Positions 1-64,000 of a DNA stretch of 64,000 bases are shown here, piece after piece. Location: contig VAWK01000029.1 of assembly GCA_005885515.1 (NCBI GenBank), positions 13,005 to 77,004 on the forward strand, in the 5' to 3' direction. Position numbers and translations under genes: made by a program. Position 1 is the first letter of the stretch, and every line of letters starts with the position of its first letter. Below the pieces are notes generated by a model, which was not told where the DNA came from, did no database searches, and saw only the letters and a program-made list of their open reading frames with translations. This DNA comes from Actinomycetota bacterium (GTDB lineage Bacteria; Actinomycetota; Thermoleophilia; Solirubrobacterales; Solirubrobacteraceae).

Positions 1-442
1 CGGGTTCGGACCCGGCGCTGACCGTGTCGCGAATCTTGCGCGCCTCCTCGATCGCCATGTTGGGCACCGGCGGCGAGCCCTTTTTGACGGCCCGCGCGGC
101 GACCAGGCCGGCGAGCGCGCCCAGCACGAGCAGGATCACGGCCATCGCGAAGAAGCCCCAGAAGTACGCGAAGGTGTTGCCGGGGAGGTAGAAGTACAAA
201 AGCCAGGCGCATCCCACCAGCGCGAAAACGAGCGCGCTGAGCACGAACACGCCGGCGAAGACGCCGGCGGCCGCGCCGCGCATCAGCTTGCTCGCCTTCT
301 CGCTCACCTCGGCCTTGGCCAGCTCGATCTCCTCGCGGACCAGCACCGAGGCGCGCTCGGACACCTCCGCGAGCGCGGCCGCGATGTTCTGGCTCGATTG
401 CGCCTGCTCGGGCGCGCGCGGCGGCTCGGGGGGCGTGCTCAT
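1..442 (-). CDS. Phage-holin-family (Holin-X type) membrane protein, 3' end cut by window
   Basis: The visible 147 residues begin with a polar segment (1-55) that includes an acidic/basic helix around residues 25-53. Two membrane segments follow at about 59-84 and 91-117, then a basic stretch and a soluble tail cut off by the window edge. This layout matches the actinobacterial Phage_holin_3_6 family, which are chromosomal envelope proteins of unproven function rather than lysis genes. The ATG at 442 overlaps the stop of the upstream 44-residue membrane gene (ATGA), so the two are probably translated together. Family assignment is by pattern only. Confidence 0.7.
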   Translation of the reverse strand, partial: MSTPPEPPRAPEQAQSSQNIAAALAEVSERASVLVREEIELAKAEVSEKASKLMRGAAAGVFAGVFVLSALVFALVGCAWLLYFYLPGNTFAYFWGFFAMAVILLVLGALAGLVAARAVKKGSPPVPNMAIEEARKIRDTVSAGSEP

Positions 443-573
443 TCGGGCGGCTCCTCTCCAAACGCGCGCCTCCACACCAGCACGGCGACGCGCTGCACGA
501 TGATGCCCGACAGGGCGCCCAGCCCGGCCTGCAGGCCCGACCACATCAAGCGCTTGGCGAGGTCGCTTTCCAT
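439..573 (-). CDS. Small single-span membrane protein, DUF4235-like
   Basis: This 44-residue gene starts at the ATG at 573 and stops at 439-441, overlapping the holin-like start by ATGA. It has one hydrophobic, glycine-rich segment (residues about 11-34) followed by a basic-aromatic WRRAF patch and an EEPPE end. Small DUF4235-type proteins of this shape commonly sit beside holin-like genes in actinobacteria. Size, overlap and context support a real gene. The family name is tentative. Confidence 0.6.
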   Translation of the reverse strand: MESDLAKRLMWSGLQAGLGALSGIIVQRVAVLVWRRAFGEEPPE

Positions 574-585
574 CGAGCCGGCAGT

Positions 586-1299
586 CTATTGAGCGCCGGA
601 GGAGCGAGCCCGCTCGCTCCCGGCGCCACCGCGCGGAGCCTGCTCGAGGCCGCCGCAGATCGTCTCCACGACCAGCCACTTGGCGCGCTCGAAGTGCTCG
701 GGCCCCGCCGGGAGCAGACCGAAGATCCAGCCCGTGAGCAGCTGCTCGATCGCCCCGTAGAAGGCCATGGCGGCAAAGCGGGGTTCGATCTCGGGCCTGA
801 AGTAGCCCTGCGCCTGCGCCTCGGTGACGATGTCCCCGATCAGCTCGTACGCGGTGCGGATCTCCGCCAGGTGGGTCTGCCCGAACGAGTTGGCGGCGCG
901 CGTGACCTCGACGATGATCACCTTCATCAGGTCGGGGTCGTGGCGATAGCTGTCGACGATGAAGGACGCGATCGCGCCGAACTTCTCGCGCACCGAGATC
1001 GGCTGCGCGTCGACCTCGCGGATCAGCTCCAGCATCACCTGCCAGCGCTCCAGGAAAAGCGTGTCCAGCACCTCGTCCTTGGAGGCGAAGTAGTGATACA
1101 CCAAGCCGTAGGCCACGCCAGCCTCATCGGCGATGTCGGACACGCGGCAGGCATGGAACCCCTGGCGGGCGAACACGCGCACGGCCGCATCGAGGATCTG
1201 CCGGCGCTTGCTCGTCGCCGCCTTCTCGTCGCCGCCGGCTAGCCTCTGGTCGCCGCCGGCGACCTTCTCGCCGCCCACCGGCGCCCCGGCCGGGCTCAC
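586..1299 (-). CDS. TetR-family transcriptional regulator (fatty-acid/acyl-CoA type)
   Basis: A 237-residue TetR regulator. An unstructured N-terminus (1-30) precedes the DNA-binding domain, with the helix-turn-helix at about residues 52-73 containing GVAYGLVYHYF. The C-terminal ligand domain resembles the acyl-CoA-responsive FadR/YsiA-like group, but the ligand cannot be read from sequence. The GTG start at 1299 overlaps the stop of the nitrilase gene, so the two form one operon. The palindrome at 2178-2193, upstream of the operon, is the obvious candidate operator and would make the gene autoregulated. A shorter start near residue 26 is possible. Confidence 0.85.
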   Translation of the reverse strand: MSPAGAPVGGEKVAGGDQRLAGGDEKAATSKRRQILDAAVRVFARQGFHACRVSDIADEAGVAYGLVYHYFASKDEVLDTLFLERWQVMLELIREVDAQPISVREKFGAIASFIVDSYRHDPDLMKVIIVEVTRAANSFGQTHLAEIRTAYELIGDIVTEAQAQGYFRPEIEPRFAAMAFYGAIEQLLTGWIFGLLPAGPEHFERAKWLVVETICGGLEQAPRGGAGSERARSSGAQ

Positions 1300-2126
1300 G
1301 CGTGCACCTCCTCGGGCCAGCGGTACGCGACGGGCCTACGGTTGGCAAGCGACGGCAGCTGCTCGCGGATCTCCCGCTGGCGCTCGAGGTCGAGCTCGGC
1401 GACGACGTAGCCCTCCGTGTCGGGGGCCTGGGCGAGGATCAGTCCCCAGGGATCGACGATCATCGAGCGCCCGCCCGAGCGATAGCCGCCGGGATGGGCG
1501 CCGACCTGGTTGGCGGCGACGATGAACGCCTGGTTCTCGATCGCCCGCGCCCGCAGCAGCGTCTCCCAGTGGTCGCGCGTGGTGGCCAGCGTGAACGCGG
1601 CGGGCACCGCGATCACGCGCGCGCCGCGCACGGCCAGGATGCGGTACAGCTCGGGGAAGCGCAGGTCGTAGCAGATCGACAGCCCGAGCTCGACGCCGTC
1701 GGCGGTCTCGGAGGCGACGATCTCATCGCCCGGCTCCTCGAGCTCGGACTCGCGGTACGAGCGCCCGCCCACCTGCACGTCGAACATGTGCAGCTTGCGA
1801 TAGACGGCCCGCAGCTCGCCGTCGGGGCCGACGTGCACGGACGTGTTGGCGAGCTTCTGCTGCCCGGGCAGGCGCTCGAGGATCGACCCCGCCACCAGGT
1901 CGACTCCGACCTCGCGGGCGGTCGCGCGAGCCCACGCGATCGCCGGGCCGTCGAGGCTCTCGGCGGCGCTGCGCAGCTGCTCGTCGGTGCCGATCGCAGT
2001 CCACTTCTCGGGCAGTACGATCAGCCCAGCCCCGTCGGCAGCGGCCGCGCGGGTGAGGCGGTCGGCGCTGGCCAGGTTGGCTGACGGATCGGCGGTGGAG
2101 TTGAGCTGGACTGCGGCGGCCCTCAC
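1296..2126 (-). CDS. Carbon-nitrogen hydrolase (nitrilase superfamily, Nit/omega-amidase-like)
   Basis: A 276-residue single-domain nitrilase-superfamily amidase. The catalytic triad is visible: Glu40 in LPEKW, Lys111 in YRKLHMFD and Cys152 in SICYDLRFPELYR. Length and the YRKLHMFD and CYDLRFPE motifs are closest to the Nit1/Nit2 branch, which hydrolyses deaminated glutathione or omega-amides. The exact substrate is not determined. The start is GTG at 2126. It is the first gene of a two-gene operon with the TetR regulator, and the operator-like palindrome lies about 50 bp upstream. Confidence 0.85.
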   Translation of the reverse strand: MRAAAVQLNSTADPSANLASADRLTRAAAADGAGLIVLPEKWTAIGTDEQLRSAAESLDGPAIAWARATAREVGVDLVAGSILERLPGQQKLANTSVHVGPDGELRAVYRKLHMFDVQVGGRSYRESELEEPGDEIVASETADGVELGLSICYDLRFPELYRILAVRGARVIAVPAAFTLATTRDHWETLLRARAIENQAFIVAANQVGAHPGGYRSGGRSMIVDPWGLILAQAPDTEGYVVAELDLERQREIREQLPSLANRRPVAYRWPEEVHA

Positions 2127-2165
2127 GAGCGCTTTCGCCGGGCCTGTGCCCGCGCGCGGGCGACC

Positions 2166-3050
2166 ATGGAGATCAGATTGACTGGTCAGTCAACACCAAC
2201 AAGGATAACGCCGCCGGCCGCGCACCCGCCGCTTCCGGACAGCTGGCGTCCCGCCCGCTTGAGCCCCGTTCGCGGCGGGCGAGCGCTCAAGCGCTGGCGC
2301 TACGTGGGCCTGTTCTGCGAGCAGATGATGGCTTGCGCGGCGCGCGTGCAGATCGGCCCCGCCCGGCAATCGTTCTGGGCCCTGTACCTGCGCTCCGAGG
2401 GCAGCCTGCGCGAGCGCACGCGCATGCTTCGCGGCCGCGGCGCCGTGCAGCTCGGCCAGGGCCAGCTGCAGGTGCACGACGCCGGCGTGCGGCTCGATTT
2501 CTGCTTCAGCGAAGCCGCGCCCATCCACGCGCGCTGCCTGCACGACGGCGGCGAGGTGTTCACGCGCAAGCAGGCCGGCATCCCTGCGCGCGGCACGCTG
2601 GCGCTCGACGGCGGGGCGCCACGGCAGCTCGAGGCGCTGGCGGTGGTCGACGACACGGCCGGCTACCACGCGCGCCACACCGAGTGGTGGTGGAGCGCCG
2701 GGGCGGGCACGGGGCGCGACGGCGCGGCGCTGGCGTGGAACCTCGTCAGCGGGGTCAACGACCCCGCGCGCGGCTCCGAGCGCGCCGTGTGGGTGGCAGG
2801 CGACCCGCACGAGTGCGCGCCGGTGAGCTTCCGCTCAGACCTGGGCGAGATCTGCTGCGAGGACGGCGCCAGCCTGCGCTTCGCCGCCGAGGCCGAGCGC
2901 TCTCACCGCCAGAACCTGCTGATCGTGAGCAGCGACTACAGGGCCCCGTTCGGCAGCTTCTCGGGCACGCTGCCCGGCGTCCGCGGCGGCGGCCCAGTCG
3001 CGCTCGCGCACGGCCTCGGCGTGGTCGAGCACCACCGCGCGCGCTGGTAG
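2166..3050 (+). CDS. DUF2804 family protein
   Basis: A protein of up to 294 residues belonging to the DUF2804 family, recognised by the KRWRYVGLF segment near residue 42 and the C-terminal FGSFSGTLPG...GLGVVEHH pattern. These proteins have no established biochemical role; a carbohydrate- or lipid-associated lipocalin-like fold has been suggested for relatives. The ATG at 2166 is the first in frame, but codons 5-10 lie inside the TetR-type palindrome. The first roughly 30 residues are proline-rich and unlike the family, so the true start is probably further downstream. No clear Shine-Dalgarno decides it. Divergent from the nitrilase-TetR operon. Confidence 0.7.
   Translation: MEIRLTGQSTPTRITPPAAHPPLPDSWRPARLSPVRGGRALKRWRYVGLFCEQMMACAARVQIGPARQSFWALYLRSEGSLRERTRMLRGRGAVQLGQGQLQVHDAGVRLDFCFSEAAPIHARCLHDGGEVFTRKQAGIPARGTLALDGGAPRQLEALAVVDDTAGYHARHTEWWWSAGAGTGRDGAALAWNLVSGVNDPARGSERAVWVAGDPHECAPVSFRSDLGEICCEDGASLRFAAEAERSHRQNLLIVSSDYRAPFGSFSGTLPGVRGGGPVALAHGLGVVEHHRARW
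2178..2193. promoter_or_regulatory. TetR-type operator palindrome
   Basis: TTGACTGGTCAGTCAA: the half-sites TTGACTG and CAGTCAA are perfect inverted repeats around a central GT. TGACTGxxCAGTCA-like sites are typical of TetR repressors. It lies 51 bp upstream of the nitrilase-TetR operon and inside the first codons of the longest DUF2804 reading frame, so it could control both directions. The binding protein is inferred to be the TetR regulator encoded at 586-1299. Confidence 0.65.
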
Positions 3051-3080
3051 CCCTATACGCCCGCTGATAGCGCTGGCCCC

Positions 3081-3827
3081 TCACGCATCGCCGCCCGCCC
3101 GCTGGCGGCGCAGCTCGGCCAGCAGCAGCTTGGAGTGCATCGCCCCCAGCAGCTCGCGCAGGGGCTCGACGCCCGCCGCCACGATCTGAAGCGCGCGCTC
3201 CACGTCGACCTCGCCGGCGAGCCGCCCGAGCAGCGCCCGCACCTCCTCGCGGACCAGCGGCTGCAGCGCGTCGCGGTAGCGCAGCGTGTCATACACGGTG
3301 AAGCCCAGCGCCTCGTCGTAGCCGCCGGCGCGAAAGCTGGCGATCGCCTCGATGATCCTCACGTCTTCGGCGTCGTAGCCGTTGCGGTTGGGGCTCAGCA
3401 CGCCGATCTCGGCCAGCCGCTCGAGCACGTTGCGCGGGATCTGATAGCGCTCGCATGCCGCCCGCACCGACACCCGCTTGCCCTCCTCGGCGCCCGCCAG
3501 CGCCCGCTCGATGATGCGGTCCTCGAGCTCCACCAGCGCGCGCACGCGCTCTGGATCGTCCTCCAGCGCGCCCTTGATCACGCGCAGGGGCATGAAGCGC
3601 TGCTGCTGCAGCCGCTTGATCAGCTCGATCCGCTGCACGTACTCGGCCGGGTAGTAGGCCATGTTGCGGCTCGTGCGGATGATGTCCGCCCCCTCCCCCA
3701 GCAGGCCCTCGCGCAGGTAGTAGCGGATCGTGCCCGGGCTCACGCCCGAGCGCTCGGCCAGCTCGCTCATCTTCAGCAGCGGCTTCTGCGCGGAGCCGGC
3801 GCGCTCCGCCGGCGCGGCCGCGCTCAT
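3081..3827 (-). CDS. MerR-family transcriptional regulator
   Basis: A 248-residue regulator. The N-terminal winged helix (about residues 17-85) carries the MerR signature SELAERSGVSPGTIRYYLREGLL. The C-terminal half contains a second MerR-like recognition segment (about residues 119-150, YQIPRNVLERLAEIGVLSP) and no cysteine metal-binding cluster, so metal sensing is unlikely. The ATG at 3827 overlaps the stop of the CaiB-type gene by ATGA, making it the last gene of a five-gene acyl-CoA operon. It is the natural candidate for the factor that binds the palindromes at 8413-8433 and 9464-9484, but that is inference. Confidence 0.85.
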   Translation of the reverse strand: MSAAAPAERAGSAQKPLLKMSELAERSGVSPGTIRYYLREGLLGEGADIIRTSRNMAYYPAEYVQRIELIKRLQQQRFMPLRVIKGALEDDPERVRALVELEDRIIERALAGAEEGKRVSVRAACERYQIPRNVLERLAEIGVLSPNRNGYDAEDVRIIEAIASFRAGGYDEALGFTVYDTLRYRDALQPLVREEVRALLGRLAGEVDVERALQIVAAGVEPLRELLGAMHSKLLLAELRRQRAGGDA

Positions 3828-5080
3828 GCTCTGAAGCTCACCGGCTGGGGCTCGCCGGCCGCCGCCACCGCCCCGCTGTCCAGCAGCTCGGCGATCTGCG
3901 CCTCCGAATAGCCGGCCGCCGCCAGCACCTGCTCGGTGTGCTCGCCCAGCTTCGGCCCGGGCAGCCGCGCGTGCTCGCCGGGAGTGCGCGACAGCTTCAC
4001 CGGCAGGCCCAGCTGGCGCACCGCGCGCTCGGCACCGGGCTGGGAGATCTCGACCACCATCTCGCGCGCGCGCACGAGCTGCGACGAGAGCGCCTCGTCC
4101 AGCTCCAGCACCGGCTCAAGGCAGCAGTCGTGCGCCGCCGCGAACTGCTCCCATTGCGCGCGCGTGCGACCCTTGAAGATCTCCACCACGTGCGCATGCG
4201 CCTCCGTCCCCGGACGCTCGAACTGGCGCTCGATGAGGTCCTCCCGGCCAACGCCGCGGCAGAACGCCTGCCAGAACTTCGGCTCAAGCGCGCCCAGCGT
4301 GACCCAGCCGTCTGCGCACTCATACGGGCGGTAGCAGATCAGCGCACCCGCCAGCGGCAGGTCGCCGCGGCGCGGCACCGTGCCGTCGGCGAAGTAGGCG
4401 GCGGCGACCATCGCCAGCCACGACAGCGAGCCGTCGGCCATCGACACGTCGACCACCTGACCCGTGCCCGAGCCCGCGTCGGCCGAGCCCGCGCCGCCGC
4501 CGTCGCGCTCGCGCAACGCGGCCATGATCCCGAAGGCCGCCATCAGCGCTCCGCCGCCGATGTCGGCGATCTGGCCGGCCGCCTGCACCGGCTCGCCGCC
4601 GGCCTCGCCGGTCAGGCCCAGGAGCCCGACCAGGCCCAGGTAGTTCGTGTCGTGCCCCGAGGCCTCGCGCTTGGGCGAGTCCTGCCCGTAGCCCGAGATC
4701 GCGCAGTACACGATGCCGGTGTTCTCCTCGCGCATGCGCTCATAGCCCACGCCCAGGCGCTCCAGCACGCCGGGGCGGAACGACTCGAGCACCACGTCGT
4801 GGTCGCGCACCAGCCGCAGCAGCACCTCGCGCCCGCGCTCCTGCTTGAGGTCCAGGCGGATCGAGCGCTTGTTGCGGTTCAGCGACAAGAACAGCGCCGA
4901 GCGCGCGCTCTCGTGCACGCCCTCGTAGTAGGGCGGCGACCAGCGGATGTAGTCGCCCATGCCGGTGTCCTCGACCTTCAGCACGTCCGCCCCGAAGTCC
5001 GCCAGCAGCAGCGAGCAGAACCCGCCCGGCAACAGGCGCGAGAGGTCCAGCACGCGGACGCCCTCCAGCGGCAGGCTCAC
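3824..5080 (-). CDS. CaiB/BaiF (class III) CoA transferase or alpha-methylacyl-CoA racemase-like enzyme
   Basis: A 418-residue class III CoA-transferase-fold protein beginning LPLEGVRVLDLSRLLPGG, the family N-terminus. The motif GHDTNYLGLVGLLGLTG places an aspartate (Asp144) where both CaiB transferases and the alpha-methylacyl-CoA racemases keep the catalytic residue. The surrounding sequence is closer to the racemase branch, which epimerises 2-methyl-branched acyl-CoAs before beta-oxidation. I chose GTG at 5080 because GGAGGGA sits 5 nt upstream and the homologous region starts there; an in-frame ATG at 5104 would add 8 residues. It is the fourth gene of the acyl-CoA operon and overlaps the MerR gene. 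Confidence 0.85.
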   Translation of the reverse strand: MSLPLEGVRVLDLSRLLPGGFCSLLLADFGADVLKVEDTGMGDYIRWSPPYYEGVHESARSALFLSLNRNKRSIRLDLKQERGREVLLRLVRDHDVVLESFRPGVLERLGVGYERMREENTGIVYCAISGYGQDSPKREASGHDTNYLGLVGLLGLTGEAGGEPVQAAGQIADIGGGALMAAFGIMAALRERDGGGAGSADAGSGTGQVVDVSMADGSLSWLAMVAAAYFADGTVPRRGDLPLAGALICYRPYECADGWVTLGALEPKFWQAFCRGVGREDLIERQFERPGTEAHAHVVEIFKGRTRAQWEQFAAAHDCCLEPVLELDEALSSQLVRAREMVVEISQPGAERAVRQLGLPVKLSRTPGEHARLPGPKLGEHTEQVLAAAGYSEAQIAELLDSGAVAAAGEPQPVSFRA

Positions 5081-5138
5081 CGCAGTCCCTCCACGCGAAC
5101 GCATCCGGCGGCCGCAAGGCCGCTCCTAAAAAACGTCC

Positions 5139-6023
5139 TCACGCGCTGCTCACCCGCTCGCGCGCGCCGATCGCCAGCATCGCCCGCGCCTCCTGCACGC
5201 TGGCCGCGCGGCGGCCCATGTCCTCGGTCATCTGCCGCGCCTTGGCGATCAGCTCGCCGTTGGAGCGCGCCATGCGACCGTCCGGCAGGTACAGGTTGTC
5301 CTCCAGGCCCACCCTGATCGAGCCGCCGAGGCTGAGCGCCGCGGAGACGAGCATCCACTGATCGCGCGAGATGCCGATCACTCCCCAGTGGGCCGGCTCG
5401 GGGATGTTGTCCACCATCGCCGCCAGGTTGCGCGCCGTCGGCGGGATGCCCCCCACGACCCCCATCACGCAATCCACGTGCAGCGGCGTGCGCAGCACGC
5501 CCATGTCGATCAGCGGCGCCAGGCTGCCCACGTGGCCCACGTCGAAGCACTCGTGCTCGGGTTTGATGCCGAGCTCGTTCATCGCCTCCAGCAGCTCGAT
5601 GATCTCCTCGAACGGGTTGGCGAACACCATCTTGAACACGAAGTCCCTTCGCGCGCGCGAGTACTTGGCGTAGTTCATCGAGCCCATGTTCAGCGCCGCC
5701 ACCTCCGGGCGGCACGCGCGCAGGTAGGCGATGCGCTTGGCCACCGGCACGCCGATCGTGCCGGTGGAGAAGTTGATGATCACCGCGTCGGCCACCTCCG
5801 CGCGGATCGCCTCGCTGATCGCCTGGAAGTCCTCCACCTCGTAGCTCGGCGTGCCGTCAGGGGTGCGCGCGTGGATGTGGATCATCACGCCGCCCTCGTC
5901 CACGATGCGCCTGGCCTCCGCCGCGTACTCCGCCGGCGTGTAGGGGATCGCCGGGCATTGCTCGCGGTTGGCGATCGCGCCCGAGATCGAGCACGTGATC
6001 ACCACCGGGTCCTCCAGGCTCAT
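5139..6023 (-). CDS. Beta-keto acid cleavage enzyme (BKACE, DUF849 family)
   Basis: A 294-residue TIM-barrel protein of the BKACE family, whose characterised members (such as 3-keto-5-aminohexanoate cleavage enzyme) use acetyl-CoA to cleave a beta-keto acid into acetoacetate and a new acyl-CoA. The zinc site is visible as His49 and His51 in MIHIHART and Glu241 in VGLEDNLYL; a further conserved segment is GHVGSLAPL. Substrate specificity cannot be read directly. The ATG at 6023 overlaps the carboxyltransferase stop (ATGA), so it is translationally coupled within the operon. A GC-rich hairpin followed by an A-run lies between this gene and the CaiB-type gene (about 5108-5133). Confidence 0.88.
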   Translation of the reverse strand: MSLEDPVVITCSISGAIANREQCPAIPYTPAEYAAEARRIVDEGGVMIHIHARTPDGTPSYEVEDFQAISEAIRAEVADAVIINFSTGTIGVPVAKRIAYLRACRPEVAALNMGSMNYAKYSRARRDFVFKMVFANPFEEIIELLEAMNELGIKPEHECFDVGHVGSLAPLIDMGVLRTPLHVDCVMGVVGGIPPTARNLAAMVDNIPEPAHWGVIGISRDQWMLVSAALSLGGSIRVGLEDNLYLPDGRMARSNGELIAKARQMTEDMGRRAASVQEARAMLAIGARERVSSA

Positions 6024-7591
6024 ACCGGCACCACCCCGTGGCGCTTCCACGGGCGCTCGATGCGCTTGCCCTGCGCCATCTCCAGCGCGCGACAGATCGT
6101 CGGCCGCGTCTCGCGCGGGTCGATCACGTCGTCGATCATGTCGTTGCCCGCCGCGATGTACACGTCGATGATCTTGCGGTACGCCTCGATCAGCTCGGCC
6201 TTCTTGGCCTGCGGGTCGTCCGCTTCTTCTACCTGCTTGCGCATCACGATCTCCACCGCGCCCTCCGCGCCCATCACGCTGATCTCCGCGCTCGGCCACG
6301 CCACGATCAGGTCCGGCTCGTACGCGCGCCCGTTCATCACGTAGTAGCCCGCGCCGTAGGCCTTGCGCGTGATCACCGTGACCTTCGGCACGGTCGCGTT
6401 GGCCACCGCGTAAAGCATCTTTGCCCCGTGGCGGATGATGCCCTCGGCCTCCACCTTCGTGCCCACCATGAACCCCGGCACGTCCATCAGGAACACCAGC
6501 GGCACGCCGAACGCGTTGCACAGGTTCACGAAGCGCGCCGCCTTGTCCGCCGAGTCGTTGTCCAGGATGCCCCCCAGCTGCTTGGGCTGGTTGGCCACGA
6601 TCCCCGCCGGCCGCGAGCCGAAGCGGGCAAAGCAGGTGATGATCGTCTTCGCCCACTGCGGCTTCAGGTCGAAGTAGAAGCCATCGTCGACGATCCGCGC
6701 GATCACGTCGTACATGTCATACGGCTTGCGATTGGACTCCGGCAGCACGTCCAGCAGCCCCTCGTCGGCGCGCTCCACCGGGTCGCCGCTGGCGCGACAC
6801 GGTGGCGCTTCCTCGCAGTGCTGGGGCATGAACGACAGGTACTGCTTGATCGCCTCGATGCAGTGCTCGTCGTCTGCTACCTCGAGGTCGCCCACGCCCG
6901 AGCGGCGGCAGTGCACGCGCGAGCCGCCCAGCTCCTCCTGGGTCACGTCCTCGCCCACCGCCGCGCGCACCAGGTGCGGACCCGCCAGCGCCATCGAGCC
7001 GCGCCCCTTGACCATCGGCACGAAGTCAGCGAGCCCCGGGATGTAGGCGGTGCCGGCGGCGCACGGACCCATCAGCGCCGCGATCTGCGGGATCACGCCG
7101 CTCATCACCACCTCCTCGCGGAACAGGTGGCCCGAGCCGGCGAACAGCGAGCCCACCGCCTCCTGGATGCGCGCGCCGGCGGAGTCCAGCAGCCAGATGA
7201 AAGGGATCCGCTTGGTCAGCGCCAGCTCGCGCAGACGCCCCACCTTCAGCTCGCCCGTCATCCCCATCGAGCCCGCCATCACCGTGAAGTCGTACGCGCA
7301 CACCGCAACCAGGCGTCCCTCCACCTTGCCGTAGCCTGTGATCACGCCGTCGGCCGGCGCCTCCTTTCCCTCCATCGCCCGCTGCGAGGAGTGGGGCCGG
7401 CCGTGGATGCCGAGCTCGGTGAACGTGCCCTCGTCGATCAGCAGCGCCAGGCGCTCGCGCGCCGTGAGCTTTTCCTGCGCGTGCTGGCGCGCGATCTTCT
7501 CCTCCCCGCCGCCCAGCTTGATCTGCGCGCGGCGCGCCTGCAGGTCCTCCACCAGCGGGCGCAGCAACGAGCTCCTCTGCAGCGTCGACAT
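6020..7591 (-). CDS. Acyl-CoA carboxylase, carboxyltransferase (beta) subunit
   Basis: A 523-residue carboxyltransferase of the propionyl-/methylcrotonyl-CoA carboxylase beta family. The N-terminal half carries KLTARERLALLIDEGTF and the SAGARIQEAVGSLF and PCAAGTAYIPGLADF segments. The C-terminal half carries FGSRPAGIVANQP, LVFLMDVPGFMVG and the AYGAGYYVMNG motif. These proteins transfer carboxyl groups from carboxybiotin to an acyl-CoA; the substrate could be propionyl-, methylcrotonyl-, geranyl- or another acyl-CoA. No biotin carboxylase gene is adjacent. The start ATG at 7591 overlaps the hydratase stop by one base (TGATG); an in-frame upstream ATG at 7606 is less likely. Confidence 0.9.
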   Translation of the reverse strand: MSTLQRSSLLRPLVEDLQARRAQIKLGGGEEKIARQHAQEKLTARERLALLIDEGTFTELGIHGRPHSSQRAMEGKEAPADGVITGYGKVEGRLVAVCAYDFTVMAGSMGMTGELKVGRLRELALTKRIPFIWLLDSAGARIQEAVGSLFAGSGHLFREEVVMSGVIPQIAALMGPCAAGTAYIPGLADFVPMVKGRGSMALAGPHLVRAAVGEDVTQEELGGSRVHCRRSGVGDLEVADDEHCIEAIKQYLSFMPQHCEEAPPCRASGDPVERADEGLLDVLPESNRKPYDMYDVIARIVDDGFYFDLKPQWAKTIITCFARFGSRPAGIVANQPKQLGGILDNDSADKAARFVNLCNAFGVPLVFLMDVPGFMVGTKVEAEGIIRHGAKMLYAVANATVPKVTVITRKAYGAGYYVMNGRAYEPDLIVAWPSAEISVMGAEGAVEIVMRKQVEEADDPQAKKAELIEAYRKIIDVYIAAGNDMIDDVIDPRETRPTICRALEMAQGKRIERPWKRHGVVPV

Positions 7592-8376
7592 CAGCGCCCG
7601 CTCCACTGCGGCTCGCGCTTCTCGAAGAACGCGCTCACGCCCTCCACGATGTCCTCCGTGGACAGCGCCAGCGTGAGCTGCGCGCGCAGGTAGTCAAGCG
7701 CGTCGTCGAGGCCCATGTCCATCTGCCGGCGCATCGCGTCCTTGCCCAGCCGCATGATCACCGGCGAGGAGCGCGCCAGCTTGAGCGCCCACTCGCCGAC
7801 CGCAGCCTCGAACCGATCGGCCGTGACCACGCGGTTGACGATGCCGGCGGCAAGCGCCTGCTGTGCGTCCCAGCGCTCGCCCAGCAGCAGCAGCTCGTTG
7901 GCCTTCTTGCGCGGCACGTTGCGGTAGATGAGCGCCATGATCATGAACGGGAACGCGCCCACGTTGATCTCGGGCGTGCCGAACGTCGCCTGCTCGGAGG
8001 CCACGATCAGATCGCACGCCAGCGCGATCCCCAACGCGCCCGCCAGCACGTGCCCGCGCGCCGCGCACAGGGTGGGCTTGCCAAGCGATCCAATCAGCCT
8101 GAACAGCTCGACGAAGCGCTCCGAGGCGATGTGCTTGGCCACCAGCGGCGCCTCCTGGCTGAAGCCGCCGAGGTTGGCGCCGGACGAGAACACCTTCTCG
8201 TGCGACGAGGCCAGCACCACGCAGCGCACGGCGGGGTCGTCGCGGGCCCGCTGCAGCGCCGCGATCAGCTCTGACAGCAGCTCGGCCGAGAGCGCGTTGC
8301 GCGTGTCGGGGTCGTTCAGCGTGAGCGTCGCCACCCCCTCGCCGTCGGCCTCGTAGGTGACCTTCTCGCTCGCCAC
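7591..8376 (-). CDS. Enoyl-CoA hydratase/isomerase family protein
   Basis: A 261-residue crotonase-fold protein, first gene of the acyl-CoA operon, starting at GTG 8376. The first oxyanion-hole segment is FSSGANLGG (about 63-71). The second region reads GHVLAGALGIALACD, where the usual GGGxE is altered: the glutamate equivalent to Glu144 of rat enoyl-CoA hydratase is glycine (about 116). The second catalytic glutamate is kept as Glu136 in PEINVG. One-glutamate crotonases include isomerases, hydrolases and hydratases of unusual substrates, so the plain hydratase label is uncertain. The palindrome 37 bp upstream is the likely operon control site. Confidence 0.85.
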   Translation of the reverse strand: MASEKVTYEADGEGVATLTLNDPDTRNALSAELLSELIAALQRARDDPAVRCVVLASSHEKVFSSGANLGGFSQEAPLVAKHIASERFVELFRLIGSLGKPTLCAARGHVLAGALGIALACDLIVASEQATFGTPEINVGAFPFMIMALIYRNVPRKKANELLLLGERWDAQQALAAGIVNRVVTADRFEAAVGEWALKLARSSPVIMRLGKDAMRRQMDMGLDDALDYLRAQLTLALSTEDIVEGVSAFFEKREPQWSGR

Positions 8377-8412
8377 CGCCGCATCGTAGCCTGAAGGCCG
8401 CGGCGGTGGGAA

Positions 8413-8433
8413 GTGAACAGTCCTACTATTTAC
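8413..8433. promoter_or_regulatory. Imperfect 21-bp palindrome upstream of acyl-CoA operon
   Basis: Half-sites GTGAACAGT and ACTATTTAC are separated by 3 bp and match as inverted repeats at 7 of 9 positions. The site lies 37 bp before the GTG of the hydratase gene and overlaps the stop codon of the gene at 8430. A second copy with the same GTAAACAGT half-site is at 9464-9484, before an acyl-CoA dehydrogenase. Probably an operator for a MerR- or TetR-type repressor. Confidence 0.5.
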
Positions 8434-9362
8434 TTTTCGTCGTCCTCCCGCTCCCGCGGGCGCTGCCGCCCGGAGCGTCGCTCGGTGAGCCTGCGCAGGG
8501 CCGCCAGGCTGACCGTCCGCCCGCGGGCCGGCGGCTGCACGCGCAGGGGAAAGTTGATCGCGAACACGTCCAGCAGCGTGCCCGTCGAGAGCCCTTCCGA
8601 GCTCGCCGAGATGCGCGTGCGCACGGGCAGCCCGCTCGCCGCGATGAACGTTTCAAGCAGCGTCGACGGCGGAGCGGGAGCGCTTCGCGGGGAGCGTGCG
8701 GCGGCACGCTGCGCGAAGATGTTCCTCAGGATGCTCCGCGGCTTGGCCGGCACCGCTGGTTCTTCCAGCGCAGCGGGCGCCACCGTCGCCCTGAAGCCCG
8801 TGATCGACTGATCGTCGATGACGCCGTGGCCGAGCTCGGTCACGCTGCGGGCGCCGCGGAGCGTCGACGCCAGGGCCCGGAACGTGCTCGCCACGGCGCT
8901 CGCGGGCGAACCGCCGCCGCCCGGCCCGAACAGCCCGTCCAGCCCGCCGCCGCGTCCGAGGTCGACCCAGGGACGACCCCCATCACGGTGCGCGACCCGC
9001 GGCTCGTATACGTAGACCGTTTCGTGCACCACGCGCAGCCTCAGAGTGTGCCCGAGCAGCGTGAGCGCGAACGAGCCGGCCGGCGGCGAGAGCGTCGCTT
9101 CACCCGACAGGTCGGTGTCGAACAGCTTCTGGAACGCCTCCGCTTCGCGTGGCAGGTGCGCGCCGGAGGCGGTGATCGAGGTCCGCAGCCGGAAGCGCTC
9201 GCTGATCACGCGCACGGCTTCCATCTTCTGTGCGAGCGCCGCCAGGTCGGGCGGCAGCGGCGACTCACCCGGGCGCAGCGGCACGGTCGCGGCGCGTGCG
9301 GGCGTAGCGGTCAGGGCCAATGCGAGCAGCGGCGCGCACAGCGTCACGGCTGCTCTCGTCAC
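8430..9362 (-). CDS. Secreted protein, possibly LolA/LppX-like lipid-binding fold
   Basis: A 310-residue exported protein. The first 25 residues are a Sec signal peptide (basic start, hydrophobic core, cleavage after PARA), with no lipobox cysteine. The mature part has alternating short beta-like segments and a proline/alanine-rich region, ending in a strongly charged tail (REREDDEK). The architecture is reminiscent of LolA/LppX-type lipid-binding periplasmic proteins, but no signature motif is decisive. The GTG at 9362 has GGGGAGGTG just upstream, which supports this start. Located between the two palindromes that flank it, in the middle of acyl-CoA genes. Confidence 0.6.
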   Translation of the reverse strand: MTRAAVTLCAPLLALALTATPARAATVPLRPGESPLPPDLAALAQKMEAVRVISERFRLRTSITASGAHLPREAEAFQKLFDTDLSGEATLSPPAGSFALTLLGHTLRLRVVHETVYVYEPRVAHRDGGRPWVDLGRGGGLDGLFGPGGGGSPASAVASTFRALASTLRGARSVTELGHGVIDDQSITGFRATVAPAALEEPAVPAKPRSILRNIFAQRAAARSPRSAPAPPSTLLETFIAASGLPVRTRISASSEGLSTGTLLDVFAINFPLRVQPPARGRTVSLAALRRLTERRSGRQRPREREDDEK

Positions 9363-9463
9363 GATGGCACCTCCCCGCTAGGGCGATCTGCGATCGCGGT
9401 CGCCTGCATCCTAGCTCTGCGCGGCCCCGCGGCGGCCCGGCGGCGTGGGTCGCACTGCCAGAA

Positions 9464-9484
9464 GTATGTAGCGCTACTGTTTAC
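9464..9484. promoter_or_regulatory. Second copy of the 21-bp palindrome, upstream of acyl-CoA dehydrogenase
   Basis: On the minus strand this begins with the half-site GTAAACAGT, and its centre contains the perfect palindrome GTAGCGCTAC (9468-9477). Aligned to the site at 8413-8433 (opposite orientation) it is identical at 14 of 21 positions. It lies 94 bp before the ATG of the acyl-CoA dehydrogenase and about 100 bp before the divergent secreted-protein gene, so it could control either. Confidence 0.5.
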
Positions 9485-9577
9485 TTTTTGGCGACGCTGC
9501 ACTAGCGTCTGCTGATCCCGGGCGCCGGTCGCCACGCGGCGCCGGCCGGGACCATCGACATAAGGAGACCGCCCACC

Positions 9578-10768
9578 ATGGCCGCCACCGCCGAGAGCGT
9601 GCTGAAGCCCGACTTCCAGACCAGGCGCAAGCACTTCATCTTCACCGACGAGCACGAACAGCTGCGCGAGTCGATCACCAACTTCGCCGTCAAAGAGCTC
9701 GCGCCGCACGCGGAGGAATGGGAGGAGACGACGTTCCCCGACTGGGTGTTCACGCGCATGGGCGAGCTCGGCTTCCTCGGCCTGGACAAGCCCGAGCAGT
9801 ACGGCGGCCAGGGCGGCGACTACTTCTCGGCGATGGTGCTGGGCGAGGCGATCGCCCACGCCAACTGCGGCGGGCTCGCGATGGGCGTCGCGGTGCAGAC
9901 GGACATGGCGATGCCGCCGATCCTCGCCTTCGGCACCGAGGAGCAGAAGCAGCAGTGGGTCGTGCCCGCGATCAAGGGCGAGAAGATCCTCTGTCTCGGC
10001 ATCACCGAGCCCGACGCCGGCTCTGATGTCAAAGGCATCAAGACTCGCGCTGTGCGCGACGGCGACGAGTACGTGATCAACGGCTCCAAGACGTTCATCA
10101 CCAACGGCCACCGCGCCCACCTGATCGTGCTCGTCACCAAGACCGACCCCGACGCCGGCTACGACGGCTTCAGCCTGTTCCTCGTGCCGATGGACGCCCC
10201 GGGGGTGATCCGCGAGGAGAAGCTCAAAAAGCTGGGCATGCACGCCTCCGACACCGCGCTGCTTGCCTTCCAGGACGTGCGCGTGCCGGCCTCGGCGCTG
10301 CTCGGCCAGGAGGGCAAGGGCTTCTACCACATCATGTGGGAGCTGCAGGGCGAGCGCATGATCGGCGCCGCCGGCAGCCTCGCCGGCGCGCAGCGGTGCT
10401 TCGACCGCACGCTCGCCTACGCCAAAGAGCGCGAAGCGTTCGGCAAAGCGATCGGCCACTTCCAGGTGATTCGCCACAAGTTCGCCGAGATGGCGACCAA
10501 AATCGAGGCCGCGCGCCAGCTCGTGTACGTGACCGCGTGGCGCTTCGCGAACGGCGAGTACCCCGTGCGCGAGATCTCGATGGCCAAGCTGTTCGCCTCG
10601 CGCGTCGCGGTCGAAGTCGCGGACGAGTGCATCCAGATCCACGGCGGCGCCGGCTATATGAAGGAGTACAACGTCGAGCGCGCGTGGCGCGACGCGCGCC
10701 TGAACCGCATCGGTGCCGGCACCGACGAGATAATGCTCGAGGTCATCGGCCGCTCGTACGGGCTGTAG
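9578..10768 (+). CDS. Acyl-CoA dehydrogenase
   Basis: A 396-residue FAD-dependent acyl-CoA dehydrogenase that oxidises an acyl-CoA to the 2-enoyl-CoA and passes electrons to ETF. Family motifs are CLGITEPDAGSD (flavin/substrate site), the KLGMHASDTA segment, QIHGGAGYMKEY and the C-terminal IGAGTDEIM. The catalytic base is not at the usual C-terminal position (glycine there). The segment ELQGERM offers Glu259, as in long-chain and isovaleryl-CoA dehydrogenases, which points to long or branched substrates. AAGGAG lies 10-11 nt before the ATG. A palindrome upstream suggests shared control with the hydratase operon. Confidence 0.93.
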   Translation: MAATAESVLKPDFQTRRKHFIFTDEHEQLRESITNFAVKELAPHAEEWEETTFPDWVFTRMGELGFLGLDKPEQYGGQGGDYFSAMVLGEAIAHANCGGLAMGVAVQTDMAMPPILAFGTEEQKQQWVVPAIKGEKILCLGITEPDAGSDVKGIKTRAVRDGDEYVINGSKTFITNGHRAHLIVLVTKTDPDAGYDGFSLFLVPMDAPGVIREEKLKKLGMHASDTALLAFQDVRVPASALLGQEGKGFYHIMWELQGERMIGAAGSLAGAQRCFDRTLAYAKEREAFGKAIGHFQVIRHKFAEMATKIEAARQLVYVTAWRFANGEYPVREISMAKLFASRVAVEVADECIQIHGGAGYMKEYNVERAWRDARLNRIGAGTDEIMLEVIGRSYGL

Positions 10769-10780
10769 GCGGCGCCCCCG

Positions 10781-10803
10781 GGCGCCCGCCCGGCCCGGGC
10801 GCC
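10781..10803. terminator. GC-rich hairpin between convergent genes
   Basis: Stem GGCGCCCG (10781-10788) pairs perfectly with CGGGCGCC (10796-10803) around a 7-nt loop. It sits between the ends of the acyl-CoA dehydrogenase and the convergent lipoprotein gene and could serve both. There is no T-run, as is usual in high-GC genomes. Confidence 0.5.
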
Positions 10804-10853
10804 GGGCGAAGCACGCCCCCGAAGCGCGTGATGTCGCTCGCGCCTTCTTGCCG

Positions 10854-11768
10854 CTAGCGCGCGGCGGCGAGCGTGCGCGTGTAGAGCTGGGTCACGATCG
10901 CCTCGATCGTGGCCGCGGTCACGCCCAGCGCGGGGCAGCAGGTGGCGCGCCCGGGGGGAGTCAGCCCGATCTCCAGGTGCGGCCCCGAGGAGATCCCCAC
11001 GACGCCGCACCCGACCTCGGCGACCGGCTGCCCAGCCTGCACGTGGGCGCCGACCGGGACCAGCGCCGGCGCCGCGTGGCCGTAGTACACGTACCAGCCG
11101 GCATACGGGCCGCCGGCGACCCGCTCGATGGGGGCGTACGGCCCGAAGCCCGAGATGCCCTCCTGCACGATCGTGCCCGCCGTGATCGCCACCTCCACCG
11201 CGCGCGGGCCGCAGGCGCCGCCGGCGGTCGAGATGTCCACCCCCTGGTCGAGGCTCCACGTCTGCGGCGCGAGCGCCACCGAGATCGGCTCGATCGGGAA
11301 CGCGTAGCTGCCCTCGGCGGCGTACGTGTAGGTGGCGCCCCGTTCGAAGGACTGCACCGTTTCGCCCGACGGCAGGACGATCCCGGCGGCGCGAGCTTGC
11401 GCGATCTCGGCCTTGATCTGGGCGTCCGACGGCGCGCCGGCCGCCACGTGCAGGCCTCCCGAGCCGGAGGCTGCAGGCAGGCGGTCCGGCTTTGAGCCAA
11501 TCTTGCCGCTCACCTCCCCGGCGGCCGCCGACGACGACGCCGGAGGCAGCGGCAGCCCGCCGCCCGCGCGCGCGCTGGCGGAGCGATGCGCGTGGCCCGC
11601 ATGGGCGCCGCTTCCGGGCCCGCTAACGCCTGTCCCCGCGTGGCGCGCGGCGCGCGGGCCTCGTGCCCCGGAGGCGGAGTCGGCCGTCTTGCGAGCGGTC
11701 CCCGAGCTGCACGCCGACAGCAGCAAGCCGGCCAGGAGCAGCGCCACAGTGCTCGCGCGGGCGATCAT
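10854..11768 (-). CDS. Lipoprotein with divergent M23-type (LytM-like) domain
   Basis: A lipoprotein of 304 residues from the ATG at 11768; an in-frame ATG at 11798 would add ten. The signal [20 protein letters not shown] carries a lipobox at Cys20. A disordered Ala/Gly/His-rich linker leads to an M23-like beta domain at about 150-300. The zinc-site motifs are altered: the HxGxD position reads DQGVD (Asp174, Asp178), the HLH motif reads HLE (His264, Glu266), and YYGH (His231) is kept. It may be a degenerate binder of peptidoglycan or an enzyme with acidic ligands. Ends convergent with the acyl-CoA dehydrogenase across a hairpin. Confidence 0.75.
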
Positions 11769-11859
11769 ATGCCGAGGAGCAGCCGCAATCGAGATCAATG
11801 ATGGACGATCTGCGCCCGCCGCGAGGGCGATTGATTCCGCCTACGATCACGCCAGGAGC

Positions 11860-13005
11860 GTGAGCTGGCCAGTACCCCCATTCACCCAGGAGCACGAGGA
11901 CCTGCGCGACTCGATTCGCGGCTTTCTGCAACGCGAGCTCGCGCCGCACGCCCAGCGCTGGGAGGAGGAGCGGTGGTTCCCCAACGACGTCTTTGAGGCG
12001 CTCGCCGGCCAGGGACTGTTGGGGCTGAAGTACCCAGCCGAGTACGGCGGGCAGGGCGGCGACTACCTGCACGAGTCGGTGCTGTGCGAGGAGCTCGCGC
12101 GCATCGGCTCCGGCGGCACGGCCGCGGGCATCGGAGCGCACGTGAACATCGCCACGCCGCCGATCTGGAAGTTCGGCTCAGAGCGGCAGAAGCAGCGCTA
12201 CCTCGTGCCCGCGATTCGCGGTGAGAAGATCGGCGCGCTCGGCATCACCGAGCCCGGGGCCGGCTCGGACGTTGCCTCGCTGCGCGCCAGCGCCGAGCCG
12301 GCGAGCGGAGGCTGGGTGCTCAACGGCGAGAAGACGTACATCACCAACGGCGTGCGCGCCGACTTCATCGTCACCGCCGTTCGCACCACCGCCGAGGGCG
12401 GCCACCACGGCACCTCGTTTTTGATCGTCGACCGCGGCGATGGGGTCAGCTCGTCAAAGCTCGACAAGCTCGGCTGGCACGCCTCCGACACGGCCACGAT
12501 CGCTTTCGAGGACGTGTTCGTGCCCGAAGACAACCTGCTCGGCCCGCTGAACGAGGGCTTCAGGCTGATCATGGCCAACTTCCAGTGGGAGCGGCTCGCG
12601 ATGGCCCTGGGCGCGGTCGGGGCGATGCAGCTGGCGTGGGAGCGCACGGCGGCCTTCGCGCGCGAGCGACACGCTTTCGGCCGGCCGCTGTCGGGCCACC
12701 AGGCGATCCGGCACAAGCTCGCCGATCTCGCCGCCTCCACGTATGCCTGCCGCTGCGTCACCTACGACGCGCTGCGCCGCTTCGTCGACGGCCAGGAGCC
12801 CGTGAGCGAGGTGACGATGGCCAAGCTGCTCACGCAGCGCGCCTGCTTCGAGCTGATGGACGCCTGCCTGCAAATCCACGGCGGCGCCGGCTACATGCGC
12901 GAGTACTGGGTCGAGCGCGCGGCCCGCGACGCTCGCCTGGGCCCGATCGGCGGCGGCAGCGACGAGATCATGCGCGAGATTCTCGGGCGCACACTGAGCC
13001 TGTAG
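11860..13005 (+). CDS. Acyl-CoA dehydrogenase (second paralogue)
   Basis: A 381-residue acyl-CoA dehydrogenase clearly related to the one at 9578, with ALGITEPGAGSD, KLGWHASDTA, QIHGGAGYMREY and IGGGSDEIM in the same order. The predicted catalytic glutamate is Glu244 in FQWERLA, again in the internal helix-G position used by long-chain and isovaleryl-CoA enzymes. Homology begins at PPFTQEHEDLRDSIR. The only plausible nearby start is GTG at 11860, whose GGAG is only 1 nt away, so the start is uncertain. Divergent from the M23-like lipoprotein, with only about 90 bp between them. Confidence 0.9.
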   Translation: MSWPVPPFTQEHEDLRDSIRGFLQRELAPHAQRWEEERWFPNDVFEALAGQGLLGLKYPAEYGGQGGDYLHESVLCEELARIGSGGTAAGIGAHVNIATPPIWKFGSERQKQRYLVPAIRGEKIGALGITEPGAGSDVASLRASAEPASGGWVLNGEKTYITNGVRADFIVTAVRTTAEGGHHGTSFLIVDRGDGVSSSKLDKLGWHASDTATIAFEDVFVPEDNLLGPLNEGFRLIMANFQWERLAMALGAVGAMQLAWERTAAFARERHAFGRPLSGHQAIRHKLADLAASTYACRCVTYDALRRFVDGQEPVSEVTMAKLLTQRACFELMDACLQIHGGAGYMREYWVERAARDARLGPIGGGSDEIMREILGRTLSL

Positions 13006-13086
13006 CCGCCGCGCCGGCCGCGCGACTGTGGTCGAAGGCTGCCTTTCGGGGCTCATGTCGCCGCGCGCCGCGACCGATACGACGGC

Positions 13087-13902
13087 GTGGCACAACACCG
13101 CCTCGCATTGCTCGCCTCCGCAGGCGTGCTTGCAGCATCTGCATACCTGCCCGCCCCACCTGCGCTCGGCGCCGGACGCAGCCATGTCGCGGACTACCGC
13201 CTGGCCGCCCCTCACGGGACGCACAGGCACGGTGCGCGCTGCACCGCGAACCGCAGGCACCGCCGCGCGTTGCGCCACCGCGCCAGGCACGCAAGCTATC
13301 GCAGCGGCTCAGGAACGCCGCTCGTGCGGCGCGGCTCGCGCTGCCAGCACCGGCGCAGAGGCAGCCGGCGCCGGCGCGTCCGGCGGCGCGCCGGGCACGT
13401 GCCAGCCGCGGCCCACAGCAGCACGTGCGTCGATGCCAACCTCATGCCCACAGCGGCGGACCTCGACCGCATTCGCGTCGCCACGCTGTGCCTGGTCAAC
13501 CGTGAACGCGCCGGCCAGGGAGAGAGCGCGTTGAGCGCCGACCCGCACATGGCCTGTGCCGCACAGGCGCACAGCGACGACATGGCTTCGGCCGACTACT
13601 TCGATCACGTCGGGCCGCGCGGCGACACCCCCGCCAGCCGCCTGCGCGGCTGCGGCTACTTCGCAGGAGCACGGCTGGGCTATGAAATCGGCGAGAACAT
13701 CGCCTGGGGCACGCTGTGGCTGGCCACCCCGCACGCGATCGTCGCCGCCTGGATGGCCTCCCCGGGACACCGCGCCAACATCCTCGACGCCCGCTATCGC
13801 GACACCGCGATCGGCGTCTCTGCGCAGCCGCTGGCATCCCTGGCGCGCGGCCAGGCGGGGGCCATGTACACGCAGGACTTCGGCGTCCTCATCGGCGGGT
13901 AG
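13087..13902 (+). CDS. Secreted CAP-domain (YkwD/SCP-like) protein
   Basis: A 271-residue exported protein. Residues 1-29 form a Sec signal peptide. Residues 30-115 are an unusual Arg/His-rich low-complexity linker (about one arginine in three in places), and the CAP domain occupies 120-270. CAP motifs are visible: His162 in AAQAHSDDM, YFDHVGPRG, Glu203 in IGENIAWG and His228 in WMASPGHRANIL. Bacterial CAP proteins are extracellular and their activity is mostly unknown. Starts at GTG 13087, with no strong ribosome site. Four cysteines in and beside the CAP domain may form disulfides. Confidence 0.85.
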   Translation: MAQHRLALLASAGVLAASAYLPAPPALGAGRSHVADYRLAAPHGTHRHGARCTANRRHRRALRHRARHASYRSGSGTPLVRRGSRCQHRRRGSRRRRVRRRAGHVPAAAHSSTCVDANLMPTAADLDRIRVATLCLVNRERAGQGESALSADPHMACAAQAHSDDMASADYFDHVGPRGDTPASRLRGCGYFAGARLGYEIGENIAWGTLWLATPHAIVAAWMASPGHRANILDARYRDTAIGVSAQPLASLARGQAGAMYTQDFGVLIGG

Positions 13903-13915
13903 CCCCGCCCCGCGC

Positions 13916-13965
13916 CGCCGGCGAGCGCCGCCGGCCGTATCGCCGGCGAGCGATGCCGGCCGTAT
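13916..13965. repeat. Tandem 25-bp repeat, each unit hairpin-forming
   Basis: Positions 13916-13940 and 13941-13965 are direct tandem copies differing at two bases (CC versus AT in the loop). Each unit folds: GCCGGCG (13917-13923) pairs with CGCCGGC (13929-13935) in the first, and GCCGGC with GCCGGC in the second. They lie just after the CAP gene and 42 bp before the next start, so could act as a double terminator. Confidence 0.6.
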
Positions 13966-14007
13966 ATAACTTCGACTCCCCGACCGCGACAAGGAGAGCG
14001 AACGACC

Positions 14008-14835
14008 ATGGGAGTACTCGACGGCAGGGCGGCGATCGTCACAGGATCGGCGCGCGGGATCGGACGCGCCACCGCGGAGCTGCTCGCCTCCGAGGGCGCC
14101 CACGTGCTCATCAACGACCTCGACGGCGACATCGCAGCGCAGGCCGGCGAGGAGATCGCCGGCGAGACGGCGGTGTTCGCGGGCGACCTCACCAAGCCCG
14201 GCGTGCCGGATCAGCTCGTGCAGACCGCGGTGGACGCGTTTGGCAAGCTCGACATCATCGTCAACAACGCCGGCTACACGCTCGACGCGCCCGTGCACAA
14301 GATGTCCGACGAGCACTTCCAGGCGATGCTCGACATCCACACCGTGGTCCCGTTTCGCGTGATCCGTGCCGCCGCTCCGCACCTGCGCGAGCCGGCCAAG
14401 AAAGAGCGCGAGGAAGGGCGCGAGGTGTTCCGCAAGATCGTCAACGTCTCCTCCACCTCCGGCACCTTCGGCAACGCCGGCCAGGCCAACTACTCGTCCG
14501 CCAAGGCCGCGGTGGTGGGGCTCACGAAAACGATCGCCAAGGAGTGGGGGCAGTTCAAAGTCAACGTCAACGCCGTCGCCTTCGGCTTCATCGACACGCG
14601 GCTCACCCAGGCCAAGGTCGAGGGGAACGTGATGCAGAAGGACGGCGAGACGATCCAGCTCGGCATTCCCGAGCAGATGCGCCAGATGGCTCCCATGATG
14701 ATCCCGCTGGGGCGCCCCGCCAGCCCCGCCGAGGCCGCCGGCGCGATCTTGTTCCTGTGCTCGCCGTGGTCCAACTACGTGCACGGCCAGACGCTGCACG
14801 TGACCGGCGGCATGTTCGGCGGCATGTCCGGATAG
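14008..14835 (+). CDS. Short-chain dehydrogenase/reductase (FabG/HSD-like)
   Basis: A 275-residue classical SDR. The cofactor motif is VTGSARGIGRA (residues 11-21), NNAG is at 86-89, and the catalytic set is a serine in NVSSTSG (about 149), Tyr162 and Lys166 in NYSSAKAA. A lysine/glutamate-rich insert (about 129-143) precedes the catalytic strand. The C-terminus contains FLCSPWSNYVHGQTLHVTGG, which resembles 3-ketoacyl-CoA/ACP reductases and hydroxysteroid dehydrogenases. Substrate unknown; the acyl-CoA neighbourhood suggests a 3-hydroxyacyl-CoA or similar. AAGGAG stands 13-14 nt before the ATG. Confidence 0.9.
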   Translation: MGVLDGRAAIVTGSARGIGRATAELLASEGAHVLINDLDGDIAAQAGEEIAGETAVFAGDLTKPGVPDQLVQTAVDAFGKLDIIVNNAGYTLDAPVHKMSDEHFQAMLDIHTVVPFRVIRAAAPHLREPAKKEREEGREVFRKIVNVSSTSGTFGNAGQANYSSAKAAVVGLTKTIAKEWGQFKVNVNAVAFGFIDTRLTQAKVEGNVMQKDGETIQLGIPEQMRQMAPMMIPLGRPASPAEAAGAILFLCSPWSNYVHGQTLHVTGGMFGGMSG

Positions 14836-14856
14836 GGACCGCGGGGACGCCGGCCC

Positions 14857-15492
14857 CTACCCGCCGCAGCGGGGCCCCGCCAGGTCCAGCATGCAGCCCG
14901 AGAAGTAGGCGCCCGCCTCGGAGCCGAGGTAAGCCGCGAGCGACGCCAGCTCGGATGCGCGGCTCGCGTCGCCGGCTCCGATCGTGACCGCCGTGATTCC
15001 GTGTCGGGCCCACTCGATCGACAGCGTGCGAGCGAGGTTCTCGAGTGCCGCCCGAGCCGCTGGGGCATGCGCGCCGGCACCGGGCGCCGGCGCCAGGTAG
15101 ACGATCCTCCCGCCGCGCCCGCCGGGGATGAACGCGGCGTCCGCCAGCGCCCGCGTCACGCACCAGGTCGCCTCGGCGCACACGCGCAAGCCGGCCCGTC
15201 CGGCGCCCGCGGCGAGGAACATGCCCGCGCCGTCGACGATCAGCATCCCGGTCCGCGCCTCCGCGGCCGGCGCCGCGGCCACCGCCCGCTGGATGTCCGC
15301 CTCCGCGGCGAGCTCGCCGGCGACCGTCGCCTCGCACTCCGCAACGCGCGCCCCCAGCTCTCCGAGCGCGGCGTGGATGGCCGCGCGCGGGGAAGCGGCG
15401 CTTGGCTGCTCGCCGGCGGCGCCCACGAGCAGCACCCACACCCCCTCCAGAAGTCCCGGGCGCAGCAGCTTGGCGGCCTCGCTCGCGCGCAC
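14857..15492 (-). CDS. SDR-fold protein lacking catalytic residues
   Basis: A 211-residue protein with the later part of an SDR fold: a beta strand GRIVYLAP, the helix AARAALENLARTLSIEWARHGITAVTI, and a C-terminal AYLGSEAGAYFSGCMLDLAG that matches the SDR end. The glycine-rich cofactor motif is degraded (LLVGAAGEQPSAA), and no YxxxK exists: the region reads AHAPAARAA, with histidine or alanine in place of tyrosine. NAD(P) oxidoreduction is therefore unlikely; it may be a regulatory or structural partner of a true SDR. Start GTG at 15492 is the first that covers the homologous part. It ends convergently with the active SDR. Confidence 0.65.
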   Translation of the reverse strand: MRASEAAKLLRPGLLEGVWVLLVGAAGEQPSAASPRAAIHAALGELGARVAECEATVAGELAAEADIQRAVAAAPAAEARTGMLIVDGAGMFLAAGAGRAGLRVCAEATWCVTRALADAAFIPGGRGGRIVYLAPAPGAGAHAPAARAALENLARTLSIEWARHGITAVTIGAGDASRASELASLAAYLGSEAGAYFSGCMLDLAGPRCGG

Positions 15493-15550
15493 GGTCAGGG
15501 CGCGGCGATCGGCGCCGGCGCAGCGTCCGCCGCCAGCGCCTGACGCCCGC

Positions 15551-16336
15551 TCAGGCGGCCGCTCCCCTCGGCGCGCCCGGTCCGGTGCGGCGCCCTGCTC
15601 GCAGCTGCTTGAGGATGCCCTTGCGCCCGTGCTGCTGCAGGCCGGCATACAGGCGGCGGATCTCCGCCAGGATCTCGTCGGCCACCGCCTGCTGCTGCTC
15701 GCGCGTGGGGTCGGCGATCGGCGCCCAGCGCAGCGCGTCGCCGTACTGCACGGTCACGCGCGGAAACTGCAGCCGCTTCCAGTTGCGGATGCGCGAGGAG
15801 CCGTGCACCGCGATCGGCACCACCGGGGCTCCGCTCTGCAGCACCAGCCTGCCGATGCCCGGCTTGGCGCGCTCGGACAGTTTTCCGGTGCGCGAGCGGC
15901 CGCCCTCGCAGTACATCACCACCGCCCCCCCTTTGCCGAGAATGGTCTCCGCCGTGACGAACGTCTCCTCGTCGCGCGCTCCGCGGCGCACGGGAAACAC
16001 GCCGCCGTGCGTGTAGATGAACTGCATCGGCCGTTTGAACAGCTGCGACTTGGCCATGAAGCGCACCTTCCGGCGCAGGTAGCAGCCGATCAGGAAGTGG
16101 TCCATGAACGAGAAGTGGTTGGGCGCCAGGATGACCGCGCCGCGGCCGGGCACCTTGTCGGCCGAGATCGGTCGGGCGCGCAGGAGCGTATACGCGTACA
16201 GCGAGGTGATCACCCGACACAGCTCATAGATGGCGTCCGGCTCGCGCTCGCGCGCGCGCTTGTGAAAGCGGTCGAAGTACTCCTTCGGCCGCGGGTCGGC
16301 GTAGACCTGCTCGCGCATCGGGGCCAGCTCGTTCAT
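15551..16336 (-). CDS. 1-acyl-sn-glycerol-3-phosphate acyltransferase family protein (PlsC-like)
   Basis: A 261-residue acyltransferase of the PlsC/LPLAT family, which acylates lysophosphatidate or related lipids at the membrane. The HX4D motif is His74-Asp79 in NHFSFMDHF. The second block is YCEGGRSRTG with Glu144, and a third is VVPIAVHG. No clear membrane span is present beyond amphipathic N-terminal helices. ATG at 16336. The neighbouring glycerol kinase supplies glycerol 3-phosphate, which fits a phospholipid or glycerolipid role, although the two genes are separated by 83 bp. Confidence 0.88.
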   Translation of the reverse strand: MNELAPMREQVYADPRPKEYFDRFHKRAREREPDAIYELCRVITSLYAYTLLRARPISADKVPGRGAVILAPNHFSFMDHFLIGCYLRRKVRFMAKSQLFKRPMQFIYTHGGVFPVRRGARDEETFVTAETILGKGGAVVMYCEGGRSRTGKLSERAKPGIGRLVLQSGAPVVPIAVHGSSRIRNWKRLQFPRVTVQYGDALRWAPIADPTREQQQAVADEILAEIRRLYAGLQQHGRKGILKQLRAGRRTGPGAPRGAAA

Positions 16337-16419
16337 CTGAGCGGTCTACCGCGAGCGGCGCCCAAGGTTACGCGCGCGGCCGATCGTCGTGCGTCGCCGC
16401 AGGCCGCGCACGGCGCGCC

Positions 16420-17892
16420 TCACCGGCGAGCACGCGCGCGGGCGAGCGCCTCCGTCCAGCCGTCGAGCAGGGCGGCGCGCTCGTCCTCGCCCATGCGCGG
16501 CTCGTAGCGCCGGCGCTCGCGCCACGCGGCGCCGATGTCGCTGAGCGTCCACGCGCCGGCGCCGACGCCGGCCAGGTACGCGGCACCGAGCGCGGTCGTC
16601 TCCGCGACCTCGGGCACGACCACGGGGACGCCCATCACGTCGGCCTGGAACTGCATCAGCCAGGCGTTGCCGCTGGCGCCGCCGTCGGCGCGCAGCTCGC
16701 TGAGCGGCTGCCCCGACGCCGACTCCATCGCGCGCACCGCATCGACGGTCTGGTAGGCGATCGCCTCCAGCGTCGCCCGCGCCAGATGCGCGCGCCCGGA
16801 GCCGAGCGTGAGCCCGACGATCGTGCCGCGCGCGTACGGGTCCCAGTGCGGGGAGCCGAGGCCAGTGAGCGCGGGCACGAAGTACACGCCATCGTTGCCA
16901 TCCAGCGCAGCGGCCAGCGCCTCCGTCTCGGCCGCGCCGGCGATGATGCCGAGCCCGTCGCGCAGCCATTGCACGGCCGCGCCGGTGACGAAGATCGATG
17001 CCTCGAGCGCGTACGTGCTCGAGTCGCCGATGCACCACGCCAGCGTCGTCACAAGCCCGGCCGGAGGCGTCGGCACGGTGAAGCCCGCGTTCAGCAGCAC
17101 GAACGAGCCGGTGCCGTAGGTGTTCTTGCCCATGCCCGGATTCACGCACGCCTGCCCGAACAGCGCGGCCTGCTGGTCCCCCGCCGCGCCCGCCAGCGGC
17201 GCGGCGTGGCCGTGCAGCGCCTGCGGACGGGCGTGGCCGAAGATCCCGGCGCTCGGCAGCACGCGCGGCAACGCCCGCTCGGGAACCCCGAACAGCTCCA
17301 GCAGCTCGGGGTCCCAGCGCCCGGCGTGAATGTCGTACAGCATCGTGCGCGAGGCGTTGGAGCAGTCGGTCACGTGCTCCCCCGTGAGCTTGAAGGCAAG
17401 CCACGAGTCGACGGTGCCGAACACGGCGCGGCCGGCGAGCACGCGCTCGCGCAGGCCGTCGACGTGTTCGAGCAGCCACTGGATCTTGGTGGCGCTGAAG
17501 TACGGGTCGAGCACCAGCCCGGTGCGCTCCCGAACCAGCTGCTCGTGGCCCGCCGCGCGCAGCTCATCGCAGCGGGCGGCGGTGCGGCGGTCCTGCCACA
17601 CGATCGCGCGGTGCAGGGGCTCGCCGCTCGCTGGATCCCACACGCACACCGTCTCGCGCTGGTTGGTCACGCCCACCGCGAGCAGCTCGCCCTCGGCCAC
17701 GCCGGCATCGGCGAGCGCCTCCCCGGCCACGGACTGCGTCAGGCGCCAGAGCTCATCCGCGTCGTGCTCCACCCAGCCCGGCCTGGGAAAGTGCTGGGTG
17801 AGCTCGCGGTAGGAGCGGCCGACCGGCTCGGCACGCTCGTCGAACACCAAGCAGGTCGTGCCCGTGGTTCCCTGGTCGATGGCGAGGATCAC
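16420..17892 (-). CDS. glpK: Glycerol kinase
   Basis: A 490-residue FGGY-family kinase that phosphorylates glycerol to sn-glycerol 3-phosphate with ATP. It begins MILAIDQGTTGTTCLVFDE, the glycerol-kinase N-terminus. It contains TNQRETVCVWD, IVWQDRRTAARC, the signature GKNTYGTGSFVLLNAG and FVPALTGLGSPHWDPYARG, then the adenosine-site motif GGASGNAWLMQFQAD. Length is normal for the family. The GTG start at 17892 is directly preceded by AGGA with essentially no spacing, but the second codon begins the conserved beta strand. The gene lies 13 bp after the GT2 stop and may be co-transcribed with it. Confidence 0.93.
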   Translation of the reverse strand: MILAIDQGTTGTTCLVFDERAEPVGRSYRELTQHFPRPGWVEHDADELWRLTQSVAGEALADAGVAEGELLAVGVTNQRETVCVWDPASGEPLHRAIVWQDRRTAARCDELRAAGHEQLVRERTGLVLDPYFSATKIQWLLEHVDGLRERVLAGRAVFGTVDSWLAFKLTGEHVTDCSNASRTMLYDIHAGRWDPELLELFGVPERALPRVLPSAGIFGHARPQALHGHAAPLAGAAGDQQAALFGQACVNPGMGKNTYGTGSFVLLNAGFTVPTPPAGLVTTLAWCIGDSSTYALEASIFVTGAAVQWLRDGLGIIAGAAETEALAAALDGNDGVYFVPALTGLGSPHWDPYARGTIVGLTLGSGRAHLARATLEAIAYQTVDAVRAMESASGQPLSELRADGGASGNAWLMQFQADVMGVPVVVPEVAETTALGAAYLAGVGAGAWTLSDIGAAWRERRRYEPRMGEDERAALLDGWTEALARARARR

Positions 17893-17905
17893 TCCTGACG
17901 CGAGC

Positions 17906-18595
17906 CTACCTGCGCGCGATGTACACGCGCGCGAAGTCCCGCAGCTGGCGGGCGCGGTGCACGAACCCTGCCGGCGTGCGGCCGCTTGCGCGGTGCGCGA
18001 GATCGAGCTCGACCTCGACCACGCGGTAGCCCGCGCGCACCGCGTCGATCGTCATCGCAAGCTCCATGCCAAAGCCCGCCGCGAACGGCAGCACGTCGTT
18101 CAGCACGTCCGCACGCAGCGCGCGCTGCCCCGAGATAGGCGCGGCCGCGCGCAGCCCGCAGCGGCGCCTGATCGCCCAGCGGGCAAAGGCAACCGCGACG
18201 CCGAAGCCGCCGCCGAGCCGCCTGCTGAAGGCCGCCACGGCGACGTCCGCCTCCCCGGCCCGCACCGCGTGCACGAGCGCCGCGAGCCGTGCCGCGGAGT
18301 CGCCGAGGTCCCCGTCGCAGAACAGCACGACCGCCTCCTCGCCGGAGCCCGGGCCCAGCTCCTGCAGCGCGGCGCGCGCGGCCAGCGTCGCCGCGCCGCC
18401 CTTGCCGATCGCCCGCCCGCCCCGCAGCACGCGCGCCCCCGCCTCGCTCGCGATCTCCGCGGTCGCGTCGCTCGAGCCGTCGTCGGCGAGCATCACCGGC
18501 ACGCCGGGCAGGCTCCGCGCAAGCGCCGCCAGGGTCGCGCCGATGCGCTCGGCCTCGTTGCGGGCCGTGACGATCGTGAGCGTGTCTGCGGGCAC
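17906..18595 (-). CDS. Family 2 glycosyltransferase
   Basis: A 229-residue GT-A-fold glycosyltransferase. The N-terminus LTIVTARNEAERIGATLAAL and VMLADDGSSDATAEIA are the GT2 nucleotide-sugar-binding elements, and FCDGDLGD supplies the DxD-like metal-binding site. A catalytic-domain segment AAPISGQRALRADVL follows. There are no membrane helices, so it resembles soluble dolichyl-phosphate-mannose- or glucosyl-3-phosphoglycerate-synthase-like proteins; the acceptor is unknown. GTG start at 18595. Upstream of glpK on the same strand, and divergent from the biotin carrier gene 65 bp away. Confidence 0.8.
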   Translation of the reverse strand: MPADTLTIVTARNEAERIGATLAALARSLPGVPVMLADDGSSDATAEIASEAGARVLRGGRAIGKGGAATLAARAALQELGPGSGEEAVVLFCDGDLGDSAARLAALVHAVRAGEADVAVAAFSRRLGGGFGVAVAFARWAIRRRCGLRAAAPISGQRALRADVLNDVLPFAAGFGMELAMTIDAVRAGYRVVEVELDLAHRASGRTPAGFVHRARQLRDFARVYIARR

Positions 18596-18660
18596 TTTCT
18601 CGTCGGCGCTGCTGGCTATCGTCCGTAGGCGCCGCAGGCAATCGGACCCGGGAGGTATGC

Positions 18661-18873
18661 GTGACTGAGATTGAGGCCCATATCACCGGCACGGTATGGA
18701 AAATCGAATGCGCTGTCGGCGACGAGATCGAGGAGGGCGACACGGTCGCGATCCTCGAGTCGATGAAGATGGAGATGCCCGTCGAGGCCGAGGACTCGGG
18801 CACGGTCGCGGAGATACGCTGCGAGGAGGGCCAGTCGGTCAACGAGGGCGACACGCTGGTCGTGCTGGAGTAG
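18661..18873 (+). CDS. Biotin/lipoyl attachment domain protein (biotin carboxyl carrier-like)
   Basis: A free-standing 70-residue biotinyl domain. The attachment motif ESMKMEMP is present with Lys36 as the biotinylated residue, and the flanking GDEIEEGDTVAILE and VNEGDTLVVLE form the two half-barrels. Such short proteins act as separate carrier subunits for acyl-CoA carboxylases or decarboxylases. The GTG start at 18661 has GGGAGG 6-7 nt upstream. The next genes are a methylmalonyl-CoA-decarboxylase-like crotonase and the biotin biosynthesis genes, so carrier and cofactor supply are side by side. The matching carboxylase could be the carboxyltransferase at 6020, but that is inference. Confidence 0.9.
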   Translation: MTEIEAHITGTVWKIECAVGDEIEEGDTVAILESMKMEMPVEAEDSGTVAEIRCEEGQSVNEGDTLVVLE

Positions 18874-18894
18874 CTCGGCTAGCCTGTCCGGCCG

Positions 18895-19740
18895 GTGTCC
18901 GCCGAGGCCGACTCCACCGCCAAGCGCTCCGTGCGCGAGCTCGCCGACGGCAAGCTGCTGGTGGATGAGCCCGCGCCCGGGGTGCTTCGCCTGACGATCT
19001 CAAATCCCGGCAAGCGCAACGCGCTCGATCACCCGATCCTCGACGCGATCACCGCCACGCTCAGCCAGGCCGGCGCCTCGCCCGCGCAGGCGCGCTGCGT
19101 GGTCGTCACGGGCGCGCACGGCATGTTCTCCGCCGGCTACGACATCGGCGAGATCCCCGACGATGAGTTCGAGCAGCGCGCCGAGCAGCTGGTGGCGCAT
19201 CCGTTCACCGAAGCCATCGACGCGCTCGAGGGCTTCCCCCTGCCGACGCTGGCCGCGCTCCCCGGGCACACGATCGGCGGCGGGCTCGAGCTGGCGCTGG
19301 CCTGCGACCTGCGCGTGGCCGCCGCGGGCATCCTGCTCGGCATGCCGCCGGCGAAGCTGGGGCTCGTGTACTCGCACACCGGGCTGCGCCGCTTCCTCGA
19401 CGCGATCGGCGCGCCGCGAACGCGCGAGCTGTTCCTGCTCGGACGCTACATCGATGCCGATACCGCGCTCGCCTGGGGACTGGTCAACCGCGTGGCGCCC
19501 GCGCAGCAGCTGGAGTCGGTTGCGCTGGAGCTCGCGGGCGAGCTGGCGAGCAACGCGCCGCTTGCGCAGGCCGGCAACAAGCGCGTGATCGCGGCCCTGC
19601 TGAGCGCTCGCGGGCAGCTGCCGGAGCCGGTCGCGCAGGAGCTGATCGGGCTGCGGCGCGCCTCCTTCGCCTCGAAGGACATGCGCGAGGGCGTGCGCGC
19701 GTTCGCCGAGAAACGGTCCGCCCGCTGGCGCGGCGAATAG
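18895..19740 (+). CDS. Crotonase-family protein, methylmalonyl-CoA decarboxylase-like
   Basis: A 281-residue crotonase-fold protein. It aligns by eye with Escherichia coli methylmalonyl-CoA decarboxylase (ScpB/YgfG): MFSAGYDIGEIP, PPAKLGLVYSHTGL and the C-terminal LRRASFASKDMREGVRAFAEKR all have close counterparts there. The oxyanion region GGGLELALACD keeps the first glutamate. The second enoyl-hydratase glutamate is absent (PPAKLG), which argues against a normal hydratase. GTG start at 18895 lies 21 bp after the carrier stop. Either methylmalonyl-CoA decarboxylase or another crotonase is possible; activity is not proven. Confidence 0.75.
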   Translation: MSAEADSTAKRSVRELADGKLLVDEPAPGVLRLTISNPGKRNALDHPILDAITATLSQAGASPAQARCVVVTGAHGMFSAGYDIGEIPDDEFEQRAEQLVAHPFTEAIDALEGFPLPTLAALPGHTIGGGLELALACDLRVAAAGILLGMPPAKLGLVYSHTGLRRFLDAIGAPRTRELFLLGRYIDADTALAWGLVNRVAPAQQLESVALELAGELASNAPLAQAGNKRVIAALLSARGQLPEPVAQELIGLRRASFASKDMREGVRAFAEKRSARWRGE

Positions 19741-19770
19741 CCGTCCGCGAGGCTGCATAACCTGCGGCGC

Positions 19771-20928
19771 ATGCCGCCACTGATCACGCGCGAGGAGGCC
19801 CTGCGCCTGGGCCAGCTCGAGGACCGCGCGCAGATCGAAGCCCTGGTCGAGCGCGCCTGGAGCGCGCGCGTGGAGCGCTTCGGCGACTCGACGGACATGT
19901 GCTCGCTGGTCAACGCCAAGTCGGGTGGCTGCGCCGAGGACTGCGGCTTCTGCGCGCAGTCGCGCTTCGCCGACGCCGACACGCCGATGCACGCGATGAT
20001 GGAGCCCGAGCAGGTGCTCGAGCACGCGCGTGCGGCCGAGGCCGCAGGCGCGCACCGCTTCTGCATGGTCACGCAGGGGCAGGGCCTGTCCAAGCGCGAC
20101 TTCGAGAAGTACCTGCAAGGCGTGCGCTTGGTCGCCCAGCACACGAACCTCAAGCGCTGCGCCTCGATCGGGCACATGTCCGTGACGCGCGCGACCGCCC
20201 TGCACGAGGCGGGCATCCAGCGCGTGCACCACAACGTGGAGACCGCCTCCAGCTACCACGACGAGGTCACCACGACGGTCCGCTACGAGGGACGCCTGCG
20301 CACGATCCGGGCGGTGCGCGAGGCCGGCCTGGAGACCTGCGTGGGAGGCATACTCAACCTCGGCGAGACGCGCGAGCAGCGCGTCGAGATGGCGTTCGAG
20401 CTGGCGGCGCTCGACCCCACGAGCGTCCCCATCAACCTTTTGAACCCGCGTCCCGGCACCAAGTTCGGCGACCGGGAGCTGATCGACCCGTGGGAGGCCG
20501 TGAAGTGGATCGCGATCTTCCGCCTGATCCTGCCGGAGGCGCTGTTCCGCCTGTGCGGAGGGCGCGTGGAGAACCTCGGCGAGCTGCAGCCGCTGGCCGT
20601 CAAGGCGGGGCTCAACGGCGTGATGATGGGCAACTTCCTCACCACCCTCGGGGCCGAGCCGGCGGAGGATCGGGCGATGTTCGAGCAGCACGGGCTGAAC
20701 GTCGCGCGCCAGCCCGACAACGCCGCCAACCCGCGGCCGGACAACCGCTCGGGGTGGCTGGCGGGGCAGACGCCGGACCTCGTGCACGAGTTCCTCGGCG
20801 AGCACGATCGCGGCCGTGCATCGGCGGCCAACGCGGGCGATGGCGGCCAGCCCGCGCTGCGGGTGCGCCTGTGGGACCCCTCCACGCAGCTGCGCTACCG
20901 CGCCAAGCGCGCGAGGCAGAGCCGATGA
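19771..20928 (+). CDS. bioB: Biotin synthase
   Basis: A 385-residue radical-SAM enzyme that inserts sulfur into dethiobiotin. The SAM [4Fe-4S] ligands are Cys54, Cys58 and Cys61 in GGCAEDCGFCAQS. Further BioB-specific motifs are YHHNVET-like VHHNVETASSYHDEV, VGGILNLGET, PINLLNPRPGT and a CGGRVENLG variant of the substrate-binding segment. A C-terminal extension after DLVHEFLGEH (roughly 40 residues, basic end) exceeds the usual length. ATG at 19771; the stop overlaps bioF by ATGA, so the two are coupled. First gene of the bioB-bioF-bioD group. Confidence 0.95.
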   Translation: MPPLITREEALRLGQLEDRAQIEALVERAWSARVERFGDSTDMCSLVNAKSGGCAEDCGFCAQSRFADADTPMHAMMEPEQVLEHARAAEAAGAHRFCMVTQGQGLSKRDFEKYLQGVRLVAQHTNLKRCASIGHMSVTRATALHEAGIQRVHHNVETASSYHDEVTTTVRYEGRLRTIRAVREAGLETCVGGILNLGETREQRVEMAFELAALDPTSVPINLLNPRPGTKFGDRELIDPWEAVKWIAIFRLILPEALFRLCGGRVENLGELQPLAVKAGLNGVMMGNFLTTLGAEPAEDRAMFEQHGLNVARQPDNAANPRPDNRSGWLAGQTPDLVHEFLGEHDRGRASAANAGDGGQPALRVRLWDPSTQLRYRAKRARQSR

Positions 20929-22298
20929 GCGATATCGCAGCGCGGCTCGCGGAGCTGGAGCGGCTGGGGCTGAATCGCAGGCTGCGCCTCGTGTCGGGCC
21001 CGCAGGGGCCGACCGTGCTGCTCGACGGCAAGCCGGTGCTGCTGCTGTGCTCGAACAACTACCTCGGCCTGGCGGACCACCCCCGCGTGCGCGAGGCGGC
21101 CGCCGAGGCGGCGATGCGCTGGGGCGCCGGCGCTGGGGCGTCGCGCTTGATCTCCGGCACGATGACCGTCCACCGACGCCTGGAGGAGCGCCTGGCGAGC
21201 TTCGAGCGCAGCCAGGCCTGCCTGCTGTTCGGCGCCGGCTATCTGGCCAACCTGGGCGTGATCAGCGCGCTGGCCGGCCCCGAGGACGCGGTCTTCTCCG
21301 ATGAGCTGAACCACGCTTCGATCGTCGACGGCTGCCGGCTGTCCCGCGCGGAGGTGATCGTCTACCGCCATCTCGACGTGGAACACCTCGAGTGGAGCAT
21401 GCGCCGCGACCGGGCTCGGCGCGACGGGCGAGGCCGCCGGTTGATCGTGACCGATTCGGTGTTTTCGATGGACGGCGACATCGCCCCGCTGGCAGCGATC
21501 GTGGAAATCGCACGCGCCCACGGGGCGCGCGTGGCGGTGGACGAGGCGCACGCCACCGGCACGGTCGGGCCAGGCGGCCGCGGCGCGATCGCCGAGGCGG
21601 GGCTCGAGGGCGAGATCGACGTGACGATCGGGACGCTCGGCAAGGCGCTCGGCTCCTACGGCGCCTACGTCTGCGCCGAGGAGGACATGGTGCGCTACCT
21701 GATCAACGCCGCGCGGCCGCTGATCTTCTCGACCGCGCCCTCGCCGCCCGCGGTCGCCGCGGCCCTGGCCGCGCTGGAGCTGCTGGACGAGCGCCCGCAC
21801 CGCGTGCAGCGCTTGCGCGCCAACGCTCGCGCCCTGCGACGGGCGCTGTCGGCCGAGGGCTTTGCCGTGGCCGACGACGACATGCCGATCGTGCCGCTCG
21901 TGCTTGGCGACGAGCGGGCGGCGATGGAAATGTGCCAGGCCGCCATCGAGGGCGGCGTGTTCGCGCAGGCGATCCGCCCGCCGACGGTCCCGGCGGGGAC
22001 CTCGCGCCTGCGGCTTGCCGCCATGGCCTCCCACACCTCGGCCGACATGGTCAAGGCGGCGAGCGTGCTCGCCGCGGCTGCCCGCGAGCTGGCGCTCGAT
22101 CCCGCTGCCATCGGACCGCCGCCCAGCCGCCTGCCGACCGACCAGCAGACAGCCGCCGATCACGAACGCGAAGAGGCGGCGCTGTACGAGCCGCAAGCGC
22201 TGTCGTCCTCGGTTCCGTTTGACCACGAGCAGGGCACGCCTCCCGAGCACGCCCCGTTTGACCACGAGCGCGACGGCGAGTTCGCCCGCGCGGCGTAG
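20925..22298 (+). CDS. bioF: 8-amino-7-oxononanoate synthase with long C-terminal extension
   Basis: A 457-residue PLP-dependent alpha-oxoamine synthase that condenses pimeloyl-thioester with alanine. Key segments are LLCSNNYLGLADHP, ELNHASIVDG, VAVDEAHATGTVGPGGRG (Asp206) and IGTLGKALGSYG, with the PLP lysine at 240. The catalytic core ends at about residue 395. The last 60 residues are acidic, low-complexity and contain two copies of PFDHE; the coding DNA carries a 16-bp direct repeat at 22215-22230 and 22254-22269. Relatives are usually near 385 residues, so this tail is unusual. ATG overlaps the bioB stop. Confidence 0.93.
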   Translation: MSDIAARLAELERLGLNRRLRLVSGPQGPTVLLDGKPVLLLCSNNYLGLADHPRVREAAAEAAMRWGAGAGASRLISGTMTVHRRLEERLASFERSQACLLFGAGYLANLGVISALAGPEDAVFSDELNHASIVDGCRLSRAEVIVYRHLDVEHLEWSMRRDRARRDGRGRRLIVTDSVFSMDGDIAPLAAIVEIARAHGARVAVDEAHATGTVGPGGRGAIAEAGLEGEIDVTIGTLGKALGSYGAYVCAEEDMVRYLINAARPLIFSTAPSPPAVAAALAALELLDERPHRVQRLRANARALRRALSAEGFAVADDDMPIVPLVLGDERAAMEMCQAAIEGGVFAQAIRPPTVPAGTSRLRLAAMASHTSADMVKAASVLAAAARELALDPAAIGPPPSRLPTDQQTAADHEREEAALYEPQALSSSVPFDHEQGTPPEHAPFDHERDGEFARAA

Positions 22299-22319
22299 GG
22301 CCCGCGTCGAGCGCGAGCG

Positions 22320-23024
22320 TTGCGCGGGCTGCTGGTAACCGGCACCGACACCGGCGTCGGCAAGACGGTCGTGAGCGCGGCCCTGCTCGCCGCCATGGCG
22401 GCCGCGGGCGAGCGGGTGCGAGCACACAAGCCGGTCCTGACCGGGCTGGACGACGCGGCGCCTTCCGGCTGGCCCCCCGACCACGAGCTGCTGGCCAGCG
22501 TGACCGGCATGTGCGCGGAGGAGATCGCGCCGCTGCGATACGCGCCCGCGGCCTCGCCACAGCTGGCGGCGGCGCTGTGCGGCGAGCGCATCGACCCCGC
22601 TCACCTGCTGGCGTCGGTGCCGGCGGACCCCGGGCGGACGATCATCGTCGAGGGTGTTGGCGGCCTCCTGACTCCGTTCGCGGACGGCTACGGCGTACGC
22701 GAGCTCGCGGCATCGCTCGGGCTGCCGCTCGTGGTCGCGGCGCGGCCGGGCCTGGGCACGATCAACCACACGCTGCTCACGCTCGAGGCGGCCAAGGCGG
22801 CCGGGCTCCAGGTGCGCGCGGTCGTCCTCACGCCGTGGCCCGAGCGGCCGTCGGCGCTCGAGCTGTCGAACCGCGAAACGATTGCCCGGACGGCAGGGGT
22901 CGCGGTCGCCGAGCTGGCGCGGGTCATGGCTCCGCAGCCGGATGCGCTCGCGCGCGCGGGTGCGCGGCTGCCATGGCGGAAGTGGCTGGCGGCGTCGGCG
23001 CCACCGCAGCCGGCGGCGGCCTAG
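22320..23024 (+). CDS. bioD: Dethiobiotin synthetase
   Basis: A 234-residue ATP-dependent enzyme that closes the ureido ring of dethiobiotin from 7,8-diaminopelargonate and CO2. The P-loop is GTDTGVGKT at residues 8-16. KPVLTG replaces the usual KPVxTG almost exactly, EGVGGLLTPF is the second conserved block, and GLGTINHTLLTLEA is the third. The start appears to be TTG at 22320, since the first strand begins two codons later and no ATG or GTG lies close enough. Located 21 bp after bioF on the same strand; probably one operon. Confidence 0.92.
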   Translation: MRGLLVTGTDTGVGKTVVSAALLAAMAAAGERVRAHKPVLTGLDDAAPSGWPPDHELLASVTGMCAEEIAPLRYAPAASPQLAAALCGERIDPAHLLASVPADPGRTIIVEGVGGLLTPFADGYGVRELAASLGLPLVVAARPGLGTINHTLLTLEAAKAAGLQVRAVVLTPWPERPSALELSNRETIARTAGVAVAELARVMAPQPDALARAGARLPWRKWLAASAPPQPAAA

Positions 23025-23038
23025 CATGCGGTTCTCAG

Positions 23039-24454
23039 ATGGCCCGAGCGCGCAGCCATCCCGCGGCGGACGCCCTCGTCATCTTCGGGATCACAGGCGA
23101 CCTGGCGAAGAAGATGACCTTCTGCGCGCTCTACCGCCTGGAGCGGCGCGGGCTGTTGAGCTGCCCCATCGTGGGCGTGGCGGTGGATGACTGGGGCACC
23201 GAGCGGCTGCGCCAGCACGCGCGCGAATCGATCGAAGCCAGCGGCGAGCCGCTCGACGAGAGCGTGTTTGACCGCCTCGCCGCGCGGATGTCCTACCTCG
23301 GCGGTGACTTCCGGGCGCAGGACACCTATGCGCGCCTCGCCGCCGCGCTGGGCGAGTCCCACGCCACCGTCTTCTACCTGGAGATACCGCCGTCGCTGTT
23401 CGCGACGGTCGTGCAGGGCCTCGCAGGCGCGAAGCTGCTCGGCGAGCGCGCCCGGGTCGTGGTGGAGAAGCCGTTCGGCCACGATGTCTCCTCCGCGCGC
23501 GCGTTGTCCGCTGAACTGCACCGGTTCGTGAAGGAGCCGCAGCTGTATCGGATCGACCACTTCCTCGGCAAGATGGGCCTCGAAGAGATCCTGTACCTGC
23601 GCTTCGCCAACTCGATGCTCGAGCCGGTGTGGAACCGAAACTACCTCGCGTGCGTGCAGATCACGATGGCCGAGAGCTTTGGGGTCGAGGATCGCGGGCA
23701 TTTCTACGACCCGGTCGGCGCCCTGCGCGACGTGGTCGTGAACCATCTCATGCAGCTGCTCGCGGCGGCGGCGATGGAGCCGCCCGCCGGCTCGGACCCG
23801 GAAACGGTGAAGGACGCCAAGTTCGCCGTCTTCCGCGCCACCGCGGACGCGCGTCCGCGACATTACGTGCGCGGGCAGTACGACGGCTATCGCGAGATCG
23901 AGGGAGTCTCGCCGGACTCCGGCACCGAGACCTACGCGGCGTTTCGCCTGGAGATCGACAACTGGCGCTGGGCCGGCGTGCCGGTCTTCATCCGCGCCGG
24001 CAAGTGCCTGGCCGTGACCCAGACCGAGCTGCGACTGCTCTTCAAGCGCCCCCCGCGGCTGGGGTTCCTCAGCGTCGAGCACCGCCGCCCCCAGCCGAGC
24101 CAGATCGTGTTCAAGCTCGACCCGAGCACCGGCATCAGGATCATTCTCGACGCGCTGCGCGCCGACGCGCGGGGGCCGCGGGAGGTCGCGCTGGACGTGG
24201 AGTTCGCTCACGCCGGCGGCGAGGGGCCCGCTCCGTACGAGGTCCTGCTGCACGCCGCGCTGCAGGGCGACAGCAGCCACTTCACGCGCCAGGACAGCGT
24301 CGAGGAGACCTGGCGCATCGTCCAGCCGCTGCTCGACGCGCCCCCGCCGGTAGACCGGTACGCCAAGGGTTCGTGGGGTCCGGCCGCCGGCGATCAGCTT
24401 GTGGCGCGCTTCGGCGGCTGGCACGGTCCCTGGCTGCCCGACGCCGAGCGCTGA
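23039..24454 (+). CDS. zwf: Glucose-6-phosphate dehydrogenase
   Basis: A 471-residue G6PDH, the first enzyme of the oxidative pentose phosphate pathway, producing NADPH. The cofactor motif is GITGDLAKK (residues 17-25). VVVEKPFGHD and the substrate motif RIDHFLGKMGLEEIL follow; the usual RIDHYLGKE carries Phe for Tyr and Met for Glu. Later segments VPVFIRAGKCLA and the C-terminal ADxL-like end are normal. ATG at 23039 is 14 bp after bioD with no clear ribosome site, suggesting coupling to bioD. Its position inside the biotin cluster is probably incidental. Confidence 0.9.
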   Translation: MARARSHPAADALVIFGITGDLAKKMTFCALYRLERRGLLSCPIVGVAVDDWGTERLRQHARESIEASGEPLDESVFDRLAARMSYLGGDFRAQDTYARLAAALGESHATVFYLEIPPSLFATVVQGLAGAKLLGERARVVVEKPFGHDVSSARALSAELHRFVKEPQLYRIDHFLGKMGLEEILYLRFANSMLEPVWNRNYLACVQITMAESFGVEDRGHFYDPVGALRDVVVNHLMQLLAAAAMEPPAGSDPETVKDAKFAVFRATADARPRHYVRGQYDGYREIEGVSPDSGTETYAAFRLEIDNWRWAGVPVFIRAGKCLAVTQTELRLLFKRPPRLGFLSVEHRRPQPSQIVFKLDPSTGIRIILDALRADARGPREVALDVEFAHAGGEGPAPYEVLLHAALQGDSSHFTRQDSVEETWRIVQPLLDAPPPVDRYAKGSWGPAAGDQLVARFGGWHGPWLPDAER

Positions 24455-24512
24455 TCCGCCGCCGCGGCGTGCGCGCGCAGGCGCGCGGCGGCGGCTCTAC
24501 ACTCGCTGCTCG

Positions 24513-25589
24513 ATGGAGGCCGCGCGCGAGGACCAGGTGCCGCTCGAGTCGTTTGCGACAGGCGCGATCGTGCGCCAAGCCGCTCCGCGCCTGCTGCGCG
24601 ACGGCTTCGGTCCGCTGGCGCTGTTCTTCGCCGGCTGGAAGCTGATCGGCCTGGCCTCCGGCATCGGCATCGCGACGCTGTTCGCCACGGCGGTGTTCGC
24701 GCACGAGCGCCGCCAGGGCAGGCCGGCGATGATCGTTCGCGTGGCACTCGCGTTCGTCGCGATCCGCGCCGGCGTCGGCCTGAGCTCGGGCAGCGCCCGC
24801 GCGTATCTGGCAGCGGAAGTCGTGGTCGACACGCTGATCGGCGCGACCGTGCTGGGACTGCTCGCGCGGGGGCGCCCGCTGGCCGTCGTGTTTGCCCGCG
24901 AGATCTACCCCCTGCCGCCCCAGATGACCGAGTCGGACACGTTCGCGCGTGCGATGAGCACGATCACCGCGGTGTGGGGGGCCTACTTCCTGGCGAGGGC
25001 GCTCGTGCGCCTGGCCGCGCTGCTCACGCTCACGACCGATCGCTACGTGCTCGTCGCCGCGCTCAGCGATGCGCCCTTCCTGATCGCGATCCTCGCGTGG
25101 TCGGTGCACCACACCGCGGGCGCGTTCCGCAACAGCGGCGAGCGCCGAAGCCGTGCCGGTCCGCCCGTCGTCAGGAACCTGACCCGGCTCGCGCGGCGTC
25201 GACGACGGCCGCGGCGACGCTGGCGAGCTCCTCCTCCGCGATCACGTACGGCGGCATCGTGTACACCAGGTCGCGAAACGGGCGCAACCACACGCCGCGT
25301 CGCACCGCCGCCTCGGTGGCGGCGCCGACGTCGACGTCGCGCTGTAGCTGAACGACGCCGATCGCGCCGAGCACGCGGACATCCTTCACAAGCGCGAGCT
25401 CGCGGGCCGGCTCCAGACCCGCGCGCAGCCCCGCTTCGATCGCTCCCACCCGCTCGCGCCAGGCTTCCCCGCCCGGGCCCCGCGAACTGCCTGGCACGCC
25501 CGCGTCGAGCCCGGGCTGCCGGCCTTCGCGCCCGTCGAGCAGATCGAGCGAGGCGAGCGCCACGGCGCAGGCGAGCGGGTTCGCCATGA
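24513..25589 (+). CDS. VC0807-like multi-pass membrane protein with an anomalous 3' extension
   Basis: The first about 215 residues form a plausible membrane protein with five or six hydrophobic spans (for example 38-60, 74-90, 100-118, 150-172, 183-200) and a conserved-looking PLPPQM loop. This resembles the VC0807/septation-A-like family of unknown function. The ATG at 24513 follows a GC-rich spacer. The frame then stays open to 25589, adding an arginine/proline-rich tail that is antisense to bioA for 419 bp. A shift of one base near 25150 would instead end it at a TGA near 25180. The natural protein probably ends near 25150-25180. Confidence 0.55.
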
Positions 25590-26469
25590 ACGTCGGCCCG
25601 TGCATCAGCCCCTCGGATACCGCGCGCGTGCAGAGCGTGGCGGCGAGCGTCAGGTAGCCGCCCGTGAGGGCCTTGCCCACGCACATCACGTCGGGTCCGA
25701 TCGCGGCGTGTTCGCTGGCGAACAGCGCGCCCGTGCGGCCGAAGCCGGTGGCGATCTCATCGAGCACGAGCAGCAAGCCGTGCTCGTCGCACAGGTCGCG
25801 CAGCAGCGACAGGCAGGCCGGCGAATGGAAGCGCATGCCGCCGGCGCCCTGCACGACCGGCTCGAGAATGATGCCCGCCAGCTGCTCGCGGTGGCGCTCC
25901 ACCAGCTCGCCGACATGCGCCGCCCAGCCTTCGTCCAGCCCCGCATCGAAGCCGTCGGGCGGGCGCGCGGCGAACACGTGCTGGGCGAGCACGCCGGCGA
26001 ACGCGCTGTGCATGCCCGCGACCGGGTCGCACACGGCCATCGCGCCGAATGTGTCACCGTGGTAGCCGCCGCGCACGGTCAGCAGCCGCGTGCGAGCCGG
26101 ACGCCCGCATGCGCGCTGGAACTGCAAGCACAGCTTGGCGAAGAAGACCGCCCCGAGCGCGCCCGGCGCGATCGCTATTTTACGCTCGGCCAGCCGCACC
26201 GCCGGCTCGTGCGTGAGCCCGCCGAACATCACGTGGGCCATCCGCTCGAGCTGCTCGCGCGCGGCCCGGTCAAGCGCCGGATGCCGGTAGCCATGGATGG
26301 CGCACCACCAAGACGCCATACCGTCGATCAGCCGATCGCCGCTGGCCAGCTCCAGGCGCACCCCCTCCGCCGCCACGACCGGCAGCGGCTGACGCGGGCA
26401 GGGCAGCGCGCCGTAGGGATGCCAGATGTGCTCGCGGTCAAACGCGAGCAGTGCCTCCCAGCCGCTCAG
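25171..26469 (-). CDS. bioA: Adenosylmethionine-8-amino-7-oxononanoate aminotransferase, lacking a PLP-binding segment and canonical start
   Basis: Clear BioA homologue: [63 protein letters not shown], the PLP lysine in CVGKALTGG and [12 protein letters not shown]. Two faults are visible. Between residues 111 and 112 (26137/26136) the sequence passes straight from AVFFA to KLCLQF, omitting about 11 residues that in E. coli include the DSGSVAVE phosphate-binding motif. No ATG, GTG or TTG lies in frame between the rubredoxin stop and the homologous start; CTG at 26469, 10 nt after GAGGAG, is the best candidate. It may be inactive or carry sequence errors. Confidence 0.8.
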
Positions 26470-26476
26470 GCTCGGT

Positions 26477-26662
26477 CTACTCCTCGTATAGCGTGAAGTC
26501 GCGCTTGCGCGCTCCGCAGACAGGGCAGAACCAGGTGTCGGGAATGTCCTCGAAGGCGGTTCCGGGGGGTATGCCGCCGTCTGGATCGCCTTCCTCGGGA
26601 TCGTAGATGAAGCCACAGGATTCGCAGATCCAGCGTTGAAGGGTCCTCGTACTGGTGCTCAT
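26477..26662 (-). CDS. Rubredoxin
   Basis: A 61-residue rubredoxin, a small electron carrier with one iron held by four cysteines. The ligands are Cys13 and Cys16 in [11 protein letters not shown] and Cys46 and Cys49 in [14 protein letters not shown]. The acidic middle ([10 protein letters not shown]) is typical. ATG at 26662. Its last codons contain GAGGAG, which can serve as ribosome site for the downstream bioA. Rubredoxins often serve alkane hydroxylases or oxygen-stress enzymes, but no partner is adjacent here. Divergent from the Nudix gene across only 36 bp. Confidence 0.93.
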
Positions 26663-26698
26663 GCGATCAAGGTTACCGCCGCTAGTAGGGTCAGCGCG

Positions 26699-27334
26699 AT
26701 GAGCGCTCCCGACCAAGGCGAGACCGCCGGCTCGGGCGAGGAGTACGACCCCGGAGGCGCTACGAAGCCACGCCAAGCCGCCACGGTGATCCTGCTGCGC
26801 GGCGGAGCGGCGCGGCTCGAGGTGCTGCTCGTGCGCCGCTCGCCACAGGCGCGGTTCATGGGGGGCGTGTGGGTGTTCCCGGGCGGCGCGGTCGACGCGG
26901 GCGAGGGCGAGGGCGACGACGCTCACCGCGCCGCGGCCCTGCGCGAGCTGCGCGAGGAGGCCGCGATCACGCTCGCCGACCCGGCCGCGCTGGTGAAGTT
27001 CTCGCGCTGGATCACCCCTGCCCAGGTCAAGATCCGCTTCGACACCCACTTCTTCCTCGCCCCGCTGCCGCCCGGCCAGGAGGCGAGCATCGACGGCGAG
27101 GAGTGCGTGGACGCCGGCTGGTTTGCGCCGCGCGCCGCGCTCGACGCGCACCGGACGGGCGACCTCGAGCTCGTGTTCCCGACGATCAAGCACCTGGAAC
27201 AGCTGAGCGCGTTTCACTCGGTCGATGAGCTGCTCGCGCACGCGCGCGGGCGCGAGGTGATCCCGGTGCAGCCCAAGCTGGTGCTCGAGGGGGAGGTCGC
27301 GCGCGTGCTGCTGCCAGGCGATCCGGGCTACTGA
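26699..27334 (+). CDS. Nudix hydrolase
   Basis: A 211-residue Nudix-fold pyrophosphatase. The Nudix box is spread over [19 protein letters not shown] and RELREEAAI, with the metal-binding REXXEE intact. The N-terminal strand region reads [21 protein letters not shown]. The larger size and the [22 protein letters not shown] segment match the NUDT7/NUDT19-like group that hydrolyses CoA or acyl-CoA derivatives in many bacteria; that substrate is inferred. ATG at 26699 opposite the rubredoxin start. Residues 1-20 are acidic and probably disordered. Confidence 0.88.
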
Positions 27335-27427
27335 TAAATCGGGTGTAGGGCCGCCTGGGGTGGGCGTCCAGGCCGGGCCCCGGCGGCGCTGTGCGGCCGA
27401 AGTCGGCTGACGCAAGACCCTGCCCCG

Positions 27428-27472
27428 ACGAGGTCGCGCGCCGCTTGCGATCCGCGCGAACCGCGACCTCGT
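27428..27472. promoter_or_regulatory. 11-bp inverted repeat in the leader of the GFA gene
   Basis: ACGAGGTCGCG (27428-27438) and CGCGACCTCGT (27462-27472) are perfect inverted repeats with a 23-nt spacer. The right arm ends 12 nt before the ATG at 27485, so it could be an operator or a leader hairpin near the ribosome site. Confidence 0.4.
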
Positions 27473-27484
27473 AGGATCTGCTCG

Positions 27485-27898
27485 ATGAACCCCACCCTGA
27501 CCGGCGGCTGCAACTGCGGCGCCGTTCGCTTCGAGATCGCCGAGCCCCTGTTCGGCGCGCGCTACTGCCACTGCACGCGTTGCCAGCGGCGCACCGGCAG
27601 CGCGGCGTCGGCCAACGCCGCCGTTGTGCCCGGGTCGTTTCGCATCGTCACCGGAGAGGCGGCGCTGAAGGCCTGGATGCCGCCCGACGGGCACGAGAAG
27701 TGGTTCTGCGGCGAGTGCGGCTCGGCGATTTTCACCCGCGACCCCACCGACCACGCCAAGACGGGGGTGCGACTGGGGGCCATCGACGGCGACCCGGGAG
27801 TGCGACCCGAATTCCGGCAGTTCGTCGCCTACTCGGCGCCCTGGGAGGAGATCCCGAACGACGGGCTGCCGCGCTACCCCGAGCGCGCGCCCGCCTGA
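27485..27898 (+). CDS. GFA (glutathione-dependent formaldehyde-activating)/CENP-V-fold zinc protein
   Basis: A 137-residue GFA-domain protein. The zinc-binding cysteines are Cys9 and Cys11 in GGCNCGAV, Cys28, Cys30 and Cys33 in [12 protein letters not shown], and Cys75 and Cys78 in FCGECGS. The family name comes from Gfa of Paracoccus, but most members have no proven formaldehyde activity, and this organism type generally lacks glutathione. ATG at 27485. A perfect 11-bp inverted repeat is just upstream, and a small GCTGAG/CTCAGC hairpin (27943-27959) follows the gene. Confidence 0.88.
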
Positions 27899-28057
27899 GC
27901 AGGCCGACGCTCGGGAGGGCGACGCGGCAGTAGATCGGCCCGGCTGAGCCGGCCTCAGCGCGGAATCCGCAGCTCCGGAAAATTCACAACAACGACGCGC
28001 TTTGCCCAGGGCTGCCAGGGCCTCGAAATCGCCACGTGTGCCAGGCTTGGCTGACCG

Positions 28058-28123
28058 ATGTCGGCGAATCTAGACCTCGTGCGCTCGCGGTGCCGCCAAC
28101 TGCTCGCCCAGGAGCGCGGGTAG
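28058..28123 (+). pseudogene. N-terminal fragment of a SnoaL-like protein
   Basis: The 21-codon frame begins [10 protein letters not shown], a start very common among SnoaL/NTF2-like proteins, and continues to QERG before a stop, where full-length relatives read on (often WERGDF). The next gene, a full SnoaL-like protein, begins three bases later. This looks like a remnant of a third tandem copy rather than a functional peptide. Confidence 0.4.
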
Positions 28124-28125
28124 CG

Positions 28126-28527
28126 ATGTCGAGGGAGGACGTTGAGCTGGTGCGTCGCGCCTATGCACACACTCAGGCGACGGGGCAGGTCTACGCCGAG
28201 AGATTCGCTCCCGGTTTCGTCTGGGATATGTCGAACTACGAGGGTTGGCCCGAGCAGCAGCGCTACGAGGGCGCAGACGGCGCACAGAGGTTTCTGGACG
28301 ACTGGACGGGCGCGTGGGACGACTGGGAGTTAGAGATCCAGGAGATTTACGGGGCGGGCGATAAGGCGGTGGTGGTCGTACACCAACGCGGGCGGGCAAG
28401 GACGACTGGCATGGCTCTCGACATGAGGTTTGCCCAGGTCTGGACGATCCGCGACGGACGGTTCACCCGGATGGACATGTATTCCGACCCGTCCGACGCC
28501 CTCAAAGCCCTGGGCTTGGAGTCGTAA
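28126..28527 (+). CDS. SnoaL-like (NTF2 superfamily) protein
   Basis: A 133-residue cone-shaped NTF2-like protein. It starts MSREDVELVRRAYAHTQATG and contains the family's FLDDWTGAWDDWELEIQEIYGAGDKAVVVVHQRGR core and an AQVWTIRDGRFTRMDMYSD strand. Members of this fold include isomerases, hydrolases and proteins without known ligand; no catalytic residue can be assigned. ATG at 28126 with AGGAG about 10-12 nt upstream. The downstream paralogue at 28574 indicates a tandem duplication. Confidence 0.8.
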   Translation: MSREDVELVRRAYAHTQATGQVYAERFAPGFVWDMSNYEGWPEQQRYEGADGAQRFLDDWTGAWDDWELEIQEIYGAGDKAVVVVHQRGRARTTGMALDMRFAQVWTIRDGRFTRMDMYSDPSDALKALGLES

Positions 28528-28573
28528 AGGGCGGCCCTCATGCGCTACGGCGGAGGTCAATAATCGGTGGCAG

Positions 28574-28954
28574 ATGAGTGCCGACAACGTGGCGGTGGTG
28601 CGCGAGGCCTACGAGGCGCTCGAGCGGCGCGACTTCCCGGCGTTGCTAGCGCTGCTTGATCCCGGCGTGGAGCTCGACGACCCCGACCTGCCTGGGGCCG
28701 GCACGTTTACGGGCCATGACGGGGTCATGCGCTATCTGAGCGAGGCTCTCGGCGGCTTCGAACGGCACCGCCTCGAGGTCGAGGAGCTCATCGAAGCCGA
28801 CGACCGCGTGGTCGCCGCGGTGCATCAGACCGTTCGCGCGGGCGGCAGCGAGGCGGATATCGAGTTACGGGATGCGCACGTGTGGACGCTGCTCAACGGT
28901 CGCGCAGTGCGTATCAAGCTCTACCTCGATACGACGTTACGCGCGGTGGGCTAG
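28574..28954 (+). CDS. SnoaL-like (NTF2 superfamily) protein, second copy
   Basis: A 126-residue SnoaL-like protein starting MSADNVAVVREAYEALERRD. It shares with its upstream neighbour the order of helix-rich N-terminus, DPDLPGAGTFTGHDGVMRYL, and a final beta sheet (VVAAVHQTVRAG, AHVWTLLNGRAVRIKLY). Function unknown; similar genes occur in many copies in soil actinobacteria. ATG at 28574, 46 bp after the previous gene. Its stop codon overlaps the end of a short antisense lipoprotein-like frame. Confidence 0.8.
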   Translation: MSADNVAVVREAYEALERRDFPALLALLDPGVELDDPDLPGAGTFTGHDGVMRYLSEALGGFERHRLEVEELIEADDRVVAAVHQTVRAGGSEADIELRDAHVWTLLNGRAVRIKLYLDTTLRAVG

Positions 28955-29109
28955 GTCGCGCGAATGGCTGACGGCTCTTGACGGGCGCCCGGCTTCGCTG
29001 CCGTCGTGATCGTCGCTGTCCCGCTGCCACATCCAATCACCGCAAGGGCCACCGCCGAAGCAAGCAGCAGCCCTATGCCACTCCGCTGGAACTCAACGAG
29101 GCCATGCAA
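28951..29109 (-). pseudogene. Lipoprotein signal-peptide-like fragment
   Basis: Read on the minus strand, a 52-codon frame (possible TTG start at 29109) encodes a textbook lipoprotein signal: a basic start, GIGLLLASAVALAVIGCGSG with a lipobox-like VIGC, then a short Thr/Ala-rich tail ending at a stop within the SnoaL stop codon. It is too short to be a complete lipoprotein domain. It may be a tiny real lipoprotein, but a truncated remnant is more likely. The plus strand of 28955-29204 holds no convincing gene. Confidence 0.35.
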
Positions 29110-29204
29110 GAGGCCCTGCGGGCCGCTGAAGCCAAGCGCCGGAAGGCCCCGAGCTATCGCTGTCAGTTATTGCGGCAGCCAGGCTTAGCGGGCCGTGCTC
29201 CCGG

Positions 29205-31178
29205 CTACTGACCGTGCAGGGCCGTCGCCCGCTGCTGCGCGGCAATCACGTGGGTGACGGCGTTGATCAGCGCCAGGTGAGTGAACGCCTGCGGGTAGTT
29301 GCCGAGATGACGCCCCGAGGAGGCCTCGAGCTCCTCCGCGTAGAGCTGCAGCGGGGAGCCATAGGACAGCAGCCGGTCGCACAGGTGCTCGGCCTCGCGG
29401 TGCTCGCCGATCTCCGACAGCGCCGACACGAGCCAGAAGGAGCAGATCAGAAAGGTCCCCTCCTCGCCGTGCAGGCCGTCGTCGGTCTCCTCGGTGCGAT
29501 ACCGCAGCACGAGGCCGCCCTCGCTCAGCTCGTCGCGGATCGCGCACACGGTCGCGCGCACGCGCTCATCGGCGGCCGGCAGGAAGCGCACGAGCGGCAC
29601 GAGCAGGCTGGAGGCGTCGAGCGCATCCGTTTCGTAGTGCTGGCGGAACACCCCCCGCCCGTCGACGCCGCGGTCGAGGATCTCCGCGCGTATCTCCTCG
29701 GCCAGCTCCTGCCACCCTTCGCTCTGCTCATCCTCGCCCCGGCGTTCGGCCAGCCGCGCACCGCGGTCAAGCGCCACCCAGCACATCAGCTTGGATGAGA
29801 CGTAGTGGTGCGGCTTGCCGCGCGTCTCCCAGATCCCCTGGTCGGGCTGCTTCCACGCCTTGCTCGCGCAGCGAACCTGATCGACCAGGACCGGCCACAG
29901 CCGCTCGGGGATGTGGTCGCGCTGCTTGGAGTGCAGATACACCGAGTCGAGCACCGCTCCATAGACGTCGTTCTGGCGCTGCTTGAAGGCGCCGTTGCCC
30001 ACGCGCACCGGCCGCGCCCCCTCGTAGCCCTTGAGCGGGAGCTTCGACTCGGTCAGGTCCTTCTGGCCCTTGATGCCGTACATGATCTGCAGCGAGCCGT
30101 CCTTGTTGCGGGGCAGGTCCGCCACGTACTGGACGAAGTCGTCCGCCTCCCAGTCAAGCCCCAGCGCGTGCAGCCCCCACAGCGTGAAGGCGGCATCGCG
30201 CATCCAGCAGTAGCGATAGTCCCAGTTGCGCTCCCCCCGCGGCGTCTCCGGCAACGAGGTCGTCGCCGCCGCCACGAGCGCGCCCGTCGGCATGAACGTG
30301 AGGCCCTTCAGCGCGAGCGCCGAGCGCTGCAGATGAAAGCGCCACGGGTGGTCGGGATAGGTGCCTTCGGCCATCCACGTGCGCCAGAAGTGGCTCGTGC
30401 GCCGCAGGCACTCCTCTGCCTGCTCGACCGTGCGCGGGCCACCCAGAGCCTCCGTCCACGACAGCGCGCAGAAGCGCTTCTCGCCTTCGCTCATCGTGTG
30501 GCGGGCGTGCACGCGGTTCCCCTCGATACCCATGCGCATGTCGCTGTACAGGCGGAAGGCCGCATCGCCGCAGGCCGCCTCCACGGCCTCGCCACCCTCC
30601 GCGCCGGTGTCCGAGAGGCGCCACTCGGCGGGGATCCGCCCGTAGTCGAGCATCGGCTCGCACACGATCTCCACCTGGACCTGGCCCTGCATGCACTCGA
30701 TCACGCGCACGAGCAGGTGGTCGGCATCGAAATCGGTCGGCGGGCGGGTGTGGCTCGAGGTGTGCACGTTGTCGTGCCACTCCCCTATCGCCAGCGCATC
30801 TATGACCCGCAGCCAACCCTGCGGCGTCATCCACGTCGTCTCGATCACGTTGGTGCCCGGGATGTAGCGCCTGCCGGCCGGCACGTAGAGCCCGTAGGGC
30901 CCCACCCGCCAGCTGCCGGCGCCACGGTCGAGCATCGCGCCGAACACCGACGGCGAGTCGAAGTGCGGCAGGCACATCCACTCGATCGAGCCGTCGGAGG
31001 CCATGAGCGCGCCGGTGTGGCAGTCGGACAGGAAGCCGTAGTCGGCGATCGGCGGAAACGGCGAGTTCATCGAGGAGGCGCTCGCCGGCAGCGGGCTGCG
31101 CGCGCCGGGCGGCGCATCCGGCTGCGCGCTGCGGGCCCTGCGCCGGTGGTCCTGCTTTGCGGCGGTGGCGTCGGACAT
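29205..31178 (-). CDS. Glycoside hydrolase family 15 protein (trehalase/glucoamylase type)
   Basis: A 657-residue intracellular GH15 enzyme that hydrolyses alpha-linked glucosides. The N-terminal beta-sandwich domain (about 35-260) begins PIADYGFLSDCHTGALMASDGSIEWMCLP, the usual start. The (alpha/alpha)6 barrel contains GERNWDYRYCWMRDAAFTLWGL, KPHHYVSSKLMCWVALDRG, EEGTFLICSFWLVSAL and the end motif NYPQAFTHLALINAV. Actinobacterial members of this clade act on trehalose; glucoamylase is the alternative. The ATG at 31178 gives a 35-residue disordered head; an internal ATG at MNSPFPPI is possible. It begins 2 bp after the metallo-beta-lactamase-fold gene. Confidence 0.9.
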   Translation of the reverse strand: MSDATAAKQDHRRRARSAQPDAPPGARSPLPASASSMNSPFPPIADYGFLSDCHTGALMASDGSIEWMCLPHFDSPSVFGAMLDRGAGSWRVGPYGLYVPAGRRYIPGTNVIETTWMTPQGWLRVIDALAIGEWHDNVHTSSHTRPPTDFDADHLLVRVIECMQGQVQVEIVCEPMLDYGRIPAEWRLSDTGAEGGEAVEAACGDAAFRLYSDMRMGIEGNRVHARHTMSEGEKRFCALSWTEALGGPRTVEQAEECLRRTSHFWRTWMAEGTYPDHPWRFHLQRSALALKGLTFMPTGALVAAATTSLPETPRGERNWDYRYCWMRDAAFTLWGLHALGLDWEADDFVQYVADLPRNKDGSLQIMYGIKGQKDLTESKLPLKGYEGARPVRVGNGAFKQRQNDVYGAVLDSVYLHSKQRDHIPERLWPVLVDQVRCASKAWKQPDQGIWETRGKPHHYVSSKLMCWVALDRGARLAERRGEDEQSEGWQELAEEIRAEILDRGVDGRGVFRQHYETDALDASSLLVPLVRFLPAADERVRATVCAIRDELSEGGLVLRYRTEETDDGLHGEEGTFLICSFWLVSALSEIGEHREAEHLCDRLLSYGSPLQLYAEELEASSGRHLGNYPQAFTHLALINAVTHVIAAQQRATALHGQ

Positions 31179-31180
31179 GA

Positions 31181-32005
31181 TCAGGCGCCCGCGCCGCCGG
31201 CTGGGCGCTCGACGCCGGCCGGCAGCCTCCCCTCCGATCCGAGCTTGTCGAGGTGCGCCGCCAGCGTCGCCCGCGCCGCTCCGCGCAGCGGGAGCGGCAC
31301 CTCCGGCCACGCCGCGTCGAGCAGCTCGCGGACGCTGCGGCGCCCGTCGTCCAGCGCCAGCAGCAGCGCCCGCTCGCGTTCCGCGCGGTGCTCCAGGTAC
31401 TCCTGCAGCTTGGCCTTCGCCTCCCACACGACGGGCCCGTGGCCCGGGCAGATGACGCTGAAGTCCTCCCGGCGGCGCAGCCCCTCGAGCGCGCGCAGGT
31501 AGGCCGCCATCGCCCCCTCGTCCGGGGATATGAACACGCTGCCCTGCCCCAGCACGGCGTCGCCCGTGAAGCATGCGCCCGCGCCGACGAACGCGACGTG
31601 ATCGGGGGCGTGACCGGGCGTCGGCACGGCCTGCAGCGGACCAAAGCGCACGCCCGCGGCGAGCATCACGTCGGCCTCGCCGCGCGCGGCGGCGAGCGGC
31701 GCCCCGTGCTCGGCCCGCAGCGCCGCTGCGGCCTCGCTGTGATCGCGATGGCCATGAGTTAGCGCGATCCCGCCGAGCCCGCCGCGCGCCACGATCGCAC
31801 CGCGCACGCGCCGCATGTGGCCATCCTCGAGCGGCCCCGGGTCGATCAACCATGCGGGCGCACGGCCCACGAGCCAGGTGTTGGTCCCCGACAGCGTGAA
31901 CGGCCCCGGATTGGCGGCGCGCACACACAGGATGTCGTGGCTGCGCAGCAGTCGCGGCTCGGCGCCCAGCTCCAACTCGGCGCCCGGCGGAAGCGTGGTG
32001 CTCAC
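31181..32005 (-). CDS. Metallo-beta-lactamase-fold hydrolase (LACTB2-like)
   Basis: A 274-residue MBL-fold protein with the metal motif THGHRDHSEAA, the later GHAPDHVAF and CPGHGPVV histidines, and a C-terminal winged-helix segment (about 215-260, RSVRELLDAAWPEVPLPLRGAARATLAAHLDKL). This two-part layout is that of LACTB2-like ribonucleases and related thioester hydrolases, so RNA or an acyl thioester could be the substrate. GTG start at 32005. Located directly upstream of the GH15 gene on the same strand, 2 bp apart, so co-translated. Confidence 0.87.
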   Translation of the reverse strand: MSTTLPPGAELELGAEPRLLRSHDILCVRAANPGPFTLSGTNTWLVGRAPAWLIDPGPLEDGHMRRVRGAIVARGGLGGIALTHGHRDHSEAAAALRAEHGAPLAAARGEADVMLAAGVRFGPLQAVPTPGHAPDHVAFVGAGACFTGDAVLGQGSVFISPDEGAMAAYLRALEGLRRREDFSVICPGHGPVVWEAKAKLQEYLEHRAERERALLLALDDGRRSVRELLDAAWPEVPLPLRGAARATLAAHLDKLGSEGRLPAGVERPAGGAGA

Positions 32006-32015
32006 GAGCGCGACC

Positions 32016-32426
32016 TTAGTGCATGCGCGTCGCGATCAAGGCACGTGCGCGGCGTTCGGCGGCCGCGGACACGAGCCCGCCGAGGCCGGAGCGATGCTCG
32101 GCGACCCAGGCGTAGCCCGCCTCAGTCGCGCGCGGGAACCTGTCCGCCAGCTCGGCCAGCGGACCGCCCGCGGGCAGCCGCCGGAGCAGGGGCGCCACGG
32201 CCGCGCCCCCCGAGCCCACGAGCCCGCCGGCGTCGCAGGCGTGCCAGCTGGCAAGGCGTCGCTCGGGCGGCACGTCGGCCAGCAGGCGGGCGCCCTCCCC
32301 GCTCTGGATCGCGACCGGCCTGAGCAGCCGCGCGCGATCGAAGCGCAAGAGCCAGGCCAGCGCCCACGCGCAGAAGCGGCAGTCGCCGTCATACAGGATC
32401 AGCAACCGCTCGCGCGCGCCCGACAC
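32016..32426 (-). CDS. DCC-family (DUF393) thiol-disulfide oxidoreductase-like protein
   Basis: A 136-residue protein with the DCC signature LYDGDCRFCAWALAWL near the N-terminus, where the two cysteines form a CxxC redox motif. The rest is the usual small helical domain (RPVAIQSGEGARLL, and an SWHAC segment). The family is named for Asp-Cys-Cys and is presumed to be thioredoxin-related, with function unproven. The GTG start at 32426 lies 5 bp after the aldehyde dehydrogenase stop, so the gene is the last of the amine-catabolic operon. Confidence 0.82.
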   Translation of the reverse strand: MSGARERLLILYDGDCRFCAWALAWLLRFDRARLLRPVAIQSGEGARLLADVPPERRLASWHACDAGGLVGSGGAAVAPLLRRLPAGGPLAELADRFPRATEAGYAWVAEHRSGLGGLVSAAAERRARALIATRMH

Positions 32427-32431
32427 GGTCG

Positions 32432-33856
32432 CTACTGCAGGCTCGCCATCACGTGCTTGACGACCGTGTAGTCCTCGAGCGAGTAGATGCTCAGATCCTT
32501 GCCGTAGCCGGACTCCTTGAGCCCCCCGTGGGGCATCTCGGACACGAGCGGGATGTGGTCGTTGATCCACACGCACCCGAACCTCAGCGCGTTTGAGACT
32601 CGCAGCGCGCGGGCCACGTCGCGCGTCCACACCGAGGAGGCGAGGCCGTAGCGAGTCGAGTTCGCCCACGCGATCGCCTGCTCCTCGTCGGAAAAGCGCT
32701 GCACGGTGATGACCGGGCCGAAGATCTCCCGCTGGATCATCTCGTCGCCCTGCTCGAGGCCGGCCACCACCGTGGGCTCCACATAGAAGCCGGGGCGGTC
32801 GGGGACGTGCCCGCCGGTCACGACCTCGGCGCGCTCGGGCTTGCGTGCCAGAAACCCCGTGACGCGCTCGCGCTGATGTGCCGAGTTGACCGGCCCGAGC
32901 GTGGTCTCGGGGGCGAGCGTGTCGCCCATCACGAGCCCGTTCGCCTGCTCGGCGAGGCCCGACACGACGTCGTCGTAGACGCCGGCGGCAGCGAGCACGC
33001 GCGTGGCCGCGGTGCAGTCCTGGCCGGCGTTGTAGTAGCCCGTGCCGGCGATCTTCGCGAGCGCGCTCTCGAGGCTGACGTCGTCGAACACCACCACCGG
33101 CGCCTTCCCTCCCAGCTCGAGGTGGACCCGCTTGAGGCTGTCGGCCGCGGTGCGCGCGATGTGCTTGCCGGTCTCCACCGAGCCGGTGAGCGAGACCATG
33201 TCCAGCTCCGGGTGACCGATCAGCGCCTCGCCGGTCGGCTCGCCGCGGCCGGTGACCACGTTCAACACGCCGGCCGGCAGGGTCTCGGCCGCCAGCTCGG
33301 CCAGCCTGACGGTGGTGACCGGCGTCGTCTCGGCGGGTTTGAGCACGACCGTGTTGCCGGCCGCGAGCGCCGGCCCGATCTTCCAGACGGCCATCATGAG
33401 GGGGTAATTCCACGGGGTTATCTGCGCGATCACGCCCACTGCCTCGCGCCGCGTGAACGAGGTGTAGCCGTGCATGTACTCGCCGGCCGCCCTGCCCTCC
33501 AGGCAGCGGGCCGCGCCCGCGAAGAAGCGCAGGTTGTCGGCGACCACCGGGATCTCGTCGCTCTGCACCGCCGCCAGCGGCTTGCCGGCGTTCAGCGCCT
33601 CCGATCGCGCGAGCTCATCGCCGTTGTCCTCGACGATCTGCGCCAGCGCCAGCAGCGCGCGAGCGCGCTCCGCCGGGGTCGTCTGCGACCAGCCTGCGAA
33701 CGCCCGCCGCGCCGCCCGCACGGCGCGGTCCACGTCCTCGGCGGTCGAGTTCGCCGCCCGCGCCAGCTCCTCGCCCGTCGCCGGGTTCAGCACCGGTTCG
33801 AGCTCGCCCTCGGCCGGCGCGGGCGCGCCGTCGATGAAGTTCTGCAGCGTGGCCAT
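32432..33856 (-). CDS. NAD-dependent aldehyde dehydrogenase (gamma-aminobutyraldehyde dehydrogenase-like)
   Basis: A 474-residue ALDH. The catalytic cysteine is Cys281 in [11 protein letters not shown] and the general base Glu247 in HLELGGKAP; cofactor-binding [11 protein letters not shown] and FTGSxxxG-like [10 protein letters not shown] are present. GQDCTAATR and the short length are characteristic of aminobutyraldehyde dehydrogenases (PatD/YdcW) that make 4-aminobutyrate from putrescine-derived aldehyde. The neighbouring class III aminotransferase could supply that aldehyde. ATG at 33856 with GGAGGGA 7 nt upstream. Follows ald with 16 bp between. Confidence 0.9.
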
Positions 33857-33872
33857 TCGGTCCCTCCTCGAG

Positions 33873-34979
33873 TTATCGCGACGTGCTCAGCGAGGGCGCG
33901 GCGAGCGCCTCCGCTACCCCCGGGTGCGTGATCTCGCCCGCCCGCACGTTCAACCCGAGCCCCAGCCCGGCGTTCTGTTCGAGCGCCTCGGCCACGCCCC
34001 TGTCCGCCAGCTCGATCACGTACGGCAGCGTCGCGTTGGTGAGCGCGTAGGTGGAGGTGATCGGCACCGCCCCCGGCATGTTGGTCACGCAGTAGTGGGT
34101 GATCTCGTCCACCTCGAAGGTGGGGTGCGAATGGGTGGTCGGGCGCGAGGTCTCAAAGCACCCGCCCTGGTCGATCGACACGTCGACCAGCACCGCATGC
34201 GTGCGCATCAGCCGCAGCTGCTCGCGCGTCACCACGTGCGGGGCGCGCGCGCCGTGCACCAGCACGGCACCGATCACGAGATCGGCGATCGGCAGCATCT
34301 CTTCGATCGCCAGAGCCGACGAGTACACGGTCGAAGCGCGACCGCCAAACGCCACTTCCAGTTCGCGCAGCCGATCGATCGAGCGGTCGAACACGAACAC
34401 GTCCGCCTCCATCCCGATCGCGATGAAGGCGGCGTTCATCCCGACCACGCCGCCGCCGATCACGAGCACGGTCGCCGCGGCCACGCCGGGCACGCCGCCG
34501 AGCAGGATCCCGCGTCCGCCGAGCGGCTTCTCCAGCATGAACGCTCCCGCCTGGGTGGCGATCTTGCCCGCCACCTCGCTCATCGGAGCCAGCAGCGGCA
34601 GGCGCCCGTGGACATCCTCGACCGTCTCATACGCGATGCACGTCGCGCCCGACTCCTGCAGGTCCCGCGCCAGCTCGGGCTGGGCGGCGAGGTGCAGGAA
34701 GGTGAACAGGGTGTGGCGCTCGCTCAGCATCGCGACCTCCGCAGGCTGGGGCTCCTTCACCTTCAGCACCAGCTCGGCGGCGTCGAACACCGTGGCCGCA
34801 TCGGCGAGCACCGTCGCGCCCTGGGCCCGGTACTGGTCGTCGGCGATCGCGCTGCCCTCGCCCGCGCCGGCCTGTACGAGCACGCTGTGGCCGCGCTCGC
34901 ACAGCTCCCTGACTCCCGCAGGCGTGATCGCGACCCGGTACTCGTCGGGCTTGAGCTCGCTGGGCACGCCGATCCTCAC
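33873..34979 (-). CDS. ald: Alanine dehydrogenase
   Basis: A 368-residue NAD-dependent L-alanine dehydrogenase (alanine to pyruvate, ammonia and NADH). The N-terminus [22 protein letters not shown] is diagnostic, with the substrate lysine in LVLKVKEPQ and histidine in FTFLHLAA. The Rossmann motif is [12 protein letters not shown], and [14 protein letters not shown] carries the catalytic aspartate. GTG start at 34979, overlapping the PucR stop by 4 bp. In this operon it most likely regenerates pyruvate from the alanine formed by the neighbouring omega-aminotransferase. Confidence 0.94.
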
Positions 34980-36100
34980 CTCGCCAGCTCCCTTCCGCGC
35001 AGGGCAAGCCAGAACTCGATGCGATCGCGCGCGCTGGACAGGTCGCGCCCGGTCAGCTGCTCGACGCGCCGGATGCGGTAGCGCAAAGTGTGGCGGTGGC
35101 AGTACAGCACGCTTGCCGCCTTCTCCCAGTGGCCGTTGTGCTCGATGAACGCGTCCAGCGAGCGCAGCAGCTCATCGCCGTAGTCGCCCTCGCCCTGCTC
35201 GACCGGCCCGAGCACGCTGCGGCAGTAGGAGCTCAGCGCATCGTCGTCCTGCAGCGACAGCAGCAGCTGAAATGCGCCCAGGTCCTGGTATGAGGCCACC
35301 TCCACCGCCCGGCCGTTGGCCAGGCGCGCCGCCTCCAGGGCACAGCGCGCCTCGTGGAAGCTCAGCCGCAGCGAGTGCGCCGGAGCCGCGCGGCTCGCGG
35401 CGGCACGCGCCTCGCCGAAGCGCCCTGCCAGCTCGCGGCGCAGGCCGCGCGTGAGCGCGACCGGGTCCCGCTCCAGCGCGTCGATCACCGCGCACAGGAG
35501 CCCGCCGCGGATCGCGACCAGGCTGCGCACACGCTCGCGCTCGAGCGCGCGTTCCAGCGTCGAGGCCGCCGCGGCGGCGTCCGGCAGCGAGAACGCGAGC
35601 ACCGCGGCCTGCTCGCCGATCCCGAACGGGCGCAGGCGCGCCTGCAGCTCCTCCGGATACAGGTGCCCCGTCAGCGCCTCGGCGAGCACGTCGCCCGCCA
35701 TGTTGCGCTGCAGCATTTCGTAGCGCTCGTTGAGCAGTTGCGCGAACGCGCGCTCGGTGATCGCGATGAAGGGCAGCTCGTACGGAACCTCGAACACTGG
35801 GAAGTCCCGCTTGCGGGCGGCGGTCAGCAGCGCCGCCGGCAGCCGCCTGTGCGCGAAACCGGTGCCGAAGCCAAGACCGGCGATGCGATGGTCGGCCAGC
35901 CGCTCGATCAGATCGCGCTGCACCTTCGGCTCCGTCAGCTGGATGCCGGTGGTCAGCAGCAGCTCGCCGCCGCGCAGCCACGGCGTGGGGTCGGGCAGCT
36001 CGGTGCTGTGCACCCAGCGCACGTTCGCGGCGGCCGACTCGTGGCCCGTGGCCAGCTCGAGCCCGAGTTCCGCGATCAGGCTCTCGACAGTGAGCTCCAT
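34976..36100 (-). CDS. PucR-family transcriptional regulator
   Basis: A 374-residue PucR/CdaR-type regulator. The N-terminal PucR domain (about 1-125) includes WLRGGELLLTTGIQL and the FEVPYELPFIAITERAF segment. A central GGDEF-like/linker region precedes the C-terminal helix-turn-helix of the PucR family (about 310-370), with SLDAFIEHNGHWEKAASVLYCHRHTLRYRIRRVEQLTG. Such proteins activate purine, amine or amino-acid catabolic genes in response to substrate. ATG at 36100 lies within the 3' end of the aminotransferase gene (24-bp overlap). It probably controls the divergent permease and aminotransferase promoters at 37555-37827. Confidence 0.92.
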   Translation of the reverse strand: MELTVESLIAELGLELATGHESAAANVRWVHSTELPDPTPWLRGGELLLTTGIQLTEPKVQRDLIERLADHRIAGLGFGTGFAHRRLPAALLTAARKRDFPVFEVPYELPFIAITERAFAQLLNERYEMLQRNMAGDVLAEALTGHLYPEELQARLRPFGIGEQAAVLAFSLPDAAAAASTLERALERERVRSLVAIRGGLLCAVIDALERDPVALTRGLRRELAGRFGEARAAASRAAPAHSLRLSFHEARCALEAARLANGRAVEVASYQDLGAFQLLLSLQDDDALSSYCRSVLGPVEQGEGDYGDELLRSLDAFIEHNGHWEKAASVLYCHRHTLRYRIRRVEQLTGRDLSSARDRIEFWLALRGRELAR

Positions 36101-37554
36101 CGCTCCATCTGCTCCCCGGCGGCGCGCAACGCGGGCCGCAGCACGGACTCGATCTCCTCGAACTGCTGCTGCCCCGCGATCAGCGGGGGCGACAGCTGCA
36201 CGATCGGATCACCGCGGTCATCGGTGCGGCAGATCAGGCCGCGGCTGTACAGCTCGCCCGACAGAAACTCGCGCAGCAGGACCTCCGACTCCTGCTCGTC
36301 GAACGTCTCCTTGGTGTCTCGGTCCTTGACCAGCTCGATCGCCTGGAAGTAGCCCGCGCCGCGCACGTCGCCGACGATCGGCAGGTCGCGCAGGCTCTCG
36401 AGCATCTCCCGGAAGGGTCCCTCGTTGGCCCGCACGTGCGCGCACAGGCCCTCGCGTTCGATCACCTCGATGTTGGCAAGCGCCGTCGCGCAAGCGACGG
36501 GGTGCCCTCCGAACGTGAAGCCGTGGTTGAAGATCGCCTTGCCGTGCAGGAACGGCTCGGCGATGTGATCCGCCGCGATCACCGCCCCCAGCGGCGCGTA
36601 GCCCGAGGTGATCCCCTTCGCCGTGGTGATCAGGTCGGGCTCATAGCCATAGCGCTCGCAGCCGAACCAGTCGCCCAGCCGGCCCCACGAGCAGATCACC
36701 TCGTCGGAGATCAGCAGTACGCCGTGGCGGTCGCAGATCTCGCGTACGCGCTGGAAGTAGCCGTCCTGCGGCACGAAGCAGCCGCCGCCGTTCTGAACCG
36801 GCTCCAGGATCACCGCCGCCACCGTCTGCGCGCCCTCGAAGGCGATCGCCTCCTCGATCGCGTCGGCGGCCCACAAGTGGTCGCGGTCCTCCGGCCAGCG
36901 GTAGCTGTTGGTGTTCGGCACGTGCACCCCCCCAGGCGTGAGCGGTTCAAACGGGGTGCGCAGCGGGGTCAGCCCGGTCGCCGTCAGCGCTCCCATCGAG
37001 CTGCCGTGGTAGGCCAGCACGCGCGAGATGAGCTTGTGGCGCGAGCTTTCCCCGCGAGCGGCGTGATAGGCCTTGGCGAGCTTCCACGCAGACTCCACCG
37101 CCTCTGAGCCGCCCGAGGTGAAGAACACGCGGTTGAGGCTGGCGGGCGCCAGCTGTGCGATGCGCGTGGCCAGCGCGATCGAGGGCGGGTGGGCGTAGCT
37201 CCAGTTGGTGTAGAAGCCGAGCTCGCGTGCCTGCCTCGCGGCCGCCTCGGCGATCTCGGCGCGGCCGTGACCGACGTTGACGCAGTACAGCGCCGAAAGC
37301 CCGTCGAGGTAGCGCTTGCCGTGCTCGTCGTACACGTAGCACCCGTCGCCGCGCGTGATCACCGGAACCGGCATGTGCGCGTAGGAGCCCATGCGCGTGA
37401 AGTGCAGCCACAGGTGGCGCTTGGCGTTGCGCTGCAGTTCGCCCGGGTCCCCGTCGGCCAGCGCTGCATGCGCCGGTCCGGTCGGCTCCGCGGGCGCCGT
37501 CCTTGCACTGCCTGTGGCGCCGGCCGGATGCTGGGAATCGCTGGAGACTGCCAT
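36076..37554 (-). CDS. Class III aminotransferase (omega-amino acid/polyamine:pyruvate type)
   Basis: A 492-residue PLP enzyme. Family blocks are NVGHGRAEIAEAA, FFTSGGSEAVESAWKLAKAYH, HGSSMGALTATGL, EPVQNGGGCFVP, SDEVICSWGRLGDWFG and the PLP lysine in LITTAKGITSGYAPLGA. The sequence resembles putrescine-, beta-alanine- and omega-amino acid:pyruvate transaminases such as SpuC. The 45-residue head is low-complexity. ATG at 37554 has GGAGGAG about 8 nt upstream. First gene of a five-gene minus-strand operon with PucR, ald, ALDH and a DCC protein, and divergent from an amino-acid permease. Confidence 0.92.
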   Translation of the reverse strand: MAVSSDSQHPAGATGSARTAPAEPTGPAHAALADGDPGELQRNAKRHLWLHFTRMGSYAHMPVPVITRGDGCYVYDEHGKRYLDGLSALYCVNVGHGRAEIAEAAARQARELGFYTNWSYAHPPSIALATRIAQLAPASLNRVFFTSGGSEAVESAWKLAKAYHAARGESSRHKLISRVLAYHGSSMGALTATGLTPLRTPFEPLTPGGVHVPNTNSYRWPEDRDHLWAADAIEEAIAFEGAQTVAAVILEPVQNGGGCFVPQDGYFQRVREICDRHGVLLISDEVICSWGRLGDWFGCERYGYEPDLITTAKGITSGYAPLGAVIAADHIAEPFLHGKAIFNHGFTFGGHPVACATALANIEVIEREGLCAHVRANEGPFREMLESLRDLPIVGDVRGAGYFQAIELVKDRDTKETFDEQESEVLLREFLSGELYSRGLICRTDDRGDPIVQLSPPLIAGQQQFEEIESVLRPALRAAGEQMERWSSLSRA

Positions 37555-37593
37555 GGGGTCTTCTCCTCCGGACGTTCTCGAGCCGAGCGCGCC

Positions 37594-37618
37594 GGCTAGA
37601 CACTGTCGGCTAGACACT
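37594..37618. promoter_or_regulatory. Direct repeat GGCTAGACACT x2 in the divergent promoter region
   Basis: GGCTAGACACT occurs at 37594-37604 and 37608-37618 with 3 bp between, a period of 14 bp. It lies 40-64 bp upstream of the aminotransferase start, within the 273-bp space shared with the divergent permease. Likely a binding site for a regulator such as the PucR protein of this operon. Confidence 0.45.
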
Positions 37619-37685
37619 CGGGACAACGGTACTGCGTGGCGATTGACGTCGCAAGGACATGTGCGGTCAACGACGTCGGGCTGCC

Positions 37686-37702
37686 TTGTACAGAGCGTAC
37701 AA
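37686..37702. promoter_or_regulatory. Palindrome TTGTAC-N5-GTACAA in the divergent promoter region
   Basis: TTGTAC (37686-37691) and GTACAA (37697-37702) are perfect inverted repeats with a 5-bp centre, midway between the aminotransferase and the permease. The size suits a dimeric regulator. No clear -35/-10 pair was identified with confidence nearby. Confidence 0.5.
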
Positions 37703-37827
37703 ATCTCGTCGGCCGCTTGGGGAATCGCGCCCCTTGCGCGCGCGCCGCGCCGGCACGTACCGTTTGTCACGGACACGTCCGCCGGCGGTGGCGGAGCGAT
37801 CCGGAATCAAGAGGCGAGAGGAGACCG

Positions 37828-39378
37828 ATGGCCACCGAGAGCGTCGCGGCACCCGGAGTCGGGGTCGCCGGCCCGCCCGCAACGGTGAAAGTCCCCGACA
37901 AGGGCCTGAAGCGCAACGCGATCGGTTACCTCTCCAACCTGGTAATCGGCCTGGCGTCGACGGCGCCCGCATACTCGTTGGCCGCGACCCTCGGTTTCAT
38001 CGTCGCGGTCAAGGGGGTGGGGGTGCACGCACCCGCCGTTCTCCTCGTCTCATTCGTGCCGATGCTCCTGATCGCGGTCGGCTACAGGTACCTGAACAGG
38101 GCGGATCCGGACGCAGGCACGACGTTCGCGTGGAGCACGCGCGCGCTGGGGCCTGGGCTGGGCTGGTGGAATGGCTGGACGATCGTTCTCGCGGACGTGA
38201 TCGTCATGGCCTCGCTCTCGGACATCGCGGCCGTGTACACGTTTAAGCTGTTCGGCTTCACCGAACTCGGGGGATCCAAAGCGGCGATCATCGTCGCCGC
38301 CGTCATCTGGATCGCTGTGATGACCTGGATCTGCTACCGCGGTATCGAGCTCTCCGCGCGGGTGCAGCAGTTCCTGCTCGGCGCCGAGGTTGTGATCCTC
38401 GCGATCTTCGCCGCGGTTGCGCTCGCGAAGGTCTACGGCGGTCACCCGGCGGGCTCGATCCAGCCAAGGGCGTCGTGGTTTGACCCGACGCAGATGAACT
38501 TCGGCGACCTAGTCGACGGAATCCTGCTCGGAGTCTTCATCTATTGGGGCTGGGACACCGCCGTGAGCGTCAACGAGGAGTCCGAGGACGCCAATGAGGG
38601 GCCGGGCCGCGCGGCGGTCGTCTCCACGATCCTGCTGCTGCTCATCTACCTCATCGTCACGGCCGGCGCCCAGTCGTTCCACGGCGTCGGCTTCCTGACG
38701 AACGAAGCCAACCAGGAAGATATCCTCAGCGCGCTGGGCAAACCAGTCCTCGGCGGCGTCTTCTACAAGCTGCTCATCATCGCGGTCCTGACCTCGGCCT
38801 CGGCCTCAACCCAGACGACGATCCTGCCGACCGCCCGCACGACGCTGTCGATGGCCGCCTGGAAGGCCGTCCCCTCGGCGATCGGCCGGATCCACAAGCG
38901 CTACTTGACCCCCACGGTGTCCACGCTCGGCATGGGCGCGATCTCCATCGCTGTCACGGTGCCGTTGATCTTGATCTCCGAAAGTGTGCTCGCCGACTCG
39001 CTGACGGCGACCGGCTTCGCGATCTGCTTCTACTACGGCTTCACGGGCGTCGCGTGCGCGGTTTACTACCGCCACGAGCTGCTCAAGAGCGCGCGCAAGC
39101 TGCTGATGCTTGGCATCGTCCCGCTGGCGGGCGCGGCGATCCTCTTCGGGGTGTTCATCAAGGCGGCGATCTTCTACGGCCACAAGGCGAATGTCGAATC
39201 GCCACCGATCGCTGGCATCACGCTGCCGCTGTGGCTGGGCATCGGCGGCCTGCTGCTGGGCTTCGTTTTGATGCTCGTCTCGCGCCTGTACTTTCGCGCG
39301 TACTTTTCCCGCAAGACCGAAACCGCGCCTCCCGGGCTACTCGAGCAGCCCGTGGAGCACGCACCGGCTCACTTCTGA
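37828..39378 (+). CDS. APC-family amino acid/amine permease
   Basis: A 516-residue transporter of the amino acid-polyamine-organocation superfamily with about 12 membrane spans between residues 30 and 490. The first span contains LVIGLASTAPAYSLAATLG, the APC substrate/Na+-site helix. A conserved loop (GWDTAVSVNEESEDANEGPGRA) resembles GABA and polyamine permeases, and the tail is charged. Substrate is inferred from the divergent aminotransferase/ALDH/alanine dehydrogenase cluster to be an amine or omega-amino acid. ATG at 37828 with GAGAGGAG 6-7 nt upstream. A strong hairpin follows the stop. Confidence 0.9.
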   Translation: MATESVAAPGVGVAGPPATVKVPDKGLKRNAIGYLSNLVIGLASTAPAYSLAATLGFIVAVKGVGVHAPAVLLVSFVPMLLIAVGYRYLNRADPDAGTTFAWSTRALGPGLGWWNGWTIVLADVIVMASLSDIAAVYTFKLFGFTELGGSKAAIIVAAVIWIAVMTWICYRGIELSARVQQFLLGAEVVILAIFAAVALAKVYGGHPAGSIQPRASWFDPTQMNFGDLVDGILLGVFIYWGWDTAVSVNEESEDANEGPGRAAVVSTILLLLIYLIVTAGAQSFHGVGFLTNEANQEDILSALGKPVLGGVFYKLLIIAVLTSASASTQTTILPTARTTLSMAAWKAVPSAIGRIHKRYLTPTVSTLGMGAISIAVTVPLILISESVLADSLTATGFAICFYYGFTGVACAVYYRHELLKSARKLLMLGIVPLAGAAILFGVFIKAAIFYGHKANVESPPIAGITLPLWLGIGGLLLGFVLMLVSRLYFRAYFSRKTETAPPGLLEQPVEHAPAHF

Positions 39379-39403
39379 GGATTGGGAGGAGCCCCGTCAG
39401 GGG

Positions 39404-39438
39404 ACACGGCGCGCGGCAGGGAGGGCCGCGCGCCGTGT
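39404..39438 (+). terminator. Strong hairpin after permease gene
   Basis: A perfect 14-bp stem (39404-39417 with 39425-39438; starts ACACGGCGCGCGGC) closes a 7-nt loop, 26 bp after the permease stop. There is no T-run. It separates the permease from the convergent saccharopine-dehydrogenase-like gene. Confidence 0.7.
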
Positions 39439-39535
39439 GACGGCGCTCATCGCGATCCCCGCCCGCCGCGCGTGCACGGTGGCCAGCCGGGGGCGATCCG
39501 CGGCCGCGCGAGCGGCGCCGGCGGCGGCAGCGGGG

Positions 39536-40750
39536 TCAGGCCGGCAGCTCCACGCGCCCGTGCGGCGCCCCGAGATGTTCCAGGCGTTCGAGGAACGGGG
39601 TCGGCGGGAACGCCTCGGGCCCGAGCACCCCGGTGCCCTGCCAGGTCCCCTCGTCGAGCAGCTCCAGCGCCACCACCGGGTTCATCGCGGTCTGCCACAC
39701 GACGGCTTGGCTGCCGTATTCGCGCATCGTGTGCTCGTTGTCGGCGATGTGGTACAGGTAGGTCGAGAGCGGGTTCCCGTCGGATCCGGTGCCCCTCACC
39801 CATGTCCCCGCGCACGTGCGCCCCGTCATTCGGTTTCCCAGCGTCGCGGGGTCGGGCAGTACGGCGGCCACCACATCGCGCGGCGCCACCTTCACGTTGC
39901 CGACCGCGGTCGGCTCGGTCGAATCCAGCCCGAGCTGGTGCAACGTACGCAGCACGTCGATGAACTGCTCGCCCAGCCCGTACTTGAACGTCACCCGCTC
40001 GCACACCACCCAGCGTGGGACCAGCACCACCTCCTCGTGCTCGACGTTGACGCACTGGAGCTTGCCGATCCCCTCCGGGAACTCGAACACCTCCGGCTCA
40101 GAGAACGGCGGGGTGGTGTAGAAGCCGCGCCCGCGCTCCCACACCAGCGGCGGGTTCAGGCACTCCTCGATCGTCGTCCAGATCGAGAACGTGGGCGCGA
40201 AGTCATAGCCCTCGATGACCAGGTCGGAGCCGTCGCGCACGCCGACTTCACGGATAGTCGAGAACAGCTCATCCGCGGCGTAGCGGGCAAACACGTCCGA
40301 CAGGCCGGGCTCAACGCCCATACCCACGAGCGCCAGCAGCCCGGCCTGCTCCCAGGCCTCGTGCTGGGCGAGCTGGTGCTCTCCCAGCAGCGTCCCCGGG
40401 CGTTCGTAGGGCCGGCTGGGGTCGGGCCGCGAGGGCGTCAACGCCATGTCCAGGTAGGTGACCCTGGCCTCGAGCGCGGCGCCGAAGATGGGCACGTTCA
40501 AGCGGGGATCGCACGCGTTCAGGACGGCATCGGGGCGCACCCTGCCGATCAGGCGTACCACGTCGGCCTGGTCGGAGGCGTCGACCCGCTCGGCCGAGAA
40601 GCGCGCCGGCTCGCCCAGCGAGGCGACCACCGAGCGCACCCGCTCGGGCGCCACGTCGGCCAGCACCACGCGCTCGAACGCCTCGCGCCGTTGGGCGATC
40701 GCGGCGAAGGCCGCGCCGACGCCGCCGGCTCCAACGACCAGTACCCTCAT
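39536..40750 (-). CDS. Saccharopine dehydrogenase-like NAD(P)-dependent enzyme
   Basis: A 404-residue protein of the saccharopine reductase/carboxynorspermidine dehydrogenase family. The N-terminal Rossmann fold is VLVVGAGGVGAAFAAIA, followed by the family block DAVLNACDPRLNVPIFGAALEA and GMGVEPGLSDVFARYAADEL. The C-terminal part contains YLYHIADNEHTMREYGSQAVVWQTAMNPVVALELL, similar to LYS9-like proteins. Substrates of relatives are saccharopine or polyamine-derived secondary amines. Given the adjacent amine-catabolic cluster, a lysine or polyamine role is plausible. ATG at 40750. Confidence 0.85.
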   Translation of the reverse strand: MRVLVVGAGGVGAAFAAIAQRREAFERVVLADVAPERVRSVVASLGEPARFSAERVDASDQADVVRLIGRVRPDAVLNACDPRLNVPIFGAALEARVTYLDMALTPSRPDPSRPYERPGTLLGEHQLAQHEAWEQAGLLALVGMGVEPGLSDVFARYAADELFSTIREVGVRDGSDLVIEGYDFAPTFSIWTTIEECLNPPLVWERGRGFYTTPPFSEPEVFEFPEGIGKLQCVNVEHEEVVLVPRWVVCERVTFKYGLGEQFIDVLRTLHQLGLDSTEPTAVGNVKVAPRDVVAAVLPDPATLGNRMTGRTCAGTWVRGTGSDGNPLSTYLYHIADNEHTMREYGSQAVVWQTAMNPVVALELLDEGTWQGTGVLGPEAFPPTPFLERLEHLGAPHGRVELPA

Positions 40751-40876
40751 CGGCCCCAGTGTGCCTTAAACGGCAGTCTGCAAACGGCGCCCCGCAGGAC
40801 CGCTGGTGCCGGGCTGGTGCGGCTCCTCGCTCCCGTATGCTGCAGCGATTCGCGCCGCCCCCGACACGAAAACAGG

Positions 40877-42793
40877 ATGAGCGCCGGCTTCGTCAGTCCG
40901 CCCCGCACGCCTCCCGCCTCCACCGAGCCCGCGACCGGTCCCGAGGCGCGAGACGGCGATGCGGGCGCTGCCGCCGCTGCGCTGGGCGCGCCCCCCGGTG
41001 CCGCGCGCCAGGGCGCGCTGGCCGGCCGCCTGCGACGGCCGGACACGGCGCCGCGAGCGGAACCCTGGGCGCCCTCGCCGGCGCTCGGGCGGGCGGAGCT
41101 CGCCTGGGTGGCGCTGGCCGGCGTGCTGCTCGCCGTGATCACGAGCTGGCCGCTGGTGCTGCACCTGTCCAGCCGGATCTCGCCCGACCTCGGGGACCCC
41201 GTACGCGCCGCCTGGCAGGTGGCGTGGGTAGGCCACGCGATGCTGCACGACCCGCTGCACATCTTCAACGCCAACGCGTTCTATCCGCATTCGCTGAGCC
41301 TGGCCTTCTCGGACTCCCTGCTGGGCTACGGTCCCACCGCCTTCTTGGGCTCCGGCACCGTCGCGGCACTGGTGCGCTACAACCTGCTGTTCCTGTTCGC
41401 GTGGGCGCTGTGCTTCGTGGGGGCCTACCTGCTCGCCCGCGAGCTGGGGCTGGGGAAGATCGGCGCCGCCGCGGCGGGCACGGCCTTCGCCTACGCGCCC
41501 TACCGCGTGACCGAGGCCGGGCATTTGCACGTGATCTCCTCCGGCGGCATCCCGCTGGCGCTGTTCCTGCTGCTGCGCGGCTACCGGCGCGGACACCGCG
41601 GCCTCGTGCTCGCCGGCTGGCTGGTGTCGGCCTGGCAGATCAGCCTCGGCTTCACGCTGGGCCTGCAGTACACCTACCTGCTCGCCCTGCTCGCCCTGCT
41701 CGTGCTGTGGCGCTGGTGGCGTAGCGGTTCGCCGCCGGGCAGAGGCGCGCTGCCCGTACGCCGGCTGCTGGTCGTGACCTGCGCCGGGATCGCCGTCGTG
41801 GCCGCGGTGGCGGTGTACGAGGCACGCCCCTACCTGAAGGTCGCCCACGACTACCCGACGGCGAAACGAACGATCCGAGAAGTCAAAGCCTACTCTGCGG
41901 GACCTGCCGCCCTGCTGGCCGCCTCCTCGGAGAACCGGGTGTGGGGCGGCGCGACCGCCGGCCTGAGGGCGCACGTGCACTCCAAGAACGAGAGCGTGTT
42001 CTTCCCCGGAGGGCTGGTGCTGGCGCTGGCGCTGCTGGGCCTGGCGGGCCCGCCGTACACGCGTCGACTACGCGCCGGGCTGCTGCTGGGAGCGCTCGCC
42101 TGTGCGGTGCTTGCGCTCGGCGTCGGCCTCACCGGCGCGGGCTACCCCTACCGGCTGTTGTACGACTACGCGCCCGGCTGGAACGGGGTGCGCGTACCGG
42201 GCAGGGTGTTCACGATGACAACGCTGTGCCTCGCGCTGCTCGCGGGCGCCGGCGCGCAGCTGGTGGCGGCGCGGGCGGGGCGCCGGCGAGAGCGGCGCTC
42301 GCCCGCCGGGCTGCCCGTGGTGCTCGGCGCCGCACTCGCGGCCGGCATCGTGGGCGAAGGCGCCGGGCACCTCGGCCATCCGGTCGTGCCCCAGCCGGCC
42401 CGGGCCGAGGTCGGCTTGCCGGCGCCGGTGCTCGACCTGCCAACCGATGGCGCTGCCGATCGCGTGTGGCAGTACTTCTCGACGGACGGCTTCTACAAGA
42501 TCCCCGTCGGCAACAGCACGTTCGACATCCCGGCGGTCGACGACCTGCGCGGCGGCATGGCCGGGTTTCCCGATCGCGCGAGCGTGGAGAAGCTTCGCTA
42601 CCTGGGCATCCGCACGGTCGTGCTGCACCTGCGGCTGCCCAAGCTGCCGGGGATCGCCGGCTACGCGCTGCCCGAGCCGCGCGACTCCGCGGCGGCGGCT
42701 GACAAGGCGGTCGCGGGTCTCGGCGTCGGCAGGCGGCGCGTCGGCTCGATCGTGATCTATGAGATTGGCCCGGGGCCCAAGGCGCTCCACTGA
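40877..42793 (+). CDS. Large polytopic membrane protein, GT-C glycosyltransferase-like
   Basis: A 638-residue protein with a disordered Ala/Pro-rich head (1-70), about 10-11 membrane spans (75-475), and a soluble C-terminal domain (about 480-638). After the first span an acidic loop (RISPDLGDPVRAAWQVAW) occupies the position of the catalytic first loop of GT-C glycosyltransferases. AFYPHSLSLAFSDSLLGYGP and the GHLHVISSGGIPLALF loop add to that resemblance. No family name is certain. It ends with LRYLGIRTVVLHL, as in other uncharacterised actinobacterial GT-C-like proteins. ATG at 40877, 7 bp before the next membrane-protein gene begins after its stop. Confidence 0.7.
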   Translation: MSAGFVSPPRTPPASTEPATGPEARDGDAGAAAAALGAPPGAARQGALAGRLRRPDTAPRAEPWAPSPALGRAELAWVALAGVLLAVITSWPLVLHLSSRISPDLGDPVRAAWQVAWVGHAMLHDPLHIFNANAFYPHSLSLAFSDSLLGYGPTAFLGSGTVAALVRYNLLFLFAWALCFVGAYLLARELGLGKIGAAAAGTAFAYAPYRVTEAGHLHVISSGGIPLALFLLLRGYRRGHRGLVLAGWLVSAWQISLGFTLGLQYTYLLALLALLVLWRWWRSGSPPGRGALPVRRLLVVTCAGIAVVAAVAVYEARPYLKVAHDYPTAKRTIREVKAYSAGPAALLAASSENRVWGGATAGLRAHVHSKNESVFFPGGLVLALALLGLAGPPYTRRLRAGLLLGALACAVLALGVGLTGAGYPYRLLYDYAPGWNGVRVPGRVFTMTTLCLALLAGAGAQLVAARAGRRRERRSPAGLPVVLGAALAAGIVGEGAGHLGHPVVPQPARAEVGLPAPVLDLPTDGAADRVWQYFSTDGFYKIPVGNSTFDIPAVDDLRGGMAGFPDRASVEKLRYLGIRTVVLHLRLPKLPGIAGYALPEPRDSAAAADKAVAGLGVGRRRVGSIVIYEIGPGPKALH

Positions 42794-42800
42794 GCTTCGC

Positions 42801-44492
42801 GTGAGCGTCTCCCGGGCCGCAGGAGCACGCGCGCCTAAGACGCTCGACGGCGGGGACCACGAGCGGCGGCCGTCCGGGCATGCCCGCCGCCCGCGGGCCA
42901 AGCGCCTGGCGCTGTACGCGATCGTGCTCGTGGGCGTCGCGTCCGCGACGATGCTGCAGAACTGGTCGGACAACCAGAGCTCCCACTACGACCTGATCCG
43001 GGCGCTCGACGCGGGCCGCACGACGATCGACTACGGGCCGTACCCAACCAAAGACAAGGCGTTCTACAAGGGTCACTACTACTCGGCACGCGCGCCCGGG
43101 CTGGCGATGTACTCGCTGCCGTTCTACGAGCTGCTGACGGTCGCGGACGCGCCAGCCGTCGCGCGCTCCTCGCACGCCCTGCGAGGTGAAGATGAGATGA
43201 TCGACTTCGTCGGCCTGTGGGCCACCGTGCTTCCCGCGCTCGCTCTGCTGCTGCTGGTGTGGCGCGTGGCCGACCGCTTCGAGCCGGGCTACGGGGTGGC
43301 GACCGCCGTCGCGCTTGGCCTGGGAACGATGCTGCTGCCATTCTCGACGCTGCTCTTCTCGCACGTGTTCGCCACCCTGCTCGGCTTTGGCGCGTTTGCG
43401 ATCATGCTGCGCGAGCGCGCCGGCCCGCCGCGGCCGCTGCTGCTCGGGCTGGCGGGCCTGGCGATGGGCTACGCGATCAGCTCGGAGTACCCGCTGGCGT
43501 TCGTCGCGCTCGTGCTCGGCCTGTACCTGCTGTCACGTACGGACGCGCTTAGACCCGCGCTCGTGGCGGCCAGGGCGGGGGCGTACGTAGTCGGTGGAGT
43601 CATTGGAGTCGTGCCGCTGCTGCTCTACAACCACGCCGCCTTCCACTCGTGGACGCATCTGGCCTACTCCAACATCCCGCAGCAGCAGCGAGGGTTCTTC
43701 GGGATCTCCGCACCCAGCCTGCCGGTTCTGGCGACACTGCTGTTCGACTCGCGCGGGCTGCTCACCCTGTGCCCGCTGATGGCGATGGGAGCAGTGGGCA
43801 CGGTGCTGCTGTACCGGCGCGGGAAGCGCGCCGAGGCACTGACCATCGCGGGCGTGTGCGTGTGCTACCTGGGCTACAACTCGGGCTACTACCTGCCGTT
43901 CGGGGGGGGCTCCATGGGGCCGCGCTTTTTGCTCACGATCGTGCCCTTCCTGGGCTTTCCGATCGCGCTGGCCTTACGGCGCCTGCCGGGGCCCACCGTC
44001 GCGCTGGCAGGGGCGTCGATCGCCGTGGCCGTGGTCGCCACGATCACCCACCCGCTCGTCGGCTACGAGACCGAGACGGTCGTGTGGGGGCGCTACCTGC
44101 GGAACGGTTTCTTCCAGCCGACGATCGCCTCGGCCTTCGGCCTGGGACGCGGTTGGGGCGCAATCTGGCCGTTTTTTCTGGCGGCCGGCGCCGCGGTCGT
44201 GCTCGCAGCGCTGGTCACGCCACGGCTCAGCATGTCGGGCAGCACGCTGCGCGCGGCACTGCTGACGCTGGCGGCTTGGGGGCTGTTCGCCGCGCTCGCG
44301 CCGACCGTGCTCGGGATCGACCACCGCGGCCTGCTGAGCATCGTCGGCGCGGGCGACCATACAGCGCTGCACAAGGGCTTCGGCTCCTATCCGCTGAAGG
44401 CGCTGGCCCCGCTCGCGGCGGGGGCGGGCCTGCTCGCGCTGGCCGCCGCACGGCGCTGGCGCCACGATTCGGCGGTCGCGGCTAGTGCTTAG
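42801..44492 (+). CDS. Polytopic membrane protein, probable GT-C-like
   Basis: A 563-residue membrane protein with a basic N-terminal head (1-35), a first span (about 37-52), a luminal segment containing YDLIRALDAGRTTIDYGPYPTKDKAFYKGHYYSARAPGL (aspartates in the first loop) and about 11 more spans. The loop SWTHLAYSNIPQQQRGFFGISAP and GGSMGPRFLLTIVPFLGFP resemble membrane mannosyl/arabinosyltransferase-like proteins of actinobacteria. GTG start at 42801, eight bases after the stop of the preceding GT-C-like gene, so the pair is one operon. The acceptor is unknown. The 3' end overlaps the convergent secreted protein by 11 bp. Confidence 0.7.
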   Translation: MSVSRAAGARAPKTLDGGDHERRPSGHARRPRAKRLALYAIVLVGVASATMLQNWSDNQSSHYDLIRALDAGRTTIDYGPYPTKDKAFYKGHYYSARAPGLAMYSLPFYELLTVADAPAVARSSHALRGEDEMIDFVGLWATVLPALALLLLVWRVADRFEPGYGVATAVALGLGTMLLPFSTLLFSHVFATLLGFGAFAIMLRERAGPPRPLLLGLAGLAMGYAISSEYPLAFVALVLGLYLLSRTDALRPALVAARAGAYVVGGVIGVVPLLLYNHAAFHSWTHLAYSNIPQQQRGFFGISAPSLPVLATLLFDSRGLLTLCPLMAMGAVGTVLLYRRGKRAEALTIAGVCVCYLGYNSGYYLPFGGGSMGPRFLLTIVPFLGFPIALALRRLPGPTVALAGASIAVAVVATITHPLVGYETETVVWGRYLRNGFFQPTIASAFGLGRGWGAIWPFFLAAGAAVVLAALVTPRLSMSGSTLRAALLTLAAWGLFAALAPTVLGIDHRGLLSIVGAGDHTALHKGFGSYPLKALAPLAAGAGLLALAAARRWRHDSAVAASA

Positions 44493-45522
44493 ACACCTTC
44501 ACGTTGCACTTCGCTCCGTGCAGGCGCTTGCACACCACCACATAGCCGACTCGCGGCCGGAAGTGTCGGTCGGTGAGGCCCGCGTCAAATCGCGCCGAAT
44601 CGAGCCCGCCGCTCCAGTTGTAGATGTACAGACGCTTGATCCGCGAGTAGTCGGACGCGAGGTTGAACGTGTAGCCGAGCACGCGGGCCGCCCGCGCGAG
44701 GCCCGCCCCGCGCCGGTTGGGAAAGGCGCCGCCGAACTGCACGATGCCGCCGGTCTCGGTGAGCCACACATCGCCGCCCAGCGCGCGGCTGACTTCGCGC
44801 GTGCGCCAGCTCTGCATGCGGTTGACGTCGGAGTAGTTGTGCAACCCCCAGATCCCGGGCATGACCGTGTGCAGCCGCCCGATCGCACTCTTGAATTCGG
44901 CGATGTACCGCAGCGTGGGGCCGATTTTGTCCTGGTCGAGCACGTCCAGGCCGACGACCGTGCAGGTTGTGCACAGGCGGCGCAGGGCCTGGTAGTACTG
45001 CGCCGTCGTGCTGGCCGACGGGCTCGACAGGTAATGCGGGATGTTGCCGCGGTTGGCCTCGTCCCAGGCCTGATACTGACGCACCTTCGGGAAGCGCTTG
45101 ATGAATTTCTGCACGTCGTGGCGATACAGCGCGACGCTGGGAACCTGCGTGGGCGTGTGCTCGGAGTGGTAGAAGGCCACCAGGATCTGCGCGTGCTGTT
45201 GTTCTGCGGCCCTGATCCAGGCCGTCGTCCGCGCCAGCGAGTCGCGGTGCGCGACCGTGTCGTAGGGAGCGATGTAGCGGGCGATCTTCGTGTGCAGCTG
45301 CTGCCACAGCTGGTTGCTGAACATCTCCGCGTACTCATCGCCGACGCCGACCAGGAAGCGCGCGGCCGCATGCGCCTTGTGGCGGCTGGCGGCGTGGGCC
45401 GACGATTTCGCCGCGTGGCCGGTCGGGCTGGACGCAAGCAGCGCGCACGCAGCCAGTGCCAGTGGAGGAGTCGCGCGCGTCAGCAGGCGGCGCAGAGCTC
45501 GTAGTGGTCGTTTCATGGTCAT
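44482..45522 (-). CDS. Secreted TIM-barrel glycoside-hydrolase-like protein
   Basis: A 346-residue exported protein with a basic Sec signal (1-38, ending SPTGHA). The mature part follows a clan GH-A pattern: VGVGDEYAEMF as strand 1, LVAFYHSEH, then YQAWDEANRGN at the acid/base strand and DVWLTETGGIV at the nucleophile strand (glutamate in TETG). The usual Asn-Glu of the acid/base motif is Asp-Glu here. It resembles uncharacterised extracellular glycanase-like proteins of soil actinobacteria; substrate unknown. ATG at 45522; an in-frame ATG two codons later is equally possible. Convergent with the GT-C-like operon. Confidence 0.7.
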   Translation of the reverse strand: MTMKRPLRALRRLLTRATPPLALAACALLASSPTGHAAKSSAHAASRHKAHAAARFLVGVGDEYAEMFSNQLWQQLHTKIARYIAPYDTVAHRDSLARTTAWIRAAEQQHAQILVAFYHSEHTPTQVPSVALYRHDVQKFIKRFPKVRQYQAWDEANRGNIPHYLSSPSASTTAQYYQALRRLCTTCTVVGLDVLDQDKIGPTLRYIAEFKSAIGRLHTVMPGIWGLHNYSDVNRMQSWRTREVSRALGGDVWLTETGGIVQFGGAFPNRRGAGLARAARVLGYTFNLASDYSRIKRLYIYNWSGGLDSARFDAGLTDRHFRPRVGYVVVCKRLHGAKCNVKVSKH

Positions 45523-46027
45523 GCTCTAACAGCCCTCGGGGGGAAATGTTGCCCTTGGCGGGACATAAGAATTCGCGTGATCTTAGAAATGCACCCGCCG
45601 CGACCGGGCCGCCCTGGCCATCGGCTACACCGCCCCGGGGCCGCATTTCGCGCCGCTGAGGCCTGTTGCTGCGAGTGTTCGCCGTGCACGGCCAGGGATC
45701 CTTCCCCAGCTAGCGGGCCGCGGCGGTCTCTCCCCGGGTGGCGCAGCGCGGAGATCGGTGGCGACGCGCAGATCGACGGCGGGCCGGCGTCCAGCAGCCG
45801 CGGTGCAACTTTGATTGCAACCGCGGCCACGAGCTCGCCTTCGCCGACCCGCAGGCGGGCGATCGCCGGCACCGAGGTACAGTGTCGCGCGGGGAGCCGG
45901 GAAGCCTGGTCGGCACGCGACCGCCCGTGGACACCGTACCGACCCCGAGCCGCCACGAGAACGCCGGCGATTCCGCCGGCGAAGCGCCCCCGCCGGGCCG
46001 CGCCGGGACCCGACGGCGGCGATAGCG
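45523..46027. other. 505-bp gene-free region with hairpin-rich leader of the cation exchanger
   Basis: No gene fits this region on either strand. It contains three nested or successive hairpins on the plus strand. First, 45798-45808 pairs with 45815-45826 (CCGCGGTGCAA with TTGCAACCGCGG, one bulged A). Second, a long outer stem has GGTACAGTGTC (45876-45886) pairing with GACACCGTACC (45930-45940) at 10 of 11 positions, enclosing a GGTCG/CGACC hairpin (45909-45922). Third, GCCGGCG (45963-45969) pairs with CGCCGGC (45974-45980). The last hairpin ends 47 nt before the exchanger ATG. It could be a structured 5' leader, but no known riboswitch class was recognised. The part next to 45522 presumably holds the promoter of the divergent secreted protein. 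Confidence 0.45.
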
Positions 46028-47032
46028 ATGAGCGACGCGCTGCTGGTCGCGTTGTTTTCGATCGCAGGTGTCGTGAGCCTGTGCTTCAGCTGGGTCCTGG
46101 TGACTTCGATCGAGCGGGTGGGCGCGCGCCTCGGCATGACCGAGGGACTGCTAGGCATGCTGGCCGCGCTTGTCGCCGACGCCCCAGAGATCGCGGCTGC
46201 GGTGACGGCCCTGGCTCGGCACAACTCGCGCATCGGCGCGGGCGTAGTGATCGGTTCGAACGTCTTTAACCTGGCGGCGCTGCTCGGGCTCGCGTCGATC
46301 GTCGCGGGCCGTGTCGCACTGCACCGGCGCGTGATCGAGATGGCAGGGGCGGTCGCCGTGTGGATCGCCGTGCTGTGTCTGCTGGTGGTGGTGGGCGCGC
46401 TCTCCCCGCTTGCGGGTTTGGTCGCGGCCCTCGCCGTGCTCGGCCCCTACCTGGCGGTCCTCGGGCTTGGGCTCGAGCGACTTGCGCGCCTGCGCCTTCC
46501 GGTTTCGTGGAGGAGTTGGCTGTGCACGGCCGTCAGGGAAGAGGAGCTGGAGCTCGAGGTCGCGCTCCATCCCAGCCGCGGCGGAAGGCGCGACGTCGTG
46601 ATCGCGGCGGTCGCCGTGCTGATCGTCGTATGCGCGAGCGTGGCGATGGAGCGGACCGCCGCTACGTTCGGCGCGCGCCACGCCGTGCCCGAGATCGTGA
46701 CCGGAGCGCTGCTGCTCGCCGCCGTCACCAGCCTTCCCAATGCCGTTGCCGCGACCTATCTCGCGGCGCGCGGCCGGGGGGCAGCCGTGCTCAGCACGGC
46801 GCTCAACAGCAACGCGATCAACGTCCTGGCGGGGCTGCTGCTGCCGGCGACGCTCACGGGCCTGGGCGCGCCATCCGGGCCGACGACGTTCGTCAGCGCC
46901 AGCTACCTCGGCCTCACGGCCTTCGCGCTGGCGAGCGCCTACGTCGTGTCCGGCCTGCGCCGCGTGCCGGGCGCGCTGGTGATCGCCGCGTACCTGGGAT
47001 TCGTGGCGGTGCTGCTCGTGATCGCCGCGTAG
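46028..47032 (+). CDS. Sodium/calcium (CaCA) exchanger family membrane protein
   Basis: A 334-residue antiporter with about ten membrane spans. The two alpha-repeats of the CaCA superfamily are visible: ALVADAPEIAAAVTAL with GSNVFNLAALLG near the N-terminus, and AVTSLPNAVAATYLA with NSNAINVLAGLLLP in the second half. A charged cytoplasmic loop (about 160-195, REEELELEVALHPSRGGRR) separates them. The first repeat keeps PE (APEIA); in the second the acidic residue is replaced (LPNAV), as in some divergent members, so ion specificity is unclear. ATG at 46028. A hairpin-rich leader lies upstream and a terminator hairpin directly follows. Confidence 0.88.
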   Translation: MSDALLVALFSIAGVVSLCFSWVLVTSIERVGARLGMTEGLLGMLAALVADAPEIAAAVTALARHNSRIGAGVVIGSNVFNLAALLGLASIVAGRVALHRRVIEMAGAVAVWIAVLCLLVVVGALSPLAGLVAALAVLGPYLAVLGLGLERLARLRLPVSWRSWLCTAVREEELELEVALHPSRGGRRDVVIAAVAVLIVVCASVAMERTAATFGARHAVPEIVTGALLLAAVTSLPNAVAATYLAARGRGAAVLSTALNSNAINVLAGLLLPATLTGLGAPSGPTTFVSASYLGLTAFALASAYVVSGLRRVPGALVIAAYLGFVAVLLVIAA

Positions 47033-47036
47033 CGGA

Positions 47037-47062
47037 CGGGGCGGGATTCCCTTCCCGCCCCG
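47037..47062 (+). terminator. Hairpin directly after exchanger gene
   Basis: CGGGGCGGGA (47037-47046) pairs perfectly with TCCCGCCCCG (47053-47062) around a 6-nt loop (TTCCCT), beginning 4 bp after the stop codon. Confidence 0.75.
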
Positions 47063-47379
47063 CGGCTGCGCTCTGCGTGGCGCCCGGGCGTCCTGCCGGG
47101 GAGGCGCTCCCGCGGGCCGTTCCCTTGCCGGCGCGCGGCCGTACCCACACAGCTCCGGACAAACGTTTGCGCGTTCACGCGGCGCGCAGGTAACCCAGCG
47201 GTGAACGACCCTCAACTGCGCCCACTTGCGACCGCCAATCCCGCGCCACAGCGGTGGCATCCCAATGCCGCCGCTCAGAGTCGACGTCGACGCGTGAGCG
47301 ACCCGCCTTCGTGTGGGGAACTTCCGCGGTTTGACGGCGATGGCGCTGGACCGGGCCGGCCAGGCTGTGGCGCAGTTGC
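47063..47379. other. Gene-free stretch between convergent exchanger and serS
   Basis: About 317 bp with no convincing gene, tRNA or repeat. A minus-strand frame at 47175-47429 overlaps the serS end and resembles no family. This is the common 3' region of the two convergent genes. Confidence 0.5.
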
Positions 47380-48678
47380 CTAACGCCGCGGAGCGCGGGC
47401 GTCCAGGCCGGTCGGGGCGCCGTGCGCAACGAGCGCCGCCGGCAGGCGCACGCTGCCGTCCGCGCGCTGGCCGTTCTCGAGCAGCGCGATGATCGTGCGG
47501 CCGACCGCGACCGCGGTCCCGTTGAGCGTATGCAGCACTTCGGTGCGCTTGCCGCCGCCCTGCTCCGCGGCCCCAGGGGGGGCGCGCCGCAGGCGGATGT
47601 TAAGCCGCCGCGCCTGGTAGTCGGTCGTGTTCGAGCACGAGGTCAGCTCGCGGTAGCGTCCCTCGCTCGGCAGCCAGGCCTCGCAGTCGTACTTCTTGGC
47701 GGCCGAGCTGCCGAGCTCGCCCACCGCGATGTTGACGACGCGGTATGGCAGCTCGAGCTCGCGCAGGATCTCCTCCTCGATCGCCAGGATGCGCTCGTGC
47801 TCGGCTGCCGACTGCTCGGGGGCGACGAAGCTGAACATCTCCACCTTGTCGAACTGGTGCACGCGGAAGATCCCGTGCGTGTCCTTGCCGGCCGCGCCCG
47901 CCTCGCGGCGGAAGCAGGGCGAGAAGCCCGCGTAGCGCAGCGGCAGCCGTTCGCCGTCGATGATCTCGCCGTCGTGCAGAGAGGCGAGCGCCACCTCGGA
48001 GGTGCCGAGCAGGTACAGCTCATCGTCGGCCAGCCGGTAGATCTGCTGCTCGGTGTCGGGCAGAAAGCCGGTGCCGTACAGCGCGCGCTCGCGCACGAGC
48101 ACAGGCGGGATCACGGGCTCGAAGCCGTGTGCCGCGAGCTTGTCGAGCGTCCAGCTCACGAGCGCGAGCTCGAGCGCCACGAGCTCGCCTTTGAGATACG
48201 CAAAGCGCGAGCCCGAGAGCTTGGCCGCACGTTCGGTGTCGATCAGCGGCCCGGCGAGCTCGAGATGGTCGCGGGGCTCAAACGCCAGCTCGGGGAGCTC
48301 CCCAACCTCCCGCAGCACCTCGTCATCGGGCCCCGGCGCGGCGCTCGGATCGGGCAGGTTGGGCAGCAGCGCGAGCGCCGCCTGCAGCTGCTGCTCGGCG
48401 ATCCGCGCCTGCTCGGCGCGCGCCTTCACCTCCACGCTCAGCTGCTTCATCCGGGCTAGCTCCGGCTCGACGTCCGCTCCCGCGCGCTTGCCCGCCGCGA
48501 TGCGCTCGGAGTGCTCGCGCTGCTCCGCGCGCAGCGTCTCGGCCGCGGTCGTCGCCGAGCGCCACTGCGCGTCCTTGGCCAGGACCTCGTCGAGCGCCTC
48601 TCCCAGCGCGGGGTGGCGTGCCAGCAGCGCCGCGCGGACGCCGACGGGATCCTCGCGGATTCGCCTGAGGTCGAGCAC
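47380..48678 (-). CDS. serS: Seryl-tRNA synthetase
   Basis: A 432-residue class II aminoacyl-tRNA synthetase. The N-terminal coiled-coil arm (about 30-100) follows MLDLRRIREDPVGVRAALL. The catalytic core contains motif 2 in PCFRREAGAAGKDTHGIFRVHQF and motif 3 in LNGTAVAVGRTIIALLENGQ, plus TSCSNTTDYQARR, which is typical of SerRS. The GTG at 48678 starts at the conserved MLDLRxIRE and is the best start; the frame is open further upstream but without homology. Located 43 bp after the cytochrome c gene and in the same direction. Confidence 0.95.
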   Translation of the reverse strand: MLDLRRIREDPVGVRAALLARHPALGEALDEVLAKDAQWRSATTAAETLRAEQREHSERIAAGKRAGADVEPELARMKQLSVEVKARAEQARIAEQQLQAALALLPNLPDPSAAPGPDDEVLREVGELPELAFEPRDHLELAGPLIDTERAAKLSGSRFAYLKGELVALELALVSWTLDKLAAHGFEPVIPPVLVRERALYGTGFLPDTEQQIYRLADDELYLLGTSEVALASLHDGEIIDGERLPLRYAGFSPCFRREAGAAGKDTHGIFRVHQFDKVEMFSFVAPEQSAAEHERILAIEEEILRELELPYRVVNIAVGELGSSAAKKYDCEAWLPSEGRYRELTSCSNTTDYQARRLNIRLRRAPPGAAEQGGGKRTEVLHTLNGTAVAVGRTIIALLENGQRADGSVRLPAALVAHGAPTGLDARAPRR

Positions 48679-48721
48679 TCGCTCCGCCGGGTGGTGTCCT
48701 AGGGCGTGGCGAGGTCGGTCA

Positions 48722-49111
48722 TCACGGGGTGTTCGCGGCCTGGCGACCGGAGTACTGCGCGAGGAACGTCGCGACCGCCCGTGCGTCTTCGCCCACCACG
48801 ATGTTCTGGGGCATGATCGCACCCGAGAAGCCGCCGTTCCTGATCGCGTAGAGGACCTGTTCGAGGTTCTCCTTGCGGACGTTGAAGTTCGGCCCGTTGG
48901 TGGGCAGGCGGTTCTTGATGTTCGTGGCCGATCCCTGCGCGCCGACGAGGGACAGGGTGTGACAGCCCGAGCAGTGATCGCGGAACAGCACCGCGCCGTG
49001 GTGGTAGGGGCTCGAGCTCGAGAGCTGGATGCCCTGCGAGCCGCACCCCGCAACCAGCAGCGCGAGCGTCACGCTCGCAGCCGCGACCGATGTTCGCGCG
49101 CGAAGGATCAT
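48722..49111 (-). CDS. Cytochrome c lipoprotein
   Basis: A 129-residue c-type cytochrome anchored by a lipid. The signal ASVTLALLVAGC has a lipobox cysteine at 23. The haem motif is Cys47-x-x-Cys50-His51 (HCSGCHTL), and Met100 in GAIMPQN is the probable sixth ligand. The fold length is that of a small class I cytochrome such as those serving cytochrome oxidases. ATG at 49111. Sits between serS and a membrane protein, opposite the complex I operon, so an electron-transport role in the same chain is likely though not shown. Confidence 0.9.
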   Translation of the reverse strand: MILRARTSVAAASVTLALLVAGCGSQGIQLSSSSPYHHGAVLFRDHCSGCHTLSLVGAQGSATNIKNRLPTNGPNFNVRKENLEQVLYAIRNGGFSGAIMPQNIVVGEDARAVATFLAQYSGRQAANTP

Positions 49112-49192
49112 GCGGGGCGGGACGGGAAGGCCCTCATGCGGGCCGGAATATATAGAGCGGCGGCCACCGAGCGAGCGGCGTGCAGCCAGCGG

Positions 49193-49657
49193 TCAGAAGC
49201 CGTGCGCGGTGCTTGCCGCGCGCAGGGCCAAAAACACGACCACCAGCGCCGAGGTCGCCATCACACCGATCTCGCGCCGCACGATCTGCGCCACGACCCC
49301 CCGCTGCTCGCGCTCGGGCAGCCGCCCCACCGCCTCGGCGCCTGCCAGGCCGCGCTGGTCGAGGACTGTCTGCGCCGAGCTTACGCGCAGCTGCTCGCCG
49401 ACGAAGGCCACCGCCAGCGGCAGCAACGCGTAGAGGTAGAAGAGGTGGTCGCGGGGGTAGTTGCCCGCCGCCGCCAGCGAGCCGACGGCCAGCGCGAGGG
49501 TCAGCGCCGAGCCCTGCCCGACGCGCAGCAGCAGCCAGAAGGTGCGCGCCCCGCGCAGGTTCGGGTCCCCCAGGTACCAGAGCCAGCCGCCGAGCGTCGC
49601 GGCGATCGCGTTGAGCGCCGCGACCGCCAGGGTGCCGGCCACGATCGCGGCGGTCAT
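49193..49657 (-). CDS. Conserved-looking membrane protein of unknown function
   Basis: A 154-residue protein with four hydrophobic segments (about 2-26, 38-62, 70-90, 127-147). A conserved-looking NYPRDHLFYLYALLPLA loop enters the third span, and a soluble basic/acidic segment follows (about 91-126). No family was recognised. ATG at 49657. It is divergent from nuoA across 88 bp and shares direction with the cytochrome c gene, which begins 81 bp downstream, so it may be part of the same respiratory neighbourhood. Confidence 0.65.
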   Translation of the reverse strand: MTAAIVAGTLAVAALNAIAATLGGWLWYLGDPNLRGARTFWLLLRVGQGSALTLALAVGSLAAAGNYPRDHLFYLYALLPLAVAFVGEQLRVSSAQTVLDQRGLAGAEAVGRLPEREQRGVVAQIVRREIGVMATSALVVVFLALRAASTAHGF

Positions 49658-49699
49658 GCCTGCCCGACCGGTGCGATCACGCCGTTGATATCGAGCCGA

Positions 49700-49737
49700 T
49701 TGCCACTATGTAACACTTTGCCACAAGGTGCTATAAA
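49700..49737 (+). promoter_or_regulatory. Possible nuo promoter/operator region
   Basis: An unusually AT-rich patch just before nuoA. It contains two TTGCCAC copies 18 bp apart (49700-49706 and 49718-49724), the imperfect inverted repeat CACTTTG/CAAGGTG (49714-49730) and a TATAAA at 49732-49737, only 8 bp from the GTG start. A promoter is likely in this 88-bp divergent gap, but the exact hexamers are not certain. Confidence 0.3.
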
Positions 49738-49745
49738 CGCGCTCG

Positions 49746-50102
49746 GTGCTGCGTAGCTACCTCCCAGCGATCGTCTTCCTCCTTCTCGGTGGCATCGTGG
49801 GCGGGGCGTTTGCAGCGCTGAACTCCCTCATCGGACCGCGCCGTCCCACGCCCCACAAGCAGGACCCATATGAGTGCGGGCTGCCGTCCGAGGTCAAGCG
49901 CGGCATGCGCTTCGGAATCAGCTTCTACCTGATCGCGATGCTGTTCATCCTGTTCGACCTCGAGGTCGTGTTCCTGTATCCGATCGCGGTCCAGCTGCGC
50001 GCCTTCGGCAGCTTCGCGCTGATCGAGACGGTCGTGTTCGTGGCCCTGCTGCTGGTCGCCTTGATCTACGTGTGGCGCAGAGGAGCCTTGGAGTGGAGGT
50101 AA
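49746..50102 (+). CDS. nuoA: NADH-quinone oxidoreductase subunit A
   Basis: A 118-residue membrane subunit of complex I with three spans (about 6-30, 60-80, 88-110). The conserved loop PTPHKQDPYECGLPSE and MRFGISFYLIAMLFILFDLEVVFLYP are NuoA hallmarks. GTG start at 49746. First gene of the nuo operon; its stop overlaps the start of nuoB by 10 bp. Confidence 0.95.
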   Translation: MLRSYLPAIVFLLLGGIVGGAFAALNSLIGPRRPTPHKQDPYECGLPSEVKRGMRFGISFYLIAMLFILFDLEVVFLYPIAVQLRAFGSFALIETVVFVALLLVALIYVWRRGALEWR

Positions 50103-50827
50103 GGCGCGAGCCGCTGCCGCCCACCTCCGCCGCTACGCCGGGAGTTCCCGAGCACGTCGATCCGCAGGCCCTAGGCGTTCGCGAGCTGAACGCCAGCCAG
50201 CTGCTGCGCGGCGGAGACCTGCTCGGCGCCAACCGGCCCGCGCACCTGGAGGCCGCCGATCTCGAGCGCTACGTGCAGGAGCGTACGCTGACCACAACGC
50301 TCGACCGAGCGGTTGCGTGGGCGCGGTCGAACTCCTTCTTCCCGCTCTCGTTCGGGCTGGCCTGCTGCGCGATGGAGCAGTTCCACGCGGCCGGGCCGCG
50401 CCTGGACATCGCGCGCTTCGGCTACGAGGCGTTCCGGGCCTCGCCCAGGCAGGCCGACCTGATCATCCTCGCGGGGCGCGTGTCGATCAAGATGGCGCCG
50501 ATCATCCGCCGCCTGTATGACCAGATGCTCGAGCCGAAGTGGGCCATCTCGATGGGCGCCTGCTGCAGCTCGATGGGCGTGTTCAACAACTACGCGCTCG
50601 TGCCGGCCGACAAGTTCATGCCGATCGACGTTCACGTGCCCGGCTGCCCGCCCCGGCCCGAGGCGCTGATGCATGGCGTGCTCAAGCTGCGCCAGATGGT
50701 CCAGAACGATCCCGACGCCGGCTGGCGCGAGCGCTACCACGCCCGCGGCACCGAGGAGATCCTGCCCTCGCCCCACGCGGCGGCGGCGGTGAACGTGCCC
50801 CTGGAAGGGGACACGGCCGGTGCCTGA
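50093..50827 (+). CDS. nuoB: NADH-quinone oxidoreductase subunit B
   Basis: A 244-residue subunit carrying the N2 [4Fe-4S] cluster next to the quinone site. Cluster ligands are Cys91 and Cys92 (FGLACCAME), Cys157 (GACCSSMG) and Cys185 (PGCPPRPE). An N-terminal extension of about 55 residues (PPTSAATPGVPEHVDPQALG) and a 40-residue C-terminal extension make it larger than usual. GTG start at 50093 with GAGGAG 7 nt upstream, inside the end of nuoA. Confidence 0.94.
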   Translation: MEVRREPLPPTSAATPGVPEHVDPQALGVRELNASQLLRGGDLLGANRPAHLEAADLERYVQERTLTTTLDRAVAWARSNSFFPLSFGLACCAMEQFHAAGPRLDIARFGYEAFRASPRQADLIILAGRVSIKMAPIIRRLYDQMLEPKWAISMGACCSSMGVFNNYALVPADKFMPIDVHVPGCPPRPEALMHGVLKLRQMVQNDPDAGWRERYHARGTEEILPSPHAAAAVNVPLEGDTAGA

Positions 50828-51350
50828 CGCAACCGAGCTCGAGCTGATCGCCCAAGAGCTGCGCGCCGCCGAGGGTTCAGCGCAGGCGTCGTCGGGGAGC
50901 CCCGTGCTGGAGACCGTGTTCTTCCGCGGCCGGGCGACGCTCGTCGTCGAGTCCGAGCGGATCGGCGCGGTGCTTGTACGGCTGCGCGAGCGGGGATACG
51001 GGTTCCTGGCGAGCCTGCACGGCGTCGACTACTACCCGCACGAGCCGCGTCTGGGCGTGATCTACGAGCTGTTGGACATGCACAAGGTCGACCGCATCAC
51101 GGTCAAGCTGCGCCTGGCAAGCGCGACGCCGGAGGTCGACTCGGTCACACCGCAATGGCCCACGGCCGATCACCAGGAGCGGGAGGTGCACGACATGTTC
51201 GGGGTCTCCTTCCGCGGGCACCCGAACCCGCGACGGATCCTGATGCCCGAGGACTACGAGGGCCACCCCCTGAGACGCGACTTCCCGGTGGGCGGCGAGC
51301 CCGTGCTGTTCACGTACAACGAAGGCGAGACGCGCGGATCGGCGCCATGA
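50820..51350 (+). CDS. nuoC: NADH-quinone oxidoreductase subunit C
   Basis: A 176-residue peripheral-arm subunit. Family motifs are the core DYYPHEPRLGVIYELLDM and the C-terminal DHQEREVHDMFGVSFRGHPNPRRILMPEDYEGHPLRRDFP. GTG at 50820 overlaps the nuoB stop; its own stop overlaps nuoD (ATGA). C and D are separate here, unlike the fused NuoCD of enterobacteria. Confidence 0.95.
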   Translation: MPDATELELIAQELRAAEGSAQASSGSPVLETVFFRGRATLVVESERIGAVLVRLRERGYGFLASLHGVDYYPHEPRLGVIYELLDMHKVDRITVKLRLASATPEVDSVTPQWPTADHQEREVHDMFGVSFRGHPNPRRILMPEDYEGHPLRRDFPVGGEPVLFTYNEGETRGSAP

Positions 51351-52626
51351 GCGCGGGCGAGGAGAGCACCCTCTCCGCATATCGAAGGCGCGAGCAGAGC
51401 ACCACGATCGCGCCCCTCGAGGAGCAGCCCCGCGCGCACACGGAGGCCGCCGGCGACGGCACCAGACGCGAGCTGTTGACGCTCAACTTCGGCCCGCACC
51501 ACCCGGCCACGCACGGCGTGCTGCGGCTGCTGGTGACGCTCGAGGGAGAGGTCGTGCGCGACATCAAACCGATCATCGGGTACGTGCACACGGGCATCGA
51601 GAAGACGGCCGAGGACAAGTCCTACTGGAAGGTGATCCCCGTTGTCGAGCGGATGGACTACCTCGCGTACTACTTCAACGCGATGGCGTTCTGCAGCGCC
51701 GTGGAGACCCTGGCCGAGGTCGAGGTTCCCAGGCGCGCGCAGTACCTGCGCGTGATCCACCTGGAGCTGAACCGGATCGCCTCCCACCTGATCTGGCTCG
51801 GCACGAGCGCGCTCGACCTGGGGGCGGTCTCGATCTTCCTGTACTGCCTGCGCGAGCGCGAGCGGATCCTGGACCTGTTCGAGATGTCCTCGGGACAGCG
51901 CATGCACACGCGCTACTTCCAGGTGGGCGGGGTGATCGAGGACATCCCACCGGGGTTCGCGCGAAAACTGCGCGACTTCCTCAAGGACATGCCCAAGCGC
52001 GCAGACGAGTACGGCGCGATCCTCAACGCCAACGAGATCGTCCTGCAGCGGCTGCGCGGCACCGGCCCGCTGGACGCGGACACGCTCCTGGCGCTCGGGG
52101 TGACCGGCCCACTGCTGCGCGCCGCCGGCAACCCGTGGGACCTGCGCAAGGCCGAGCCGTACAGCTCCTACGAGGACTTCCAGTTCAAGATCCCGGTGGG
52201 CACCGTGGGCGACAACTACGACCGCTTCGCGTGCCGAATGGCGGAGATGTACGAGTCGGTGAAGATCATCGAGCAGGCGCTCGACGGGCTGCCGGGGGGA
52301 CCGCACATCACCGAGGACCGCAAGTTCGCGCTGCCGCCGCGGCACGAGCTGGCGACCTCGATGGAGGCGCTGATCCACCATTTCAAGCTCGTCACCGAGG
52401 GCTTCCGCGTCCCGCCGGGCGAGGTGTACTACCCGATCGAATCCCCGCGCGGCGAGCTCGGCTGCTACGTGCGCTCGGACGGCTCATCCAAGCCGGCGCG
52501 CGTGCACATGCGCGACCCATCGTTCGTCAACCTGCAGGCCCTTTCGCACATGGCCCAGGGCGGCTATATCGCCGACATGATCGCGACCGTGGCGATGCTC
52601 GATCCGATCCTCGGAGGCATCGACCG

Positions 52627-52630
<4 letters not shown>
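51347..52630 (+). CDS. nuoD: NADH-quinone oxidoreductase subunit D
   Basis: A 427-residue subunit forming the quinone-binding site with NuoB. After a 40-residue polar head come LNFGPHHPATHGVLRL, GYVHTGIEKTAE, the ELNRIASHLIWLG helix and the C-terminal [38 protein letters not shown], all typical. ATG at 51347. Its stop overlaps the GTG of the NuoEF fusion. Confidence 0.96.
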
Positions 52631-54780
<2,150 letters not shown>

Positions 54781-54782
54781 CG

Positions 54783-57212
54783 ATGCCGCGACCGCAGCAG
54801 CGGATGATCGGCTTCACGATCGACGGCCTGGAGGTGCAGGCGCCGGAGAACGCGATGCTGGTCGACGCCGCCAAGCACGGCGACGTCGAGATCCCGGTGT
54901 TCTGCTACGAGCCCAAGCTCGGCCAACCGGTCGGCGCCTGCCGCATGTGCCTCGTGGAGATCGAAGGCATCCCCAAGCTGCAGACCGGCTGCTCGACGCC
55001 GGTCAAGGACGGCATGGTTGTGCACACGCGCAGCGAGCGCGTCCAGGCCGCCCAGCGCTCGGTGGTGGAGTTCCTGCTCGTCAACCACCCGCTCGATTGC
55101 CCGGTCTGCGACAAGGGCGGGGAGTGCCCGCTGCAGGACATCAGCTTCGGCTGGGGCGCCGGCATCTCGCGCTTCATCGAGCCAAAGCGTCACTTCGTCA
55201 AGCCGCTCGAGCTCTCGCCGCTGGTGGCGATCGACCGCGAGCGATGCATCCTCTGCTATCGCTGCGTTCGCTTCTCGCAGGAGGTCGCCGAGGACGACCA
55301 GCTCGTATTCGCCGAGCGCGGCGCCGACTCGTTCGTGGCGACCTTCGACGGGCGCCCATACGTGGCCCCGTTCAGCGGCAACATCATCGAGCTGTGCCCG
55401 GTGGGCGCGCTCACCTCTCGCGCGTATCGCTTCCGCGCCCGCCCGTGGGACGTCGAGGACGCCGGCTCGGTGTGCACCTTCTGCCCCGCCCAGTGCAACC
55501 TCACCGTGACCGTCCGCGACGAGCGCGCGCTACGGGTGCTGGCGCGTGACAATCCCGACGTCGACGACGGCTGGCTGTGCGACAAGGGGCGCTTCGGCTA
55601 CCAGTCGATCCACGTCGATCAGCGCGTCACCGAGCCGCTGGTGCGCGACGGCGGTCGCCTGCGCGCGGTGTCTTGGGAGCGCGCGCTGTCGGAGGCCGCC
55701 GCCGGTCTGGCCCGCAGCGGCGCTCGCACCGGGGCGATCGCCGGCGGGCAGAGCACCAATGAGGAGGGCTTTCTGCTGGCGCGCCTGCTGCGCGAGGCAC
55801 TGGGCTCACCGCATCTGGACTCGCGCCGGGCGGGAGCGCTCGAGCTCGACCTGCTGCGTGCGCTGGCGGCACCGGCGCTAGCGGCGCGCACCTCCGACCT
55901 GGAGTTCGCGCACGCGGTGCTCGTGCTCGACGCCGAGCCGATCGACGACGCGCCGATCCTCGACCTGCGCCTGCGCAAGGGCGTGCGCCGGCACGGGCTG
56001 AGGCTCGCCGTGGCTTCCCCGCGCGCGAGCTCGCTCGATGCCAGCGCATCGCTGTCGGTGCGCTACGCGCCCGGAGCGGGAGCGGCATTCGTTCGGGCGC
56101 TGCGCGCGGCACTTGCCGGCGAGCAGCACGAGCAGCTCGCGCTGGCCGCCGGTGCCGAGCCGGGCGCGGTGCGCGAGCTGGTGGCGCTGCTGCGCGGCGC
56201 GGAGGAGGGGCACCCGACCCCGTCGCCCGCTGCGGAGCGCCGGGCGGGAGCGCGCGAGGTGGTGATCCTGTGGGGCGAGAGGCTCACCGCGGGGCCCAAC
56301 GGAGCGGCTGCCGCCAGGTCGCTGCTCGCGATCGCCGAGAGCCTTGCGCTTGCCAGCACCGACGGCGCGGGCCTGCTGGAGCTGCCGGCCGGCGCCAACG
56401 GGCGCGGCCTGCGTGAGGCCGGAGTGCTGCCGAACGCCGGCCCGGGACTCGCGCCGGCGCCCGCGGTGATCAGCGCGACGCTGGCCGGCGCGGACGACGC
56501 CGGCGCCGGCGGCGGCGGCGGCGGCGCCGGCGGCGGCGAGCTTGACCCGGCCGATGCGGTCGCGATCGCGCAGGCGCTGGCCGACGGCGAGCTGAGCGCG
56601 CTCTACCTGCTGCAGTGCGACCCCGTGCGCGAGCTGGCGCCCGCGCGCCTGTGGGAGCGCGCGCTGGCGGCCGCCGGGGCCGTGATCGCGCACGCGGCAT
56701 TTCTCACGGCGGCCATCGCCGAGCACGCCGACGTCGTGTTTCCTGCCGAGTCCTACGCGGAGAAGGAGGGCACCATCGTCCATCCCGACGGGCGCCTGCA
56801 GCGCCTGCGCCCGGCCATCGCGCGACCGGGGTTGGTACGCGCGGGGTGGCAGGTGCTCGCCGAGCTCGGCCTGCGCCTGGGCAGCGACCTGGATGTCCTC
56901 ACGGCGACGATGGCGTCGCGGCAGCTGTTCGAGGCCGTCCCCTTCTATCGCGGCCTCACGCTCGAGGAGATCGGCGGGCGTGGCGTGCGCTGGCAGGAGC
57001 GAGCCGCGGCGTCGGCGTTTCCAGCGCCCGCGGCCGGCGCCGAGCAGCTGCTGCGCGATCAGGAGCTCGTCGCGCCGGGCGAGGAGGCCGATGAGCTGGC
57101 GGGCTATCGCTCGCTGTGGGATGCCCCCGAGGTGGAGTTCTCGCCGGCGCTGCGGTTCCTGTTCGCGGGCAGGCAGCGCCCTCGGCCGGCGCTCGGGGTC
57201 CCGGCGACGTGA
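54783..57212 (+). CDS. nuoG: NADH-quinone oxidoreductase subunit G
   Basis: An 809-residue iron-sulfur subunit. Ligand sets are N1b [2Fe-2S] Cys41, Cys53, Cys56, Cys70; a His-ligated cluster with His102, Cys106, Cys109, Cys115; a further [4Fe-4S] with Cys155, Cys158, Cys161, Cys205; and an N7-like set Cys231, Cys234, Cys238, Cys266, present only in some bacteria. The molybdopterin-oxidoreductase-like C-terminal half (about 280-760) has no cofactor signature visible and contains a glycine-rich linker (GGG repeats at 56509-56536). ATG at 54783, 2 bp after the NuoEF stop. Confidence 0.93.
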   Translation: MPRPQQRMIGFTIDGLEVQAPENAMLVDAAKHGDVEIPVFCYEPKLGQPVGACRMCLVEIEGIPKLQTGCSTPVKDGMVVHTRSERVQAAQRSVVEFLLVNHPLDCPVCDKGGECPLQDISFGWGAGISRFIEPKRHFVKPLELSPLVAIDRERCILCYRCVRFSQEVAEDDQLVFAERGADSFVATFDGRPYVAPFSGNIIELCPVGALTSRAYRFRARPWDVEDAGSVCTFCPAQCNLTVTVRDERALRVLARDNPDVDDGWLCDKGRFGYQSIHVDQRVTEPLVRDGGRLRAVSWERALSEAAAGLARSGARTGAIAGGQSTNEEGFLLARLLREALGSPHLDSRRAGALELDLLRALAAPALAARTSDLEFAHAVLVLDAEPIDDAPILDLRLRKGVRRHGLRLAVASPRASSLDASASLSVRYAPGAGAAFVRALRAALAGEQHEQLALAAGAEPGAVRELVALLRGAEEGHPTPSPAAERRAGAREVVILWGERLTAGPNGAAAARSLLAIAESLALASTDGAGLLELPAGANGRGLREAGVLPNAGPGLAPAPAVISATLAGADDAGAGGGGGGAGGGELDPADAVAIAQALADGELSALYLLQCDPVRELAPARLWERALAAAGAVIAHAAFLTAAIAEHADVVFPAESYAEKEGTIVHPDGRLQRLRPAIARPGLVRAGWQVLAELGLRLGSDLDVLTATMASRQLFEAVPFYRGLTLEEIGGRGVRWQERAAASAFPAPAAGAEQLLRDQELVAPGEEADELAGYRSLWDAPEVEFSPALRFLFAGRQRPRPALGVPAT

Positions 57213-58234
57213 GCGTGCTGGCGCTGGTCGGCTACTACGAGCCCTGGTGGGTCCAGGTGCTGAAGTCGATCGTGATCTTCGCGGTCGCGCTCCAGCTCGT
57301 GCCCGTGGTGCTGATCGCCGAGCGCAAGCTGCTGGGCCGCTTTCAGAGCCGCTACGGGCCCAACCGCGTTGGCCCGTTCGGGCTGCTGCAGCCGATGGCC
57401 GACATCCTCAAGCTGCTCACCAAGGAGCAGTTCCGCCCGACCACCTCGGTCGGCCTGCTGTTCGCTGTGGCTCCGGTCATCTCCATCCTCACGGCCGTGG
57501 CCGCGTTCGCGCTCATCCCGTTCGGCGACACGCAGCGCATCTTCGGCACCAGGGTGGGGCTGTACGGGGTCGACGTGTCGATCGGCCCGCTGTATCTGCT
57601 CGCCTTCGGCGCGATCGCCTTCTACGGCGTCATGCTCGGCGGCTGGTCCTCGGGCTCCAAGTACTCGTTTCTCGGGGCGATGCGCGGCGCCGCCCAGCTG
57701 ATCTCCTACGAGGTCTCGCAGGGGCTCGCCCTGCTCGGCGTGCTGTTTAGCTCCCAGACGCTGTCGCTGACCGGCATCGTCCACGCGCAGGCCGGCATGT
57801 GGTACGTGGTACCTCAGTTCGCCGGCTGCTTGATCTTCCTGATCGCCGGCTTCGCCGAGACCAACCGCGCGCCGTTCGACCTCACCGAGGCCGACGCCGA
57901 GCTGGTCGGCGGCTACAACACCGAGTTCGGAGGCGGGCGCTTCGCCTCCTACTACTTCGCCGAGTACTTGAACGTGCTCGTCGTCTCGGGGATCACCACG
58001 ACCGTGTTCCTCGGCGGCTGGCTGTTGCCCTTCGGCCTGCATCCGCCCGGCTGGGTCGACCCGCTCGTGGTGCTGGCCAAGATGTCGCTCGTCACGTTCC
58101 TGTTCATCTGGATCCGCGCGACCCTGCCGCGGCTCCGCTACGACCAGCTGATGAGCTTCGGCTGGAAGGCGCTGCTGCCGCTGGCCACGCTCAACGCGCT
58201 CGTCACCGCCATCGTCGTCGTGGCCACCCACTGA
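57209..58234 (+). CDS. nuoH: NADH-quinone oxidoreductase subunit H
   Basis: A 341-residue membrane subunit linking the quinone site to the proton pumps, with about eight spans. Diagnostic segments are [36 protein letters not shown] and [27 protein letters not shown], both involved in the quinone tunnel. GTG at 57209 overlaps the nuoG stop (GTGA). Followed by nuoI after 16 bp. Confidence 0.96.
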
Positions 58235-58250
58235 AGGAGCGGGCGGCGCG

Positions 58251-58784
58251 ATGACCTGGAGCCCCGGCGAGCACATGATCGAGGTTCGGCGCACGCCCGC
58301 GCCCGGCGCGGCGCGCGGGGCGTGGCGCGCCTTCCGCGAGACGCTGCGCGGCATGAGGACGACGTTCGGGCGCATCCCCGAGGGGCCCGTCACGGTGCAG
58401 TACCCCGAGGAGAAGGTGCCCGTGTACCCGCGCTTCCGCGGTCGTCACAAGCTGCACCGCTTCGAGGACACCGGGCTCGAGAAGTGCGTCGGCTGCTCGC
58501 TCTGCGCCGCGGCCTGCCCGGCCGACTGCATCCGCGTGGTGGCCGCAGAGAACACCCCCGCCAACCGCGTCTCCGCGGGCGAGCGCTACGCCGCCGTGTA
58601 TGAGATCAACCTGTCGCGCTGCATCTTCTGCGGCTACTGCGAGCTGGCGTGCCCGTTCGACGCGATCACGATGGGCCACGACTACGAGCTCTCCGACCAC
58701 GACCGCTCCGATCTCATCTTCACCAAGGAGATGCTCCTGGCCGAGCCGCTGGAGCGCACGCCGCTGAGGGCCGAGGACGAGTGA
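58251..58784 (+). CDS. nuoI: NADH-quinone oxidoreductase subunit I
   Basis: A 177-residue ferredoxin-type subunit with two [4Fe-4S] clusters (N6a, N6b). Ligands are Cys79, Cys82, Cys85 with Cys134 and Cys124, Cys127, Cys130 with Cys89, in [12 protein letters not shown] and [12 protein letters not shown]. The N-terminal amphipathic helix (about 24-40) attaches it to the membrane arm. AAGGAG lies upstream of the ATG at 58251. Confidence 0.95.
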
Positions 58785-58794
58785 GCGCGCGGCG

Positions 58795-59523
58795 GTGAGC
58801 GCGGTCCTGTTCTTCGGCGCGGGCGCGGGCGCGATCGCGGGCGCCATCGGCGTGGTGCTGCTGCGCGACCCCTTTTACAGCGTGCTCGCGCTGGTGGGGC
58901 ATCTGGTCTGCCTGGCGGTGCTGTTCCTGCTGCTGCGCGCCGAGTTCGTCGCCGCCGTGCAGGTCGTCGTGTACGCGGGCGCGGTGATGGTCCTGTACGT
59001 GTTCGTCGTCGCATACGTCGGCGGCGAGGGCGACCGCTTCGAGCTCGGCCAGCTCTCCGAGCGGGTGCGCTCGCACGGCTTCCCGAGCTCGCGCATGCGC
59101 ATCGGCGGGGCGGTGCTCGGCGGGGCGCTGATGATCGAGCTGCTGATCGCCATGCTCGGCACGGGCCTGCATGGCATCGGCGGGCACGGAGCGGGTTACA
59201 GCCCCGGCCCGCGCACGTTCGGCACACCGGCCTACATCGGCAAGCTGCTGCTGACGCGCTTCTTGGTGGCGTTCGAGGTCGCCTCGTTCCTGCTTCTCAT
59301 CGCCGCCGTGGGCGCGGTCGTGCTCGCCCGCCGCCGGGGCGGGCTGGAGGGCGAGGAGGCAGGCGAGGCGCTCGCACCCCTGGGGCTTGCGCCTCCGCGC
59401 GAGGCGGGCACGATGGCCGAGGGCGTGGGGCCGGCGCTCGCCGCCGCGCCGCGCCACGCGGAAGCGCTGCCCGCGCCCGCCGCAGGCGCACCGGGTGGGC
59501 CGCGGAGGAAGCCGCTGCCGTGA
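58795..59523 (+). CDS. nuoJ: NADH-quinone oxidoreductase subunit J
   Basis: A 242-residue membrane subunit with five spans; the conserved VQVVVYAGAVMVLYVFVV helix contains the family signature. A soluble, Pro/Ala-rich C-terminal extension of about 60 residues (after ARRRGGLEGEEAGEA) is longer than in most homologues. GTG start at 58795, and the stop overlaps nuoK (GTGA). Confidence 0.93.
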   Translation: MSAVLFFGAGAGAIAGAIGVVLLRDPFYSVLALVGHLVCLAVLFLLLRAEFVAAVQVVVYAGAVMVLYVFVVAYVGGEGDRFELGQLSERVRSHGFPSSRMRIGGAVLGGALMIELLIAMLGTGLHGIGGHGAGYSPGPRTFGTPAYIGKLLLTRFLVAFEVASFLLLIAAVGAVVLARRRGGLEGEEAGEALAPLGLAPPREAGTMAEGVGPALAAAPRHAEALPAPAAGAPGGPRRKPLP

Positions 59524-59819
59524 GCATCGCCTGGTACCTGGCCGTCTCGGCGATCGTGTTCACGCTCGGCGCGATCGGCGTGATCGCGCGGCGCAACCCC
59601 CTGGTCATCCTGCTGTGCCTGGAGCTGATGCTCAACGGCGCCAACCTCGCGCTGATCGCCTTCTCGCGCCTGTGGGGCAACGGCGACGGCCAGATCCTGG
59701 CGCTCGTGGTCATGACCGTCGCGGCCTGCGAGGTGTGCATCGGCCTGGGCATGATCGTCGCGATCCACCGCCGGCGGCTGCCGATCGACGTCGACGAGCT
59801 GCGGGAGCTGCAGGGGTGA
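59520..59819 (+). CDS. nuoK: NADH-quinone oxidoreductase subunit K
   Basis: A 99-residue three-span subunit. RRNPLVILLCLELMLNGANLALIAF holds the conserved membrane glutamate (in LELM), and TVAACEVCIGLGMIVAIHRRR the second one. GTG at 59520 overlaps nuoJ. A 34-bp gap follows before nuoL. Confidence 0.95.
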   Translation: MSIAWYLAVSAIVFTLGAIGVIARRNPLVILLCLELMLNGANLALIAFSRLWGNGDGQILALVVMTVAACEVCIGLGMIVAIHRRRLPIDVDELRELQG

Positions 59820-59853
59820 CGCCGGAGCGCGAGTGCGATAGCGGGTCGCGCTC

Positions 59854-61872
59854 GTGAGCGCGACCACGTTCGCGTGGCTGGCGCTGGCGATGCCGCTCGC
59901 GGGCACCCTGGTGCTGGCGCTAGGGTACCGCTCGCTGCCGGGACGCAGCGCGGGATGGATCGGCACGGGCACGATCGTGCTCGCCTTCGTCGCCGCGCTG
60001 GGGGCGCTGCTGGAGCTCCAGGACCGCGCCCCGGCACATCGCGCGCTGACCTCCTCGCTGTGGAGCTACGCCGTCACGGCCGGCATCGACGCGCGCGTTT
60101 CGATCCTCGTGGATCCGCTGTCGGTGTTCATGCTGCTGGTGGTCAGCGGCGTGTCGGCGCTCATCCACCTGTACTCGGTCTCCTACATGGACTCCGACCG
60201 CGGCTACGCGCGCTACTTCTCCTACCTCAACTTCTTCGTCTTCTCGATGCTGCTGCTGGTGCTGGCCGGCAACTTCCTGCTGCTGATCGTGGGCTGGGCG
60301 TTCGTGGGCGCGGCCTCGTATCTGCTGATCTCCTTCTGGTACCGGCGCAGCACCGCCACGCGCGCAGGGATCAAGGCGTTCGTGATCAACGTCGTGGGCG
60401 ACGTGGGGCTGGTGCTGGGGACCTACTTCATCTTCAAGCACACCCACACGCTGGACCTCCGCGGGTCCTTCCACGCCGCCAGCGCGGGCGCGTTCGTCGG
60501 CGGCTCGGGCAACGGCGACCTGATCGCCGGCTGCGTGCTGCTGCTCGTGGGGGCGTTCGCCAAGTCCGCCCAGATCCCGCTGCACACGTGGCTGCCCGAC
60601 GCGATGGAGGGGCCCACGCCGGTCAGCGCGCTCATCCACGCCGCCACGATGGTCACCGCGGGCGTGTACCTGATCGCGCGCATGCACCCGCTGTTCGAGC
60701 GCGCGCCCGCGGCCCAGGACGTGGGCGCGGTGATCGGCGCGGCGACCCTGCTGGTGGCAGGCACGGTGGGGCTCGCCCAGGTCGACATCAAGCGCGTGAT
60801 CGCCTACTCGACCATGTCCCAGATCGGCTACATGATCATGGGCGTGTCCGTCGGCGCCTACGCCGCCGGACTGTTTCACCTGATGACGCATGCCTTCTTC
60901 AAGGCGCTGCTGTTCATGGCCGCGGGCTCTCTCATCGGCGCTATGGCCGGCGAGCAGTCGCTGCAGAGGATGGGCGGCTTTCGCAAGGCGCTGCCGTTCA
61001 CGTACGCGAGCTTCTTGATCGGCGGACTGGCGCTGGCCGGCGTACCGCCCTTCTCGGGCTTCTTCTCCAAGGATGAGATCCTGCTCGTGACCGGCGAGCG
61101 CGGTGGCTGGCACTGGGCGCTGTACGTGGTCGGCTATCTGGGCGCATTGCTGACGGCCGTGTACACGTTCCGCATGGTCTTCCGCGCCTTCCACGGCGCG
61201 CCGGTGGCCGAGGCGCGCGAGCTGGAACGGGGGCATCCCCACCACGCCGAGGTGCCGCGCAACCCCGCCACCGGCGAGCCTGAGGACACCGACGTGGGTT
61301 TCCCCGGCCCGCACCACGCGATCGCCGAGCGCGCGCTGCCGATGCGGGCGGCGATGGCGCTGCTGGCGGTCGGCTCGATCGGCGCGGGCGCGCTACAGAT
61401 CCCCCACGTCGACTTCGTGATCGACGATTTCCTGCGACCCAGCTTCGGCGACTCCTCGCTGTATGCGACGCACGGGCGCGACTGGCTGCTGGTCCTGGGC
61501 CTCTCGCTCGGCACCGCGCTCGGCCTGGCGGGTATCGCGATCGCGTATCGCGTGTGGGTCATGCGCCCAGGCAGTGCCGCGCGCGTGCGCGCCCGCGCCC
61601 GCCCGCTGTACGAGCTGTTCGTGCACGCGTGGTACTTCGATGAGCTGATCGCCGCGCTGATCGCGCGGCCGGCCGTGGCGGCCGGGCGGTTTGCGCGCGA
61701 CACCTTCGAGCGGCGCGTCGTCGATGACGCGCTCATCGGAGGCACCACCACGCTGATCCGCGCCGGCTCGGCGGCGGTGCGCGCGGCGCAGAGCGGCTTC
61801 GTGCGCTACTACGCTGCCCTGCTCGTGCTCGGCGTCACCGGCGTCGGCTTCTACTTCCTGCTGCAGTCCTAG
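59854..61872 (+). CDS. nuoL: NADH-quinone oxidoreductase subunit L
   Basis: A 672-residue antiporter-like subunit of the proton-pumping arm. The conserved core (about 100-420) includes NFFVFSMLLLVLAGNFLLLIVGWAFVGAASYLLI, the LPDAMEGPTPVSALIHAATMVTAGVYLIAR helix and FKALLFMAAGSLIGAM with its lysine. The long C-terminal horizontal helix region follows, with a histidine-rich loop (HPHHAEVPRNP) before it. GTG start at 59854. Confidence 0.95.
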   Translation: MSATTFAWLALAMPLAGTLVLALGYRSLPGRSAGWIGTGTIVLAFVAALGALLELQDRAPAHRALTSSLWSYAVTAGIDARVSILVDPLSVFMLLVVSGVSALIHLYSVSYMDSDRGYARYFSYLNFFVFSMLLLVLAGNFLLLIVGWAFVGAASYLLISFWYRRSTATRAGIKAFVINVVGDVGLVLGTYFIFKHTHTLDLRGSFHAASAGAFVGGSGNGDLIAGCVLLLVGAFAKSAQIPLHTWLPDAMEGPTPVSALIHAATMVTAGVYLIARMHPLFERAPAAQDVGAVIGAATLLVAGTVGLAQVDIKRVIAYSTMSQIGYMIMGVSVGAYAAGLFHLMTHAFFKALLFMAAGSLIGAMAGEQSLQRMGGFRKALPFTYASFLIGGLALAGVPPFSGFFSKDEILLVTGERGGWHWALYVVGYLGALLTAVYTFRMVFRAFHGAPVAEARELERGHPHHAEVPRNPATGEPEDTDVGFPGPHHAIAERALPMRAAMALLAVGSIGAGALQIPHVDFVIDDFLRPSFGDSSLYATHGRDWLLVLGLSLGTALGLAGIAIAYRVWVMRPGSAARVRARARPLYELFVHAWYFDELIAALIARPAVAAGRFARDTFERRVVDDALIGGTTTLIRAGSAAVRAAQSGFVRYYAALLVLGVTGVGFYFLLQS

Positions 61873-61885
61873 GGCAGCGAGACCG

Positions 61886-63565
61886 ATGCCCCCGCTCTCG
61901 ATCCTGATCTGGCTGCCGGCGATCACCGGCCTGCTGGCGGCGTCGCTGTCGTGGCGCCCGTGGCGGGCTCACATCCCGCCGGCCTCGCCGCCGCCGGACT
62001 GGTGGGGGCAGGTCTCGCCGGCGGCGCGCGCGCGCTCGGTGCGCGACCCGGGGCAGAGGCTCTCCGGCCGGCTGGCGCTGGCCGGCTCGCTGGCCACGCT
62101 GGCGCTGGCGATCGGCTACATCACGGAATACAAAGGCCCGCGGGCCGGGCTGCAGCACGTCACCGACGTGACCTGGATCGGCGAGCTCGGCATCCACTAC
62201 AAGCTCGCGATCAGTGGCTTGAACGTGTTCCTGGTGGGGATGACCGCGCTGCTGTTCGCGGCCGCCACGCTCGCCGCCAACCTGCGCTCGTGGGAGCGGC
62301 CGCGGCTCTTCTACTTCCAGTTCATGCTCGCCGAGTCGGCCGTGCTGGGCGCGTTCCTGGCGCAGGACCTGGCGCTGTTCGTGGCCTTCTTCGATCTGAT
62401 GCTGGTCCCCTTCTACTTCCTGATCGGCGGTTGGGGCCGGGAGCCGGGGCGCGTGCGCGCGACGCTCAAGCTGGTCATATACACGCTGGTCGGCTCGCTG
62501 CTGATGCTCGCCGCGGCGATCGCCACCGGCGTGCTGGCAGCCCGGCACACGGGCGGGCACATCACGTTCGTGCTCTCGTCGCTGCAGGCCACGCCTCTCG
62601 GCAGGGGCTCGCAGGAGTGGATCTTCCTGTTCTTCGCCGCCGCCTTCCTCGTGAAGATGCCCGCCTTCCCGCTGCACGGATGGATGCCCGACGGTTACCG
62701 CGCGATGCCGATCGAGGTGCTGATGGTGTTCTCCGGCGTGCTCGCCAAGGTGGGCGCGTACGGCTTTCTGGCGATCGTGCTGCCGCTGTATCCCCAGGCG
62801 GCGGTGCACTTCCAGACGCTCATGCTGCTGCTCGCGCTGGCCTCGATCCTGTACGGCTCGGCGGTGGCCTTCACGCAGACGGACGCCCGCCTGATCGCCG
62901 GCTACTCCTCGGTCGCGCAGCTCGGCTTCATCACGCTCGGGATCTTCTCGCTCAACGCCCAGGGCGCCCAGGGCGCGCTGCTGCAGATGCTCAACCACGG
63001 CCTGGTGGTCGCGCCGCTGCTGTTCATCGTCGCCCTGCTGGCACAGCGCAGCGGCGGGTCGGAGGACGTGCGCGAGATGGGCGGGATCGCCTTCCGCGCG
63101 CCGGTGCTCGCCGCGCTGTTTCTGCTCGTGGCCCTCGCCACGCTGGCGATGCCCGGCTCGGCCAACTTCGTGGGCGAGTTCCTGATCCTGCTCGGCGTCT
63201 TCAACGCCAAGCTCGCGATCGCCGCCGTCGCCTTCGCCGGCGTTGTGATGGCCAGCTTCTACGCGCTGCGGCTGCTGATCGGCGCCATGCACAACCGCGT
63301 CGGGCCAGGCGTGCGCTCGCGCGAGATCTCGCTGCTGGACGGCGCCGTGCTCGTGCCCATTCTGGCGGTGGTCGGCCTGCTGTCGTTGTATCCCCAGCTG
63401 GCCCTGCACCGCAGCGAAGGATCGGTCAAGCAGGCGATCACGCCACTGCGAGCGCCGCTATCGCCGCCGGGGCCCTACGCCGCTCGCGGCGGCTGCCCAC
63501 CGTACGCCGCTCAGCCGGGGTCTGGCCTGCGCTGTCGCGCGTTGGTTCTGGGGCGCAGGCGATGA
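61886..63565 (+). CDS. nuoM: NADH-quinone oxidoreductase subunit M
   Basis: A 559-residue antiporter-like subunit. LFVAFFDLMLVPFYFLIGGWG, VKMPAFPLHGWMPDGYRAMPIEVLMVFSGVLAKVGAYG and LQMLNHGLVVAPLLFIVALLA are the usual NuoM blocks with the pumping glutamate and lysine. A Pro/Arg-rich tail of about 35 residues (after EGSVKQAITPL) is unusual. ATG at 61886; its stop overlaps nuoN by ATGA. Confidence 0.95.
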   Translation: MPPLSILIWLPAITGLLAASLSWRPWRAHIPPASPPPDWWGQVSPAARARSVRDPGQRLSGRLALAGSLATLALAIGYITEYKGPRAGLQHVTDVTWIGELGIHYKLAISGLNVFLVGMTALLFAAATLAANLRSWERPRLFYFQFMLAESAVLGAFLAQDLALFVAFFDLMLVPFYFLIGGWGREPGRVRATLKLVIYTLVGSLLMLAAAIATGVLAARHTGGHITFVLSSLQATPLGRGSQEWIFLFFAAAFLVKMPAFPLHGWMPDGYRAMPIEVLMVFSGVLAKVGAYGFLAIVLPLYPQAAVHFQTLMLLLALASILYGSAVAFTQTDARLIAGYSSVAQLGFITLGIFSLNAQGAQGALLQMLNHGLVVAPLLFIVALLAQRSGGSEDVREMGGIAFRAPVLAALFLLVALATLAMPGSANFVGEFLILLGVFNAKLAIAAVAFAGVVMASFYALRLLIGAMHNRVGPGVRSREISLLDGAVLVPILAVVGLLSLYPQLALHRSEGSVKQAITPLRAPLSPPGPYAARGGCPPYAAQPGSGLRCRALVLGRRR

Positions 63566-64000
63566 GCGCCGTGGCGCTGGCGAGCGCCCACCTCAAGGGC
63601 CCGCACGTCGACTTCGGCGGGCTGGCGCCGCTGCTCGCGCTGCTCGGCGGGGCGGTCGTCGTGCTGCTCGCCGGGCTGATCGGCTCGCGCTGGGTGCGCG
63701 CGCAGGTCGTGCCGACCCTCAGCCTGCTGGCGCTCGGCTCGGCGCTCGGCCTGACGATCTGGCAGTGGGACGCGCGCAAGTCGGTCGTCTCCGGCGCGCT
63801 GCGCATCGATGACCTGTCGCTGGCGTCGAACCTGGTGCTGATCGCGGGCGGCGCCTGCGCGGTGCTGCTGGCGTGGCGCTCGCTGGCGGCGCGCGAAGCG
63901 GCGCACGGGGAGTGGCACGCTCTGCTGTTGAGCTCGATCGGCGGTATGTCGCTGCTGGCCTGCGCGCAGAACACAGTGGCGGTGTTCCTCGGCCTGGAGC
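63562..64000 (+). CDS. nuoN: NADH-quinone oxidoreductase subunit N, 5' part
   Basis: The first 146 residues of the third antiporter-like subunit, cut by the window edge. A polar head (1-20) precedes spans at about 22-42, 49-68, 89-106 and 122-140. LLSSIGGMSLLACAQNTVAVFLGLE matches the start of the NuoN core. ATG at 63562 overlaps the nuoM stop. Identified mainly by position at the end of the operon and topology. Confidence 0.85.
   Translation, partial: MSAVALASAHLKGPHVDFGGLAPLLALLGGAVVVLLAGLIGSRWVRAQVVPTLSLLALGSALGLTIWQWDARKSVVSGALRIDDLSLASNLVLIAGGACAVLLAWRSLAAREAAHGEWHALLLSSIGGMSLLACAQNTVAVFLGLE

What the first reader, a model, noticed from the sequence alone, without database searches (positions are those of the whole stretch)
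25171..26469. bioA lacks the PLP-phosphate-binding segment and a canonical start codon
Seen directly: between AVFFA and KLCLQF (junction at 26137/26136) about 11 residues expected from E. coli BioA, including the DSGSVAVE motif that holds the PLP phosphate, are absent, in frame. No ATG/GTG/TTG is in frame between the rubredoxin stop and the first homologous residues; the best start is CTG at 26469 after GAGGAG. All other conserved BioA blocks, including the PLP lysine, are intact. Either the gene is newly inactivated (with bioB, bioF and bioD still intact nearby), or a different enzyme makes 7,8-diaminopelargonate, or the assembly has lost 33 bp.
Basis: partly seen in the sequence, partly recalled or inferred. 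Interest (0 to 1): 0.65.

Follow-up and report, generated by a model that had tools for sequence, protein, structure and literature searches.

The report
Biotin gene missing cofactor-binding segment
In this draft actinobacterial genome the only gene for one step of vitamin B7 (biotin) synthesis has lost, in frame, the 11 amino acids that grip its cofactor, which most likely disables the enzyme (or the assembly has lost 33 bases); its odd CTG start codon is normal for the genus.

Summary
bioA (25171-26469, minus strand) lacks 33 bp in frame at 26137/26136. This removes DSGSVxVEVAI (E. coli D110-M120, with the phosphate-binding G112-S113). Of 130 homologous loci compared, 129 have DSGS; only this one lacks it. 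Across 18 window genes compared with congeners, bioA alone carries private indels of 4 or more residues, and it carries three.

The missing ATG/GTG/TTG is not decay. CTG occupies the same position, just after the rubredoxin stop, in 11 of 21 genus members; several have no other start.

The genome has one bioA, no BioY and no evident replacement aminotransferase, but it has BirA and an AccC homolog. Substitution patterns show no clear long-term relaxation. AlphaFold loses confidence around the active site (mean pLDDT 77.9 versus 86.1 for an intact congener).

Most likely this is a recent loss-of-function allele of an ordinary BioA (about 0.55). A 33-bp assembly loss (about 0.28) cannot be excluded without reads. 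A working enzyme without the phosphate loop is unlikely (about 0.12). Interest is low to modest.

The parts
25171..26469 (-). bioA frame, 432 aa, single copy in the genome, CTG start
   Evidence: (TIGR00508 463 bits, cut-off 405, split in two stretches)
26136..26137 (-). junction of the 33-bp in-frame deletion (DSGSVxVEVAI; E. coli D110-M120, includes phosphate-binding G112-S113)
25611..25612 (-). site of the private 8-residue deletion (AVSE^GLMHGPTF) in a loop of variable length (placement depends on alignment)
25474..25533 (-). approximate place of the private 17-residue insertion after LLDG, in a loop whose length also varies in L064 and L069
26467..26469 (-). CTG start codon, 7 nt after the rubredoxin TAG; GAGGAG inside the rubredoxin 3' end can serve as ribosome-binding site
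26477..26662 (-). rubredoxin gene immediately upstream of bioA, order conserved in the genus
19771..20928 (+). bioB, intact
20931..22298 (+). bioF, intact
22320..23024 (+). bioD, intact

Best explanation
The locus is an ordinary BioA (SAM:8-amino-7-oxononanoate aminotransferase) ortholog that recently lost 33 bp in frame. The loss takes out the loop and first helix turns that hold the PLP phosphate. The protein can still be translated, from the CTG start usual in the genus and coupled to rubredoxin, but should bind PLP poorly or not at all. The KAPA-to-DAPA step is then blocked or crippled, making this lineage a likely biotin or DAPA scavenger while bioB, bioF and bioD have not yet decayed. 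Shown: the deletion, its uniqueness, the single copy, the intact neighbours, and the shared CTG position. Inferred: loss of activity, auxotrophy and recency.
For: The deleted D, S, G, S, V, E, V, A are invariant in the 38 intact homologs of alignment A2, and DSGS is present in 129 of 130 loci. The lost segment is E. coli D110-M120. bioA is the only one of 18 window genes with private indels of 4 residues or more, and it has three. It has 5 private substitutions at invariant columns, level with the most divergent congener and more than the window's 0-2 in bioB, bioF, bioD, nudix and GH15 (the MBL gene also has 5). AlphaFold: helix 111-128 of the intact congener shrinks to 114-120, mean pLDDT falls from 86.1 to 77.9 and pTM from 0.88 to 0.80, with drops near the active site; TM to solved BioA falls from about 0.92 to 0.82. 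No second BioA and no specific replacement. Biotin still seems to be used: a biotin ligase and an AccC homolog are present.
Against: The shift in amino-acid versus synonymous changes on the window branch is weak: bioA 18/58 versus 7/41 for the sister, and bioB shows the same pattern (14/42 versus 6/42), so long-term relaxation is not shown. All three indels keep frame and no stop is present. No BioY was found in any of 24 genus genomes, so an obvious uptake route for an auxotroph is missing. Without reads the deletion could be an assembly error.
Confidence: 0.55

Rival explanations
1. Assembly or consensus artefact: the organism has an intact bioA and the draft genome lost 33 bp here.
For: The genome is a 79-contig draft, 92% complete, probably a MAG. 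All congeners are intact. Two adjacent codons that are CTG CTG in the sister read AAA ATA about 39 bp upstream of the junction, an odd cluster. The deletion ends share only about 1 nt in the sister sequence, so no obvious slippage mechanism.
Against: Seventeen other genes of the same window show no private indel of 4 or more residues. An in-frame result is a 1 in 3 chance, and the two other private indels in the gene are also in frame. The flanking coding sequence is clean.
Confidence: 0.28
2. A functional, shortened BioA that holds PLP without the GS phosphate loop, perhaps compensated by the shortened loop before MHGPTF, which carries the threonine that contacts the phosphate across the dimer (structural knowledge recalled, not tested).
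For: The frame is kept through three indels, substitution ratios are near normal, bioB, bioF and bioD are intact, and no alternative enzyme or BioY was found.
Against: No other homolog among 130 lacks the loop. The predicted model loses confidence in the active site. The 8-residue and 17-residue changes fall in loops that vary in length in intact relatives, so they need no compensatory reading.
Confidence: 0.12
3. Another enzyme (BioK- or BioU-like) makes 7,8-diaminopelargonate in this species, freeing bioA to decay.
For: bioB, bioF and bioD are retained.
Against: The genome's only other matches to the bioA model are a PRK06541-type aminotransferase, ArgD, a PigE-like protein and HemL; congeners with intact BioA show a comparable set. 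BioU was not searched for directly, and about 8% of the genome is missing.
Confidence: 0.05

Closest known systems
BioA of Mycobacterium tuberculosis (PDB 3tft, 4cxq) and E. coli (1dty, 6ed7)
   Same: Same fold and sequence family; K266 (E. coli K274) and the [20 protein letters not shown] and MHGPTF blocks are present.
   Different: Lacks D110-M120 (E. coli numbering) with the GS phosphate loop; has an 8-residue shorter loop before MHGPTF and a 17-residue insertion.
BioA of same-genus genomes (closest L115 = G095, 81% identical outside gaps)
   Same: Same neighbourhood (rubredoxin, nudix, bioBFD) and, in about half of the genus, the same CTG start position.
   Different: All have the DSGSVxVEVAI segment.

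Membership tests
BioA (TIGR00508) | score above the curated equivalog cut-off | tested here: met
   463 bits versus 405, as two stretches
BioA (TIGR00508) | catalytic lysine and substrate/PLP blocks (HPY, SWW, GYHGD, DEIATG, GKALTGG, HGPTF) | tested here: met
   invariant columns of alignment A1
BioA (TIGR00508) | DSGS-x-x-x-E phosphate-binding loop and helix start | tested here: not met
   absent here, present in 129 of 130 loci
BioA (TIGR00508) | SAM-dependent conversion of KAPA to DAPA | not testable with these tools
   needs enzyme assay or complementation
pseudogene / inactive allele | loss of residues invariant in the family and essential for cofactor binding | tested here: met
   invariant phosphate loop missing; that it is essential here is inferred
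pseudogene / inactive allele | frameshift, stop, or relaxed substitution pattern | tested here: inconclusive
   no stop or frameshift; substitution excess small and matched by bioB
assembly artefact | absence of the deletion in reads | not testable with these tools
   no reads held; one genome per species

The most novel reading that the evidence does not exclude
The short protein is an active BioA that holds PLP without the canonical phosphate-binding loop, the three in-frame indels being a coordinated remodelling of the phosphate pocket at the dimer interface.
Probability: 0.08. Interest if true: 0.7.

Novelty: new member of a known kind. Interest (0 to 1): 0.24.

Why it matters
If the deletion is real, this is a clear early step in loss of vitamin prototrophy: one pathway gene crippled while its partners are intact, and a read check would confirm it. 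If the protein is active, the usual PLP phosphate loop would be dispensable in a class III aminotransferase. The CTG start position shared within the genus is a separate, modest, testable point about start-codon annotation in these actinobacteria.

Tried and rejected
A second or replacement BioA in the genome: none specific. BioY uptake: none in the genus. Start-codon loss as a sign of decay: rejected, since CTG is shared in the genus. Relaxed selection from substitution counts: inconclusive. Rfam hits near the bio genes: none. Paper searches for BioA PLP-contact residues returned nothing; two searches on CTG/CUG starts listed no paper on conserved CTG starts in such bacteria by title, and none was opened. 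The organism name was not obtained directly: the genome-contig scan leaves out the own record, and its nearest hits are Solirubrobacterales/Solirubrobacteraceae MAGs.

Full report
What is there. The minus-strand frame 25171-26469 encodes a 432-residue BioA homolog that passes the TIGR00508 cut-off (463 versus 405 bits) but as two separate stretches. Against a solved M. tuberculosis BioA the DSGSVSVEVA segment is missing between AVFFA and KLCLQF. By the alignment of the sister protein L115 to E. coli BioA (chain 6ed7) the loss is E. coli D110-M120, with G112-S113. That G112-S113 bind the PLP phosphate is established knowledge of the E. coli enzyme, recalled and not tested here.

Is it unusual? 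Among 130 BioA loci fetched, 129 read DSGS at this place and only the window does not. The motif is present in all 20 same-genus loci. In a 38-sequence alignment of intact homologs D, S, G, S, V, E, V and A of the motif are invariant. The DNA alignment with four congeners shows a clean 33-bp gap with about 1 nt of shared sequence at the ends.

The same gene has two more private in-frame changes: minus 8 residues just before MHGPTF and plus 17 residues after LLDG. Both places vary in length in intact relatives (L021, L074, L105; L064, L069), so each may be harmless alone. Of 18 window genes that could be aligned with 3 to 13 congeners, bioA is the only one with private indels of 4 or more residues, and all three are there. 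One congener, G090, shows a gap that is an N-run in its contig.

The start codon. The lack of ATG/GTG/TTG is not part of the lesion. At the homologous position, directly after the rubredoxin stop, CTG stands in the window and ten congeners (L116-L121, L123, L127, L128, L132), and GTG stands there in L126. In L116, L117, L118, L121 and L127 the frame is open for only 17-19 codons before WHPY and holds no ATG, GTG or TTG at all. In L120 the sequence CTGA overlaps the rubredoxin stop. The column is CTG in every Leu-bearing sequence, while CTG is only 51% of Leu codons in these genes; one other of 48 Leu columns is also all CTG, so this statistic alone is modest. CTG initiation coupled to rubredoxin translation is the simplest reading; it is inferred, not shown.

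Genome context. The genome is 2.69 Mb in 79 contigs, 92% complete. It has one BioA. Its other matches to the bioA model are a PRK06541-type aminotransferase, ArgD, a PigE-like protein and HemL, and congeners with intact BioA show a comparable set of matches. No BioY is found in 24 genus genomes, with the control search ringing in 9 reference genomes. A biotin ligase is present, and an AccC homolog at 573 bits (below the 626-bit equivalog cut-off), so biotin is probably still used. bioB, bioF and bioD are intact by alignment.

Tests for decay. In bioA the window has 5 private substitutions at columns invariant in 20 congeners (I15, S43, K97, S285, L360), level with the most divergent congener. 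Its counts in bioB, bioF, bioD, nudix and GH15 are 0-2, but the MBL gene also has 5. On the branch to the sister G095, bioA has 18 private amino-acid and 58 synonymous changes versus 7 and 41 in the sister; bioB shows 14/42 versus 6/42. Long relaxation is therefore not shown. If the gene is dead, it died recently relative to the split from its sister.

Structure. AlphaFold2 models built from matched alignments give mean pLDDT 77.9 and pTM 0.80 for the window protein, and 86.1 and 0.88 for the intact sister. The 18-residue helix that starts at the phosphate loop is reduced to 7 residues, and confidence falls near the active site (window block 241-250: 56; control blocks 241-260: 92). Both still match solved BioA best, at TM about 0.82 versus 0.92. 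The models are single chains without cofactor, so they illustrate the lesion but do not test activity; part of the difference also comes from the 17-residue insertion.

Verdict. Observation confirmed. The best reading is a recent loss-of-function allele of an ordinary BioA (0.55), with an assembly loss (0.28), a functional short variant (0.12) and a replacement enzyme (0.05) as rivals. The reads decide the first question and complementation the second.

Noticed in passing
window 26467-26477; L116-L121, L123, L126-L128, L130, L132: bioA appears to start with CTG (GTG in L126) at one shared place just after or overlapping the rubredoxin stop in about half of the genus; several species have no ATG/GTG/TTG alternative.
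   Followed up: yes
window 23045-25100: A zwf gene (TIGR00871) and a VC0807-like gene lie between bioD and bioA here; none of the 20 congener bioA regions has zwf there. Twelve congeners have a close zwf (65-76% identical) elsewhere, while the sister G095 shows only a distant one.
   Followed up: partly
window 22100-22298: bioF has a C-terminal tail of about 65 residues beyond the family profile, with a repeated PFDHE motif (VPFDHEQGTPPEHAPFDHERDGEFARAA); full-length tblastn matches suggest that congeners carry a tail too.
   Followed up: no
window 26176-26181: Codons AAA ATA (K97 I98) stand where the sister has CTG CTG, about 39 bp upstream of the deletion; AAAATA occurs once in the 64-kb window.
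   Followed up: partly
G112 contigs C243 and C162: One congener genome (63% complete) holds two full BioA genes (72% and 56% identical to the window protein), possibly contamination.
   Followed up: no
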